From Microcaldota archaeon (lineage in GTDB: Archaea; Micrarchaeota; Micrarchaeia; Micrarchaeales; Micrarchaeaceae), in contig JAKACK010000007.1 of the NCBI GenBank assembly GCA_021821445.1, forward strand, positions 1 to 46,237: a stretch of 46,237 bases of DNA, given 5' to 3'. Each line of letters starts with the position of its first letter. Within the stretch, counting starts at the first letter, position 1. Shown here one piece after another: positions 1-46,237 of this stretch. The notes under the pieces are model-generated. The model ran no database searches and was not told the origin of the DNA. It saw only the letters and a list, made by a program, of their open reading frames with translations. The translations under genes were made by a program, and so were the position numbers.

Positions 1-749
1 TGATGAGCTTTATAGATCCGGATATTGTTGAAGTTGTAAAAGATAAATTAGTCAATAAGTTCGGAGTTTCATTTTACGAAAAAGATAAAATAAAAGAGGT
101 AAATGGAACATCAATCACACTTGAGAGTGGAAAGAAGGTTGAATCTGATGTAATAATTGTATCTCCAAAAAGAGTACCATCAACAGACAGTTTGGATATC
201 AGCAATACAAAGATACAGCTTGATGAAAATGGTGCTATAAAGGTGGATTCACATCTACAGACAACAGATCCAAATATATACGCAGCGGGTGATGTGGTCG
301 GAGCTCCAATGTCTGCAACAAAAGCTTTAAGACAGGGTGTTATAGCAGGTGAATCAGCAAGTGGTATGAATTCCGAGTTTGATAATATCGTGGTACCAGA
401 AGCAGTTTTAACAGATCCAAAGATAGGTATAGTGGGTACATTATCTGGAGAAGGTATCAAAACAATAAAATTCCCATTCACCGCTTCTGGAAGAGGCATA
501 TCAGATGATAAAACAGAGGGCTTTGTCAAGATCGCTTATGATGAGAACAATGTTGTAAAAGGTGTTGGCATAGTATCAGATAATGCGGATGAGATGATAA
601 GTGAAGCTGCGCTTGCCATAGAGATGAGTGCAACCTTAGAGGATATAGCAGATACAATACATCCACATCCAACACTGAGCGAAGCTATAGAGGAGGCTGC
701 AGCAGGTGCATTGGGAAGAGCTATAGATTTTTTACCCCCTAAGCAGTGA
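1..749 (+). CDS. lpdA: Dihydrolipoamide dehydrogenase, C-terminal part (5' end outside window)
   Basis: This is the C-terminal half of a class I flavin disulfide reductase. It keeps the second FAD-binding signature (IYAAGDVVG, about residue 92 of the visible part) followed by the dimerisation domain. The C-terminal HPHPTLSEAIEEAA segment carries the His-Glu pair that acts as the catalytic base of dihydrolipoamide dehydrogenase (E3), the flavoenzyme that reoxidises lipoyl groups of 2-oxoacid dehydrogenase complexes or the glycine cleavage system. The frame runs off the left edge, so the redox CxxxxC and the first dinucleotide fold cannot be seen. The ATG at position 3 is internal. The His-Glu motif favours E3 over mercuric or glutathione reductase. 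A T-rich stretch follows the TGA stop. Confidence 0.88.
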   Translation, partial: MSFIDPDIVEVVKDKLVNKFGVSFYEKDKIKEVNGTSITLESGKKVESDVIIVSPKRVPSTDSLDISNTKIQLDENGAIKVDSHLQTTDPNIYAAGDVVGAPMSATKALRQGVIAGESASGMNSEFDNIVVPEAVLTDPKIGIVGTLSGEGIKTIKFPFTASGRGISDDKTEGFVKIAYDENNVVKGVGIVSDNADEMISEAALAIEMSATLEDIADTIHPHPTLSEAIEEAAAGALGRAIDFLPPKQ

Positions 750-751
750 TC

Positions 752-771
752 TCTATTTTTTATTTTTATTA
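752..771 (+). terminator. T-rich terminator after lpdA
   Basis: Runs of T (six, then five) directly follow the TGA stop of the dihydrolipoamide dehydrogenase gene. Archaeal RNA polymerase terminates on such oligo-T tracts without needing a hairpin. No strong stem is visible. Confidence 0.45.
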
Positions 772-879
772 AAATTTTACAGTAAAATAAATTTTAATTC
801 ATCAATAACTAAAAGTATTGGTAAATTTCTTAATAAGAAATTTATGTCAAAATTATTATTATAGGTGGAGGTAAAAAAG

Positions 880-897
880 ATGTTTGTGATAAAATGA
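880..897 (+). other. 5-codon mini-ORF (MFVIK) overlapping the next start
   Basis: An ATG at 880 lies 7 nt after a strong GGTGGAGGT Shine-Dalgarno (864-872). It opens a five-codon frame whose TGA overlaps the ATG of the following gene as ATGA (894-897). The same SD is too far (21 nt) from the ATG at 894 to serve it directly. This suggests a leader peptide with translational coupling, or that the short protein below starts differently. Chance is possible. Confidence 0.3.
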
Positions 898-1262
898 ATA
901 GAACAACATTACCTACGGACTATAAACCAAAGTCTAAGTTTTTGAAGGAGGTTATAAAGAAATCAGATTTTAATTCTGAACAGGATAGGGAAAGAATATC
1001 GGATCTCGTATTTCTTGAAAGAGGGATAACTGAGGGTATACATGATGTGGCAAGTTCAATATACTTCAAGAGTGTCAAAGATATAAATACAAGTGGCTAC
1101 AAGGAGATTCTTAAAGAATTAGATCCTGAAAAATACAAAAAATTCATAAGAGAAGAGGAATTGAATCAAAAGAAGTCTGAAGAGGCTCACGAGGAGTATA
1201 AAAAATTTAAGAGAGAACAAGAGAAAAAAGAAAAAATATGGTGGGATGAAAACCATAAATGA
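894..1262 (+). CDS. Small highly charged protein, unrecognised
   Basis: A 122-residue soluble protein that I do not recognise. The last 40 residues are dominated by Lys and Glu and are predicted to form one long helix ending in IWWDENHK. The middle (about residues 28-75) is mixed and could fold. There is no signal peptide or membrane segment. No in-frame start lies close to the upstream SD at 864-872, so translation may depend on the overlapping MFVIK mini-ORF. The TGA stop abuts the stop of the convergent regulator gene with no bases between them. Confidence 0.6.
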   Translation: MNRTTLPTDYKPKSKFLKEVIKKSDFNSEQDRERISDLVFLERGITEGIHDVASSIYFKSVKDINTSGYKEILKELDPEKYKKFIREEELNQKKSEEAHEEYKKFKREQEKKEKIWWDENHK

Positions 1263-1808
1263 TCATATAAAATCTGATTTTGTGAGTATTCCAATTAAAT
1301 TTCCATTTTTTTCTATTAATATTGCTTGGTTGCCTTTTATAATACTTTTAGCTACCTCAAAATCATAATCAGGTCCTAATATTGAATACGAATAACTTAT
1401 ACATTCTCCACAAATTGTAGCATTTGGTTTATTAAGAAGACCTCTTTCAGTTACTAATCCTAAAACAACATTTCTTTCATCCAATATTGGAATTTGAGAT
1501 ATTCCCTTTTCTTTTATAATATTTTTAGCTTTTGAAATACTATCCGTTGGTAATAATGTAATTACGGGGCTTATCATAAAATCTTTTACTTTTAAATTTT
1601 TAGATGATGAATATATGAGTTCATCCAAGTTAGATACAATTTTATATATCAATTCATAACTAGGGTTTATTTTACCCCTCTCCACTTTTGAGAGAGTTGA
1701 TGAGGATATACCAGCGTATCTTGCAAGTTTATAAGATTTTATCTGGTATTTTTCCCTTTTTATTCTTATCTCCGAGGTAATCTTTTTCAAATCAGGTAAA
1801 ACATACAT
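1263..1808 (-). CDS. HTH (XRE-type) and CBS-domain transcriptional regulator
   Basis: A 181-residue regulator. Residues 13-68 form an XRE-type helix-turn-helix (ISSSTLSKVERGKINPSYELI is the recognition part). Residues 73-181 form a pair of CBS domains (KDFMISPVITLLPTDSISKA... and the later IKGNQAILIEKNGNLIGILTKSDFI). This architecture is common in archaea, where CBS pairs sense adenosine nucleotides or related ligands. An ICGEC cluster between the CBS motifs is odd and could bind a metal or be redox-active. A perfect 16-bp palindrome lies 48-63 bp upstream of the start and is a likely operator for autoregulation. The gene is convergent with its left neighbour, with no gap between stops. Confidence 0.85.
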   Translation of the reverse strand: MYVLPDLKKITSEIRIKREKYQIKSYKLARYAGISSSTLSKVERGKINPSYELIYKIVSNLDELIYSSSKNLKVKDFMISPVITLLPTDSISKAKNIIKEKGISQIPILDERNVVLGLVTERGLLNKPNATICGECISYSYSILGPDYDFEVAKSIIKGNQAILIEKNGNLIGILTKSDFI

Positions 1809-1855
1809 AATCGCACCTAAATATGCTTTTAAAATAAAATTATTAATCTGAAGAT

Positions 1856-1871
1856 AAGTAAATATTTACTT
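1856..1871. promoter_or_regulatory. 16-bp palindrome upstream of the HTH-CBS regulator
   Basis: AAGTAAATATTTACTT is a perfect inverted repeat in the intergenic region between the HTH-CBS regulator (start 1808) and the rightward GH15-like gene (start 2004). Palindromes of this size are typical operators of dimeric HTH proteins, so binding by the neighbouring regulator is a reasonable guess. In AT-rich DNA some palindromes arise by chance. Confidence 0.4.
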
Positions 1872-2003
1872 TACAACAAAAATTAAGGTAAGCTAAACAT
1901 ATTTCAATGCCTGCATTTTATAATAAAATAATAGACAAAAGACTAACTTAGATAGCATCTTATTATTCCCTCTCTTACATCTATTTATATTTAATCTGGT
2001 GGT

Positions 2004-3413
2004 ATGGTGGAAAAAGTTATTCAAAAAACCGATTTAGATAATAAAAATTTTTATCAAAAAAGTTTTAAAAATATTATTGGGTGGTCTGACAAAATATTGG
2101 ATTATATTGACGAGGATGGATATTCTAAAGCATCCTTATCCTATAAACCATATAAACCACATTGGATAAGGGATTCATCCTTCACTGCATTAGCTTTATT
2201 GAAATCTGCAGATATTATAAAAAATAAAGATTTTCTAAAAAGTTGTGAATTTGAAAATAAAAATGATTTTAAAATTGCATTTCAAAAAGCAAAAGAGTAT
2301 GAGGATTATGCATCCAAAATAATAAAATTTAACATAGAAGTATATAATAATTTTAAGCCAAATATCAAAAATTTTTTGGATTCTAGTTTTGAAAATCTAA
2401 AATATAATGTACTAAATTATAATATACCTGCTAGGGTAGGTAAAGATAGAAGCTTTTATAAAGATGAGAATACTGATGATAGCAAATATGCAGATTCCTA
2501 TTCAGGATTAGTGCAAAACGATACGGTACCCCTTATATTAATATCGCTTGAAAAGAAAATGGAAACTATTGGTTTAGATCAATATGAATTGAAGTTCTTA
2601 AAGGATAATTCTAGAGAAATATTTGATTTCTTAAAAAAATCTATAAGAGTGCAATCTTCAAATGCATGGGAATTAAGAGGTGACATGCAGCATTCATATG
2701 ATATAGCAGCGATATATAAGAGTATGGATTCATTAGTAAAGATTTCAAGAAGGTACGATATAGGATTTAATCATTATGAAATTACAGATTTATTAAATTC
2801 TGAAAGATTTGGAAATCCTCTGTATTATATGCGTAAACTATTCGTAGATTCAGAAATTTTATACGCTTGTAGAAAACCATTTTCAGAACAACCATCAAAG
2901 GAGGATAGCGTTGATATGTCGGAATTAATTGTATTTACACTATTTGAGATAAATGATGAAAAATTAAAAACCAAAAATGTTGAATACAATACCATAAATC
3001 TAATAGAAAAAGAGCTGTTTGGGGGTAGATTTTTAGCTAAAAGATTCAAAGGAGATAGTTATTTTTTTGGTGGAAGATGGATTTTAAGTGCAGCTGAAAA
3101 AGGTTTATATTTAATAGATAAGGGTAAATTAAAAGAGGCGAAGGAAATATTGGAAAAATTAGAATACTCATATAACAATGGTTGGTATAATATTGATGAA
3201 TATATTATCAACAAAAAAGGAGAATATTCAAAAAATACTTTTCCTGAGCAAATAATATATGATCCGGAGAGTCCAGAAAAAGAAGATAATGATTATTTTA
3301 AGAATAACAAAGAAAGTGTTATCCAAGATCTGATGTGGTCTTATGCAGATGTTGTCAGATTTAATGCTTCCTTAGTAGAATCTTTATTATTTAAAGATAA
3401 AATAAGAAATTGA
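2004..3413 (+). CDS. GH15-family (glucoamylase/trehalase-like) glycoside hydrolase
   Basis: A 469-residue protein with the landmarks of the (alpha/alpha)6 barrel of family GH15. YKPHWIRDSSF (about residues 50-62) is the substrate-binding Arg-Asp region. NAWELRGD (about 221-228) carries the probable general-acid Glu. FPEQ (about 413-416) carries the probable general-base Glu. A final DLMWSYADVVRF resembles the family's LLWSHAEYV motif. Known members hydrolyse alpha-glucosidic bonds in dextrins or trehalose. It lacks the N-terminal beta-sandwich domain of most bacterial and archaeal GH15 enzymes and has no signal peptide, so a cytoplasmic role in storage-polysaccharide or trehalose turnover is likely. 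A GGTGGT SD sits immediately before the ATG. The substrate cannot be told from sequence. Confidence 0.78.
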   Translation: MVEKVIQKTDLDNKNFYQKSFKNIIGWSDKILDYIDEDGYSKASLSYKPYKPHWIRDSSFTALALLKSADIIKNKDFLKSCEFENKNDFKIAFQKAKEYEDYASKIIKFNIEVYNNFKPNIKNFLDSSFENLKYNVLNYNIPARVGKDRSFYKDENTDDSKYADSYSGLVQNDTVPLILISLEKKMETIGLDQYELKFLKDNSREIFDFLKKSIRVQSSNAWELRGDMQHSYDIAAIYKSMDSLVKISRRYDIGFNHYEITDLLNSERFGNPLYYMRKLFVDSEILYACRKPFSEQPSKEDSVDMSELIVFTLFEINDEKLKTKNVEYNTINLIEKELFGGRFLAKRFKGDSYFFGGRWILSAAEKGLYLIDKGKLKEAKEILEKLEYSYNNGWYNIDEYIINKKGEYSKNTFPEQIIYDPESPEKEDNDYFKNNKESVIQDLMWSYADVVRFNASLVESLLFKDKIRN

Positions 3414-3458
3414 ACAAAAAGTTTTTAATTTAATAATAATATTTTAATTAGGATGGAT

Positions 3459-4055
3459 ATGGAAAAGGATAAAAATGCTGATAAAAAACTATCGGTAAAA
3501 TGGGGTATATACAATCTAATCGATCTTGTTATAGATCCTTACAAATCTTTAACGATAACAGGTGATGTAAAGGATATAAATTCATTTTTATTATACAGTG
3601 ACTCTGTATCTTTTATAAAAAAGGATATAACTAAATTAGATAAATTTAATGGTAAGATAAGTAGTGAAGAATATCCATCTTATTTTGTTAAATTTAACGA
3701 TAAAATTATAGAGCTTGATTTAAACGGAGAATATCCAAAAAATATATTAAGTGAAGTTGCAAATCAAAGAGATCCTCCAAAAATATATACGAAATTATTA
3801 AGTTGTGATAGAAAAATAGCAAGAATACTTATTGTATTTAAATTTAATCCTTATATAAAAATAACTGAATTAGAAAAAACCAATGTAATAAATAACATTT
3901 ATAACAAAAATTTTAATAGTAGAGAAGAAAAAATTTTAAATGGAATATCATATTTAGAAAGAAGAATTGAAACAGAAAAAAATAAAGAAACTTTATCCCT
4001 ATTAAGAAAAGCAGAAGAAAAAATGAATAAGATATATATAAGAACAAAAAGTTAA
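3459..4055 (+). CDS. Unrecognised soluble protein
   Basis: About 198 residues, with no family that I recognise. The first 120 residues are mixed alpha/beta; the last 60 are a charged helical stretch (SREEKILNGISYLERRIETEKNKETLSLLRKAEEKM). There are no membrane segments. I prefer the ATG at 3459 because AGGATGG precedes it at a usable distance; the ATG at 3453 is also open. It follows the GH15-like gene by about 45 bp in the same direction and may be co-transcribed, but nothing in it points to carbohydrate metabolism. Confidence 0.6.
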   Translation: MEKDKNADKKLSVKWGIYNLIDLVIDPYKSLTITGDVKDINSFLLYSDSVSFIKKDITKLDKFNGKISSEEYPSYFVKFNDKIIELDLNGEYPKNILSEVANQRDPPKIYTKLLSCDRKIARILIVFKFNPYIKITELEKTNVINNIYNKNFNSREEKILNGISYLERRIETEKNKETLSLLRKAEEKMNKIYIRTKS

Positions 4056-4087
4056 TTTAATAAAAATTTAAATTTAAGATAATTAAG

Positions 4088-4582
4088 TTACATCTCATTT
4101 ATTTTATTAATTATTCTTTCCATGTCTGATACTCTAATATATTCAGATCTACTTAAAATATCATATACATCTTCAAATATGTTAAATGCTGCTCTTCTTT
4201 TAGCATTAGCATTTGCAGCAATCTCTGGTTTTACAGAAACAAGCGTTCCCCTTATTAAATTGAATAATAAATCATCTATTGATTCATATAAATCAAAACC
4301 TTTAATAATATACATAGTATCTGAAGATCTTGATTCATATTTACCGTTTATTTTTTTATTTAAAACATTATATGCTTTTTTTATTAATTTGTATTGGTAT
4401 AGGTCTATTTTACCTATTGCTAATTCCATTTTTAAATACTTGCTAATATTATGGTGAAGATTATTTATCTTTAGAAATTTGTCCTCAATTTCATTATTGT
4501 TTATACCATTAGTTTTAACTATTTCTACATTAAATTTTTCAACTTTTTCTTTTATATTTTTATCAATAACTGTTATATCCAT
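4088..4582 (-). CDS. Unrecognised helical protein
   Basis: A 164-residue, mostly helical, soluble protein. A segment around residues 115-135 (VKPEIAANANAKRRAAFNIF) is richer in Ala than its surroundings, and the C-terminus (SEYIRVSDMERIINKINEM) looks like an amphipathic helix. No catalytic motif or membrane segment is seen. It is convergent with the preceding gene, about 30 bp between stops. Length and codon use look genuine; function unknown. Confidence 0.6.
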   Translation of the reverse strand: MDITVIDKNIKEKVEKFNVEIVKTNGINNNEIEDKFLKINNLHHNISKYLKMELAIGKIDLYQYKLIKKAYNVLNKKINGKYESRSSDTMYIIKGFDLYESIDDLLFNLIRGTLVSVKPEIAANANAKRRAAFNIFEDVYDILSRSEYIRVSDMERIINKINEM

Positions 4583-4821
4583 AATATCAATATTATATAA
4601 TTATTCAAAATATTTAAACTATTCTTAATAACGAGTTAAATATCTAGATAAAAAATAAATTATAATTTATAAAAGATAATATATCAAAAAGTTATATAAC
4701 AGATATTATTCAATTAAAGAATTAGGAATTGATTGTATATAGGTAAAAAGTGTAAATGAAACATCAAAACCAATAATCAAAATTGTTAATGCATTATATA
4801 AAAAATAATTTGAAATCAAAA

Positions 4822-5718
4822 TCACCAAAGAATACCATAAAGATATAAATCATTTACAAAATTAGTCCAAACACTTCCTTTATCTACACCATATTCTTCA
4901 ACTAAAATTTTTATCAGCTTCTTCTTATCCTTATTTGCCATAATTGTTGAAGGTAATCTTGCAACATAAATTTTTAAAGAAAATTTACCACCTCTTTTAA
5001 AATTGAAATCCACTCCTTTATCATATAGAATTTTTAATCCTTCTATATTATTGCTAGCTGCAGCCTTACATACAGGAGTTAGTCCATAATGATCTACTTG
5101 ATTTATATTAGCTCCATTATCTATCAATCTTTTCATTATATCATTCATTTTATTTGATGCTGCCCTACTTAATGGTGTTACACCCATATAGTTGCTTATA
5201 TTAGGATCTGCTTTTTTATCTAGCATATAGTTAGCTATCTCAGAATTCTTTTTAAAAATTGCAAGTTCTAATGCATTATTATAATGATAGAAATTATTCT
5301 TTAAAAGAGGATCTTTTCCTAAATCAAAATTTACATCTCCTCCTTCATCTATAATAAATTTAGCTAGCTGTGTTTCATTTTTTTCTATTGCAATTATTAA
5401 TGGTGTATAAAAATTAGTAATTACCTTTTTATATGGATTCCCAAAAAAGCTATAGATTAGTTCAGTTTTTTGCACTATATAAATATGATTTAAATATTTT
5501 TTAATATTTTTTTTATCTTCTTGCAAAATTTCCTTAAGTCTCTTAATTTTATCCTTTTCATCTATGTTCCTATTTAATATACTGAAAATACCATCCTGAA
5601 TCTCCGAACTACTTAATTTATTTTTTGAATCTTTACGTATATCATAATTATAAAAATTTTCACCTTCCTTGTAAATTTTATTATTGCTTTTATTCTCAAT
5701 ATCTTTTGTTACTGTCAT
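4822..5718 (-). CDS. Ankyrin-repeat protein
   Basis: About 298 residues. An N-terminal 100-residue helical region is followed by roughly five ankyrin repeats (about residues 105-285). Clear units are YTPLIIAIEKNETQLAKFII, NALELAIFKKNSEIANYML, GVTPLSRAASNKMNDIMKRL and GLTPVCKAAASNNIEGLKIL, each followed by a G/A-x-D/N-x-N turn. Ankyrin arrays mediate protein-protein contacts. No enzymatic domain or signal is present, so a binding partner or inhibitor role is likely. I prefer the ATG at 5718 because GGTTGAT lies just upstream; an in-frame TTG at 5730 would add four residues. It stands alone, divergent from the next gene. Confidence 0.82.
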   Translation of the reverse strand: MTVTKDIENKSNNKIYKEGENFYNYDIRKDSKNKLSSSEIQDGIFSILNRNIDEKDKIKRLKEILQEDKKNIKKYLNHIYIVQKTELIYSFFGNPYKKVITNFYTPLIIAIEKNETQLAKFIIDEGGDVNFDLGKDPLLKNNFYHYNNALELAIFKKNSEIANYMLDKKADPNISNYMGVTPLSRAASNKMNDIMKRLIDNGANINQVDHYGLTPVCKAAASNNIEGLKILYDKGVDFNFKRGGKFSLKIYVARLPSTIMANKDKKKLIKILVEEYGVDKGSVWTNFVNDLYLYGILW

Positions 5719-5903
5719 ATAATCAACCAATAAAAATAATGATATTTGTGTTTATTTAAAGGTTTTGTATATACAATTTATTTAATTAACCAGATAAAAA
5801 CAAAATTAGACCTTAATATATATTTTTTTATCTTAATCATCCATTATAACTATACAAAAGCTTTTTATAATAATTATAAATCAATAAAATTTAGTGAAAT
5901 TTT

Positions 5904-6896
5904 GTGAATAGTAAAAATATCAATAGAACTGAAATTGATGACACACCAAAAACAATTAATTTGCTAAATATAACTAATTTCGGTAGGAATAAAAAAGAAG
6001 TAGAAATTGATTTAAAATGCTATACTAGAGAACAGGCATTAGAAATAATAAAATACACAAATAACAGCAGTAATACAAAAATAAAAAGATATGAACTAAT
6101 GAATGTAAGATTAAAAAACTTACCTCAAAATAAAAATTTTACTGTAAATAAAAATTATCAATACTCATTATTATATAAAAAAGATAATAAATACGTTGAA
6201 TTAAACATAGATAATAGCAAAATTAAAAATTCATTAAAAACCATATCAAAATTTCCAGAAAAGTTTTCAACAATGTCATACCTTGCAAATTCTGATAAAA
6301 ATATAGTAAAATTAAAATTTTTTTACAATAATACCGATAAAATTAAGGTTATTATGTTTTCTAATTTTGTTTCAGATAAAACTGAATATAAATTAGATTT
6401 ATACTCTGATAATCCCAAACTTTTCAATATAATTATGAATTCTAATGAGTTTAGAATTGAAAAGAAAAATATTATAGATATATTAAATAACCACAAAGTT
6501 GTAAAAAGAAGAATAAAAAATTATTTTATAAGATATAACTATGAGGGTTTATTTAGAGAAACAGAAATTGTACCACCAAATGATATGTCAATCAAACTTC
6601 TAGAATATTTGAATAAAAATAAGGGATATATTATAGGTACTTCCATAGAAAAAAATCCTTATAATTACTTAGAAATAACCTTTAAATCTAAAATTAATTA
6701 CTTAAGATTAGATACCGCAAATCAAAATAAAAATAGATTTTATATTGGAAATAATTTTACACCCATAGATTTGGTATTAAATAATCTAGAGGTTAAAATA
6801 GAAAAAGAGAAGAATATGGATAAAAGATCAAAATTTATAAGATTATATAAGCATTTAATTAGAACAACCGGTTTAAATAAAAGGAATAATCAATAA
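5904..6896 (+). CDS. Unrecognised protein (330 aa), GTG start
   Basis: A 330-residue basic, Asn/Lys-rich soluble protein without a family that I know. It is rich in short beta-strand-like segments in the first two thirds and ends in a basic helical tail (MDKRSKFIRLYKHLIRTTGLNKRNNQ). No signal peptide or membrane segment. The GTG start is supported by a GTGA motif 6 nt upstream. The very AT-rich codon choice matches the neighbouring unrecognised genes, which suggests a lineage-specific family rather than recent import. Confidence 0.6.
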   Translation: MNSKNINRTEIDDTPKTINLLNITNFGRNKKEVEIDLKCYTREQALEIIKYTNNSSNTKIKRYELMNVRLKNLPQNKNFTVNKNYQYSLLYKKDNKYVELNIDNSKIKNSLKTISKFPEKFSTMSYLANSDKNIVKLKFFYNNTDKIKVIMFSNFVSDKTEYKLDLYSDNPKLFNIIMNSNEFRIEKKNIIDILNNHKVVKRRIKNYFIRYNYEGLFRETEIVPPNDMSIKLLEYLNKNKGYIIGTSIEKNPYNYLEITFKSKINYLRLDTANQNKNRFYIGNNFTPIDLVLNNLEVKIEKEKNMDKRSKFIRLYKHLIRTTGLNKRNNQ

Positions 6897-6907
6897 AATT
6901 AGTTTAT

Positions 6908-7966
6908 TCAATTGATAGAATTTAATAATTTAAGTTGGTTTTTCGCGCGACCTAAATCCCCAAATGTACTATTTATCACGTTATCTACAATTTGTTTTAA
7001 AAAAGCCCTTTCGCTTGATGAGCTCATGTTTTCAAAGATTTTAGACAATCCATCAATTATATAAAAATCTAACAATACTATATAATCGAAACTATACATA
7101 GATTCATATGGGTTGTTAGTTTTAGTGGCATTAATTAATAAACTATTTCTCGCAAAATCCCATTTGAAAATTTTTTTATCTTCTAATAATTTTATAACAT
7201 TCCTTTTTATTGTATCCTTAGCCATTGACGAATCTTCAGATCTTAAAAGGGGAATTTTATTATAATTAATAAATTTATTTGATATAATTGATAAGGTACC
7301 AGATATATATTCAAGCAATTTACTTTTTTTCTCCGAAGTAATTTCTATAGGCGGTTCATATTTTTTATTATAACCTATAAGTTTTGTATGATTATATTTT
7401 GCTAATACTTTAGCATAATCTGATAATTCCCCTATGGAACCATTATCTTTATCTAATGAGATATACTTTAAATAAGCTGTTTCCATTAGATTTTTATCAT
7501 AAAGAGCTACAATCGGTATTAATAATTCTTGAGCTTGCTCAAGATCTAGTTTCTTAACTAAATTCCAAGGTGTTTTAGCTACCTCATATACATTTTCAAT
7601 TAGTAAATATCTATCTCCATAAGATTTAAATTGCTTATAATAATTCTGTCTTACAATTTGTGTTGAAATGTACTCAACATTTGAATTTATAAATTTATCA
7701 AAAGCTTCCATAAACTCTTTAGGATATGTATGTGCAATTTTAATTAAGTCGGTAGATTCATTCTTAGAAATTTCCGAATATCCTATAAATTTTACTATTT
7801 TTTCAATAAATTTTTCATCATCTAAACAGGGCCTACTTAACGTTAAATCTAATAACATATTTAGTCTCTTTAATGGTTTTTTAATTGGTTCTGCTTTAAA
7901 TGCTTTATCTATAGATTGAGTTACGTAATCAATATTTGCATCTTTTTTTGACTTTTGGGCTTCCAA
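6908..7966 (-). CDS. Unrecognised helical protein (352 aa), TTG start
   Basis: A 352-residue, mainly helical soluble protein, possibly a helical-repeat (TPR- or HEAT-like) fold, because helices of about 15-20 residues alternate throughout. No catalytic motif is visible. The TTG start at 7966 is supported by AGGTGA five bases upstream. It is convergent with the preceding gene (11 bp between stops) and divergent from the M13 peptidase. Function unknown. Confidence 0.6.
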   Translation of the reverse strand: MEAQKSKKDANIDYVTQSIDKAFKAEPIKKPLKRLNMLLDLTLSRPCLDDEKFIEKIVKFIGYSEISKNESTDLIKIAHTYPKEFMEAFDKFINSNVEYISTQIVRQNYYKQFKSYGDRYLLIENVYEVAKTPWNLVKKLDLEQAQELLIPIVALYDKNLMETAYLKYISLDKDNGSIGELSDYAKVLAKYNHTKLIGYNKKYEPPIEITSEKKSKLLEYISGTLSIISNKFINYNKIPLLRSEDSSMAKDTIKRNVIKLLEDKKIFKWDFARNSLLINATKTNNPYESMYSFDYIVLLDFYIIDGLSKIFENMSSSSERAFLKQIVDNVINSTFGDLGRAKNQLKLLNSIN

Positions 7967-8085
7967 AAATTCACCTAGATTATATAGATTAATTTATTAT
8001 TTAATATTTTTGTATAAGTTTATTAAGTTTTAAATAAAAAAAGACAAAATTATAAATTAATAAATAGATTGAGGATAAAATAAGT

Positions 8086-8097
8086 ATGATACCATGA
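8086..8097 (+). other. 3-codon mini-ORF (MIP) overlapping the M13 peptidase start
   Basis: ATG-ATA-CCA-TGA ends in an ATGA overlap with the ATG of the peptidase gene at 8094. A GAGGA element at 8071-8075 is better placed for this ATG (10 nt) than for 8094 (18 nt). The arrangement copies that seen at 880-897. At this length it may well be chance. Confidence 0.2.
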
Positions 8098-10046
8098 AGA
8101 ACATTGGATTTTCTATAAAAAATATGGATACATCTACAGATCCATTTGAAAATTTTTATTTATATTCCGCAGGTTTATGGATTAAAAAGCACCCTCTTCC
8201 AAAAACCAGAGCGAGACTAACCTCTTTTGATGAATTATCAGAAGTCAATTTGTATACCTTAAAAGGTATAATAGAATCTTGTAAAACAGGCAAATATAAA
8301 GGGATTAATGCAAAATTAATAAATGATTTTTATACATCATTCATGGATACACATACAATAGAAAAAAGAAAATTTGATTCAATAAAAGAGTTATTTAAAA
8401 GAATTGATTCAATCAAAAATAGAAAGGGCCTTATTGAAACAATTTCATATTTAAATAGTATTGGCATATCACCTTTCGTTTCTATAAGTTCAAATATAGA
8501 TGATAAAAACAGTGAAGTGTATGCATTATATTTATCTCAAGGCGGCATAAATTTACCAGAAAAAAGTTATTATTTAAGTGAAAAATTTTCTAAATTGCGT
8601 GAATTATATATAAAGCACATTCAAGAGATGTTTAAACTTTATGGAATGGAAAGTAAAGAAGCATTAAAAATTGCTAATATTATAATGAAAATTGAGACCT
8701 ATATAGCAAAATCAAGTAGAGATAGTGCTGATTTAAGAGACGAAATTAAAAATTACCATAAGTACTCAGTTGGAAAGTTAAATAAGGATTATCCTAATTT
8801 TATGTTTGATACTTTGTTTAAAGAATTGGGTATAAAAAAATTAGATTATGCTATAGTAGGACAACCAGAATTTTTAAGCAAAATTGATAGTTTGATATCA
8901 ACAGAAAAAATTGATAATCTTAAATTATATATGAAATGGTGCAGTTTAACATATCTGGGAGGACTTCTTCATAAAGCTGTGTACGATGAACATTTTAATT
9001 TTTATGGTAAAGCTTTAATGGGTCAAATGTCTCCTCAACCAAGGTGGAAGAGAGCCATTAGATTTATAGATGGAACTATAGATGAAGCTCTTGGAAGTTT
9101 TTACATCAAAGAAAATTTTACTGAATATGATATGAAAAGAGCAAAGGTACTTATAGAAGATATCAAAAGATCTTTTAGGAATAGGCTTTCTAATATAGAT
9201 TGGATGGAGGAAAAAACTAAAAAAATGGCATTAGAAAAATTTGATTCTATAAACACCAAAATAGGTCATCCTAGAAAATTTAGGGATTATTCAAAAATAA
9301 AATCTTCTCCTAACGATTTAATTGGAAATTTATTTAAAGCAAATAAATTTGAATTTGACAGAGATATGTCAAGAATCGGAAAGAAGACGGATAAAAATGA
9401 ATGGGTTATGAGTGCTTATGAGGTAAATGCCTATTATGACCCATCATTGAATGAAATCGTTATACCTGCCGGTATATTACAGCCACCATTTTTTGATTCA
9501 AAAAAGGATGATGCTATAAATTATGGTGCTATAGGTGGTGTAATTGGACATGAATTGACTCATGGTTACGATGACCAAGGAAGCAAGTATGATAAGTATG
9601 GAAATCTAAATGATTGGTGGACTAAAAAGGATAGAGCTAATTTTAAATCCAAAGCAAAAAATATTGTCAAGCTATACGGTTCTTTGAGCATAATTGATGG
9701 AATAAATGTAAACGGAGAATTGACTTTAGGAGAGAATATTGCTGATTTGGGAGGTATACATATAGCTTATGATGCATTAATGAAAAGAGTATCAGAAACA
9801 GGAAAAAACAAATTAATAGATGGTTTTACACAAGAACAGCGTTTTTACATTTCATGGTCTCAATTATGGAAGTGTAATATAAGCGAACAAGCGGAGAAAA
9901 TGCTAGCAATGGTAGATCCGCATTCACCTGCAATGTATAGAGCTAAAGTACCTGTAGAAACTCATGAAGAGTTTGCGAAAACTTTCAAGTCAAAAAGTAA
10001 ATTAAAACAGCCAAAAGATAAATATAAAAGAGTTAATCTGTGGTAA
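8094..10046 (+). CDS. M13-family zinc metallopeptidase (neprilysin/PepO-like)
   Basis: A 650-residue protein spanning a full M13 peptidase. The N-terminal motif DPFENFYLYSAGLWIKKHPLP is the M13 start signature. The active site is VIGHELTHGYDDQGSKYDKYGNLNDWW: HExxH at about residues 486-490, with the downstream zinc ligand Glu and catalytic Asp in LGENIADLGGI near 547. The substrate-binding NAYYDPSLNEIVIPAGILQPPFF motif and the C-terminal H-x-P-x-x-R region (DPHSPAMYRAKVPV) are also present. These enzymes cut oligopeptides. It has no transmembrane anchor or signal peptide, unlike mammalian neprilysin, so it probably works inside the cell, like bacterial PepO. M13 enzymes are mainly bacterial and eukaryotic, so horizontal acquisition is plausible. 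Confidence 0.95.
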   Translation: MKNIGFSIKNMDTSTDPFENFYLYSAGLWIKKHPLPKTRARLTSFDELSEVNLYTLKGIIESCKTGKYKGINAKLINDFYTSFMDTHTIEKRKFDSIKELFKRIDSIKNRKGLIETISYLNSIGISPFVSISSNIDDKNSEVYALYLSQGGINLPEKSYYLSEKFSKLRELYIKHIQEMFKLYGMESKEALKIANIIMKIETYIAKSSRDSADLRDEIKNYHKYSVGKLNKDYPNFMFDTLFKELGIKKLDYAIVGQPEFLSKIDSLISTEKIDNLKLYMKWCSLTYLGGLLHKAVYDEHFNFYGKALMGQMSPQPRWKRAIRFIDGTIDEALGSFYIKENFTEYDMKRAKVLIEDIKRSFRNRLSNIDWMEEKTKKMALEKFDSINTKIGHPRKFRDYSKIKSSPNDLIGNLFKANKFEFDRDMSRIGKKTDKNEWVMSAYEVNAYYDPSLNEIVIPAGILQPPFFDSKKDDAINYGAIGGVIGHELTHGYDDQGSKYDKYGNLNDWWTKKDRANFKSKAKNIVKLYGSLSIIDGINVNGELTLGENIADLGGIHIAYDALMKRVSETGKNKLIDGFTQEQRFYISWSQLWKCNISEQAEKMLAMVDPHSPAMYRAKVPVETHEEFAKTFKSKSKLKQPKDKYKRVNLW

Positions 10047-10068
10047 TTTATCCTTTTTTATAAAACCT

Positions 10069-10344
10069 CTATTTTTTACTTATATACACAATTGCAATTA
10101 TGCCTCCTAAGAAAGGTAAAAATATACAGCACATCGTAAAAAATATATAAGCGAAAAGACTTGATTTATTTGCTTTATTCATCATAGATAAAGATATCAA
10201 GAACATTATTATACCAACGAAAATACCCAAATATAGAATTCCAAATTCAAAAAATGGCAAATATAATATATAGTATCCGATAACACTACTGATTAGAAGT
10301 ATCAAGATAAGTGTAAATAATTTAACTATGCTCCTAGCATTCAT
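10069..10344 (-). CDS. Small membrane protein (three TM segments)
   Basis: About 91 residues with three hydrophobic segments (approximate residues 8-30, 33-55 and 68-90) and short Lys-containing links. The ending FLPFLGGIIAIVYISKK resembles the last helix of small PLDc_N-type membrane modules, but the match is too short to assign. I prefer the ATG at 10344; an in-frame TTG at 10353 is possible. It lies downstream of the AhpD-like gene on the same strand (gap about 50 bp). Confidence 0.6.
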   Translation of the reverse strand: MNARSIVKLFTLILILLISSVIGYYILYLPFFEFGILYLGIFVGIIMFLISLSMMNKANKSSLFAYIFFTMCCIFLPFLGGIIAIVYISKK

Positions 10345-10397
10345 AAAATTCAAAATGAATTAAATCTTAAAATATAAAAAGATAAAGTTATAATCCA

Positions 10398-10742
10398 TTA
10401 TTCATTATCTGGATTGAAAGCGTCTATTGCGTCTAATACTATATTCAAATACATAAGAGACGGAGCTCCACCCATCATAACTGCAATACCAGCCGTTTCC
10501 ATAATCTCGTCTTTTGTAGCCCCACTTTTAAATGCATTATTAACATGATATGTTATACACCATTCGCATTTTACTGCTATAGCGATTGATAAAGCCATAA
10601 GTTCTTTATATTTGGAAGGTATTTTTCCATCTTGCATCGATAAAGAATTCAATTTCATAAAAGCGGCTTGCTGTTCTGGTTCTGATACTCCAAATTCTTT
10701 TACAGCCCTATTAACTTCATTCAACTTCTCTTTTGCATCCAT
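10398..10742 (-). CDS. AhpD-like carboxymuconolactone decarboxylase-family protein
   Basis: A 114-residue protein of the CMD/AhpD fold. It has the redox-active CxxC with a following His (CEWCITYHV, Cys59, Cys62, His66) in the family context ALSIAIAVKCEWC...AFKSGATKDEIMET. AhpD-type proteins reduce peroxiredoxins or act as alkylhydroperoxidases, so an oxidative-stress role is likely. The 1-Cys peroxiredoxin at 20.9-21.7 kb could be a partner, although they are not adjacent. It is downstream of the large MFS gene on the same strand, about 100 bp away. Confidence 0.88.
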   Translation of the reverse strand: MDAKEKLNEVNRAVKEFGVSEPEQQAAFMKLNSLSMQDGKIPSKYKELMALSIAIAVKCEWCITYHVNNAFKSGATKDEIMETAGIAVMMGGAPSLMYLNIVLDAIDAFNPDNE

Positions 10743-10845
10743 ACAATCACATAATATAATAGTGACAAAATAAATATAAGATTATATATGAAGTTAACCT
10801 AAATAATAATAAAAGTTTTTTAATACGTATCAATAAAAAATTAAA

Positions 10846-12363
10846 TTAACTCTTCTTGTTAGACTTCATCAACAATGTTAATATTATACCCATTATTGAA
10901 AATGCAATTCCTGTATAATAGATGTAATTAAACGCAGTTGCTGATGGGAAGTGCATTGTTATGGTTGGAGCTACTTTAACTGAAATAAAGTAAGTGGTCT
11001 CAAGTACACCACCCACCGCAGGCGCTATAGCCATACCAATGCTTCTGAACACAGTGTTCATTCCTGTCGCTTCTCCTGCGTTCTCTCTCGGTATTGAATT
11101 TAATAGCTTGTTTATTACACCTACAAGCATAAATGACATACCAGAACCTAAAACCGCAGATCCTATTATTATATCAGTTACGGTATAACGATAATTGAGA
11201 AGCAATATAAATGCAACTAATGTTATTCCCAAGCCTATGAGTATTGATGCCTCAGCACTTTTTCTTTTTATAACTGTTGCCGCTATAGGTGCGAATACAA
11301 TATTCAATAATGCAGATGGCAATAATATTATACCAGATTCAAGTATAGTTTTGCCAAATCCTGAAGGTGATGGATCCTGCAAAAGTGTAGGCACTGTGAA
11401 GAATAAAAAGTACATGGAGGCCATTGCAAATAATCCAACCACATTGCTCAATAACACATTCCTTATTTTAAGAAGCTTCATATTTATGAATGGATCAATA
11501 AAGTGTATTTCATACCTTACAAAATATGCAAGCGAAATAAAGGATATTGCCAAGGTTAATAGCATATACAATTTTGTATAACCTATTATACCACCTTCTG
11601 ATATATACAATACAAGAGTGAAAAGACCAATACCTAAAGATGATGCACCAATATAGTCAACTTTACCCTTTTGTTTAAGCGCTAAGTTTTTAGGATAAAC
11701 TTTGTCCTTTAAGAACAAATAAGCTAATATGACAAGTGCAAATGCTACAGGGATTGCAGAGTGATATGACCATTGCCATCCATAAGATTGGGTTATCCAA
11801 GCACCAAGTACAAGTCCGAATCCTGCACCTATGGAGAATGTAGCACTCATTATACCCTGAGCCAAAGGTAGCTTATCTTTATCAACAAAATCATTTATAA
11901 CAGCAAAAGCTATTGGGAACATACCCATACCTACACCTTGTATGGCTCTTATTATGATAAGTTCATCAAGCGTTCTTGCAAACCCTCCCATTGATACAGC
12001 TATAGCATAAACAAATGCCAGGATTAAGAACACTTTCCTTTTTCCATAATCATCTGCAATTTTTCCAAACAGTGCAGCTGATATAGTACCGCTTATTATG
12101 TAAGCTATTAATATCCAAGATACAGAATCATAAGATGAACTAAAGAATTTTACAAATATTGGAATTGCAGGTACTATCATTGTTTCTACATAACTTATAA
12201 GTGTACCTGCAAACGCCATAATTGCAATTATTATGTAAACATCTTTTTTACTTAAAGATTTTACCTCATTTTTATCTTTAATTAATCTATCCTCCGTAGC
12301 TTTCTTTTTTTTATCGCTATCTAAGAATCCTAAGTCTTTTCTTATATCTTTTAAAATAGACAT
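10846..12363 (-). CDS. MFS multidrug efflux transporter, 14-TM (DHA2/EmrB-like)
   Basis: A 505-residue major facilitator protein. A 45-residue charged cytoplasmic N-terminus precedes about 14 hydrophobic segments. Motif A is present between TM2 and TM3 (GKIADDYGKRKVFL), and the TM4-TM5 region (RAIQGVGMGMFPIAFAVIND, then SATFSIGAGFGLVLGAWI) is typical of drug:H+ antiporters. Such pumps export hydrophobic or toxic compounds using the proton gradient, which is large in acidophiles. Start chosen at the ATG with GGTG eight bases upstream. A TATA-like box lies about 50 bp upstream. The substrate is unknown. Confidence 0.93.
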   Translation of the reverse strand: MSILKDIRKDLGFLDSDKKKKATEDRLIKDKNEVKSLSKKDVYIIIAIMAFAGTLISYVETMIVPAIPIFVKFFSSSYDSVSWILIAYIISGTISAALFGKIADDYGKRKVFLILAFVYAIAVSMGGFARTLDELIIIRAIQGVGMGMFPIAFAVINDFVDKDKLPLAQGIMSATFSIGAGFGLVLGAWITQSYGWQWSYHSAIPVAFALVILAYLFLKDKVYPKNLALKQKGKVDYIGASSLGIGLFTLVLYISEGGIIGYTKLYMLLTLAISFISLAYFVRYEIHFIDPFINMKLLKIRNVLLSNVVGLFAMASMYFLFFTVPTLLQDPSPSGFGKTILESGIILLPSALLNIVFAPIAATVIKRKSAEASILIGLGITLVAFILLLNYRYTVTDIIIGSAVLGSGMSFMLVGVINKLLNSIPRENAGEATGMNTVFRSIGMAIAPAVGGVLETTYFISVKVAPTITMHFPSATAFNYIYYTGIAFSIMGIILTLLMKSNKKS

Positions 12364-12409
12364 TAGTACACCAAATAGAATTTAGTTTAAATATAAACTA
12401 TTAAGGATT

Positions 12410-12420
12410 AAATATATAAA
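12410..12420 (-). promoter_or_regulatory. TATA-like box for the MFS gene
   Basis: On the minus strand this reads TTTATATATTT, about 50 bp before the ATG at 12363. Archaeal transcription starts about 25 bp after the TATA centre, giving a leader of about 27 nt that retains the GGTG Shine-Dalgarno. Confidence 0.4.
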
Positions 12421-12488
12421 CATAACTATTTTATGCGTATATATAAGTATAAATTTAAACTTACTAAGGCAAATATAAAATTAAACTC

Positions 12489-13703
12489 CTAACTATCCTC
12501 TTTTATATCCAAATTTATTTTATAATAATTTAAAAATAAGTATGATATTTTTCCTTTTATCTGCTCTATATTTGCATTTATTTCATGTATACTTTTATTC
12601 TTCTCGTCAATTTTTTTATTTAATGATTCTATATCCTCCTTTATATTATCGGTTTTATTCAAATCGCTTTTTGTATCTAAAATTAATTCATTAATCTCAT
12701 TTCTCTCTATATTAAATCTTTCTAATTCATTTATTTTTTGATATAAATCAAAATCTATTAAATCATTAATCTGATCAATTACCAAGTCCCTATTTTTAAC
12801 ATCGATTTTCCCCGTCTCAATATTTGATTTTAATTCATAAAGTTTCTTTTTAAATTCATTATAAGCAGTTTCATCCTTTATCCTATCAAAAGGATCATTT
12901 AAGAAATCTGATATCTGTGATTTTCCATTCTCTATATGGTCATGTTTTCTTGCTACCCTTTTAAGAGGCTCAATTTTATAAGTTATGGAATTTTTAATCT
13001 CCAAAATATTTTTTTCAATTTCATCTAATTTATCCTTATTTATATTAAATTTCTTATCAAGATTACTTTTTACATCTTCCGAAACGATAGTTTTGTTATT
13101 ATTAATCTGTGATTTTATTTCGGATATTTCATCAAACAAGGTTTTTCTTTTATAAAATAGATTAGATAAACTATCCGCATAATTATTTATATCCTCAAAT
13201 CTGTCATACTCATTAGATTTAGACCCTAATATATTGCTAAGATCATTAATTCTGCCTTCTAAGTCACCATAATATTTTTTAAATGAATCCATAAATTTAG
13301 AATATCCCATTATAACTGGTTTAAATCTAGCATTTGACTTTAAAATTTTTTCAAGTAAATCTTTATAAAAATCTCTTTTGAATAGTAATAATCTATATCT
13401 ATTATTATCATCAAAATCCAGATTCACATTTAGAACATCCATTAGATGTTTACAATACGAATCCTTTTGGGATTTTACAAAACTAGGGCTATAATTCATT
13501 AAATATTCCATATCAGGATCTGAATCAATTTCTAAAAATTTATTTACCAATTCTTTAAATTCTTCTAATGATTCCTTTATAATTAAATCAGTGTGTTCAC
13601 CTTTTTCTAAAATACCTTTAACTTTAGTTTGGAATAAAGTAAGGTTATATTCCTTTATTTCAGTCAAATTCATATTCTTATACTCAGGTTTTCCAAAAAA
13701 CAT
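12489..13703 (-). CDS. Coiled-coil protein, unrecognised
   Basis: About 404 residues, almost entirely charged helix. Residues 165-400 show long coiled-coil character (repeated E/K/N/L/I heptads such as SNLDKKFNINKDKLDEIEKNILEIKNSITYKIEPL and LNKTDNIKEDIESLNKKIDEKNKSIHEINANIEQIKG). There is no Walker A/B, so it is not a complete SMC or Rad50 protein. A structural or scaffold role is inferred only from shape. I prefer ATG 13703 over the GTG at 13709. It is divergent from the small membrane protein to its right. Confidence 0.65.
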   Translation of the reverse strand: MFFGKPEYKNMNLTEIKEYNLTLFQTKVKGILEKGEHTDLIIKESLEEFKELVNKFLEIDSDPDMEYLMNYSPSFVKSQKDSYCKHLMDVLNVNLDFDDNNRYRLLLFKRDFYKDLLEKILKSNARFKPVIMGYSKFMDSFKKYYGDLEGRINDLSNILGSKSNEYDRFEDINNYADSLSNLFYKRKTLFDEISEIKSQINNNKTIVSEDVKSNLDKKFNINKDKLDEIEKNILEIKNSITYKIEPLKRVARKHDHIENGKSQISDFLNDPFDRIKDETAYNEFKKKLYELKSNIETGKIDVKNRDLVIDQINDLIDFDLYQKINELERFNIERNEINELILDTKSDLNKTDNIKEDIESLNKKIDEKNKSIHEINANIEQIKGKISYLFLNYYKINLDIKEDS

Positions 13704-13817
13704 TTTCACACTTATAAATTATAAATATCGTTGAACATATATAAAGTTTAGGTATTTACAAAAAAATTTAATATACTATATTTAAATATTTTCTTTTATA
13801 TATATAATGGGATTGAT

Positions 13818-14255
13818 ATGGTTTCAAAAAAATCTTCTCATAAAGTTATGCAGAATCGTGGAATGGATAAGGACGAAATAAAAATCCAAGTTAGTAACGT
13901 AAATGGAAGTGCATTTGCATTGCAGTTTGTAGGTAGCTTGTTCTATCTATATCTGGTTTATCTAATAGGATCAAATACAATGACTGTAAGTACGTTGTTA
14001 ACCACAGGTGATTCAACTTTTTGGCTTGGAATATTACCTGCAATAGCAGTAATATCAGGAATAGCGTTATTCTTCCATAGCTTTACATATCTATTTGGTA
14101 ACCCTATGAAAACATCAGCATTGAAATTAGCAACAGTTGCAGGATTTGCATTCTTTGCATTGACAATAGGGGTAAGCGGATATTACTTCGTAGCAGCATT
14201 GATAGGATTTATATTGACAGAAATTGCAGCTTACATGGCAAAGTCATGTAAGTAA
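13818..14255 (+). CDS. Small membrane protein (four TM segments)
   Basis: A 145-residue protein with a 30-residue polar N-terminus and four hydrophobic segments (about residues 33-52, 70-94, 103-122 and 122-140), ending in a short basic tail. The codon choice is less AT-biased than in the flanking unrecognised genes, which suggests a well expressed protein. Short AT-rich promoter-like stretches (13771-13807) precede it. No family recognised. Confidence 0.68.
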   Translation: MVSKKSSHKVMQNRGMDKDEIKIQVSNVNGSAFALQFVGSLFYLYLVYLIGSNTMTVSTLLTTGDSTFWLGILPAIAVISGIALFFHSFTYLFGNPMKTSALKLATVAGFAFFALTIGVSGYYFVAALIGFILTEIAAYMAKSCK

Positions 14256-14281
14256 TTTATTTTTAATCTTTTTTATTTTAA
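14256..14281 (+). terminator. T-rich terminator after the four-TM protein
   Basis: Two T-rich tracts follow directly after the TAA stop, as expected for factor-independent archaeal termination. Confidence 0.4.
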
Positions 14282-14323
14282 TAAAAATTAATTAAGGGTT
14301 CTGTTTTTAAATAACCTAAAATA

Positions 14324-15034
14324 TCATATATTATACCTACTTATTTCCTCTAACATTATAGACTCTTTTTCAAATGAATTATAAAGTTCATTAAATCCTA
14401 AATCTCCATCTTCCAAAGCAACCTCTAAATCCATCATACGATTTACATATTTATTAACTTTCCATAAATACAGGTCAAAGGCGTGTTTAAAAATAGCAGG
14501 ATTTGATTTAGCAGAGGCAACTTTAACGGATATTGCTAATGTTTCTGAATTTTTATTAATACTATTAACCATTTTATTCAAAAATCTCTTGTAATTATGT
14601 ATTATATTAGTTTTTTCGGTGTCATCTATATAATTTAACATATAAGACACCTTATTATCTAATTCTTTTAGGTGATCTGTAAATTTTTCATATAAATGCT
14701 CAACAGTATAATCTATAAAAAATCTTATTGATATTGGATTTTTAAGTCTATAATCTGAATCATCAGATCTTAAATTGTTTTTAGGACTAACAAAAACATT
14801 ACTACTATCTTTTCCAAATTTATTAACTTTCTCTATAAAAAATTCTTTATTTAAATCCGAATTCGGATAATGGATAAGGTCTTCCTCTATTTCTTGTATT
14901 TCGTTTTTATAAAGGTCTCTAAGTTTTGTTTCTATTTTTGTTGAATTATTTATTAAATCATAGGTTAATTTATCAAATGTATATTCAATATCATAAGATT
15001 TTGATAAGCCTAAAAATAAATTTTTAGTTGTCAT
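14324..15034 (-). CDS. Unrecognised helical protein (236 aa)
   Basis: A 236-residue soluble, helical protein. Charged helices run through residues 20-60 and 95-235 (EHLYEKFTDHLKELDNKVSYMLNYIDD, NIIHNYKRFLNKMVNSINKN and so on). No catalytic signature. The ATG at 15034 has GTGAT five bases upstream, matching the local Shine-Dalgarno style. It lies just downstream of the membrane protein gene on the same strand. Confidence 0.62.
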   Translation of the reverse strand: MTTKNLFLGLSKSYDIEYTFDKLTYDLINNSTKIETKLRDLYKNEIQEIEEDLIHYPNSDLNKEFFIEKVNKFGKDSSNVFVSPKNNLRSDDSDYRLKNPISIRFFIDYTVEHLYEKFTDHLKELDNKVSYMLNYIDDTEKTNIIHNYKRFLNKMVNSINKNSETLAISVKVASAKSNPAIFKHAFDLYLWKVNKYVNRMMDLEVALEDGDLGFNELYNSFEKESIMLEEISRYNI

Positions 15035-15064
15035 ATTATCACAAATGTTTTTGTCTAGAAAATT

Positions 15065-15601
15065 TTAAAAGGTTTGTCTATCACTTTTCTGTTTTTGTAT
15101 ACCTAATTTATGTATTTTGTACGCTTTGTAAATATTAATCCCCTCACCAATTAATAATCCAGTTGTAAAGCTCAGTACTAAAGTTATAATGGAATTAATC
15201 TCAAAATTTTGAGGATAATAAAATTCTAATATAATCCTACTTATAAAAGATACAGTCCATATTGCAGATATATAATTAGACCTTTTGTAATATATTTTTT
15301 CACCCTTATTGAAAAATTTTACATTCCCTCCTATTTTATTTCCAATTAATGTACCAAACACTAATAATATAAGAAATAATCCTAATACAAAAGAGGATTG
15401 ATCAAGGTAATATGAATAAATCGATATAACTAAATATAATATTGGATAGTATATAACTCTAGAAAGTTTAAATTTTTGACCTTTAACACTTCTTCGTAAT
15501 CTCAAAAAAAGTATTAAAGCAATAAATACTAATAGGTATATGCCTTCAGTTTCTCCATAAGATGTTCCTAATGAAAGCGTTGATAACATAATTTTTACCA
15601 T
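15065..15601 (-). CDS. Membrane protein, four to five TM segments (possibly CcdC/DUF1453-like)
   Basis: About 178 residues from the ATG at 15601. A frame with a TTG at 15694 is open further upstream, but those 31 residues look less like coding sequence. Hydrophobic segments lie at about residues 21-35, 48-66, 69-88, 108-126 and 136-155. The pattern RRSVKGQKFKLSRVIYYPILYLVIS followed by a small-residue-rich helix and YKRSNYISAIWTVSFISRIILEF resembles the CcdC/DUF1453 layout, but I cannot confirm the family. The C-terminus is basic and cytoplasmic. The gene is divergent from the surface protein at 15736. Confidence 0.58.
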   Translation of the reverse strand: MVKIMLSTLSLGTSYGETEGIYLLVFIALILFLRLRRSVKGQKFKLSRVIYYPILYLVISIYSYYLDQSSFVLGLFLILLVFGTLIGNKIGGNVKFFNKGEKIYYKRSNYISAIWTVSFISRIILEFYYPQNFEINSIITLVLSFTTGLLIGEGINIYKAYKIHKLGIQKQKSDRQTF

Positions 15602-15735
15602 TATTATTTCGATACTGCCTAATAAATAATTATCTCTATATAAAAAGTGTACTAAAACAAATTTGATTTGAAAAAATTTTAAATAAAATAGCAAAGTATT
15701 TTATTTTTAAAAATCCAAAAATATTTGTGTGATAA

Positions 15736-17526
15736 ATGCATAGCCATAATATAACATTGTTAATTATAATACTTCTATTTAGTTTTTTGACAGAATATAC
15801 AAGTGCACAATATTGGTTTCAAAGTGGAGTTACAGGTTTAAATTCGTCACATAATAATGGTGGGTCTGTTCAAATTGAAACAGTAATCCAAAAACCTCCT
15901 AAAATTGGATCATTGGGTTTTTGGATCGGAGAAAATCTTAAAAACGGTGCATTTTTACAAATTGGTTATTTAATAATAAATAAAACAGGATATTATCCAG
16001 ATGATTGTAATATAAATCAATGTTCCAGTAATATATATCTTGTAAAAGGAGATGCAGAATGGTTTTACGAATATTTTCCAGAAATTTCAAATAGCTCATT
16101 TTTAGGTAAAATTGGACCATTAGGATCTGCAGGAAGAAACGGCACTTTCAATAATTACTCATTTAATTCATCTGGAAATATTTGGAGATTTTATTTTAAT
16201 GGTGAGAATGTTGGATCCATAAATTTAAATACCTCCCAATCAGGTTCAAATCTAATAAATGCTATATCAGAATATGCAAATGCAAATAATAATAGTTATA
16301 AAATAGAACCCGTCATATTCAAAAATCTAGAGTACTATAAGAATGATTCATATAAATATGTATTAAAAGGGGAATACTATATAGGATATGGAGGAGGGAG
16401 TAAAACAAATCTCCCTAATCCATATGGCGTATCTAAAGTGAATAAGACTACAAACGAATTTGAAGCGGGATCTGGAATTCCATTAAATAATCTTGGTTTT
16501 ATAAGCTTAAATAAAGGATATACATTAAAAATTAATTCTCAGTATGGAAATTTAAATCAATCCACTAGTTATAAAGCATATTCAATTGTAAATATATCAT
16601 CTCCAAATTATTACTATATAAATTCTACAACTAGAGAACTTTTTGTTGGATGGAAAGGGTTAGGTAATGGATCATATTCAGGGAATTCTACAAATGCATC
16701 TGTGCAAATTAATTCAAATATAACCGAAATTGCAGAATGGCATAGGCAATATTACATTAATGCAACTACTAATGATTTAGGAATATCCGGTGGTGGGTGG
16801 TATAATGCATCATCAAAGGACAACCTATCTGTATACTCAGATATTATAAAAATAAATAATAGCTCCAGATTCGTTCTTAAAGATTGGTCAATAAATGGCA
16901 ATATTATAAATTATTCATACCCTAGCTTAACTTTATTTGTCAATAAAAGTTATAATATAGAAGCAATATACGCAAAAGAACTAAAAGTGAATTTTAATTT
17001 ACTCAATATATATAACAAAAGTATAAATTTTAGCTCTATAATGATAAACGGAGAGTATTATAATAATAGTATTTTCCTTTATAAAAACAGTACTTATAAA
17101 ATAGAAAGCGTGGTTTATGATAAAAATACAATACCAATAAACAAAACATTTTATATTCAGAATACATCGTATTACATAAAAGTACCTGTATACAATTCAG
17201 TAATATATACCAAAGGAAATATATTTAATGAACCTATGAATGTATCAATTAGAGTACTATTTAAAAATAATACTACTATTAATTATTATACAGGTAAATT
17301 AGGAAAAATCACGATAAAAAATATATATGGACCATATAAATTTAGCACAAAATCCCAACTTGGACTCTCATTCGATTATTCAGTATCAAAGGGGGATAAT
17401 AAAACTCTGTATTTTTTGAGTTATTTAATAATAGGATTATTTATAGCAGTCTTATTAATTATCCTAATTTTATCCATATTTTTATTCAAACATAAAAAAG
17501 TACAAAAACAAAAAAGATCTAACTAA
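15736..17526 (+). CDS. Secreted, membrane-anchored surface glycoprotein
   Basis: A 596-residue extracellular protein. The first 24 residues form a signal peptide (hydrophobic LLIIILLFSFLTEYTSA, likely cut before Gln25). The ectodomain is rich in Asn, Ser, Tyr and Gly, with dozens of N-x-S/T sequons. A single C-terminal TM helix (about 560-583) is followed by a basic tail (KHKKVQKQKRS). The segment around 335-410 (YYINATTNDLGISGGGWYNASSK...SRFVLKDWSINGNI...) matches the small beta modules common in surface and thermopsin-like proteins of thermoacidophilic archaea. Residues 26-210 look like a lectin or beta-sandwich domain with one Cys pair. Probable role: cell-surface coat or adhesion. No protease motif is evident. 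GTGTGAT precedes the ATG. Confidence 0.82.
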   Translation: MHSHNITLLIIILLFSFLTEYTSAQYWFQSGVTGLNSSHNNGGSVQIETVIQKPPKIGSLGFWIGENLKNGAFLQIGYLIINKTGYYPDDCNINQCSSNIYLVKGDAEWFYEYFPEISNSSFLGKIGPLGSAGRNGTFNNYSFNSSGNIWRFYFNGENVGSINLNTSQSGSNLINAISEYANANNNSYKIEPVIFKNLEYYKNDSYKYVLKGEYYIGYGGGSKTNLPNPYGVSKVNKTTNEFEAGSGIPLNNLGFISLNKGYTLKINSQYGNLNQSTSYKAYSIVNISSPNYYYINSTTRELFVGWKGLGNGSYSGNSTNASVQINSNITEIAEWHRQYYINATTNDLGISGGGWYNASSKDNLSVYSDIIKINNSSRFVLKDWSINGNIINYSYPSLTLFVNKSYNIEAIYAKELKVNFNLLNIYNKSINFSSIMINGEYYNNSIFLYKNSTYKIESVVYDKNTIPINKTFYIQNTSYYIKVPVYNSVIYTKGNIFNEPMNVSIRVLFKNNTTINYYTGKLGKITIKNIYGPYKFSTKSQLGLSFDYSVSKGDNKTLYFLSYLIIGLFIAVLLIILILSIFLFKHKKVQKQKRSN

Positions 17527-17527
17527 T

Positions 17528-18406
17528 TTATTCTCTTAATTCTGATTTTTTGTCTTTATTTTCCTGTTCATTAGATCTCATATATACTTTTTCTATTTCC
17601 TCTTTATTTTTTAAGTGCTCCCCCATACTGCTTGGATTTATCTTAGATAATAGATCAAGGACTTGAATAAGGTCCTTTTTATGTAAACCCTTTATTAAAA
17701 TTTTCGATGTATATGGACCCATTCTGACTTGTGATAACTTTGATAAATTTTCCGCTTTCCTTTCAAATTTTCCTTTTTTCTTTCTAATCAAATTTTTATA
17801 TTCCTCCGCTTTTTTAGAATTATCACTTTCAAGTTCTTTTTCTAATTTTTCCATATCTTTTATATGATTTTTTGCATCAAAAATCTGAAGATTATCTAAT
17901 ACTTGATAAGTAAGTAATAATTTATGTCTTATTAATCCTTTTTTCTTACTCTTATCAAATGTTGCCACATCTTTCTTAAGTAATGCACTTGCAAATAAAT
18001 TGGCTGATCCTTTTATATATAATTTTGGGTAATCCTCCTTAATCCAATCTGTCATCTTTTTATTATAACTACTTATATCCTCTATATTTTTATTTAATGC
18101 ATCAGTATTTAATGCAATCTGTATATAGCCATCTTTATTTTTCAAATTATTTAAGTCAATTCCACGTTTTGCTATGATAATACGTTCATTTGTAATTATA
18201 ATATTACCCGGTTTAAAACTAGTAGGAGCGAAAGATGTTCTAAAATCACCCCTAAGTACTTCATTTCTCTTAGATACTCGCTTATCATTTTTAAATTTTA
18301 TCTTATTTGAATAGAGTACTGTCTCATCTTTTTTAAGCATATTCTCATTACTTTCTACTTTATCTCCAACTAAAAATTTTTCCATTTTTTTTGTTAAGAA
18401 ACCCAT
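17528..18406 (-). CDS. Unrecognised protein, possible PH-like N-terminal domain
   Basis: About 292 residues. Residues 20-100 include GNIIITNERIIIAKRGIDLNNL, the type of strand-turn-strand seen in bacterial PH/GRAM-like domains (..i.lTnkRli...). The rest is helical with a charged coiled stretch around 180-225 (DMEKLEKELESDNSKKAEEYKNLIRKKKGKFERK) and a Lys/Glu-rich tail. I prefer the ATG at 18406, which has AGTGAT just upstream; ATG 18424 is also open. It is convergent with the surface protein gene, one base between stops. The PH-like reading is tentative. Confidence 0.6.
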   Translation of the reverse strand: MGFLTKKMEKFLVGDKVESNENMLKKDETVLYSNKIKFKNDKRVSKRNEVLRGDFRTSFAPTSFKPGNIIITNERIIIAKRGIDLNNLKNKDGYIQIALNTDALNKNIEDISSYNKKMTDWIKEDYPKLYIKGSANLFASALLKKDVATFDKSKKKGLIRHKLLLTYQVLDNLQIFDAKNHIKDMEKLEKELESDNSKKAEEYKNLIRKKKGKFERKAENLSKLSQVRMGPYTSKILIKGLHKKDLIQVLDLLSKINPSSMGEHLKNKEEIEKVYMRSNEQENKDKKSELRE

Positions 18407-18604
18407 TGTATCACTAAATAACATTAAATTTTATATAATATTTATAACTATGCCTAATATGTATTTTATAATTTCCAAGATGAGCAAAAGTTGTAAAACT
18501 TTATGTTTATTTTCAAATAATATATAAATAATTTTCTAATTTAATATATTTTAAAATTAATCTAATTAATCAGATAGAAAATCTAAATTTTATAAGGTAA
18601 AAAT

Positions 18605-20053
18605 ATGAACTGGTCAAAGGAGGATACAATTTTAGCCGTTATAGTAATAGGTACCCTTATGGCATCTATAGATTCTACTATAGTACTTCTTGCATTTCCA
18701 GCTATGACACAAGCACTACATTCAACAATTGCAAATATAATATGGGTAATATTAATTTACATGATAGTAGTTGCAGTATTCTCAACCCAATTTGGAAGGA
18801 TAGGAGACATATATGGAAGAAGTAAAATGTTCAATTTAGGTTTTATTGTATTTACTATAGCCTCATTTCTTTGTGGTATCGCTCCAACTGTTGTGACCTT
18901 AGTAATATTTAGGGCAGTTCAAGCATTAGGCGGAGCTTTGATAGCTTCCAATAGTAGTGCAATAATAGCAGATACATTTGAAAGGCATAAGATCGGAAGA
19001 GCTTACGGATTTACAGGTATGAGTTGGAATATAGGTGCACTTCTCGGAATACTTCTAGGAGGTATAATAACAACTTATATTGGTTATCGTTACATATTTT
19101 TCATAAATGTACCTATAGGTATAGTTGCTGTGATATTAGGACTCAAATATGTAAAAGATAAAAATAAAACAAACGATAAACTTGATCTTCCAGGTATGGT
19201 TGCATTAGGAGCTGCAATAGCTTTAATATCCTATGCTGGAATAAACTATGCTTCTATTGGATTAACTTCATCAAACGTTCTAATGCTGATACTTGGTATA
19301 ATAGCGATATTTATATTCATAATAATTGATAGAAAAATAAAAGTTCCAACTATAAACTTCACTATGTTCAAAAATAAGATATTTAGGAATGCTTTAATGG
19401 CGTCTCTATTTCAAGGACTTGGGTTTATGGGTGTAACCTTCCTTTTGATAATGTATCTTCAAGGTGTACGTGGATATTCTCCATTAGATGCAGCATTGGT
19501 GCTATTTCCAGGATATTTGGTGAGCGGTATTCTCGCACCTTATATGGGCAGATACTCAGATAAATTCGGAGCTAAATTTATATCAACCATTGGGATAGTG
19601 TTTATGGCACTAGGTGTATTGTTTTATCTCCTCGTTCTTGGTGTTACAACACCTATTTATTACGTTGTAATAGGAACTATAATAACAGGATTTGTAGGTG
19701 CGATGTTCTGGCCTGCCAATAACAGTGCTGTTATGGCAAACGTTCAGGGTCAATTGAGAGGTGCAGCTTCGGGATCATTGAGATTATTTGGAAGTTTAGG
19801 TTTAATAGGAAGCTTTATAATAGCATTTGTAGCAGCAGCTTTAGCTGTACCAAGATATCTCGCATTTGAAATATTTGCAGGAACTTCTAAGGTAATAGGT
19901 GGAATAGGCAAAGGATTCGTAGCTGGGATGCATATGGCTTTTATAGCACTTATTGCAATGTTGATAATTGCTGCTATATTCTCATTTGCAATAGGAGAAG
20001 AAAATAGAAAAGAAGAGTTCAAAAATACTGAAGAAAAAAGTGTAAAAGACTGA
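18605..20053 (+). CDS. MFS drug efflux transporter, 14-TM (EmrB/QacA-like)
   Basis: A 482-residue MFS protein with about 14 TM segments and a short charged C-terminus. Motif A is GRIGDIYGRSKMF after TM2. The TM5 antiporter signature region is YGFTGMSWNIGALLGILLGGIITTYIGYRYIFFINVPIG, very typical of the DHA2 subfamily. TM1 carries the characteristic Asp (MASIDSTIVLLAFPAMTQAL). The expected role is H+-coupled export of toxic compounds. Start supported by AAGGT seven bases upstream of the ATG. It is a separate pump from the one at 10.8-12.4 kb, which has a longer N-terminus. Confidence 0.94.
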   Translation: MNWSKEDTILAVIVIGTLMASIDSTIVLLAFPAMTQALHSTIANIIWVILIYMIVVAVFSTQFGRIGDIYGRSKMFNLGFIVFTIASFLCGIAPTVVTLVIFRAVQALGGALIASNSSAIIADTFERHKIGRAYGFTGMSWNIGALLGILLGGIITTYIGYRYIFFINVPIGIVAVILGLKYVKDKNKTNDKLDLPGMVALGAAIALISYAGINYASIGLTSSNVLMLILGIIAIFIFIIIDRKIKVPTINFTMFKNKIFRNALMASLFQGLGFMGVTFLLIMYLQGVRGYSPLDAALVLFPGYLVSGILAPYMGRYSDKFGAKFISTIGIVFMALGVLFYLLVLGVTTPIYYVVIGTIITGFVGAMFWPANNSAVMANVQGQLRGAASGSLRLFGSLGLIGSFIIAFVAAALAVPRYLAFEIFAGTSKVIGGIGKGFVAGMHMAFIALIAMLIIAAIFSFAIGEENRKEEFKNTEEKSVKD

Positions 20054-20074
20054 ATATCCAGATAAATATCCTAA

Positions 20075-20764
20075 TTACCTTCTATTTTCTATCTTATTTA
20101 ATTTATTGTATATTACTCTATATATCTCCATTTTAAGTTTTTTATTATACTCTTTTGTTGCTTTGATCCACGGATCATCCTCAATAATTGAATCGAGAAT
20201 AGAATTGACTCTATCTGTATTCTTTTCTGTTAAATTCCACTTTTTCACAATTGCTTCTGCTACTTTTGTTATATAAAAATATTTTTTCCAACCTTCTTTA
20301 GTTAACAAGAATTCTTTCTCGTTATTATTATAATCATCTAAGATTTTTTTATAAAATTCAATATTTGATTTTGTAGTGATTTCAAAATTTTGAATATCAT
20401 TATTTTTTCTTAAAATATCCTTTAACACATCTGATTTACTTTTACCAGTATTACGTGACTCTATCTTTATAGCCTTCCATAATAACTCATCCTTAATGTA
20501 TATCGTTTGATCTAAATGAGTGTGGTCTTTTATAAAAGAAGGTATATTTTTAAGCTTAGGTTTTGCTAAATCCTTATAAGGTTTGTTGTTTATCCCCTTC
20601 ATAATATTTTTAATGTCCTTATCCTCTCTTAAAATAGGCATCACAAAATGAAAATTTGCCATAGCTTTGTTATAAGATATTATATCAATTGCCCGTAATA
20701 ATTTTTTATCATTTAAATGTACTTTATGAGTTTTCTCTTTTTTTGTTGTATCCATATAATCCAT
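20075..20764 (-). CDS. Ribbon-helix-helix domain protein, otherwise unrecognised
   Basis: About 229 residues. The centre (about residues 85-120, THLDQTIYIKDELLWKAIKIESRNTGKSKSDVLKDILRKN) fits a ribbon-helix-helix DNA-binding domain: a beta strand followed by two helices separated by a Gly-Lys-Ser turn. The N-terminal segment (HKVHLNDKKLLRAIDIISYNKAMANF) could be a second, degenerate copy. The C-terminal 100 residues are charged helix. This suggests a DNA-binding regulator, possibly antitoxin-like, but no toxin gene is adjacent. Alternative starts are TTG 20779 and ATG 20755. It is convergent with the MFS gene. Confidence 0.6.
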   Translation of the reverse strand: MDYMDTTKKEKTHKVHLNDKKLLRAIDIISYNKAMANFHFVMPILREDKDIKNIMKGINNKPYKDLAKPKLKNIPSFIKDHTHLDQTIYIKDELLWKAIKIESRNTGKSKSDVLKDILRKNNDIQNFEITTKSNIEFYKKILDDYNNNEKEFLLTKEGWKKYFYITKVAEAIVKKWNLTEKNTDRVNSILDSIIEDDPWIKATKEYNKKLKMEIYRVIYNKLNKIENRR

Positions 20765-20950
20765 TAAAGACTTTATCAAATAACTTTAAAATAATATCCT
20801 TTTTATGCATTAATAAATAAATTAATTTTTAATTCTATAAAATTAAAATAGTTACAAATCCAAAGATAAATAGTTATAACAATAGAGAGGTCTAAAAAGT
20901 AAGGTTAGCCATTAATAAAACAAAAATAAAAATTAATTTGTAAGTAAAAA

Positions 20951-21673
<723 letters not shown>

Positions 21674-21802
21674 AATCTCACCACAACACTATTTAATTTG
21701 GCTTATTTAAATACGTTGTAAACAAAAAATTATTTTTATAAAATAATGAAATTATGAAGTAAAGATACGAAACGATAATAGATTAAAAAATCAAATATAA
21801 TT

Positions 21803-22183
21803 TTAGGAGTCTTCTAAATTGATATCCTTATCATTATTATCTATAAATTTTTCCTCCTTCTCTACTAGTTTTATCTTGTTTATTAATTCTAAATCCTTTA
21901 ATATTATCTGATTTAAAAATTGATTTATATTAATTTTATTTAAGGCTGCTTTTTTCTCTATTGTCCTATAAGCTGTTTTATCTATTTTTAATTGTATCTC
22001 TTTAAAATTTTTGCATTTATCAAATGAATTTTTAACAATTCTATTGGGTTTATTGATATATTTTTTTAGGATACGATTTACATAATCATTTATATTTGTG
22101 TATTTTTCATCAGATATTAACTCTAATGCATCATATATTTTAATAGGTACAATTATTTTTAATTTCATTTTTTCTATAAACAC
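21803..22183 (-). CDS. Tandem ribbon-helix-helix protein
   Basis: A 126-residue protein that appears to contain two ribbon-helix-helix units in one chain. The first is at about residues 7-45 (KLKIIVPIKIYDALELISDEKYTNINDYVNRILKKYI). The second is at about 60-100 (FKEIQLKIDKTAYRTIEKKAALNKININQFLNQIILKDL). RHH proteins normally dimerise to make one DNA-binding ribbon, so a fused pair could act as a single-chain dimer. The acidic tail (EEKFIDNNDKDINLEDS) is disordered-looking. The GTG start is supported by AGTGAT seven bases upstream; ATG 22168 is the alternative. No toxin lies adjacent. Confidence 0.62.
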   Translation of the reverse strand: MFIEKMKLKIIVPIKIYDALELISDEKYTNINDYVNRILKKYINKPNRIVKNSFDKCKNFKEIQLKIDKTAYRTIEKKAALNKININQFLNQIILKDLELINKIKLVEKEEKFIDNNDKDINLEDS

Positions 22184-22392
22184 TATTTTATCACTAAATA
22201 TTAATTTTTAAATAAATTAATATAAATAAGTATTTATTTTAGATTTTATATATCCATATATAGATTAAATAAAAAATCTATACCTCCCTAACAATCTGCA
22301 ATTTATATAGAATTAATTAGGTATCTTAAATTAACCTATGTTTTAGAAATGCTTAAATATTAAAAAAGAGTTAATTATTAATAGATGTTCAA

Positions 22393-23346
22393 ATGCCTAA
22401 AACTAAAAGTATAGATAAAGATAATCAATTATACAATATTTTTAATGCTACAGGCGATGAAATTTTTAATATGACTATAGCATCTAATTTTAAATTTAAC
22501 AAATCTAGTGTAGAGGATATAAAAAATTTAGCACTTAACGATTTTAATAGAATAATGAATGTTGTGACAGATGGAAAATGGCATAATTTAAAATCAAAAC
22601 ATTATGAACTAAGATTAGGTAAACTCCAATACGGTCAAACAGGATTATATTATAAATTTAAAGAACATTTTTATCAAAGAAAAAATACTAATAAAATTAT
22701 TTTAGATATAGAAAATATAAAAAACGGAAAAGGATCAATTTATGGACAATCAGGAAAAGTTAATCCAAATCAAATGTCAAATGATCTTGTTATTGATACT
22801 TATACAACCTTAATGCATGAAATTTTCCATTCTATTGAAGAGAATAAATTTAAAATACACAGAAAGGAAAAGAAACTTCTGCGTGGAGGTAATACAGACA
22901 TATTTTCGGAGGGGGCAGGCAGGTTTATAGAAGTTTATATAAGATCTATTTTAGAAATTAAAAATCCAAATCATAATAATTGGAAAGATTTGACTAAAGA
23001 TGAATTTCTTAAAAATTTTATAAATTTCGATATTTCTAAAATAGTTAACCAAATTCCGGATAAAAGCAATTCAAATTTTAGACCTAAAGATGTATATAGG
23101 GACATAAAATCTAAAATATCTAACTTAAGCCCATATGATCAGGGGTTATTCCTTTTTTCAATTAATTATATTGATAGTGAGAGTTTTTCAGATACTCTAA
23201 AGAAAATATATAGATTTGGTCGCAAACATAAAACATCTAGACGTTACTTATATAAAAAATTTCTTAAAGAGAATATTAAGTCCAATTATAATAATATTAT
23301 TAAATTTAGAGACGAAGTTCAAAATTCAATTAAAAACAATCCATAA
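22393..23346 (+). CDS. Putative zinc-dependent metallopeptidase (HExxH, zincin-like)
   Basis: A 317-residue protein that I do not recognise as a whole. It contains TLMHEIFHSIEEN (His142, Glu143, His146), a good zincin HExxH placed on a predicted helix. It is followed about 26 residues later by DIFSEGAGRFIEVYIRS, where Glu173 or Glu180 could be the third zinc ligand, as in gluzincins. The C-terminal 60 residues are basic and helical (KIYRFGRKHKTSRRYLYKKFLKENIK). No signal peptide or TM segment, so it would be cytoplasmic. HExxH alone occurs by chance, but the context (hydrophobic residue before, downstream Glu-Gly-x-Gly) strengthens the call. The next gene follows in the same direction after about 115 bp. 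Confidence 0.6.
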   Translation: MPKTKSIDKDNQLYNIFNATGDEIFNMTIASNFKFNKSSVEDIKNLALNDFNRIMNVVTDGKWHNLKSKHYELRLGKLQYGQTGLYYKFKEHFYQRKNTNKIILDIENIKNGKGSIYGQSGKVNPNQMSNDLVIDTYTTLMHEIFHSIEENKFKIHRKEKKLLRGGNTDIFSEGAGRFIEVYIRSILEIKNPNHNNWKDLTKDEFLKNFINFDISKIVNQIPDKSNSNFRPKDVYRDIKSKISNLSPYDQGLFLFSINYIDSESFSDTLKKIYRFGRKHKTSRRYLYKKFLKENIKSNYNNIIKFRDEVQNSIKNNP

Positions 23347-23462
23347 TCTTAAATTATATATAAGATTTTCAGTAGTTAGTTTTTATAAAGAATAAAAAAT
23401 AAGCGATATTTATTATAAAATCAAATTAGTCAATATTTTTATTTATTTATGTGTCAATTGAT

Positions 23463-24584
23463 ATGATGACTTCAAAAACATTAGATAATTCAAAATTAGT
23501 ATCTTATGATATCTTATTTGAAACTTTATCTGAGGATAAAGAAGAATTTTTTAGTAAAAAAATTTATAAGTTAGCTTGTGATTTAAAGAATATGCTATAT
23601 CTAAAATCAAAAGATAATGGTGTAAATATTTATGACGGACTTTATTTTCCTAATATAATTGATGGAAAGGAGGTATTGCTACCATTTAGAATAGAAGAGC
23701 ATAAGGACAAGCTTGTATTTGACTTTGAAGATGTAAATTTTGGATATTTTGTAATAAACAATTATGAAAAAGAACAAAGGAATAATAATGAAAAAGTTAT
23801 AGAACTATTACTCAAATCATCAAAAGATCTTATGGAGCAATTAAGATGCATGAATAAAAATGAGATATATGCTAATCTAAATAAAAATGTACCTTACTCG
23901 TTTAGAAGGGGGTATACAAAGTCTAAGTATATTATAGAAAATCAAAAAGGTATTAATGAAGCAAAAAAAATTTATTTAGATTATAAGAAATTTTGTAATA
24001 ATGCAAAAGGAATTAAAGAAATATCATTGTATGATTATCTAAATACTGCATACTTATGTTATAAAAGTTTCTTTGATAAAAAAGAGGTTAACAATTTATC
24101 AAAATTGGAAGCTTATAAGAATCACGCTGATTTTAGAGATGGTGGTATGTTAGATCTTAATAAAAACCAATATAGCAAAAAAGCTTTTAAAGATTGGTAT
24201 TATTCAGATAAATGGAGTGGATCTCATCCTTTTGAGATAATCTCAGGTTATAATTCCTACATCTTACTTTTATATCCCCCAACAAAAGAGTCACCAAAAT
24301 ATCAAATTTCCCTAAATATGAATTATAAGATTTATTATTCAAAGTATTTATATTTAGCTAAAATGCTTATTGAAGAAAAGATTCCTTTTAAAGCATATGG
24401 ATTAGATCAGATTGCTAAATACCTTTCAGGAGAGATAAGAATACAGGTAAATAGAAATAAAGAAAATTCAATAGAGTTTCCATATTTCTATAATGAAAAG
24501 AAAGATAACGAATTATTCAAAAACATACATTGGGAAAAACTTAAAATACCTAATTTCAAAAGAGATAGTATGTTAAGAAAATGA
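23463..24584 (+). CDS. Unrecognised protein with a HADFRDGG...SHPFEI motif
   Basis: About 373 residues. The N-terminal half is mixed alpha/beta with a helical stretch. The second half (about residues 220-360) has a striking conserved-looking block: NHADFRDGGMLDLNKNQYSKKAFKDWYYSDKWSGSHPFEIISGYNSYILLLYP. It gives the impression of an active site or structured loop region; I have seen similar H-A-D...G-G...HP-x-E-I arrangements in unannotated bacterial proteins but cannot name the family. No membrane segments. An in-frame GTG at 23451 would add four residues. It is same-strand with the zincin-like gene upstream. Confidence 0.6.
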   Translation: MMTSKTLDNSKLVSYDILFETLSEDKEEFFSKKIYKLACDLKNMLYLKSKDNGVNIYDGLYFPNIIDGKEVLLPFRIEEHKDKLVFDFEDVNFGYFVINNYEKEQRNNNEKVIELLLKSSKDLMEQLRCMNKNEIYANLNKNVPYSFRRGYTKSKYIIENQKGINEAKKIYLDYKKFCNNAKGIKEISLYDYLNTAYLCYKSFFDKKEVNNLSKLEAYKNHADFRDGGMLDLNKNQYSKKAFKDWYYSDKWSGSHPFEIISGYNSYILLLYPPTKESPKYQISLNMNYKIYYSKYLYLAKMLIEEKIPFKAYGLDQIAKYLSGEIRIQVNRNKENSIEFPYFYNEKKDNELFKNIHWEKLKIPNFKRDSMLRK

Positions 24585-24744
24585 ATTATTATTCACATTT
24601 AATTTATTAGAAATTATATTAAGGAATCTAATTCATTTGATTTTTAAATATACAAGTTCCTTATATCCATACAAATTATTTAAAAATAGCAGGGTTATTT
24701 TAAAATGAATTTAAATAATATAATGGTTATATATTAATGTTATC

Positions 24745-26016
24745 ATGGCCAAAGAAAAATTTTTCAATAGAGATATAGAAAATAAAATTCTTCAATTCCT
24801 AGATAGACCTGAGATTATAATTATAAGAGGACCAAGGCAATCTGGAAAAACAAGATTAATGAAATTAATTTCAGAAAATATAAATGAGAAAAAGGAATTT
24901 ATAAATTTTGATATACCAAGTAATAGAAATAATATTTCAGAATCTCCTATAGATTATATAAATCGAATTATAAATAATAAAAATAGTGACAAAATAACTC
25001 TTTTTCTTGATGAAGTGCAGAGGCTTGATAATGCTGGTGAAATATTAAAGATTATATATGATACTTTTAAGGGAAAAGTTAAAATATTTGCATCAGGATC
25101 TTCATCTCTTGAGATACGGCAGAAGATGCTCGGATTTTTAGTCGGAAGAGCTATAATATTTGATCTTTATACATTTAGTTTTGGAGAATTCATCCGTTCA
25201 AAAGATAATGGTTTATACAGCATATTTAAGGAAAGAAATAATTCATTAATAAATCTAATTGAGAAAGGTGAAGAGCCATTGCATACTGCGCTTTCAGAAG
25301 ATTTTCTTAAACTTTGGAAGGAGTATATCGTATATGGTGGATACCCCGAGATTGTAAAAGCAGATAATTTTGATATAAAAAAATCTTTGCTTTTAAATTT
25401 GGTAAACCTATATATAGAGAAAGACATAATATCCTTTTTCAAAATAGAAGATACAAAAGAATTTGAGAATTTTTTAAGGATCCTTTCTTTTAATGATTCA
25501 CAAATGCTTACAATCTCCAATGTGGCTAATGATTCGGGAATTAGTTTTTATAAAGCGGATTCATATTTAGGAATAATAGAAAATACTTATATTGCAAGCA
25601 GAGTTTATCCTTACTACAGCAGTATTTCCAGTTCAATAAAGAAAACACCAAAAGTATACTTTTTCGATCTCGGCTTAAGAAATGCCATACTTGATAATTT
25701 ATTGCCTTATGAAAATAGGGGTGATATCGGAAAGTTGGCTGAAAATTTTGTTTTTAGTGAGTTGATAAGATTAAGAAAAAAGGTTAAGTATTGGAGGACA
25801 AAGTCAGGAGCGGAAATGGATTTTATAATAGAAGAAAATAATGAAATAATACCAATAGAAGTAAAAATTGGAGGTTCTAAAGCAATTGGAAAAAGCTTCT
25901 ACAGTTTTCTAGAAACTTACAAACCTAAGAGGGCAATTGTTATAACCCTAAATGAATTTTCAAAAAATAAAATTAATAATACAGATATATATTATATTCC
26001 AATTTTTTATCTGTAA
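24745..26016 (+). CDS. AAA_14/DUF4143 ATPase
   Basis: A 423-residue P-loop ATPase. Walker A is GPRQSGKT (residues 29-36) and Walker B is ITLFLDEVQRL (Asp89-Glu90). A sensor-like FASGSSSLEIR follows. The C-terminal DUF4143 part contains ENFVFSELIRLRKKVKYWRTKSGAEMDFIIEENNEIIPIEVKIG, whose E..D...EVK pattern resembles a PD-(D/E)xK nuclease fold. This family is abundant in archaea, often in many copies; its role is not established and mobile-element or defence links have been suggested. A second, divergent member lies at 41.2-42.4 kb. ATG start; the gene stands alone. Confidence 0.88.
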   Translation: MAKEKFFNRDIENKILQFLDRPEIIIIRGPRQSGKTRLMKLISENINEKKEFINFDIPSNRNNISESPIDYINRIINNKNSDKITLFLDEVQRLDNAGEILKIIYDTFKGKVKIFASGSSSLEIRQKMLGFLVGRAIIFDLYTFSFGEFIRSKDNGLYSIFKERNNSLINLIEKGEEPLHTALSEDFLKLWKEYIVYGGYPEIVKADNFDIKKSLLLNLVNLYIEKDIISFFKIEDTKEFENFLRILSFNDSQMLTISNVANDSGISFYKADSYLGIIENTYIASRVYPYYSSISSSIKKTPKVYFFDLGLRNAILDNLLPYENRGDIGKLAENFVFSELIRLRKKVKYWRTKSGAEMDFIIEENNEIIPIEVKIGGSKAIGKSFYSFLETYKPKRAIVITLNEFSKNKINNTDIYYIPIFYL

Positions 26017-26046
26017 AGCCAATTTAAAATTTTAAATAAAAATTAA

Positions 26047-26364
26047 TTATAATACCAAGTATTCATAATTTTCATGCTTCTTTTTTATTATCTCTTTTAA
26101 GCTAGCAGGTACATATATTACCCCTTCTGCGAGTTCATCTTCATTTATATTACGAGCTTTCATTGAAGTACCACATGCAACCACTTTTATCTTTTTGTTT
26201 TCAAGTAATGGTTTAATACGATTCTTTTCTACAACTGCAGATATTCCACCATTCAAGTATACTACTTCTACCTCTTCTGTTTCATCCATCTCAGAAAGAT
26301 GTTGTGCTGCTATTAATGACATTGCAATTTTTTCTTCAGAATCCACACTTAACAATATTTTCAT
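26047..26364 (-). CDS. DsrE/DsrF-like small sulfur-relay-fold protein
   Basis: About 105 residues with the DsrE-like alpha/beta fold: MKILLSVDSEEKIAMSLIAAQHL, EVEVVYLNGGISAVVE and KIKVVACGTSMKARNI, with the conserved Cys (Cys64 from this start) at the position of the active Cys in DsrE/TusD proteins. C-terminal GVIYVPASLKEIIKKKHENYEYLVL completes the fold. Known members carry persulfide sulfur or act in unknown redox roles. I prefer ATG 26364, which has GTGGT upstream; GTG 26373 is also open. Cysteine desulfurase SufS at 31-32 kb is a possible sulfur source (inference). The gene is convergent with the DUF4143 ATPase. Confidence 0.8.
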   Translation of the reverse strand: MKILLSVDSEEKIAMSLIAAQHLSEMDETEEVEVVYLNGGISAVVEKNRIKPLLENKKIKVVACGTSMKARNINEDELAEGVIYVPASLKEIIKKKHENYEYLVL

Positions 26365-26643
26365 GTTTACCACACTATTAATTGTTTATACATATATAAA
26401 TAGGTAAACCCATGAAAATTTTACAAAAATATAATATTTTTATAAAATTAGATGATTTAAATTTTATTAGTATTCTAAGGATATTATTTAAATTTATAAA
26501 GGTAATACGTAATTCTTTGAAAAATGTTTTAAAAAAGATAAATTTTATATAAAAATAAATTATAAATTTTACATGACATTATTATTTTTATCAATGTGAA
26601 TAAGGGGAGTCGTACCAAATTTTTGTGCTACTATATTACGTAT

Positions 26644-27003
26644 TTAGGATTCAAATTTTTGTCTTGGAAGTTCATAACCTCCTCCTATTGTTTCAAACTT
26701 TAACCAGCTAGCTTTATGATCATTAGCCGAAACGATTTTGAGTGTAAGCACACTTGCTATTATATCGATTCCAGATTTATAAGAATAATTAATTGTTTTG
26801 CTAGTAACATCAGAACTTTTCATATTTATATCTTTTATATTATTACCGATCATATTAGATAAAACCCCACTAACTCCATTAAGCCCTACCGAATTTTGTA
26901 AACTCTGGTAACCCTCATTTGTAAGAAAAGTAAAAACCTCATCAGGAGTTGCAGTTATCGCTGGACCCACTACATTATTCTTCAAATTTGATAAAAATCC
27001 CAT
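26644..27003 (-). CDS. Small unrecognised protein (119 aa)
   Basis: A 119-residue protein with Gly/Ser/Asn-rich, moderately hydrophobic stretches (VGLNGVSGVLSNMIGNNI; GIDIIASVLTLKIVSA) and no clear TM helix. The ATG is well supported by AGAGGTAATAAA upstream. The frame stays open for 24 more codons after the TAA (26572-26643 on the minus strand) in fairly protein-like sequence, so the stop may be a recent nonsense change. Function unknown. Confidence 0.58.
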   Translation of the reverse strand: MGFLSNLKNNVVGPAITATPDEVFTFLTNEGYQSLQNSVGLNGVSGVLSNMIGNNIKDINMKSSDVTSKTINYSYKSGIDIIASVLTLKIVSANDHKASWLKFETIGGGYELPRQKFES

Positions 27004-27149
27004 TTTATTACCTCTATAAATTTATAAATAAAATTTATAATCTTTACTATATATTAATCTGAGTATACAAATTAGATTTTACTAAATATGTCAAATTATA
27101 ATTTATTCCTAAATAGTTTAAAAGAAAATTCATAATAAAAATAGAATAA

Positions 27150-28466
27150 TTACAATATTGCACCTTGTGTCTTTAAGGTTTCCTGAAGCTCTTTAACGTT
27201 TACTTCTTTCGCCGCTATATTGTCATTTATGCACATTCTTGCAGCAACTCCTGCCGCATGGCCCATTGCAAGTGCAGTTCCACTAACTCTTGCACTAGCT
27301 TGAGCATCAAATTCTGCACTTAAGCATCTACCTATTATAAACAAGTTATCAATTCCTTTTTGAACAATTGATCTATAGGGTATTTCATACCATGAAGAAT
27401 CTCCTTTATTAAGATGTATATATACAAGACCCTTATTCGGATCATGTATTTCTAAAGGATGCCCACATCTAGCAATATGGTCATCAAATCTTCCTCCATT
27501 TAATACATCATCTCTCTTAAGGATATATTCTCCTATTCCTCTCCTAGTTTCTCTCATCCCTATTCCAGGGGAAGAATCCATTAGGTAGGAGTTTTCAAAT
27601 CCATGTACATTTTTCTTAAGAAATTCAAATGATGATATAACCTGGTGTCTTAAATCATTTATAGCTGTTGCAACTTCCTTTCCTGATCTAAAATCTTTTA
27701 TCTTCGCATGAGTTGCGTTGCATATAAATTCTCCTTCTCTGCTTGTATTGAAAAGAAACTCTGAATTTTCATTTGGAAGGTATAATTCATTGTCTTTTTT
27801 AGCTTTCTCTACTAAAGGGGGGTTTATGTGTATTTTAGATACTTTACCATCAACTAAAGGCGCTGAAACTAATTTGGGATGTTCTTTTGAAAACTTTATA
27901 AGTTCAGCTTCATTTACATTTGCAATTCTGAAAGGTATAGTAGTTTCTTGGTGCCATCCTTCCCCTTCTTTACCTTCCATTGCTTTAGATATTGAATAGT
28001 ACGATAAATCTGCATCGCCACTGCTATCAACAAATTCTTTTCCAGATATTTCATGCATTCCATCTTTACCAACAACTTTTACCGATGTTATTTTATCTTT
28101 AGATAATTCACATCCTGTTACTAGTGAATTAAAATAAGTGGTTATTTTATATTTTTCAACTAAATAAGAAAGAGCTATTTTCATCTCATCTGGTCTGAAC
28201 GGTATAAAATTTCCAACGTTGCCTTTTGTACCTCCAAATTTTTTTAGAGTTTCAACTATCTCATCAACTATACCACCGACAATTTTTTCAGATCCATCAT
28301 ATGTGTAAACTCCAAGAATAGATACAACATAACTATTTGTCCAGTTCCCTCCAAGCATAGGGTTTCGTTCTATTATCGCAGTTTTTAATCCATTTTTTGC
28401 ACCAGATAGTGCAGCACCAATACCTGCTGGTCCACCACCCACAACCACTAAATCATAAGAGTCCAT
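27150..28466 (-). CDS. FAD-dependent oxidoreductase (FAD_oxidored family)
   Basis: About 438 residues. The N-terminus has the Rossmann FAD-binding motif DLVVVGGGPAGIGAALSGAKNGLKTAIIERNPMLGG. VDSSGDADLSYY in the middle is the second FAD contact typical of PF12831-type proteins. The C-terminal region has NLFIIGRCLSAEFDAQASARVSGTALAMGHAAGVAARM, the FAD pyrophosphate-binding end with a typical MGHAAG motif. These enzymes oxidise or reduce varied substrates; the specific one cannot be deduced. No signal peptide. I prefer ATG 28466 with GTGGAT upstream; GTG 28475 is open. The gene is divergent from an MFS transporter, which may carry a related substrate (inference only). Confidence 0.88.
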   Translation of the reverse strand: MDSYDLVVVGGGPAGIGAALSGAKNGLKTAIIERNPMLGGNWTNSYVVSILGVYTYDGSEKIVGGIVDEIVETLKKFGGTKGNVGNFIPFRPDEMKIALSYLVEKYKITTYFNSLVTGCELSKDKITSVKVVGKDGMHEISGKEFVDSSGDADLSYYSISKAMEGKEGEGWHQETTIPFRIANVNEAELIKFSKEHPKLVSAPLVDGKVSKIHINPPLVEKAKKDNELYLPNENSEFLFNTSREGEFICNATHAKIKDFRSGKEVATAINDLRHQVISSFEFLKKNVHGFENSYLMDSSPGIGMRETRRGIGEYILKRDDVLNGGRFDDHIARCGHPLEIHDPNKGLVYIHLNKGDSSWYEIPYRSIVQKGIDNLFIIGRCLSAEFDAQASARVSGTALAMGHAAGVAARMCINDNIAAKEVNVKELQETLKTQGAIL

Positions 28467-28682
28467 AAAATCCACAAGATTAATTTTAAATATTAATTTT
28501 TATTATTTATCAAAAATTTTTATTATTTGGTGGTATAATATAGGATAATTAACTAGTTATTAAAATCTAGTAAATATAAAATACATAATACATTTTTGGT
28601 ATAAATATCTCTAAAATTAATAATATGTATTTTTAAGCTTATACTGTAAAATCAATAAAGAAAATTATATAGTGGTGTTGAT

Positions 28683-29906
28683 ATGAATAATTGGATGAAA
28701 CTTCTTCCATATTGGTTTTTGTTGTTTACAATAGGTTTTGGTTGGTTTGTACTTGCACCCCTTGTACCTATTTTAAGCACGTCGTTAGGTGTTGGGACAG
28801 AATCAATACTTCTTTTAGTTAGTATGTATGGATATACTATGGTAGTACTTGGTCTTTTGGCTGGATGGATATCAGCTAAATTTACAGTAAAAACTGCCAT
28901 ATATGTTGCTGCAGTACTTTCAATTATAGGTTTAATAGGTAGAAGCCTATTTATAACAAATTATACAGGTTTCCTTATATTCCAGATAATAGCCGCAGCT
29001 GCATACCCATTAGCACTTGCACCTGTTGGAAGTGTAGCTGATTCAATATATAAAGAGCACGCACATTCAATAGTAGGAATAAGTGTGGGAATACTTTTCT
29101 TCGGTTTGGCATTAGGTGCATTCTTTGCATCAAGTATAGCAGCAGCTATAAGTACTGTTGGACTTCTATGGTTTACAGCAGCACTTGCAATAATAGCTGC
29201 CATATGGATAATTCCAGGAATAAAAGGATATCCTACAAATTATAAGGGTAAATCACTTAAGGGTGTATTTAAGGTAGGAATGATAAAGAATTGGTGGGTT
29301 GGATTTTCCATAGCATCAATGTCAGTTATGTTTGGTGGAATTGCATCCACAATGTTACTTCATTTCCACTTCGCATTAAGTGAAGCCCTTACCTACGGAG
29401 GGCTTTTAGGAGGATTAGCATTTTTGGGGTCTGCACTTGGAGCAATAATACTCCCTCCAATATTTGAGAGGTATAACCAGATAAGGACAGGACTTATTTC
29501 AACATCTCTTTTGTCCCTTATATCTGTAACACTTCTTGCATACTCATTGGGATTTGGTCCTAATATAGGACTTTTGGTAGCCGCATTCTTCCTTTTTGGA
29601 TTCTTTGGAAATGCATTCTGGTCAATGGCATTGACATCAACAACAAACTACGTATCAGATCCTGCACAGTCAGGATTTGCAACCTCAATGTATAGTGTTA
29701 TAACTAACTTAGGGGTAGCATTTGTGCCTGTGTTCTTAGGGCCAGAGTTTGCAGTTGATGCAGCGATTGCTGTTTCAATTGTATTCGTAATAGAATTCAT
29801 AGCATTCGTATTGTCTCCAATGTTGAAGACAAAGAATGATGAGGAGAGCCCACAGCCACCAAAAGTTGCTGCAGCAACCAAGATTAAAGCAGCAGCAAAG
29901 GCCTGA
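28683..29906 (+). CDS. MFS transporter (12-TM)
   Basis: A 407-residue major facilitator protein with about 12 TM helices. The two halves meet around residue 190 at a basic loop (GYPTNYKGKSLKGVFK). TM4 includes PLALAPVGSVADSIYKEHAHSIVGISVGILFFGLALGAFFAS, typical of MFS proteins of the metabolite or nitrate/oxalate-like type rather than drug pumps. The C-terminal tail after TM12 is unusual: charged then Ala/Lys-rich (PKVAAATKIKAAAKA). Start ATG with GGTG eight bases upstream. Codon use is less AT-biased than in nearby unknown genes. T-rich termination follows the stop. Confidence 0.9.
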   Translation: MNNWMKLLPYWFLLFTIGFGWFVLAPLVPILSTSLGVGTESILLLVSMYGYTMVVLGLLAGWISAKFTVKTAIYVAAVLSIIGLIGRSLFITNYTGFLIFQIIAAAAYPLALAPVGSVADSIYKEHAHSIVGISVGILFFGLALGAFFASSIAAAISTVGLLWFTAALAIIAAIWIIPGIKGYPTNYKGKSLKGVFKVGMIKNWWVGFSIASMSVMFGGIASTMLLHFHFALSEALTYGGLLGGLAFLGSALGAIILPPIFERYNQIRTGLISTSLLSLISVTLLAYSLGFGPNIGLLVAAFFLFGFFGNAFWSMALTSTTNYVSDPAQSGFATSMYSVITNLGVAFVPVFLGPEFAVDAAIAVSIVFVIEFIAFVLSPMLKTKNDEESPQPPKVAAATKIKAAAKA

Positions 29907-29910
29907 TTTT

Positions 29911-29930
29911 ACTTTTTCTTTTTTTATAAT
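29911..29930 (+). terminator. T-rich terminator after the 12-TM MFS gene
   Basis: Three T-tracts follow the TGA stop within 25 nt, the usual archaeal termination signal. Confidence 0.45.
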
Positions 29931-29999
29931 ATTAATTAAATATTATTTTATTTCTCAGATTTAATACCAATTTGTAATAATTTGATAAATTAAAATTAT

Positions 30000-31028
30000 A
30001 TGGTGTATTTTGTGGATGATCTAAATTCTTACAGAAAGCAGATAGATGAAGCAGATGAAGGGATAATAAAGTTAATTAAAAAAAGATTTGATATAGTAAA
30101 AGCAGTTGGTGAATTCAAAAAAGAGCAAGGAATACCATTGAAGGACAATAGTAGAGAAGATGCACTAAAAATCAAATGGAAGCAAATAGCAGAGCAAAAT
30201 GGTATAGACGGAGAATTAGGATTAAGTGTAATAACTGATATACTTAAGTTTTCCAAGGAAGAAGAGATGCCAAAGAACAATAGTCGTTTACTAATTATAG
30301 GATATGGCAATATGGGAATTGCAATCGCTGGATACTTTCTAAAACATAATTTTGAAAATGTATATTTAACAGGAAGACATGTTGATGAGAATAAGGATAA
30401 AATAAAAAGCATAAAAGGCATTCCAATAAACAATCCCAATCCAAAAGATTTTGATGTTATTATAATAACAACACCTCCAGAATCGGTAAATTCTGATTTG
30501 GTTGAAAATATATTATCAGAGTCAAAAGGAAAATTGGTTATGGATATTTTCTCTGTTAAAAAAGAAGCATATCAAAAATTGCTGGATTATTCTAAAAAAT
30601 ATGAATTTGAATATGTAAGTGTACACCCACTTTTTGGACCTACTCAATTGACAGATAACAATAAAATCGCCGTTATAAATGATGAAGTTGATGAGAAGGT
30701 TTTAACCAAAGCGGAAAATATTTGGTCTTATGCGGGATTTACAACAATTAAGTCAAACTTAGAGGAACATGAAAAATCGATGGCTATAGTCCAGGTACTA
30801 AGGATAATTGACTTTGTTGCAATGAAAAATAGTATAGAAGAACTTAAGAAAAGTTTGAATGTAGATTACTCAAAGCTTTCAACTGTAAGTTTTGCAGAAG
30901 TTGAAAAATTAATAAACAATATATCAGGTGATTACAGCTTGATAAAAGAGATATTGGATTCTAATACTTACTCTAATGAAGTACTTAATAATTTAATTAA
31001 GAATGTTGAAAATTTGAAGTATAAATAA
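30000..31028 (+). CDS. tyrA: Chorismate mutase-prephenate dehydrogenase
   Basis: A 342-residue fusion. Residues 5-90 are an AroQ-type chorismate mutase (LNSYRKQIDEADEGIIKLIKKRFDIVKAVGEFKKEQG, with the catalytic Arg and Lys pattern). Residues 95-340 are a prephenate dehydrogenase: NAD(P)-binding RLLIIGYGNMGIAIAGYF (Gly101-x-Gly-x-x-Gly106), VMDIFSVKKEAYQKL, and the substrate-site VSVHPLFGPTQ with its conserved His and Pro. It converts chorismate to prephenate and then to 4-hydroxyphenylpyruvate for tyrosine synthesis. The arrangement matches the T-protein of enterobacteria and some archaeal fusions. No other aromatic-pathway gene lies in the window. Confidence 0.9.
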   Translation: MVYFVDDLNSYRKQIDEADEGIIKLIKKRFDIVKAVGEFKKEQGIPLKDNSREDALKIKWKQIAEQNGIDGELGLSVITDILKFSKEEEMPKNNSRLLIIGYGNMGIAIAGYFLKHNFENVYLTGRHVDENKDKIKSIKGIPINNPNPKDFDVIIITTPPESVNSDLVENILSESKGKLVMDIFSVKKEAYQKLLDYSKKYEFEYVSVHPLFGPTQLTDNNKIAVINDEVDEKVLTKAENIWSYAGFTTIKSNLEEHEKSMAIVQVLRIIDFVAMKNSIEELKKSLNVDYSKLSTVSFAEVEKLINNISGDYSLIKEILDSNTYSNEVLNNLIKNVENLKYK

Positions 31029-31114
31029 GAATAAAGACAAAAATAATTTATTAGCATAAACATATAAATTTAAAATTTGATAAGATAATGCAAACATACA
31101 AGCTGTTTATTAAA

Positions 31115-32371
31115 TTATTCAAGATGGAATATTTTTTTTACTTTACTTATTGCCGCTACTGCTTTATCTATATCTTCTTCATTATTGTATAAATAGAAGC
31201 TCATCCTTGATACCGCACCCTTTCTCAATACCTCTGTTACAAGGGGCATTGCACAATGGTGACCAGCACGTATTGCTATGCCTTCACTGTTAAATATTTC
31301 AGCTACATCATGTGGATGTGCACCATTTATGCCAAATGAGACAACTCCTGATTTTATTGATGTCTCATCTTTCTTTGGTCCATATATCTCTATATTTTTT
31401 ATACTTTCTAATGATTCAAGTGCATACTTTACAAGTTTCTCTTCATGCCTGCGTATCTTTTCCATGCCTACAGTATTTAGGTAATCTATTGCTGCACCAA
31501 ATGCTATCCCTCCTTCTATATTTGAAGTTCCTGCCTCAAATTTCCAAGGTAATGAATTCCAACTATGTGAATACCTTGTAACTGCGTCTATCATATCTCC
31601 GCCTCCAAATAAAGGTTCCATTGAACTTAAAATCTCTTCGGTTCCATATAATGCTCCTATTCCTGTAGGTCCTAGCATTTTATGAGCTGAAAGTGCGAAG
31701 AAATCGCACCCTATTGATTTTACATTTACAGGAATATGAGGTGCAGATTGTGCCCCATCAACTAATACTACGGATCCATGCTTCTTCGCTTCTTTTGTTA
31801 TATACTTTACATCATTTATCGTTCCAAGTACATTCGATGCATGTGTAACTGCAACTATCTTTGGGTTTTTCTCTAAATTTTCCTTAAAATTTTCCATATC
31901 AAATTTCTCATTATTAGAATCAAGCTTTATGTAATCTAAAATTGCACCTTTTCTTTTTGCAAGCAGCTGCCATGGTACAAGGTTGCTATGGTGCTCCATA
32001 TCTGATATCAGTATATGGTCCCCTTTTTCAATATTTGTATTTCCCCAGGATAAGGCGACAAGGTTTATCGCTTCAGTTGTATTCCTCACATATACTATAT
32101 TTCTTACACTATTTGCCCCTATCAAATTTGCAAGCTTTTCCTTTGAATTTGTATATTCTTCAGTAGCACGCTCCGCTATATCATATATTCCTCTGTGTAT
32201 ATTGGCATTATATTCAGAATAATACTTTACTATAGAATCAATTACCTGCTGTGGCTTTTGGGATGTTGCAGCACTATCTAAGTAAACAAGAGGTTTACCA
32301 CTCATATTAATTTTGAATATTGGAAAATCCTTTTTAATATCTTCTACATTAATTTCATAACCATTTGTCAT
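31115..32371 (-). CDS. sufS: SufS-type cysteine desulfurase (class V aminotransferase fold)
   Basis: A 418-residue PLP enzyme of group II cysteine desulfurases. VYLDSAATSQKPQ opens the fold, MEHHSNLVPWQ is the PLP-stacking His region, LVDGAQSAPH has the PLP Asp, SAHKMLGPTGIG has the Schiff-base Lys231, and IRAGHHCAMP carries the active-site Cys373 that receives sulfur. It releases sulfur from cysteine for Fe-S cluster assembly and other sulfur transfers. The usual SufE/SufU/SufBCD partners are not in this window. ATG start with AAGGTGG upstream. Confidence 0.95.
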   Translation of the reverse strand: MTNGYEINVEDIKKDFPIFKINMSGKPLVYLDSAATSQKPQQVIDSIVKYYSEYNANIHRGIYDIAERATEEYTNSKEKLANLIGANSVRNIVYVRNTTEAINLVALSWGNTNIEKGDHILISDMEHHSNLVPWQLLAKRKGAILDYIKLDSNNEKFDMENFKENLEKNPKIVAVTHASNVLGTINDVKYITKEAKKHGSVVLVDGAQSAPHIPVNVKSIGCDFFALSAHKMLGPTGIGALYGTEEILSSMEPLFGGGDMIDAVTRYSHSWNSLPWKFEAGTSNIEGGIAFGAAIDYLNTVGMEKIRRHEEKLVKYALESLESIKNIEIYGPKKDETSIKSGVVSFGINGAHPHDVAEIFNSEGIAIRAGHHCAMPLVTEVLRKGAVSRMSFYLYNNEEDIDKAVAAISKVKKIFHLE

Positions 32372-32602
32372 TTTGCCACCTTAATTGAATATAAATCTAT
32401 CATTAATGTATATGTAAACTTTTATATGAAAAGTGTGTAAAAATTTTATTAAGGTATAAATTAGTAAGTTTTGTTAAAATCCTATAAATTCTTACAAATT
32501 AGGTTAATAATTCACATTTATATAAAGTTTATTTGATGAATAATTGCAGTAAATTAAAAGATATCTTCAATATAAAGCAAGCAAAATATAAGTTAGCTTT
32601 TT

Positions 32603-32656
32603 TAGGGAGCAACTGATTATCAATTAGAATTCATACAAAATTTTTTTAAATACTAA
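32603..32656 (+). pseudogene. Degenerate 3' fragment paralogous to the gene at 33169-34356
   Basis: The frame ATDYQLEFIQNFFKY-stop (32609-32656) matches LTDDQLEFVQKFLGYE near the C-terminus of the downstream protein. At DNA level 32615-32646 is nearly identical to 34261-34292 (about three differences in 32 bases). No upstream frame connects to it; a frame-shifted ORF (KYKLAFLGSN) runs into it, consistent with decay of a tandem paralogue. Confidence 0.6.
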
Positions 32657-32768
32657 TTCAATGAATATATAAATAAAAGTAGTGATATTAGGATTAGTGA
32701 AAAATGGAAATACTTATATATTTGTATGAATCATTATATATGTAAGAAATAATTAAAAAGGTGAAAAA

Positions 32769-32792
32769 ATGTTTGGACAATCTGGTGGATAG
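32769..32792 (+). other. 7-codon ORF (MFGQSGG) with Shine-Dalgarno
   Basis: AAGGTGA lies five bases before the ATG, a better ribosome site than that of many genes here, but the frame stops after seven codons at TAG. It may be a leader peptide, the 5' end of a broken gene, or chance. Nothing recognisable follows in any frame. Confidence 0.2.
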
Positions 32793-33142
32793 ATAGGTTC
32801 ATAAATTCTTATAATGTCAATAAAATTTGGTTTATAAGTTAATAATCAGTGGGTTATAATACTATAATTTTTATTTGGTAGGCCCTTTATCCAAATTTTA
32901 TTTATTACTATCTTAAAATTAAAAGTTATCCTTTTTTTGAATTATATATAATAAAATTAATTAATCAATACCTTATCATTTTATAGATATTTATGAAAAA
33001 CAATTTAAACCTAACTTTAATATATTCTTATCAATACGCATATGAAATAGTATTTGTTGGGTTCTAATAGTTACTTTAATTATAATTGATAATCCGAATT
33101 ATCCTATAAATTCAAAATTGGGACAAGAATTAAATATGTAGT

Positions 33143-33155
33143 TGGACACTGTCCA
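33143..33155. promoter_or_regulatory. 13-bp palindrome TGGACACTGTCCA near the start of the acidic protein gene
   Basis: A perfect 6+1+6 inverted repeat sits 14 bp before the preferred ATG (33169). It is GC-richer than the surrounding DNA, which makes chance less likely. It could be an operator overlapping the translation start region. Confidence 0.35.
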
Positions 33156-33168
33156 GCTTGTGATTAAA

Positions 33169-34356
33169 ATGGAACAGGAATTTTATGCCAAATCATTAGT
33201 TAAATTAGAATCTAATGATAGATTCTATATGGAAATAAAAGAAGATGGACACATGTTCTTAAGCATAGGTAAAAAAGGTTCTAACAATTATTGGTCTGGA
33301 GATGAGAATAATATTTTAGATTTTATAATACGTTTAGATAATTTAGTAGAAATTCCAGATCTTAGTGATAATGAAGAATTTGATTATTCAAATTCATATA
33401 ACGAACAATTTATGTACTCTTCTTACGAGAGAGAAAAGTTTGATTTTGTAAATGACCAACTTGAGCTAAGGGATGATTTTATAGATGAATTTAATAATAA
33501 GAATATTGATTTAAAATCGATTTCTAATTATATTTTAGAATCTATTAAAAATGGCGATGGATTATATGAATTAACTGGTGGAGATGAGATATGGAAAAAT
33601 ATGATATCTGATGTCCTTGACATACTTAATCCATATGAAGGAATTGAATTTGATAATTATTATGAAGGAATACAAAATGATATAATAACCAGTTTGTATG
33701 GCAGTTTGTATATATATGACTTTGAAAAGTTAGATGAATTTCTTGAACCTTATAATTTTAGTGAAGACCAGCCAATAATAACAAAAGATGATGAATGGGA
33801 TGAAAGATTATTTGAACAAGGTACCCATTATATATTCTGCCCAAAAGCTTATGAATTCTTTTCTAGCTACTATAGGCCTAGTCTAAGTGAATACTTCAAT
33901 GATTTCAAAAAATTTTATCTTTGTGAGCCTCCATACAATAAGATAGAATACAAAGATGAGAATTATCAATATGGAGAATATAGGAAGGTAATCACAAAAT
34001 TTCTAATCAGCGATAATCCAACAATAGAAGGATTATTTTCCTTAATACATCGTCTTAGACATGATTATTTGTCAAATCCTGAAGAATGCTCTCCTCTTAA
34101 ATATTACATTTTAGAGCATTATAGCAAACTAGAAGGTGAAAAAGCCAAAAAATTATATTATAAGTATGTTAAAAGAAATAGGGATTTTATAAATAAAGCT
34201 ATAAATGATAAGGATAAAGAAAAGATACAGGAGATAGTTAAAATGGCATTGCCACTCACCGATGATCAATTAGAATTCGTACAAAAATTTTTAGGATATG
34301 AAGATTCCGATCAACTATTAGAAGAATACTACGATGAATATAGATTTACTAGTTAA
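33169..34356 (+). CDS. Unrecognised acidic protein
   Basis: About 395 residues, very rich in Asp, Glu, Tyr and Asn, with a calculated strong negative charge in residues 50-130 and 180-240. No signal or TM segment. Two helical regions near the C-terminus (LKYYILEHYSKLEGEKAKKLYYKYVKRNRDFINKAINDKDKEKIQEIVKMALPLTDDQLEFVQKFLGYEDSDQLLEEYYDEY) look structured. I do not recognise a family. ATG 33169 is the conventional start; GTG 33160 and TTG 33142 are open in frame. A broken copy of its 3' end lies 1.6 kb upstream, so the gene was probably once duplicated. Confidence 0.62.
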   Translation: MEQEFYAKSLVKLESNDRFYMEIKEDGHMFLSIGKKGSNNYWSGDENNILDFIIRLDNLVEIPDLSDNEEFDYSNSYNEQFMYSSYEREKFDFVNDQLELRDDFIDEFNNKNIDLKSISNYILESIKNGDGLYELTGGDEIWKNMISDVLDILNPYEGIEFDNYYEGIQNDIITSLYGSLYIYDFEKLDEFLEPYNFSEDQPIITKDDEWDERLFEQGTHYIFCPKAYEFFSSYYRPSLSEYFNDFKKFYLCEPPYNKIEYKDENYQYGEYRKVITKFLISDNPTIEGLFSLIHRLRHDYLSNPEECSPLKYYILEHYSKLEGEKAKKLYYKYVKRNRDFINKAINDKDKEKIQEIVKMALPLTDDQLEFVQKFLGYEDSDQLLEEYYDEYRFTS

Positions 34357-34376
34357 AGACTATATAAATAAGTTAT

Positions 34377-35429
34377 TTAATTGTCCTTGTTTTTTAATAT
34401 TGTTTTTGTTGCATCTTCATTATCTTTAATTATTAGATAACTAGCTTTTCTTATTCTATTCATTACTCCAAATCCTATGCCATTTTCCGGAAAAGACTGT
34501 ATTACACCATATTTGTTCTCATCCTTGTCTAATTTTCTGAAAGCATAGAATAAATTATGGGCCACTTCATATATGTCAAAGCCCAAAATTATTTTATTAT
34601 ATTTAGAGTATTTAGCATTATTTTCATTGCACAGTACTGTAAAAGGCTTTGATTCTTCAGATGATATAAATTTTCTGAATTCACTTTCATTTTCTATCAA
34701 AAACAACTTTTTGCTAGGTGCATAATGCCTATATTTCATCCCGGGAGTTAATGCAATTTTTGACTCTTTATATCCTTTTGCTGCTTCATTTATTGCTATT
34801 TCGCCAAACAATCTATTCAAATCTTCAACTGAAAAGGCACCTGGCCTCAATAGTTCATATGGCTTTTTAGTAGCATCCAATATGGTTGATTCAACACCAT
34901 ACTTTACACGACCTGCATCAATTATTGCATCCACTCTATCAATTAAATCCTCAATTGCATCCTTTGAATCCACTATTGATGGCTTTGTAGATAAATTTGC
35001 ACTTGGTGCTGCTATAGGGACTCCAGATTTTTCTATTAATGACAAAGCAATTTTATTATCTGGAAATCTTACGCATACTGTATCCATTCCTGATGTTACA
35101 ATAGATGGTACAATTTTCTTTTTCTTTAAGAGAAGCGTTAACGGCCCGGGCCATACCTTTTTCATTATTTTTAGCAGATCATCATTTATATAAGCAACAT
35201 CGTTTACCATATCAAAATTAGATACTGTTACAATTAGAGGATTATCTGCGGGTCTATCTTTTGCTTTGAATATTTTAAGGCAGGCATCCGGATTATATGC
35301 GTTTGCACCAAGTCCATATACCGTTTCAGTAGGAAAAACAACAGTGCCCCCATTTCTTATAATATCTGAAGCTTTATCTATAGATTCATCAAAATTATTT
35401 TCATTAATTTTTAAAATTAAAGCTGACAT
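34377..35429 (-). CDS. sua5: L-threonylcarbamoyladenylate synthase with Sua5 domain
   Basis: A 350-residue Sua5/YrdC protein. Residues 8-200 are the YrdC domain: RNGGTVVFPTETVYGLGANAYNPDACLKIFKAKDRPADNPLIV (nucleotide and threonine site) and GVPIAAPSANLSTKPS. A linker (about 200-240) leads to the Sua5 C-terminal domain (SPGMKYRHYAPSKKLFL-like segment and later FDIYEVAHNLFYAFRKLDKDENKYGVIQSFPENGIGFGVMNRIRKAS). It makes threonylcarbamoyl-AMP from threonine, bicarbonate and ATP, the first step of t6A37 modification of ANN-decoding tRNAs. The KEOPS partners are not in the window. It is convergent with the acidic protein gene. Confidence 0.95.
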   Translation of the reverse strand: MSALILKINENNFDESIDKASDIIRNGGTVVFPTETVYGLGANAYNPDACLKIFKAKDRPADNPLIVTVSNFDMVNDVAYINDDLLKIMKKVWPGPLTLLLKKKKIVPSIVTSGMDTVCVRFPDNKIALSLIEKSGVPIAAPSANLSTKPSIVDSKDAIEDLIDRVDAIIDAGRVKYGVESTILDATKKPYELLRPGAFSVEDLNRLFGEIAINEAAKGYKESKIALTPGMKYRHYAPSKKLFLIENESEFRKFISSEESKPFTVLCNENNAKYSKYNKIILGFDIYEVAHNLFYAFRKLDKDENKYGVIQSFPENGIGFGVMNRIRKASYLIIKDNEDATKTILKNKDN

Positions 35430-35525
35430 ACAATATATTTTAGAAAAATAATTTTATTAATTTATTTATTAATTTATTAAACAATTAAATAATTAATCAA
35501 AGTAATATTAATTGAATGTGGTTAA

Positions 35526-36242
35526 ATGGAAGAGATCCAAATACAAAAAGAAATCTCTACGGGATTAGTCTATTCTGAAAGATTTGCAATTCAACATAAA
35601 GTCAGAACACCTAAAATGATTAAAAAGTTATCTGATGCCAGATTTATTTCAAAATTACACGACAATGATGCAAATTCAAAGGCGGTAGAAGCTGCCTTTG
35701 AAATTATTAATGATTTTGATAAGTATACAGATAAAATAATAAAATATTATAATAAAAATCCAAATTTATTAGATATAAAAAATTTAACTTCTATTATTAA
35801 AAAAATTAAATTAGAACACAATAAAATGGAATTTTTATTAATGCCAAATCCTGAAATTATAAATCAAGGAATAAATCATATATTATATATTTATGCAAAG
35901 CAACATTTTGTGATATCAAAAATATTTTTTAATTTAATTGATAAAATAGATTTAAATGATATTAAAAGAGAAAAAGTTAATAATTTTGATGTAGAACGTT
36001 TTAAATTAGGCGTATTTATAGGATTAGAATCAGTTTTAATTACATCTATATTTTCACCTTACGGAAGAGATAATTCTAAATTGATTAATAATTATGGAAA
36101 ATTAGTTGAAAAATATTCTCACATGATAGCATTAAATTATCCTGATGAATATATAAATGCAACCAATCTTAATAAGCCTCTTATTCAAATTGATATTTAC
36201 CAGAAGTTAGTTTCTTATATTGAGGCAAACAGAAATGGATGA
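35526..36242 (+). CDS. Unrecognised helical protein, possible antitoxin partner of a PIN protein
   Basis: A 238-residue soluble, mainly helical protein with no family that I recognise. Its last eight bases overlap the start of the PIN-domain gene (ATGGATGA), which is typical of tightly coupled toxin-antitoxin pairs. The N-terminus (EEIQIQKEISTGLVYSERFAIQHKVRTPKMIKKLSDARFISKL) could bind DNA, but no RHH, AbrB or HTH signature is clear. The first frame begins after GTGGTTAA. At 238 residues it is much larger than ordinary VapB antitoxins, so the role is a guess. Confidence 0.6.
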   Translation: MEEIQIQKEISTGLVYSERFAIQHKVRTPKMIKKLSDARFISKLHDNDANSKAVEAAFEIINDFDKYTDKIIKYYNKNPNLLDIKNLTSIIKKIKLEHNKMEFLLMPNPEIINQGINHILYIYAKQHFVISKIFFNLIDKIDLNDIKREKVNNFDVERFKLGVFIGLESVLITSIFSPYGRDNSKLINNYGKLVEKYSHMIALNYPDEYINATNLNKPLIQIDIYQKLVSYIEANRNG

Positions 36243-36777
36243 TTATTATTATGATACTACTGTATTTGGTTATTTTGCTTTGACTAGCGATTTTAATAAT
36301 GAGTATTCCCCAACAAAACATTTAGGCCATTCCTATTCCTTAATTTTTTGTAATGAAAAAGTAATAAATGTATACACCAAAAAGGGTAGATTTAATTATA
36401 TAAAAGAATTAAATTTTAATAATGTAATTGAGAATATACTAAATATTCATGGGTTCTTTGAAATTGACAATATAAATTTAAATGATATAAATCAAAAATT
36501 TTTACAGTTAATGGGCTCACTAAACAGATCAAATATTGATTTACGTACTGAATTTTTAAAATATAATAATAAAAAAATTGATAAGCCTTTGGATGGAATG
36601 GATTGGTTACATATTGCAACTGCAGATTTACTTAATTGTAATGTTATATTAACTACAGATACAGGTTTTCAACAACTCAAAATATTAAATAAATACCTTA
36701 ATCTTGATAACATTAAAAAGATTATAATTTTTAAGCCAGATAAAGAATTACCTAAGGTTAAAGAAATTTTTATATAA
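36235..36777 (+). CDS. PIN-domain protein (probable ribonuclease, VapC-like)
   Basis: A 180-residue PIN-fold protein. The first acidic residue is in YYYDTTVFGYF (Asp7). The C-terminal half has GMDWLHIATADLLNCNVILTTDTGFQQL, where Asp of DWLHIA and Asp of TTDTGF are the metal-binding positions of VapC-type nucleases. The middle segment with the remaining acidic residue (residues 25-110) is longer than in a minimal VapC. The ATG at 36235 overlaps the stop of the preceding unknown gene by eight bases, consistent with a two-gene toxin-antitoxin operon. A frame from 36220 (MRQTEMDD) would extend further into the upstream gene and is less likely. Confidence 0.75.
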   Translation: MDDYYYDTTVFGYFALTSDFNNEYSPTKHLGHSYSLIFCNEKVINVYTKKGRFNYIKELNFNNVIENILNIHGFFEIDNINLNDINQKFLQLMGSLNRSNIDLRTEFLKYNNKKIDKPLDGMDWLHIATADLLNCNVILTTDTGFQQLKILNKYLNLDNIKKIIIFKPDKELPKVKEIFI

Positions 36778-36818
36778 TTTATAATTCATAACGTATAGAT
36801 AATTTTTTAAGCTATTTT

Positions 36819-37241
36819 TTAGCTATGTTTTTTAACTATCTCTTTTATTTCTTTTATGAAATCTGAAATATCATTACGGTTCTTTGCCTGTTCAAATACC
36901 TCTTTATCATAATGCATATCAAAGTATGCATATACAAGTATGTTCCTAAGTGTTCTTCTTTTCTTGAATCCTCCCACTACCTCTTTACTCAGAAGATTTT
37001 CAAATCTACTTACCAATGACTCTTCACTTCCTGATATACCTAGGTCAATATCTTTATATACATGTAAAAGAACTTCTAATTCAAGATCACTTATCAATTG
37101 TAAATATCTCTCTACAGCAGCTTTAATTATACTTTCAGATTTTATATATTTTTCATAATTATTTAGCACTATCTTACCAAGCATTGTGGAATATCACTCT
37201 ATATCTAAAAGTCTTTTTTCAATACGTTCTTTATCTATCAT
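36819..37241 (-). pseudogene. HEPN (HepT/DUF86-like) toxin gene with in-frame UGA and degenerate active site
   Basis: The full frame is MIDKERIEKRLLDIE-UGA-YSTMLGKIVLNNYEKYIKSES... and reads through a single TGA at 37194-37196. The first 15 codons are the normal N-terminus of HepT-like proteins, and the rest (121 codons from an ATG at 37184) is the helical HEPN core. The ribonuclease motif R-x4-H-x-Y appears as RNILVYAY near residue 82 of the 121-codon part, so the catalytic His is Tyr. Genuine genes here also end in TGA, so this is not a recoded codon. It follows the MNT gene by two bases in an operon. Downstream re-start at ATG 37184 could still yield a truncated protein. Confidence 0.72.
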
Positions 37242-37243
37242 AA

Positions 37244-37744
37244 TTACACTATTGCTGTATCAAATATTGGTTTTATATCTGACCATTTTTGTATTATTTC
37301 TATACTCATACCCTTTAGATCAAAATCCTGTTTTGTATATATTACAACGCATTCACTCAGTACTCTACTCTTCATACCCATTGGCATATCATTGAATACT
37401 GAGAAATCGAACCTTGGTGCTTCGGGTACATAACTTTCAAGAATTGAAAGTACTTTAATTCTATCTGATATATTATCAAGTATTACCGCAATATCAATAT
37501 CATGATAAGGCTCTTTCCTTGCATAACTTCCGAATAAAAGAAGTGCAAGTACTCCTTTTTCATTTAATGAGATTTTTTTAAGTTTCTATATTATACTAGT
37601 TATTATATCTTCATTCTCTACCCACATTGCTAAAGCTTCCTCTGCCGCTTTGCTTATTGAGCCTCTACCATAACCAAAGCGTTTCATTGCTAATTTTTTC
37701 CACTTTAATCCTAATCTATCATTAATGTAAATTTTAGTATTCAT
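37244..37744 (-). pseudogene. MNT nucleotidyltransferase antitoxin with RHH-like N-terminus, broken by in-frame UAG
   Basis: From ATG 37744 the frame reads 52 codons (MNTKIYINDRLGLKWKKLAMKRFGYGRGSISKAAEEALAMWVENED...), a well known archaeal antitoxin-type N-terminus. It then meets TAG (37586-37588) and continues in the same frame as a minimal nucleotidyltransferase: LLLFGSYARKEPYHDIDIAVIL (GSxAR...DxD motif) to TAA at 37244. No ATG, GTG or TTG lies between the TAG and the GSYAR motif, so the catalytic part cannot be started separately without readthrough. MNT proteins AMPylate the Tyr of HepT to neutralise it. The HEPN gene follows immediately. Confidence 0.75.
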
Positions 37745-37865
37745 ATTAAAGATATTTGGGATAAAGATATTTATATCCTTTTAATATAAAAAATAAAACT
37801 TTTATCTCACGTAAAGTTAAATTTAATATTTACCTATTTGGACATTGTCTATTAGGTGGTTGAAG

Positions 37866-37958
37866 ATGTCTGGCAAAAATCCTGCGAATTTTAAGTTATC
37901 TAGTCCGGTCAAAGGAGCAGACCTATCAAGTCTGAAATTTGGATTCAAATCCAAGTAA
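37866..37958 (+). CDS. Candidate 30-residue microprotein
   Basis: An ORF for MSGKNPANFKLSSPVKGADLSSLKFGFKSK, preceded by AGGTGGTTGA ending 2 bases before the ATG. Composition is basic and Ser/Lys-rich, with balanced codon use rather than the AT-run sequence of the surrounding gap. AT-rich promoter-like sequence lies at 37770-37800. It is in the gap between the broken MNT gene and TrpRS. No homologue comes to mind; I cannot rule out a non-coding transcript. Confidence 0.4.
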   Translation: MSGKNPANFKLSSPVKGADLSSLKFGFKSK

Positions 37959-38001
37959 ATCCAAAAGTATATATTGATTCTAGTCATCCTACTTATTATG
38001 C

Positions 38002-39138
38002 TCAATAATTTTTGCTTTTTGAATTTACTATGTTTATTGCTGCATCGAGCGCTTTTTCATATTTCTCTTGGTGTTCTGCCAAAAACTTATTTACTAATTC
38101 AGTTACAATAACCTTCATATCTCCGCATAGTTGCTGACCGTTGTGTTCTTTGTCTAATACCGCCTCGACTTCTTTTGGGTCTTTGTTAATAAACCTGTAA
38201 AGTATACACACTGTGCATAAATCAGGATTCGCGCCAAACTTTCTTTGTTCTGCTACAGTGTTTCTCCCTCCAGTGAATGCCCTCTGCAATAAATATTCAA
38301 CATCCTTCTTACTTTCCATTAAAGAAATTCCAGATCCTGCTACTCCTTTAGACATTTTCATATCAACGCTTTTTAAAGAAGGCACATGAGAAAGGTATAA
38401 AGTCGCAATGGGATCAAATTTATATATCTTTGAAAACCTACTTGCAACATCTCTTGCCAATCTTATAATTGGGTCCTGTTCTATACCTACAGGTATTAAG
38501 GTCGGTGCAGGTGAATCCTTGATCTGTGGAAATAATATATCTGATATCTGCAGATACGCAGCAGAAAATTTTCCTAAGCTGTCATGACCCAATGTTGCTT
38601 TCATAGTATTTAGGGTTAGCTTTTTCGATATCTCATGTGAAAAAATAAAGAACTTTGTAGGCTGTTTGCTTTGCAGTATGATGTCCTTTTCTGGCACTCC
38701 AAGAGCAATTGCGTTTGCTATGTTATTAATCGCATATTCGTCCGCTTGTTTTAAACTTGCAACTTTAGAATCAGGTCTACTAACATAAGCATCTACATCG
38801 CTTATTATGAAGTATCCACGTTTAGCATACTTTCTAAAATATACATATGAATCTATTATTGCTTTATGTCCAAAATGAAATGGGCCAGATGGCGAAAAGC
38901 CTGTGACTATATTGAACTCTTTTTTTTCCTTTATCGCATCTAAGATAGTCCCAAAGTCCCGTTGACCAAGACAAAGACCATTTCTCAAGAGATGGAAATC
39001 ACTAAAAGTTCTTTTCATTTCATCATTTATTGGTAAGACTCCAAATTGTGAAAATACCTTACTATATTTGCCTACACTCGCATTTCCCCAAGGATTTTTT
39101 CCCTCAGAAAAAGCTGCATCATCTTGAATCTGTGCCAT
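38002..39138 (-). CDS. trpS: Tryptophanyl-tRNA synthetase (archaeal/eukaryotic type)
   Basis: About 378 residues of a class I aminoacyl-tRNA synthetase. GFSPSGPFHFGHKAIID holds the HIGH signature as HFGH (about residues 88-91 from this start). The KMSKG signature is in SVDMKMSKGVAGSG (about 261-265). The 80-residue N-terminal extension with DPWG-like NPWGNASVGKYSKVFSQFG matches archaeal and eukaryotic TrpRS rather than bacterial. It charges tRNA-Trp in the cytoplasm. ATG 39138 is preferred because AAGAGGT lies eight bases before it, against two bases for ATG 39144. It is the second gene of a pair with the HIGH-less aaRS-like gene, about 13 bp apart. Confidence 0.95.
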   Translation of the reverse strand: MAQIQDDAAFSEGKNPWGNASVGKYSKVFSQFGVLPINDEMKRTFSDFHLLRNGLCLGQRDFGTILDAIKEKKEFNIVTGFSPSGPFHFGHKAIIDSYVYFRKYAKRGYFIISDVDAYVSRPDSKVASLKQADEYAINNIANAIALGVPEKDIILQSKQPTKFFIFSHEISKKLTLNTMKATLGHDSLGKFSAAYLQISDILFPQIKDSPAPTLIPVGIEQDPIIRLARDVASRFSKIYKFDPIATLYLSHVPSLKSVDMKMSKGVAGSGISLMESKKDVEYLLQRAFTGGRNTVAEQRKFGANPDLCTVCILYRFINKDPKEVEAVLDKEHNGQQLCGDMKVIVTELVNKFLAEHQEKYEKALDAAINIVNSKSKNY

Positions 39139-39151
39139 ATTCATATACCTC

Positions 39152-40219
39152 TTAATTAAATTTATTCAAAATATATTTTTCAAATTCCTTCAATACAACT
39201 TCCTTTAACTCTTTGCTATTGAACTTGCCATTGTTACTATAATAAGCCTTATAAATCTCATCAAAATCGGAGAAAGTTGGATCAAGATGCTGCCTAGCCA
39301 AATTTGTTATCATTGCCAAATCCATAATTGGGTTTGGTTTTTTTTCAGATTTAGAGATCTGCGTTCTCTCAAAATTTGCTTTTATCATATCTAAAGTTGA
39401 TACTCCAAGTGTAATCCTATTTTTAGAAAAATTACTACTTCCAACCTTGTATGGAGTCAACCCATATTGTTTTACTGAACTTGAACTCATATATTCTCCA
39501 AATTGAAGACCAAGCGGATATGTAGGATATAGATATACTCCCCGCAAGCCGTTGCTCTCTATCTTCGGTGCTATAACATTTGCAAGATTATCATACAACT
39601 CTTCCCGTGGGGGGCCAATCTTAAAATCTAAATTTAAAATCACTGCTAATTCTTCTATTGAATAGGTATAACCTCTCTCCCTCTCCATTTCTAATCTGTC
39701 TTCAGGCACAGTCTTTTCTATTAGCGTGACAAGTTCCTTATCATTTAAAATACTTGATTTAATATTTTTGCAGGTTGCTTCAAATTTGGTGGTTTTGACT
39801 AAATCACTCATTAGTACTATATCGTACTTGCAATTGTATATATTTTTTACCTTTTCTACAAAAGTAACTCTTTCCATTGCCAATTTTTTAATTTGATCTA
39901 TTCGGTCTGGGAAGTTCCTATACATTCCTAAGTCCGCTATCAAAACTATCGGATTAGTCTGTACATTGTATTCCTTTTCTATCAGTTTTGAAAATAAATC
40001 TATGAATAAGTAGTATTTCAAACTGTCTATTGGGTTGCCTTTTTCATCAAAAGTTTCTCCATATAATAATTTTACCGGAACTTTAGAGCTCTTTACTCTA
40101 GCTATAGTCTTCTCTATTTCATCTGCTGTGGGCCCCTTTACTACCAGCCCCTTTTGGTCTAACAAGCTTATAACATCTATTGAATAGTCATTTTTATGAT
40201 CTTCAAATACTGTTGTCAT
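39152..40219 (-). CDS. Class I aaRS-like (TrpRS/TyrRS-fold) protein lacking HIGH and KMSKS motifs
   Basis: About 355 residues. The segment PIVLIADLGMYRNFPDRIDQIKKLAMERVTFVEKVKNIYNCKYDIVLMSDL resembles the Rossmann half of TyrRS/TrpRS proteins, where ADL-x-A and the following helix and strand form the catalytic core. The place where HIGH should be reads VKLLYGETFDEKGNPIDSLKYYLFIDLF, with no HIGH-like tetrad, and no KMSKS appears at the C-terminal end (SSNFSKNRITLGVSTLD is the nearest Lys-rich loop). It is likely an adapted paralogue with another substrate or an accessory role in tRNA-Trp metabolism. GTGA precedes ATG 40219; GTG 40228 is open. It is in an operon with trpS. The fold assignment is tentative. 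Confidence 0.55.
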   Translation of the reverse strand: MTTVFEDHKNDYSIDVISLLDQKGLVVKGPTADEIEKTIARVKSSKVPVKLLYGETFDEKGNPIDSLKYYLFIDLFSKLIEKEYNVQTNPIVLIADLGMYRNFPDRIDQIKKLAMERVTFVEKVKNIYNCKYDIVLMSDLVKTTKFEATCKNIKSSILNDKELVTLIEKTVPEDRLEMERERGYTYSIEELAVILNLDFKIGPPREELYDNLANVIAPKIESNGLRGVYLYPTYPLGLQFGEYMSSSSVKQYGLTPYKVGSSNFSKNRITLGVSTLDMIKANFERTQISKSEKKPNPIMDLAMITNLARQHLDPTFSDFDEIYKAYYSNNGKFNSKELKEVVLKEFEKYILNKFN

Positions 40220-40240
40220 ATATTTCACTTGATAAAGTAT

Positions 40241-40800
40241 CTACGGAGTTAAAATGTCTGTGACTTCCGCAATCTGTTGGTACCATTTTGTCCTTACGCA
40301 ACGTAAATTTTCTGGCACTGTACCTGCTTTACTATAATCCCAGAACTTTGTAGCATTATTATATTTCGCCAAGTGATTTTATTAATCTTTTACGTATTTT
40401 TTTCTATTTTTTGAATCAATATTTGCGTCCGCTTCATAATCATTCAAAGTTAATTTTAATACATACGCATATACTGCTCTGCATTTAGCTTTCTGCTTTA
40501 TAAGCATATCTTTTATTCTATATTTGAACTACTCCAAAGCTATTATAATGCAAACAAGTATTTAAAGGTTGCGTCAAGCTAAGTTTTTAAGAAGTTGAAT
40601 TTTCAAATACTCTTGTACCAATAATAACAAAGGAACGTTCCCTTTTCTTTTCTCTCTGTCATCGTGAAAATTAGTAAATAATAGATCGTCTTCTAGAGAG
40701 AATAACCTGCGTTGGCTGTCTTACCAGAATAGGATATAATGGAAATATATGAGCTAAAGAATAAAATATCTGGGTTTTGTGTACGCAAGAATAGTATCAA
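40241..40800 (-). pseudogene. Decayed reading frame with seven internal stops, unrecognised
   Basis: One minus-strand frame reads as protein-like sequence across about 560 bp with no frameshift but seven internal stops (codons at 40754, 40721, 40574, 40562, 40529, 40382 and 40379, given by their low coordinate). Open stretches include RRLFSLEDDLLFTNFHDDREKRKGNVPLLLLVQEYLKIQLLKNLA, YRIKDMLIKQKAKCRAVYAYVLKLTLNDYEADANIDSKNRKKYVKD and KFWDYSKAGTVPENLRCVRTKWYQQIAEVTDILTP. Composition is less AT-biased than the nearby non-coding DNA. The family is not recognised; it ended just before the aaRS-like gene, so it was probably once the first gene of that operon. Confidence 0.5.
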
Positions 40801-40859
40801 AAAATAACTGTCATACGTGCAATAAATAGGCACTTGAAACAATTTAATTAATAATCTTT

Positions 40860-40894
40860 AAGTATTTTGTATTATTAAATAATATAAAATACTT
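40860..40894. repeat. 35-bp near-perfect palindrome
   Basis: Two 17-bp arms around one central base pair with a single mismatch. It lies in the long gap between the decayed frame and the DUF4143 ATPase gene. It could form a cruciform or an RNA hairpin, or be an operator. A 13-bp unit (AAATACTTTATTA) occurs twice in tandem at 40887-40899 and 40901-40913, overlapping its right edge. Confidence 0.5.
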
Positions 40895-41154
40895 TATTAA
40901 AAATACTTTATTAATTATAAAATTTTAAAAAATTAAAAAAAGTATGATTTTGTATGACTATTACGTCAACTGATTTTGTAGGTATAAATTTAAATAATGA
41001 ATTTATCATGATTAGTCGCATTTATATTAAGTAACTACTTTAAAGTATAATATAAAAGTAATATAAAAAATATTATTTATGTAATATATTACAAATCTTA
41101 AATAATTTGTAATGAAATACAAATATTTATAAATTTGTAATACGAAATATAACT
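40895..41154. other. AT-rich regulatory gap upstream of the DUF4143 ATPase
   Basis: No gene is seen. The right part contains inverted repeats of ATTACAAAT/ATTTGTAAT and a TATA-like box just before the ATG at 41155; the left part is tandem AT-rich sequence. Confidence 0.4.
41088..41141. promoter_or_regulatory. Inverted repeats and TATA box before the DUF4143 ATPase gene
   Basis: ATTACAAAT (41088-41096) and its inverse ATTTGTAAT (41105-41113) form a perfect 9-bp inverted repeat. A further ATTTGTAAT occurs at 41133-41141. Between them lies TATTTATAAA (about 41123-41133), well placed as a TATA box for a leaderless transcript starting near ATG 41155. The flanking repeats are candidate regulator sites. 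Confidence 0.45.
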
Positions 41155-42438
41155 ATGGAAGATAAAAATATTATGGAGGTATTGAATTCATGGAATCCTT
41201 GGAATCATAAATTAGATTTTGGTATAAAGCGTGAGTTTTATTCAAAAAAGATAACGGATTTGATAAAAGAATCTAAAATAAATATAGTAATAGAAACAGG
41301 AATAAGGAGAGCTGGAAAATCTTTTATAGCAAAGCAGGTTGCAGAAGCTCTTATTAAAGAGAATACACCAAAAGAAAACATCCTTATAATAAATTTAGAA
41401 GACGAAAGGCTAATAAATAGAGATTATTCAACCTTGCTTGAAATATATAATGCATATAGAAAAAACATTAATAAAGACAAAAATTGCATTATAATACTTG
41501 ATGAAGCACAGGAAGTTGATAGATGGGAGCATTTTGTAAGAGGCTTGACTGAAAAGGAAGAAGCAAAATTTATAATAACCGGTTCTTCATCAAAATTGCT
41601 TGATTCAGAATATTCAACATTGCTATCGGGCAGGCATATTGTGTTATATGTCCATCCTTTAAATTTAATTGAATACAAGATATTCACGAATAACAAAAAA
41701 GGTATAAAAGATTATATAGAAGAAGGAGGATTTCCTGCCGTAGTTCTATCAGATAATAAAATTGATATAGTTAGAAGCTATTTTGATACTATAATATTGA
41801 AAGATGTTATAAGTAGATTCAATATCCATAATAATGATGAACTTATAAGGTTAGCTAGATTTTATATAACTAGCATAGGATCTAGGGTGACATTTAACAG
41901 TGCCTCTAATTTTCTTAAAATACCGGTAAAAACTGCGTACAATTTTTCAGTTTATCTTGAAAAATCCTATCTCCTATTTTTTGTGAAAAGATTTTCATTC
42001 TCTATAAAATCTCAGGATAATAGCCCTAAAAAGGTCTATACAATAGATAATTCATTCCCTTCAATGCTTGGTGTAAATCCAATAAAGATAAAGGGCAGAC
42101 TTTTAGAGAATTTGATTGCGTCTACCTTATACTTGATATCAAAGCACATAGAAAATTTCAATTTTTATTATTGGTATGAGAATAATAGGGAAGTTGATTT
42201 TGTTATTAAGGATCATCATAATTACAAATTAGTACAAGTTGCTTATTCAATAAATGATGAAAAGACTAAGGAAAGAGAGGTATCAGCTATACTTGATTGT
42301 GCTAATAGATTGAATGCTGAAAACTTGTACATAATAACTATGGATTATAGTGGAGAAGAATTAATAAATGGAAGAACAATATCATATGTAAAAGCTGGTA
42401 ATTGGATAGAGGATATGCTTATAGCTTATGGATTTTGA
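41155..42438 (+). CDS. AAA_14/DUF4143 ATPase (second copy)
   Basis: A 427-residue ATPase. Walker A is GIRRAGKS (residues 49-56) and Walker B is CIIILDEAQEV (Asp116-Glu117), with the sensor-like FIITGSSSKLLDSEYSTLLSGRH. The C-terminal half has NLIASTLYLISKHIENFNFYYWYENNREVDFVIKDHHNYKLVQVAYSINDEKTKEREVSAIL, a DUF4143 pattern, with the EVK of the classical motif replaced by VQV. Sequence similarity to the copy at 24.7-26.0 kb is limited to these motifs, so they are distant relatives. The transcript is probably leaderless (TATA box about 25 bp before ATG). Function of the family is unsettled. Confidence 0.85.
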   Translation: MEDKNIMEVLNSWNPWNHKLDFGIKREFYSKKITDLIKESKINIVIETGIRRAGKSFIAKQVAEALIKENTPKENILIINLEDERLINRDYSTLLEIYNAYRKNINKDKNCIIILDEAQEVDRWEHFVRGLTEKEEAKFIITGSSSKLLDSEYSTLLSGRHIVLYVHPLNLIEYKIFTNNKKGIKDYIEEGGFPAVVLSDNKIDIVRSYFDTIILKDVISRFNIHNNDELIRLARFYITSIGSRVTFNSASNFLKIPVKTAYNFSVYLEKSYLLFFVKRFSFSIKSQDNSPKKVYTIDNSFPSMLGVNPIKIKGRLLENLIASTLYLISKHIENFNFYYWYENNREVDFVIKDHHNYKLVQVAYSINDEKTKEREVSAILDCANRLNAENLYIITMDYSGEELINGRTISYVKAGNWIEDMLIAYGF

Positions 42439-42448
42439 AATTTATTAA

Positions 42449-42940
42449 CTATATTACATTTCCTTTGCCTATTATATGCTTTAAGCTATCGATTGCATAC
42501 TTGTGGTTATTGTCTCCATGAAGTGATGCACACGCATTGGCTACAACCTTTGTCTTAAAACCTTCATCAAATAAATCCATTGCTGTTTTAACCACACATA
42601 CATCAGTATATACTCCGGATAAGTAAACAGTATCAATATTATTTTCCTTAAAAATACCTCTAAGCTCATCAGTAAGTACTGTATAGCCGTTGTGCTTCAC
42701 TTTCAATTTTCCATCTGCAATTGGTTCCAACTCTTTGAACAATCTTTGTGCTTTTTCAGATTGAAATTTAGGCCAATTCAACTCTGTCTCAAACATTGAA
42801 TTAGGAACATCTACAAAAAGCGTGAATATCACTTTTCCATCAAAAGTTTTTACTAATTTTACTATATTGTCCACAATAGCTTCCGAGGATTCATGCTTAA
42901 ATCCATTCTGCATATCTATTACCAATAATGCTTTTCCCAT
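42449..42940 (-). CDS. Isochorismatase/nicotinamidase-family hydrolase
   Basis: About 163 residues of the cysteine hydrolase superfamily. ALLVIDMQNGF has the catalytic Asp9, LKVKHNGYTVL the probable Lys82, and YLSGVYTDVCVVKTAMDLFDEGFKT the nucleophile Cys115 preceded by the typical non-prolyl peptide. This family hydrolyses amides such as nicotinamide or isochorismate; next to a NUDIX gene, a nicotinamidase role in NAD salvage is attractive. I start it at ATG 42940 (10 bases after the NUDIX stop); the longer frame to 43006 overlaps the NUDIX gene and looks unlike the family. Second gene of the pair. Confidence 0.85.
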   Translation of the reverse strand: MGKALLVIDMQNGFKHESSEAIVDNIVKLVKTFDGKVIFTLFVDVPNSMFETELNWPKFQSEKAQRLFKELEPIADGKLKVKHNGYTVLTDELRGIFKENNIDTVYLSGVYTDVCVVKTAMDLFDEGFKTKVVANACASLHGDNNHKYAIDSLKHIIGKGNVI

Positions 42941-42950
42941 TCCATCATCT

Positions 42951-43457
42951 TTATTCTGATTTACAAAAATTATAATAATAAAGTATTCCCTGTATAGTTT
43001 TTCCATCTGTTATCTTATTCTCTTTTATCATCTTTAGCAATTGTTCAATACTTATCCATTTGGTTGTTATCATTTCATATTTTTCCAAATGCTTTTTCTC
43101 TTTCTTAAGATCCTCTGCAAGATAATAATAGTACATCTCTGTGCTTGTACCTGGAGCAGCGTATGCTTTAAAAATTAATTTCATCTTTCCTGCAATATAT
43201 CCTGTCTCTTCATGAAGCTCTTTCATAGCTAATTCCTTTAATGTTATCTTTCCTTCAAGAAATCCTGCAGGTAATTCATATATCCACTTATCAATATCAT
43301 GTCTATATTGATGTTCAGTTAATATTTTACCGTTGAGAATTGGTATTATCACTGCAACTGGCTTATGCACTACTGTAGAAGAAATATACTGAGTACCATT
43401 AGGCAGTTTTACTTTCTTTTCTATAACATCAAATTTTATGGAATGATATTTTCTCAT
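42951..43457 (-). CDS. NUDIX hydrolase (ADP-ribose pyrophosphatase-like)
   Basis: A 168-residue NUDIX protein. The box reads ELPAGFLEGKITLKELAMKELHEETGY; the catalytic REUxEE part is KELHEETGY (residues 79-87), with Lys for Arg. The first Glu of the canonical box (G-x5-E) is Ile. Following IFKAYAAPGTSTEMYYYYLAED is typical of ADP-ribose/NDP-sugar pyrophosphatases, whose substrate helps NAD salvage. First gene of the pair with the isochorismatase-like gene, probably co-transcribed. No signal peptide. Confidence 0.88.
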   Translation of the reverse strand: MRKYHSIKFDVIEKKVKLPNGTQYISSTVVHKPVAVIIPILNGKILTEHQYRHDIDKWIYELPAGFLEGKITLKELAMKELHEETGYIAGKMKLIFKAYAAPGTSTEMYYYYLAEDLKKEKKHLEKYEMITTKWISIEQLLKMIKENKITDGKTIQGILYYYNFCKSE

Positions 43458-43548
43458 TGAATCATTTTTATTTTAATATTGAATAATAATTATAATTACG
43501 TTAAGATATTTAAATATATAAAAAAAATTGATAATATTATGTGATCAT

Positions 43549-44739
43549 ATGGAAAAAAATAAAATTAATATTAATTACTTAACAGATTTAATTAAAAATA
43601 TGAATAATGATGTATACAAATATAATGAATTACAGACAGTTATAAAAGAGCGTGGAGTTTGGGTAATTAAGAAATTCGGAAAAGAGTTGAAGGATATAAG
43701 AATAAAAAATATGAAAGGATATGAAGGTTATCCAGCAGTACAAATATTAGCAGCAATAACACAGTTTTATCCAAAAGTCCAGAAAAAAATTATGAAAACA
43801 TTCAAAAAAGATTTATTAACTATAAAAAGTGATGAAGGTATAACTTTAGCACATACATTAGCAATGTATGGAAACTGTAAAATGCAAAAAACGCTTATAG
43901 AGATTTTTGGAAAAGATATAGCGACAATAGCAGATAATAACGGTATAACTTTAGCACATAATTTAGCAAGACATGGAAAGGGTGAAGTACCCCTAATAAT
44001 TTTAGATATGTTTAACTATGAGATAGGAACAATAAAGGATAATCACGGTTGGACATTAGCGCATTCATTATTGTTAAATAATTCATCTCCCGATGAAGTA
44101 TTTGAGAGAGTAATGAAACTATTTGGAAATAAAATTGAAACTATAAAGGATGACATGAATATAACTCTAGCCCATAAAATAGCAAGATATGGAAATGATG
44201 AAATACAGAATATGGTTTTGGACATACTTAGAAAAGGAACCGCAACAATAACAGATTATAATGGCCATAGTGTAGCAGATACATTGGCAAGACATGGAGA
44301 TTATTGGATGCATAAAAGATTACTAAAACTATTTGGAAAAGATATAGAAACTATAAAAGATAAATATGGCTGGACTTTAGCACACACATTAGCAAGATAT
44401 AGAAATACTGAAATACAGAATATAGTTTTAGATATGCTTGGAGATAAGATACTAACTATAAAAAGTTATAATCCTCTTAGAAGAATATTAAAAGCCCACA
44501 GAAAATATCCTGATACACACTTTATACTCAATAATGCTATATATAATGAGGTAAATGATGAAATTTCGGATATTGGTCTGGAAAAAGCTTGGGATAGTAT
44601 AGGGCAAAGAATTAAAATAAAGAGCTTTAGTGTAGCAGATATATTAAAACAGTGGGGAAATCTTCAAATAAAAGGAAGAGTTAACGAAATAATTAGAAAT
44701 TATAAAGAAAATCAAAATAAAAATTTAAGGGGAGGATAA
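43549..44739 (+). CDS. Protein of tandem 35-residue repeats, novel-looking
   Basis: About 396 residues. From about residue 93 there are at least six tandem units, mostly 35 residues (one is 37), each of the form x-T-L-A-H-x-L-A-R-x-G-x-x-E-I-Q-x-x-x-L-x-x-F-G-K-D-I-x-T-I-K-D-x-x-G. Examples start at ITLAHTLAMYG, ITLAHNLARHG, WTLAHSLLLNN, ITLAHKIARYG, HSVADTLARHG and WTLAHTLARYR. The layout suggests a helical solenoid akin to ankyrin, but the TLAH signature and length differ. Flanking regions are helical. Function unknown; solenoids usually bind proteins. I prefer ATG 43549 after GTGAT; a TTG at 43528 is open. It is followed by the lone IS605-type hairpin. Confidence 0.75.
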   Translation: MEKNKININYLTDLIKNMNNDVYKYNELQTVIKERGVWVIKKFGKELKDIRIKNMKGYEGYPAVQILAAITQFYPKVQKKIMKTFKKDLLTIKSDEGITLAHTLAMYGNCKMQKTLIEIFGKDIATIADNNGITLAHNLARHGKGEVPLIILDMFNYEIGTIKDNHGWTLAHSLLLNNSSPDEVFERVMKLFGNKIETIKDDMNITLAHKIARYGNDEIQNMVLDILRKGTATITDYNGHSVADTLARHGDYWMHKRLLKLFGKDIETIKDKYGWTLAHTLARYRNTEIQNIVLDMLGDKILTIKSYNPLRRILKAHRKYPDTHFILNNAIYNEVNDEISDIGLEKAWDSIGQRIKIKSFSVADILKQWGNLQIKGRVNEIIRNYKENQNKNLRGG

Positions 44740-44747
44740 TAATTTTT

Positions 44748-44769
44748 AACTTCGTGAATATGAAGTTCC
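44748..44769 (+). terminator. Hairpin after the repeat-protein gene
   Basis: AACTTC and GAAGTT are inverted arms around an 8-nt loop shortly after the stop of the repeat-protein gene, a possible transcript-end or processing hairpin. Confidence 0.3.
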
Positions 44770-44784
44770 AAACTAATTAACATA

Positions 44785-44819
44785 GCAGAAGCTCTGTTTG
44801 TAAGTACGGAGTAGTTTAC
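44785..44819 (+). mobile_element. Lone IS200/IS605-type right end / TnpB omega-RNA-like hairpin
   Basis: The sequence GCAGAAG, a stem CTCTGT/ACGGAG (44792-44797 with 44806-44811, one G-U pair), and then TAGTTTAC reproduces the form GAAG-CCCC-loop-GGGG-TAGTTCAC that ends many archaeal IS200/IS605/IS1341 elements and forms the scaffold of the TnpB guide RNA. No tnpA or tnpB is nearby on either strand, so this is either a remnant or a domesticated, transcribed RNA. It also overlaps the region upstream of the JAMM-like gene start. Confidence 0.5.
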
Positions 44820-44827
44820 TTATCGAA

Positions 44828-45793
44828 TTGCAAAAATATAAATATTACAAATATTACAAAAATAAATACATATTAAGTGATAATACGGAAAAGAGTACTA
44901 CAAAATATGAGACTAATAAATTGAATGATATGTTAAATTATTTATATAAAGGAAATGCGAGTGTAGAGGAGTTTCCAAATAAAACTGTGCTGTTACACTT
45001 TAGTAATTCAGAAAAGGTATCAATAAATAAGGAAGCTCTTTATGATCTCATCAGTGATATGAATAGAAATTATGAAACTGCTGGATACTTGTTAGGTAAA
45101 TATGATCCTCAAAGTAGGAAAACTCTATTTTCTATATATAAATCCAGTAGGTCAATAATAAATAGGTTTAAAGATTCTGTAGTGATAAATCCAAAATTTG
45201 AACAAGATGAGATATCTGGTTATAAACAAATGGGTTTTGATTCTATAATATTTTTGCATTCGCATCCTAATCGTTCTTTTAAGTATTTTTTAGAAGAAAA
45301 ATTAAATAAAATAGATAATAATACAGCTTTAACTTCCCATAAACTAGAAGCTATAAAAGCTGGTTTTAAAATAGCTTGTGATGGGGTATTATCTAAATAT
45401 TCCAATACATCCCCAAATTTAGATGCAAAAGAAATAAAGAAAATATTCAAACTTTCCCTGTTTGATGATTTAAATGCTGGCAAACCTGAAAGCTTTTCTA
45501 TCGTTGAAAATTATAATGAGAATAAAATTCATGAATTATCTAAATTTCTTCGTAAAGGACCTTCTCGTACAATTCAAAAATTAAAATGTGGATTAGATGA
45601 ATTATTCATGCCTATAGAAGCAAGATTTGGTTTAAAAATAAATAAAAAATTAAGTAATGAGGAAATTAATAAAATATTAAAAGATGTAAACGAATATTTA
45701 GATAATACAAAATTGTCATTTGTACATAACAGAATTCATATAGATTATGAATCAAATGAATTTGAAATCATAGTTGATCAGCCACCTAAGTAA
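44828..45793 (+). CDS. JAMM/MPN-like protein with altered metal site
   Basis: About 321 residues. Residues 55-190 fit the JAB/MPN fold: NYETAGYLLG (Glu83 in the metalloprotease Glu position), IIFLHSHPNRS (H-x-H at 144 and 146) and TSHKLEAIKAGFKIACDGVLS, which aligns with the P-S-x-x-D...AG...VGV end of JAMM proteins. The Asp of S-x-x-D is replaced (Leu173, followed by Glu174) and a roughly 15-residue insertion follows the HSHP, so activity is uncertain. Active JAMM enzymes cleave isopeptide or C-terminal tags of ubiquitin-like proteins, or short peptides in defence systems. The C-terminal 100 residues are an unknown helical domain. The start is a TTG without a clear SD; ATG 44930 is an alternative. 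Confidence 0.6.
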   Translation: MQKYKYYKYYKNKYILSDNTEKSTTKYETNKLNDMLNYLYKGNASVEEFPNKTVLLHFSNSEKVSINKEALYDLISDMNRNYETAGYLLGKYDPQSRKTLFSIYKSSRSIINRFKDSVVINPKFEQDEISGYKQMGFDSIIFLHSHPNRSFKYFLEEKLNKIDNNTALTSHKLEAIKAGFKIACDGVLSKYSNTSPNLDAKEIKKIFKLSLFDDLNAGKPESFSIVENYNENKIHELSKFLRKGPSRTIQKLKCGLDELFMPIEARFGLKINKKLSNEEINKILKDVNEYLDNTKLSFVHNRIHIDYESNEFEIIVDQPPK

Positions 45794-45956
45794 TTTACAG
45801 TTTTTTTGAAAATCAATACAACAAAATAATAAATGACACAATAAATATAATTCACGAAAAATCTAACCAAATCAAATAATTAATAAATTAATTAAATCAT
45901 TAAATTTTAATCCTTGCCAATAAATTTTTAATAAATTTTATAAAATCTAGAAATTA

Positions 45957-46060
45957 TAATATATTATTAGAATAACTAATATATTATTAGAATTTAGTAA
46001 TTTATTTTACATGAAAGGCCTAAAGTATAATAAAACTAAAATATAGTTAGAATAACTAAT
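45957..46060. repeat. Short direct and inverted repeats
   Basis: A 20-bp period tandem (TAATATATTATTAGAATAAC) occurs almost twice, and TTAG-AATAA-CTAA, itself a small inverted repeat, occurs twice about 80 bp apart. Sizes and AT content are compatible with a regulatory or replication-related patch or with slippage. Confidence 0.4.
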
Positions 46061-46104
46061 AATATTTAAGAATTATTATAATTTGAAATTTTGCAATTTA
46101 AATA

Positions 46105-46211
46105 TTTCATAATTATGAAAAATATAAAGATTGAATGGTTAAAATTTTGCATTCCATAAAAATGAAATAAAAATAGGATCAAACAAAAGTTGTTCTTTCA
46201 TAATTATGGAA
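46105..46211. repeat. Palindrome TTTCATAATTATGAAA and a near copy
   Basis: A perfect 16-bp palindrome at 46105-46120 and a one-insertion copy at 46196-46211. Each is preceded by an imperfect copy of AAATTTTGCA. Two similar sites about 90 bp apart could be operators of a gene beyond the right edge. Confidence 0.4.
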
Positions 46212-46237
46212 AATATGCCATTTTGGTTAAACAAGTA

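Follow-up and report, generated by a model that had tools for sequence, protein, structure and literature searches.

Judged from the sequence, positions 44751-44819 of the window (the whole stretch of DNA analysed, 46,237 nucleotides, which lies on contig C11 of an 839,642-base assembly that is 84.8% complete) are with good confidence best read as a 69-bp fusion of the left end (LE) and right end (RE) of an IS605 element from which tnpA, tnpB and the core are gone. We regard it as very probably a terminal-only derivative of an element that had carried both genes, located downstream of an ankyrin-repeat gene and directly preceded by TTTAAC; together with TTTAAC, it spans 44745-44819 (75 bases). 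An isolated TnpB-type hairpin is thereby explained as a stripped IS605 derivative. The features of the locus are as follows.

43528-44739, + strand: ankyrin-repeat ORF, upstream neighbour, outside the element; its stop lies 5 bp before TTTAAC
44745-44750, + strand: target site TTTAAC on the left-hand side of the element, presumably the TAM used by the parent TnpB
44751-44761, + strand: LE tip, with the LE match in register
44762-44769, + strand: GAAGTTCC, a short sequence common to LE and RE, at the fusion point (GAAGTCCC in both ends of G001 and G031)
44770-44819, + strand: RE, which would form the 3' part of the omega-RNA scaffold; identified by homology to RE copies and by model R1
44777-44800, + strand: alternative helix that competes with the RE hairpin; 44777-44782 with 44795-44800, 5 of 6 pairs in the window
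44792-44811, + strand: RE hairpin; stem 44792-44799 with 44804-44811, loop GTAA, 7 of 8 standard pairs in the window
44812-44819, + strand: RE terminus TAGTTTAC (TAGTTCAC in 8 of 9 other aligned copies; TAGTCCAC in G002)
44820-44839, + strand: flank, where the guide of a TnpB would lie
44828-45793, + strand: downstream neighbour ORF, outside the element; no Pfam family above the cut-off

The right end and its parent family

The initial annotation had placed a solo TnpB-type hairpin at 44778-44820. The hairpin proved real, with coordinates that were too short: RE homology starts at about 44762, upstream of the annotated start, and the motif GCAGAAG...TAGTTTAC occupies 44785-44819, which leaves 44820 as the first base of the flank. 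A covariance model (R1) of nine RE copies from related genomes, with the window excluded, scored the window RE at 49.9 bits (E 8.2e-12 in 101,704 bases). A 59-column profile made from eight RE copies of other genomes gave 38.2 bits at 44761, compared with -27.4 at the next best place in the window and a best score of -17.4 on 20 simulated windows. These scores rule out a chance hairpin, and the assignment to an IS200/IS605 right end of the TnpB scaffold type stands.

Over 44761-44819, the window shares 36-43 of 59 bases with each of the eight RE copies (the ninth, cut by a contig end, was left out of this count). Six of the eight come with more than 100 aa of tnpB coding sequence, G147b with 96 aa at a contig start, and G002 with none. 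The nine copies align over 68 columns without internal gaps. Relative to the family consensus, with column 23 set to T (the base in 4 of the 9 rows), the window copy has 14 substitutions, all GC to AT.

A pattern for the window hairpin, with three mismatches allowed, matched 6 of 301 genomes of the phylum, with one control match. These are the window's own genome, the same-genus G001 and G002, and then G026, G030 and G031. The match ends tnpB genes of one family in G001 and G031 and a more distant tnpB (26% identity) in G026; it stands alone in G002 and sits at a contig end in G030. Absence of similar IS605 ends would have counted against the initial annotation; related genomes have them, several ending tnpB genes. 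An RE pattern gave no match in viral contigs. A looser pattern found 34 sites in 148 genomes; the control gave 21, so most of the 34 may be chance hits.

The parent element in G001 is about 1.83 kb long and encodes a Y1_Tnp TnpA (PF01797, E 5e-37) and a TnpB (PF07282, E 2e-11). Relatives of this TnpB at E 1e-30 occur in 6 of 148 genomes, G001 included, and neither in the window's own genome nor in G002. A search of the own assembled genome for the Y1 transposase family PF01797 gave no match at E 0.001. At 84.8% completeness, a transposase or TnpB could be missing from the assembly. The own genome does hold tnpB genes (four intact and two fragments), and a tnpB there with a like 3' end had been proposed as a check; the RE of the four intact genes differs (...GTGGGAGGATGTCAC or ...ATGGGTGGGAGGATGTCAC), and these genes were rejected as the source of this end.

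In L005 and L006 (own genome, C3 and C15), tnpB is matched only in part and under the family cut-off, and both have an internal TGA; they are apparently remnants. L151 and L133 (G053) carry an identical element with an identical flank after the RE; the title of L151, Candidatus Marsarchaeota, conflicts with its placement among the window's relatives, perhaps through mislabelling or a mixed bin.

The probable left end and other miniature copies

TTTAAC precedes the left end in the full elements of G001, G031, G030 and G026 (none is clear in G053), and it also stands before the four other aligned miniature copies. At the left end of G001, G031 and G030, 11 bases separate TTTAAC from GAAGT or AAAGT, and in the window an equal distance separates it from GAAGTTCC. 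Positions 44745-44761 agree with these three left ends at 12, 11 and 11 of 17 bases, with equal spacing to GAAGT; sequence preceding the RE copies (five rows) agrees at only 3-5 of the 17 positions. A 12 of 17 match is reached by 7 of the 46,221 17-mers in the window, this one included, and by 8.5e-5 of simulated 17-mers; the match comprises only 17 bases in AT-rich DNA, at about 1e-4 for a fixed register. With GAAGTCCC in both ends of G001 and G031, deletion between the repeats would give exactly the arrangement found in the window.

The full IS605 elements of G001 (L137) and G031 (L139) share with the window the TTTAAC target, the LE tip, the RE and the TAGTTYAC terminus. They measure about 1.8 kb, and that of G001 has tnpA and tnpB, whereas the window has neither. 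The window element also lacks the LE hairpin of the full elements and keeps the RE hairpin. TTTAAC is found to its left, with no copy directly to its right; neither terminal inverted repeats nor a target duplication was found at its ends, so it is not a classical MITE.

A pattern scan of the genome contigs returned 10 stretches, 9 of them with TnpB coding sequence by tblastn (in L152, at a contig end, only 19 residues). L144 (G030) has no TnpB sequence and reads TTTAAC-LE tip-RE. It equals the window element in length (75 bases with TTTAAC), and 50 of the 75 bases are identical. When the G030 miniature was used as a BLAST query against 301 genomes, 13 matched, and a second full-length match was found at L159 in G007 (83%), a genome with no PF07282 match at E 0.001. 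The window's genome was not matched at E 0.01, and the link therefore comes from profile and layout. The fusions in L144 and L159 are better preserved than the window copy.

One could suppose instead that a full IS605 element was truncated here to about 58 bp of RE, with TTTAAC and the LE-like bases present by chance. Such a truncation does exist in the same genus (L138 2477-2550 in G002, an RE-only remnant without tnpB that lies directly behind a seemingly truncated hydrolase-like sequence), and the window, at 27% GC, has 28 copies of TTTAAC on its + strand. We nevertheless consider it unlikely, in view of the LE match at the exact spacing of full elements and of a total length equal to that of the G030 miniature. 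In L138, RE homology reaches about 16 bases beyond its upstream limit in the window, and TTTAAC is absent. The LE-RE fusion is thus our preferred reading, and under it the annotated "solo right end" needs amending: it is a remnant or non-autonomous element (69 bp is too short for a Y1 TnpA) and not a bare RE, since TTTAAC and the LE tip are present at 44745-44761.

The element is apparently single-copy in its own genome. BLAST of 44700-44900 gave only weak partial matches (best E 0.012), and an exact-end pattern found one site. The pattern TTTAAC...AGTAGTTYAC matched only the window among 301 genomes, which is not evidence of uniqueness because the pattern required an A that is absent from the G030 and G007 copies. 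A shorter form occurs twice in G050.

L161 1501-1550, - strand: 44-bp single-hairpin LE-RE fusion after TTTAAC
L171 1477-1526, + strand: 44-bp single-hairpin LE-RE fusion after TTTAAC

In this form, an arm of the LE hairpin passes straight into an arm of the RE, and the two fusions differ by one base. The pair has 52 bases in common and nothing more at E 1e-3 in pieces of 3.3 kb, and the flanks are unrelated. Likeness confined to 52 bases suggests that at least the 44-bp form moves or is moved, and L161 and L171 are possibly very small mobile IS605 derivatives. Searches for tnpB near the miniatures (tblastn with two TnpB queries) found nothing except a 30-residue tail in L159, which is the RE itself. 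Junctions differ between copies, being LE-type (GCGGGAAGT) in G007 and RE-type (GCGAGAAGT) in G030. This difference suggests separate deletions, with later mutation as another possibility. Forms of 44-69 bp are thus present in several genomes of one archaeal lineage, and their differing junctions suggest repeated formation.

Decay in place also occurs within the family. L170 (G013) holds a tnpB with its middle missing, in which residues 1-48 and 387-449 of the G001 TnpB adjoin, a possible intermediate of core loss. Short tnpB remnants of 31-56 aa are found in L169 and L160, and L138 is a further case.

We propose that the core was deleted between a short repeat in both ends (GCGRGAAGTCCC, as in G031). 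By one route, the resulting miniature would have been moved here in trans by a Y1 TnpA; by the other, the core would have been lost in place. Y1 transposases cut and paste single DNA strands, and a Y1 TnpA would make its single-strand cuts after TTTAAC and after TAGTTYAC. The present copy would be decaying and stranded in an assembled genome that yielded no transposase, and would not be a working guide RNA.

The locus and similar elements elsewhere

As the initial annotation had stated, there is no tnpB at the locus: the flanking ORFs are the ankyrin-repeat ORF and an ORF without a Pfam match. The latter, 321 aa long, carries an HSHP motif. Among 15 other genomes searched, 4 encode relatives of it (29-33% identity), and an RE match is absent from the four loci with homologues, which may not be orthologous. 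A search of 43400-46237 against Rfam at E up to 5 returned only a sub-threshold tmRNA match at 45415-45486, and no tRNA was detected in the window.

Across the family (11 sequences), the RE hairpin helix is paired in 94.3% of 88 cells (slid controls, 50-62.5%) and the alternative helix in 90.9% of 66 cells (slid controls, 30-50%). The hairpin is unremarkable in fold energy (-8.6 kcal/mol, z -0.89), as is the region 44700-44840 (z -1.01). Its significance therefore lies in its sequence, through the profile and covariance matches.

These energies bear on a second alternative, that the hairpin has been exapted as a 3' stem-loop of the ankyrin mRNA, serving stability or termination. The element begins a few bases behind the ankyrin stop codon, and there is a precedent on Borrelia plasmids, where free-standing IS605 stem-loops behind lipoprotein genes have been proposed to act in this way, according to the abstract of PMC2775950. 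As in the window, an IS605 stem-loop without transposase lies there beside the 3' end of a gene; the Borrelia stem-loops, however, are reported to be conserved in orthologues, and here there is one decayed copy. A fold energy no better than that of shuffles, the lack of a T-run directly after the hairpin and the failure to find an orthologous locus showing conservation make this quite improbable.

As a terminal-only fusion, the element fits a known kind, the terminal-only PATEs of Haloquadratum walsbyi, to which it adds modestly without being a new system. According to PMC3119063, these comprise 52-bp core-deleted forms of HqIRS46 and ISHwa23 that arose by repeat-mediated deletion, and the 52-bp form is suspected of still being mobile. 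Like the window element, they are described there as IS605 ends fused after core loss between direct repeats, with no ORF and no terminal inverted repeats; they lack a target duplication, too, and none was found at the ends of the window element. The fusion lies at 8-12 bp of common sequence here versus a near-terminal palindrome of 19-22 bp in Haloquadratum, and the 69-bp class differs further in lineage, in keeping about 58 bp of RE and in having lost the LE hairpin.

Measured against that kind, the window element is too short to code, has no terminal inverted repeats and bears a palindrome at its RE. A fusion of LE and RE such as deletion between short repeats would leave is present as well, in the window copy on the strength of 17 LE bases. 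As to mobility, the window copy is single in its genome, and the G050 44-bp form is found at two unrelated sites. If truly mobile, this natural single-hairpin form would show that very little DNA can suffice for a Y1 transposase. Among the papers listed by literature searches, no title or opening of an abstract describes miniature IS605 forms in Micrarchaeota.

The guide-RNA question

In the nine RE copies compared, of which some are closely related, a conserved block runs from about -180 to the end of the element. The copies carrying this 3' tnpB block are L131-L134, L136, L137, L139, L155 and L160; the G007 column, with its 1-base deletion, was left out of the conservation profile. Conservation at the three codon positions is 0.89, 0.90 and 0.93 from -160 to -120, where the third is as conserved as the others, and 0.89, 0.91 and 0.78 from -120 to -69, where it is lower. 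Such a pattern is, at least partly, what an RNA overlapping the 3' end of the gene would produce, and the roughly 180 conserved bases at the tnpB 3' end are likely the omega-RNA of this TnpB family. The hairpin and the alternative helix overlap and are mutually exclusive; both covary in the family.

The window matches only the last ~58 of these ~180 bases; about 120 are gone, and the full scaffold is thus absent. With its 14 substitutions, 12 of 14 pairs remain; placed at random, the same substitutions leave 10.9 on average (P 0.31). The sequence after TAGTTTAC had been suggested as the guide. We found no second site for it in own-genome BLAST reaching the first bases of the flank, and a search with its first 16 bases (up to two mismatches) in loci L001-L037 gave two hits, both the site itself. 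With ~58 of ~180 scaffold bases and no second site found for the guide, the element is unlikely to function as a guide RNA. Its scaffold resembles those of TldR and other domesticated TnpB guide RNAs, but here neither a protein partner nor a target was found. Not every solo TnpB right end, then, should be taken for a guide RNA.

It is at best a long shot that the 69-bp class forms a mobile, gene-less guide-scaffold unit that would parasitise TnpA and recruit TnpB in trans through the RE scaffold, with TnpB cutting the empty site and so restoring the miniature, and selection keeping such fusions forming and spreading. The initial annotation's domesticated guide RNA, its scaffold kept since a TnpB or TnpB-like protein elsewhere uses it with the flank as guide, could draw on the 12 retained pairs and on the miniature in G007, and is hardly credible given pair retention at the level of random placement, the missing scaffold bases, the lack of a guide match and the absence of a TnpB of this family (E 1e-30) from the assembled genome.

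Another repeat without genes, about 50 bp long and reading TCACCTAAnCTCGACAAG-GAAGCCCAC...GTGGGTAGTTTAC, occurs at L038, L039, L042, L044, L061, L172, L173, L174 and L175. No TnpB was found in these nine loci, four of them only 1 kb long, by tblastn with own and G001 TnpB at E 1e-3. Matching pairs of loci agree over 37-65 bases only.
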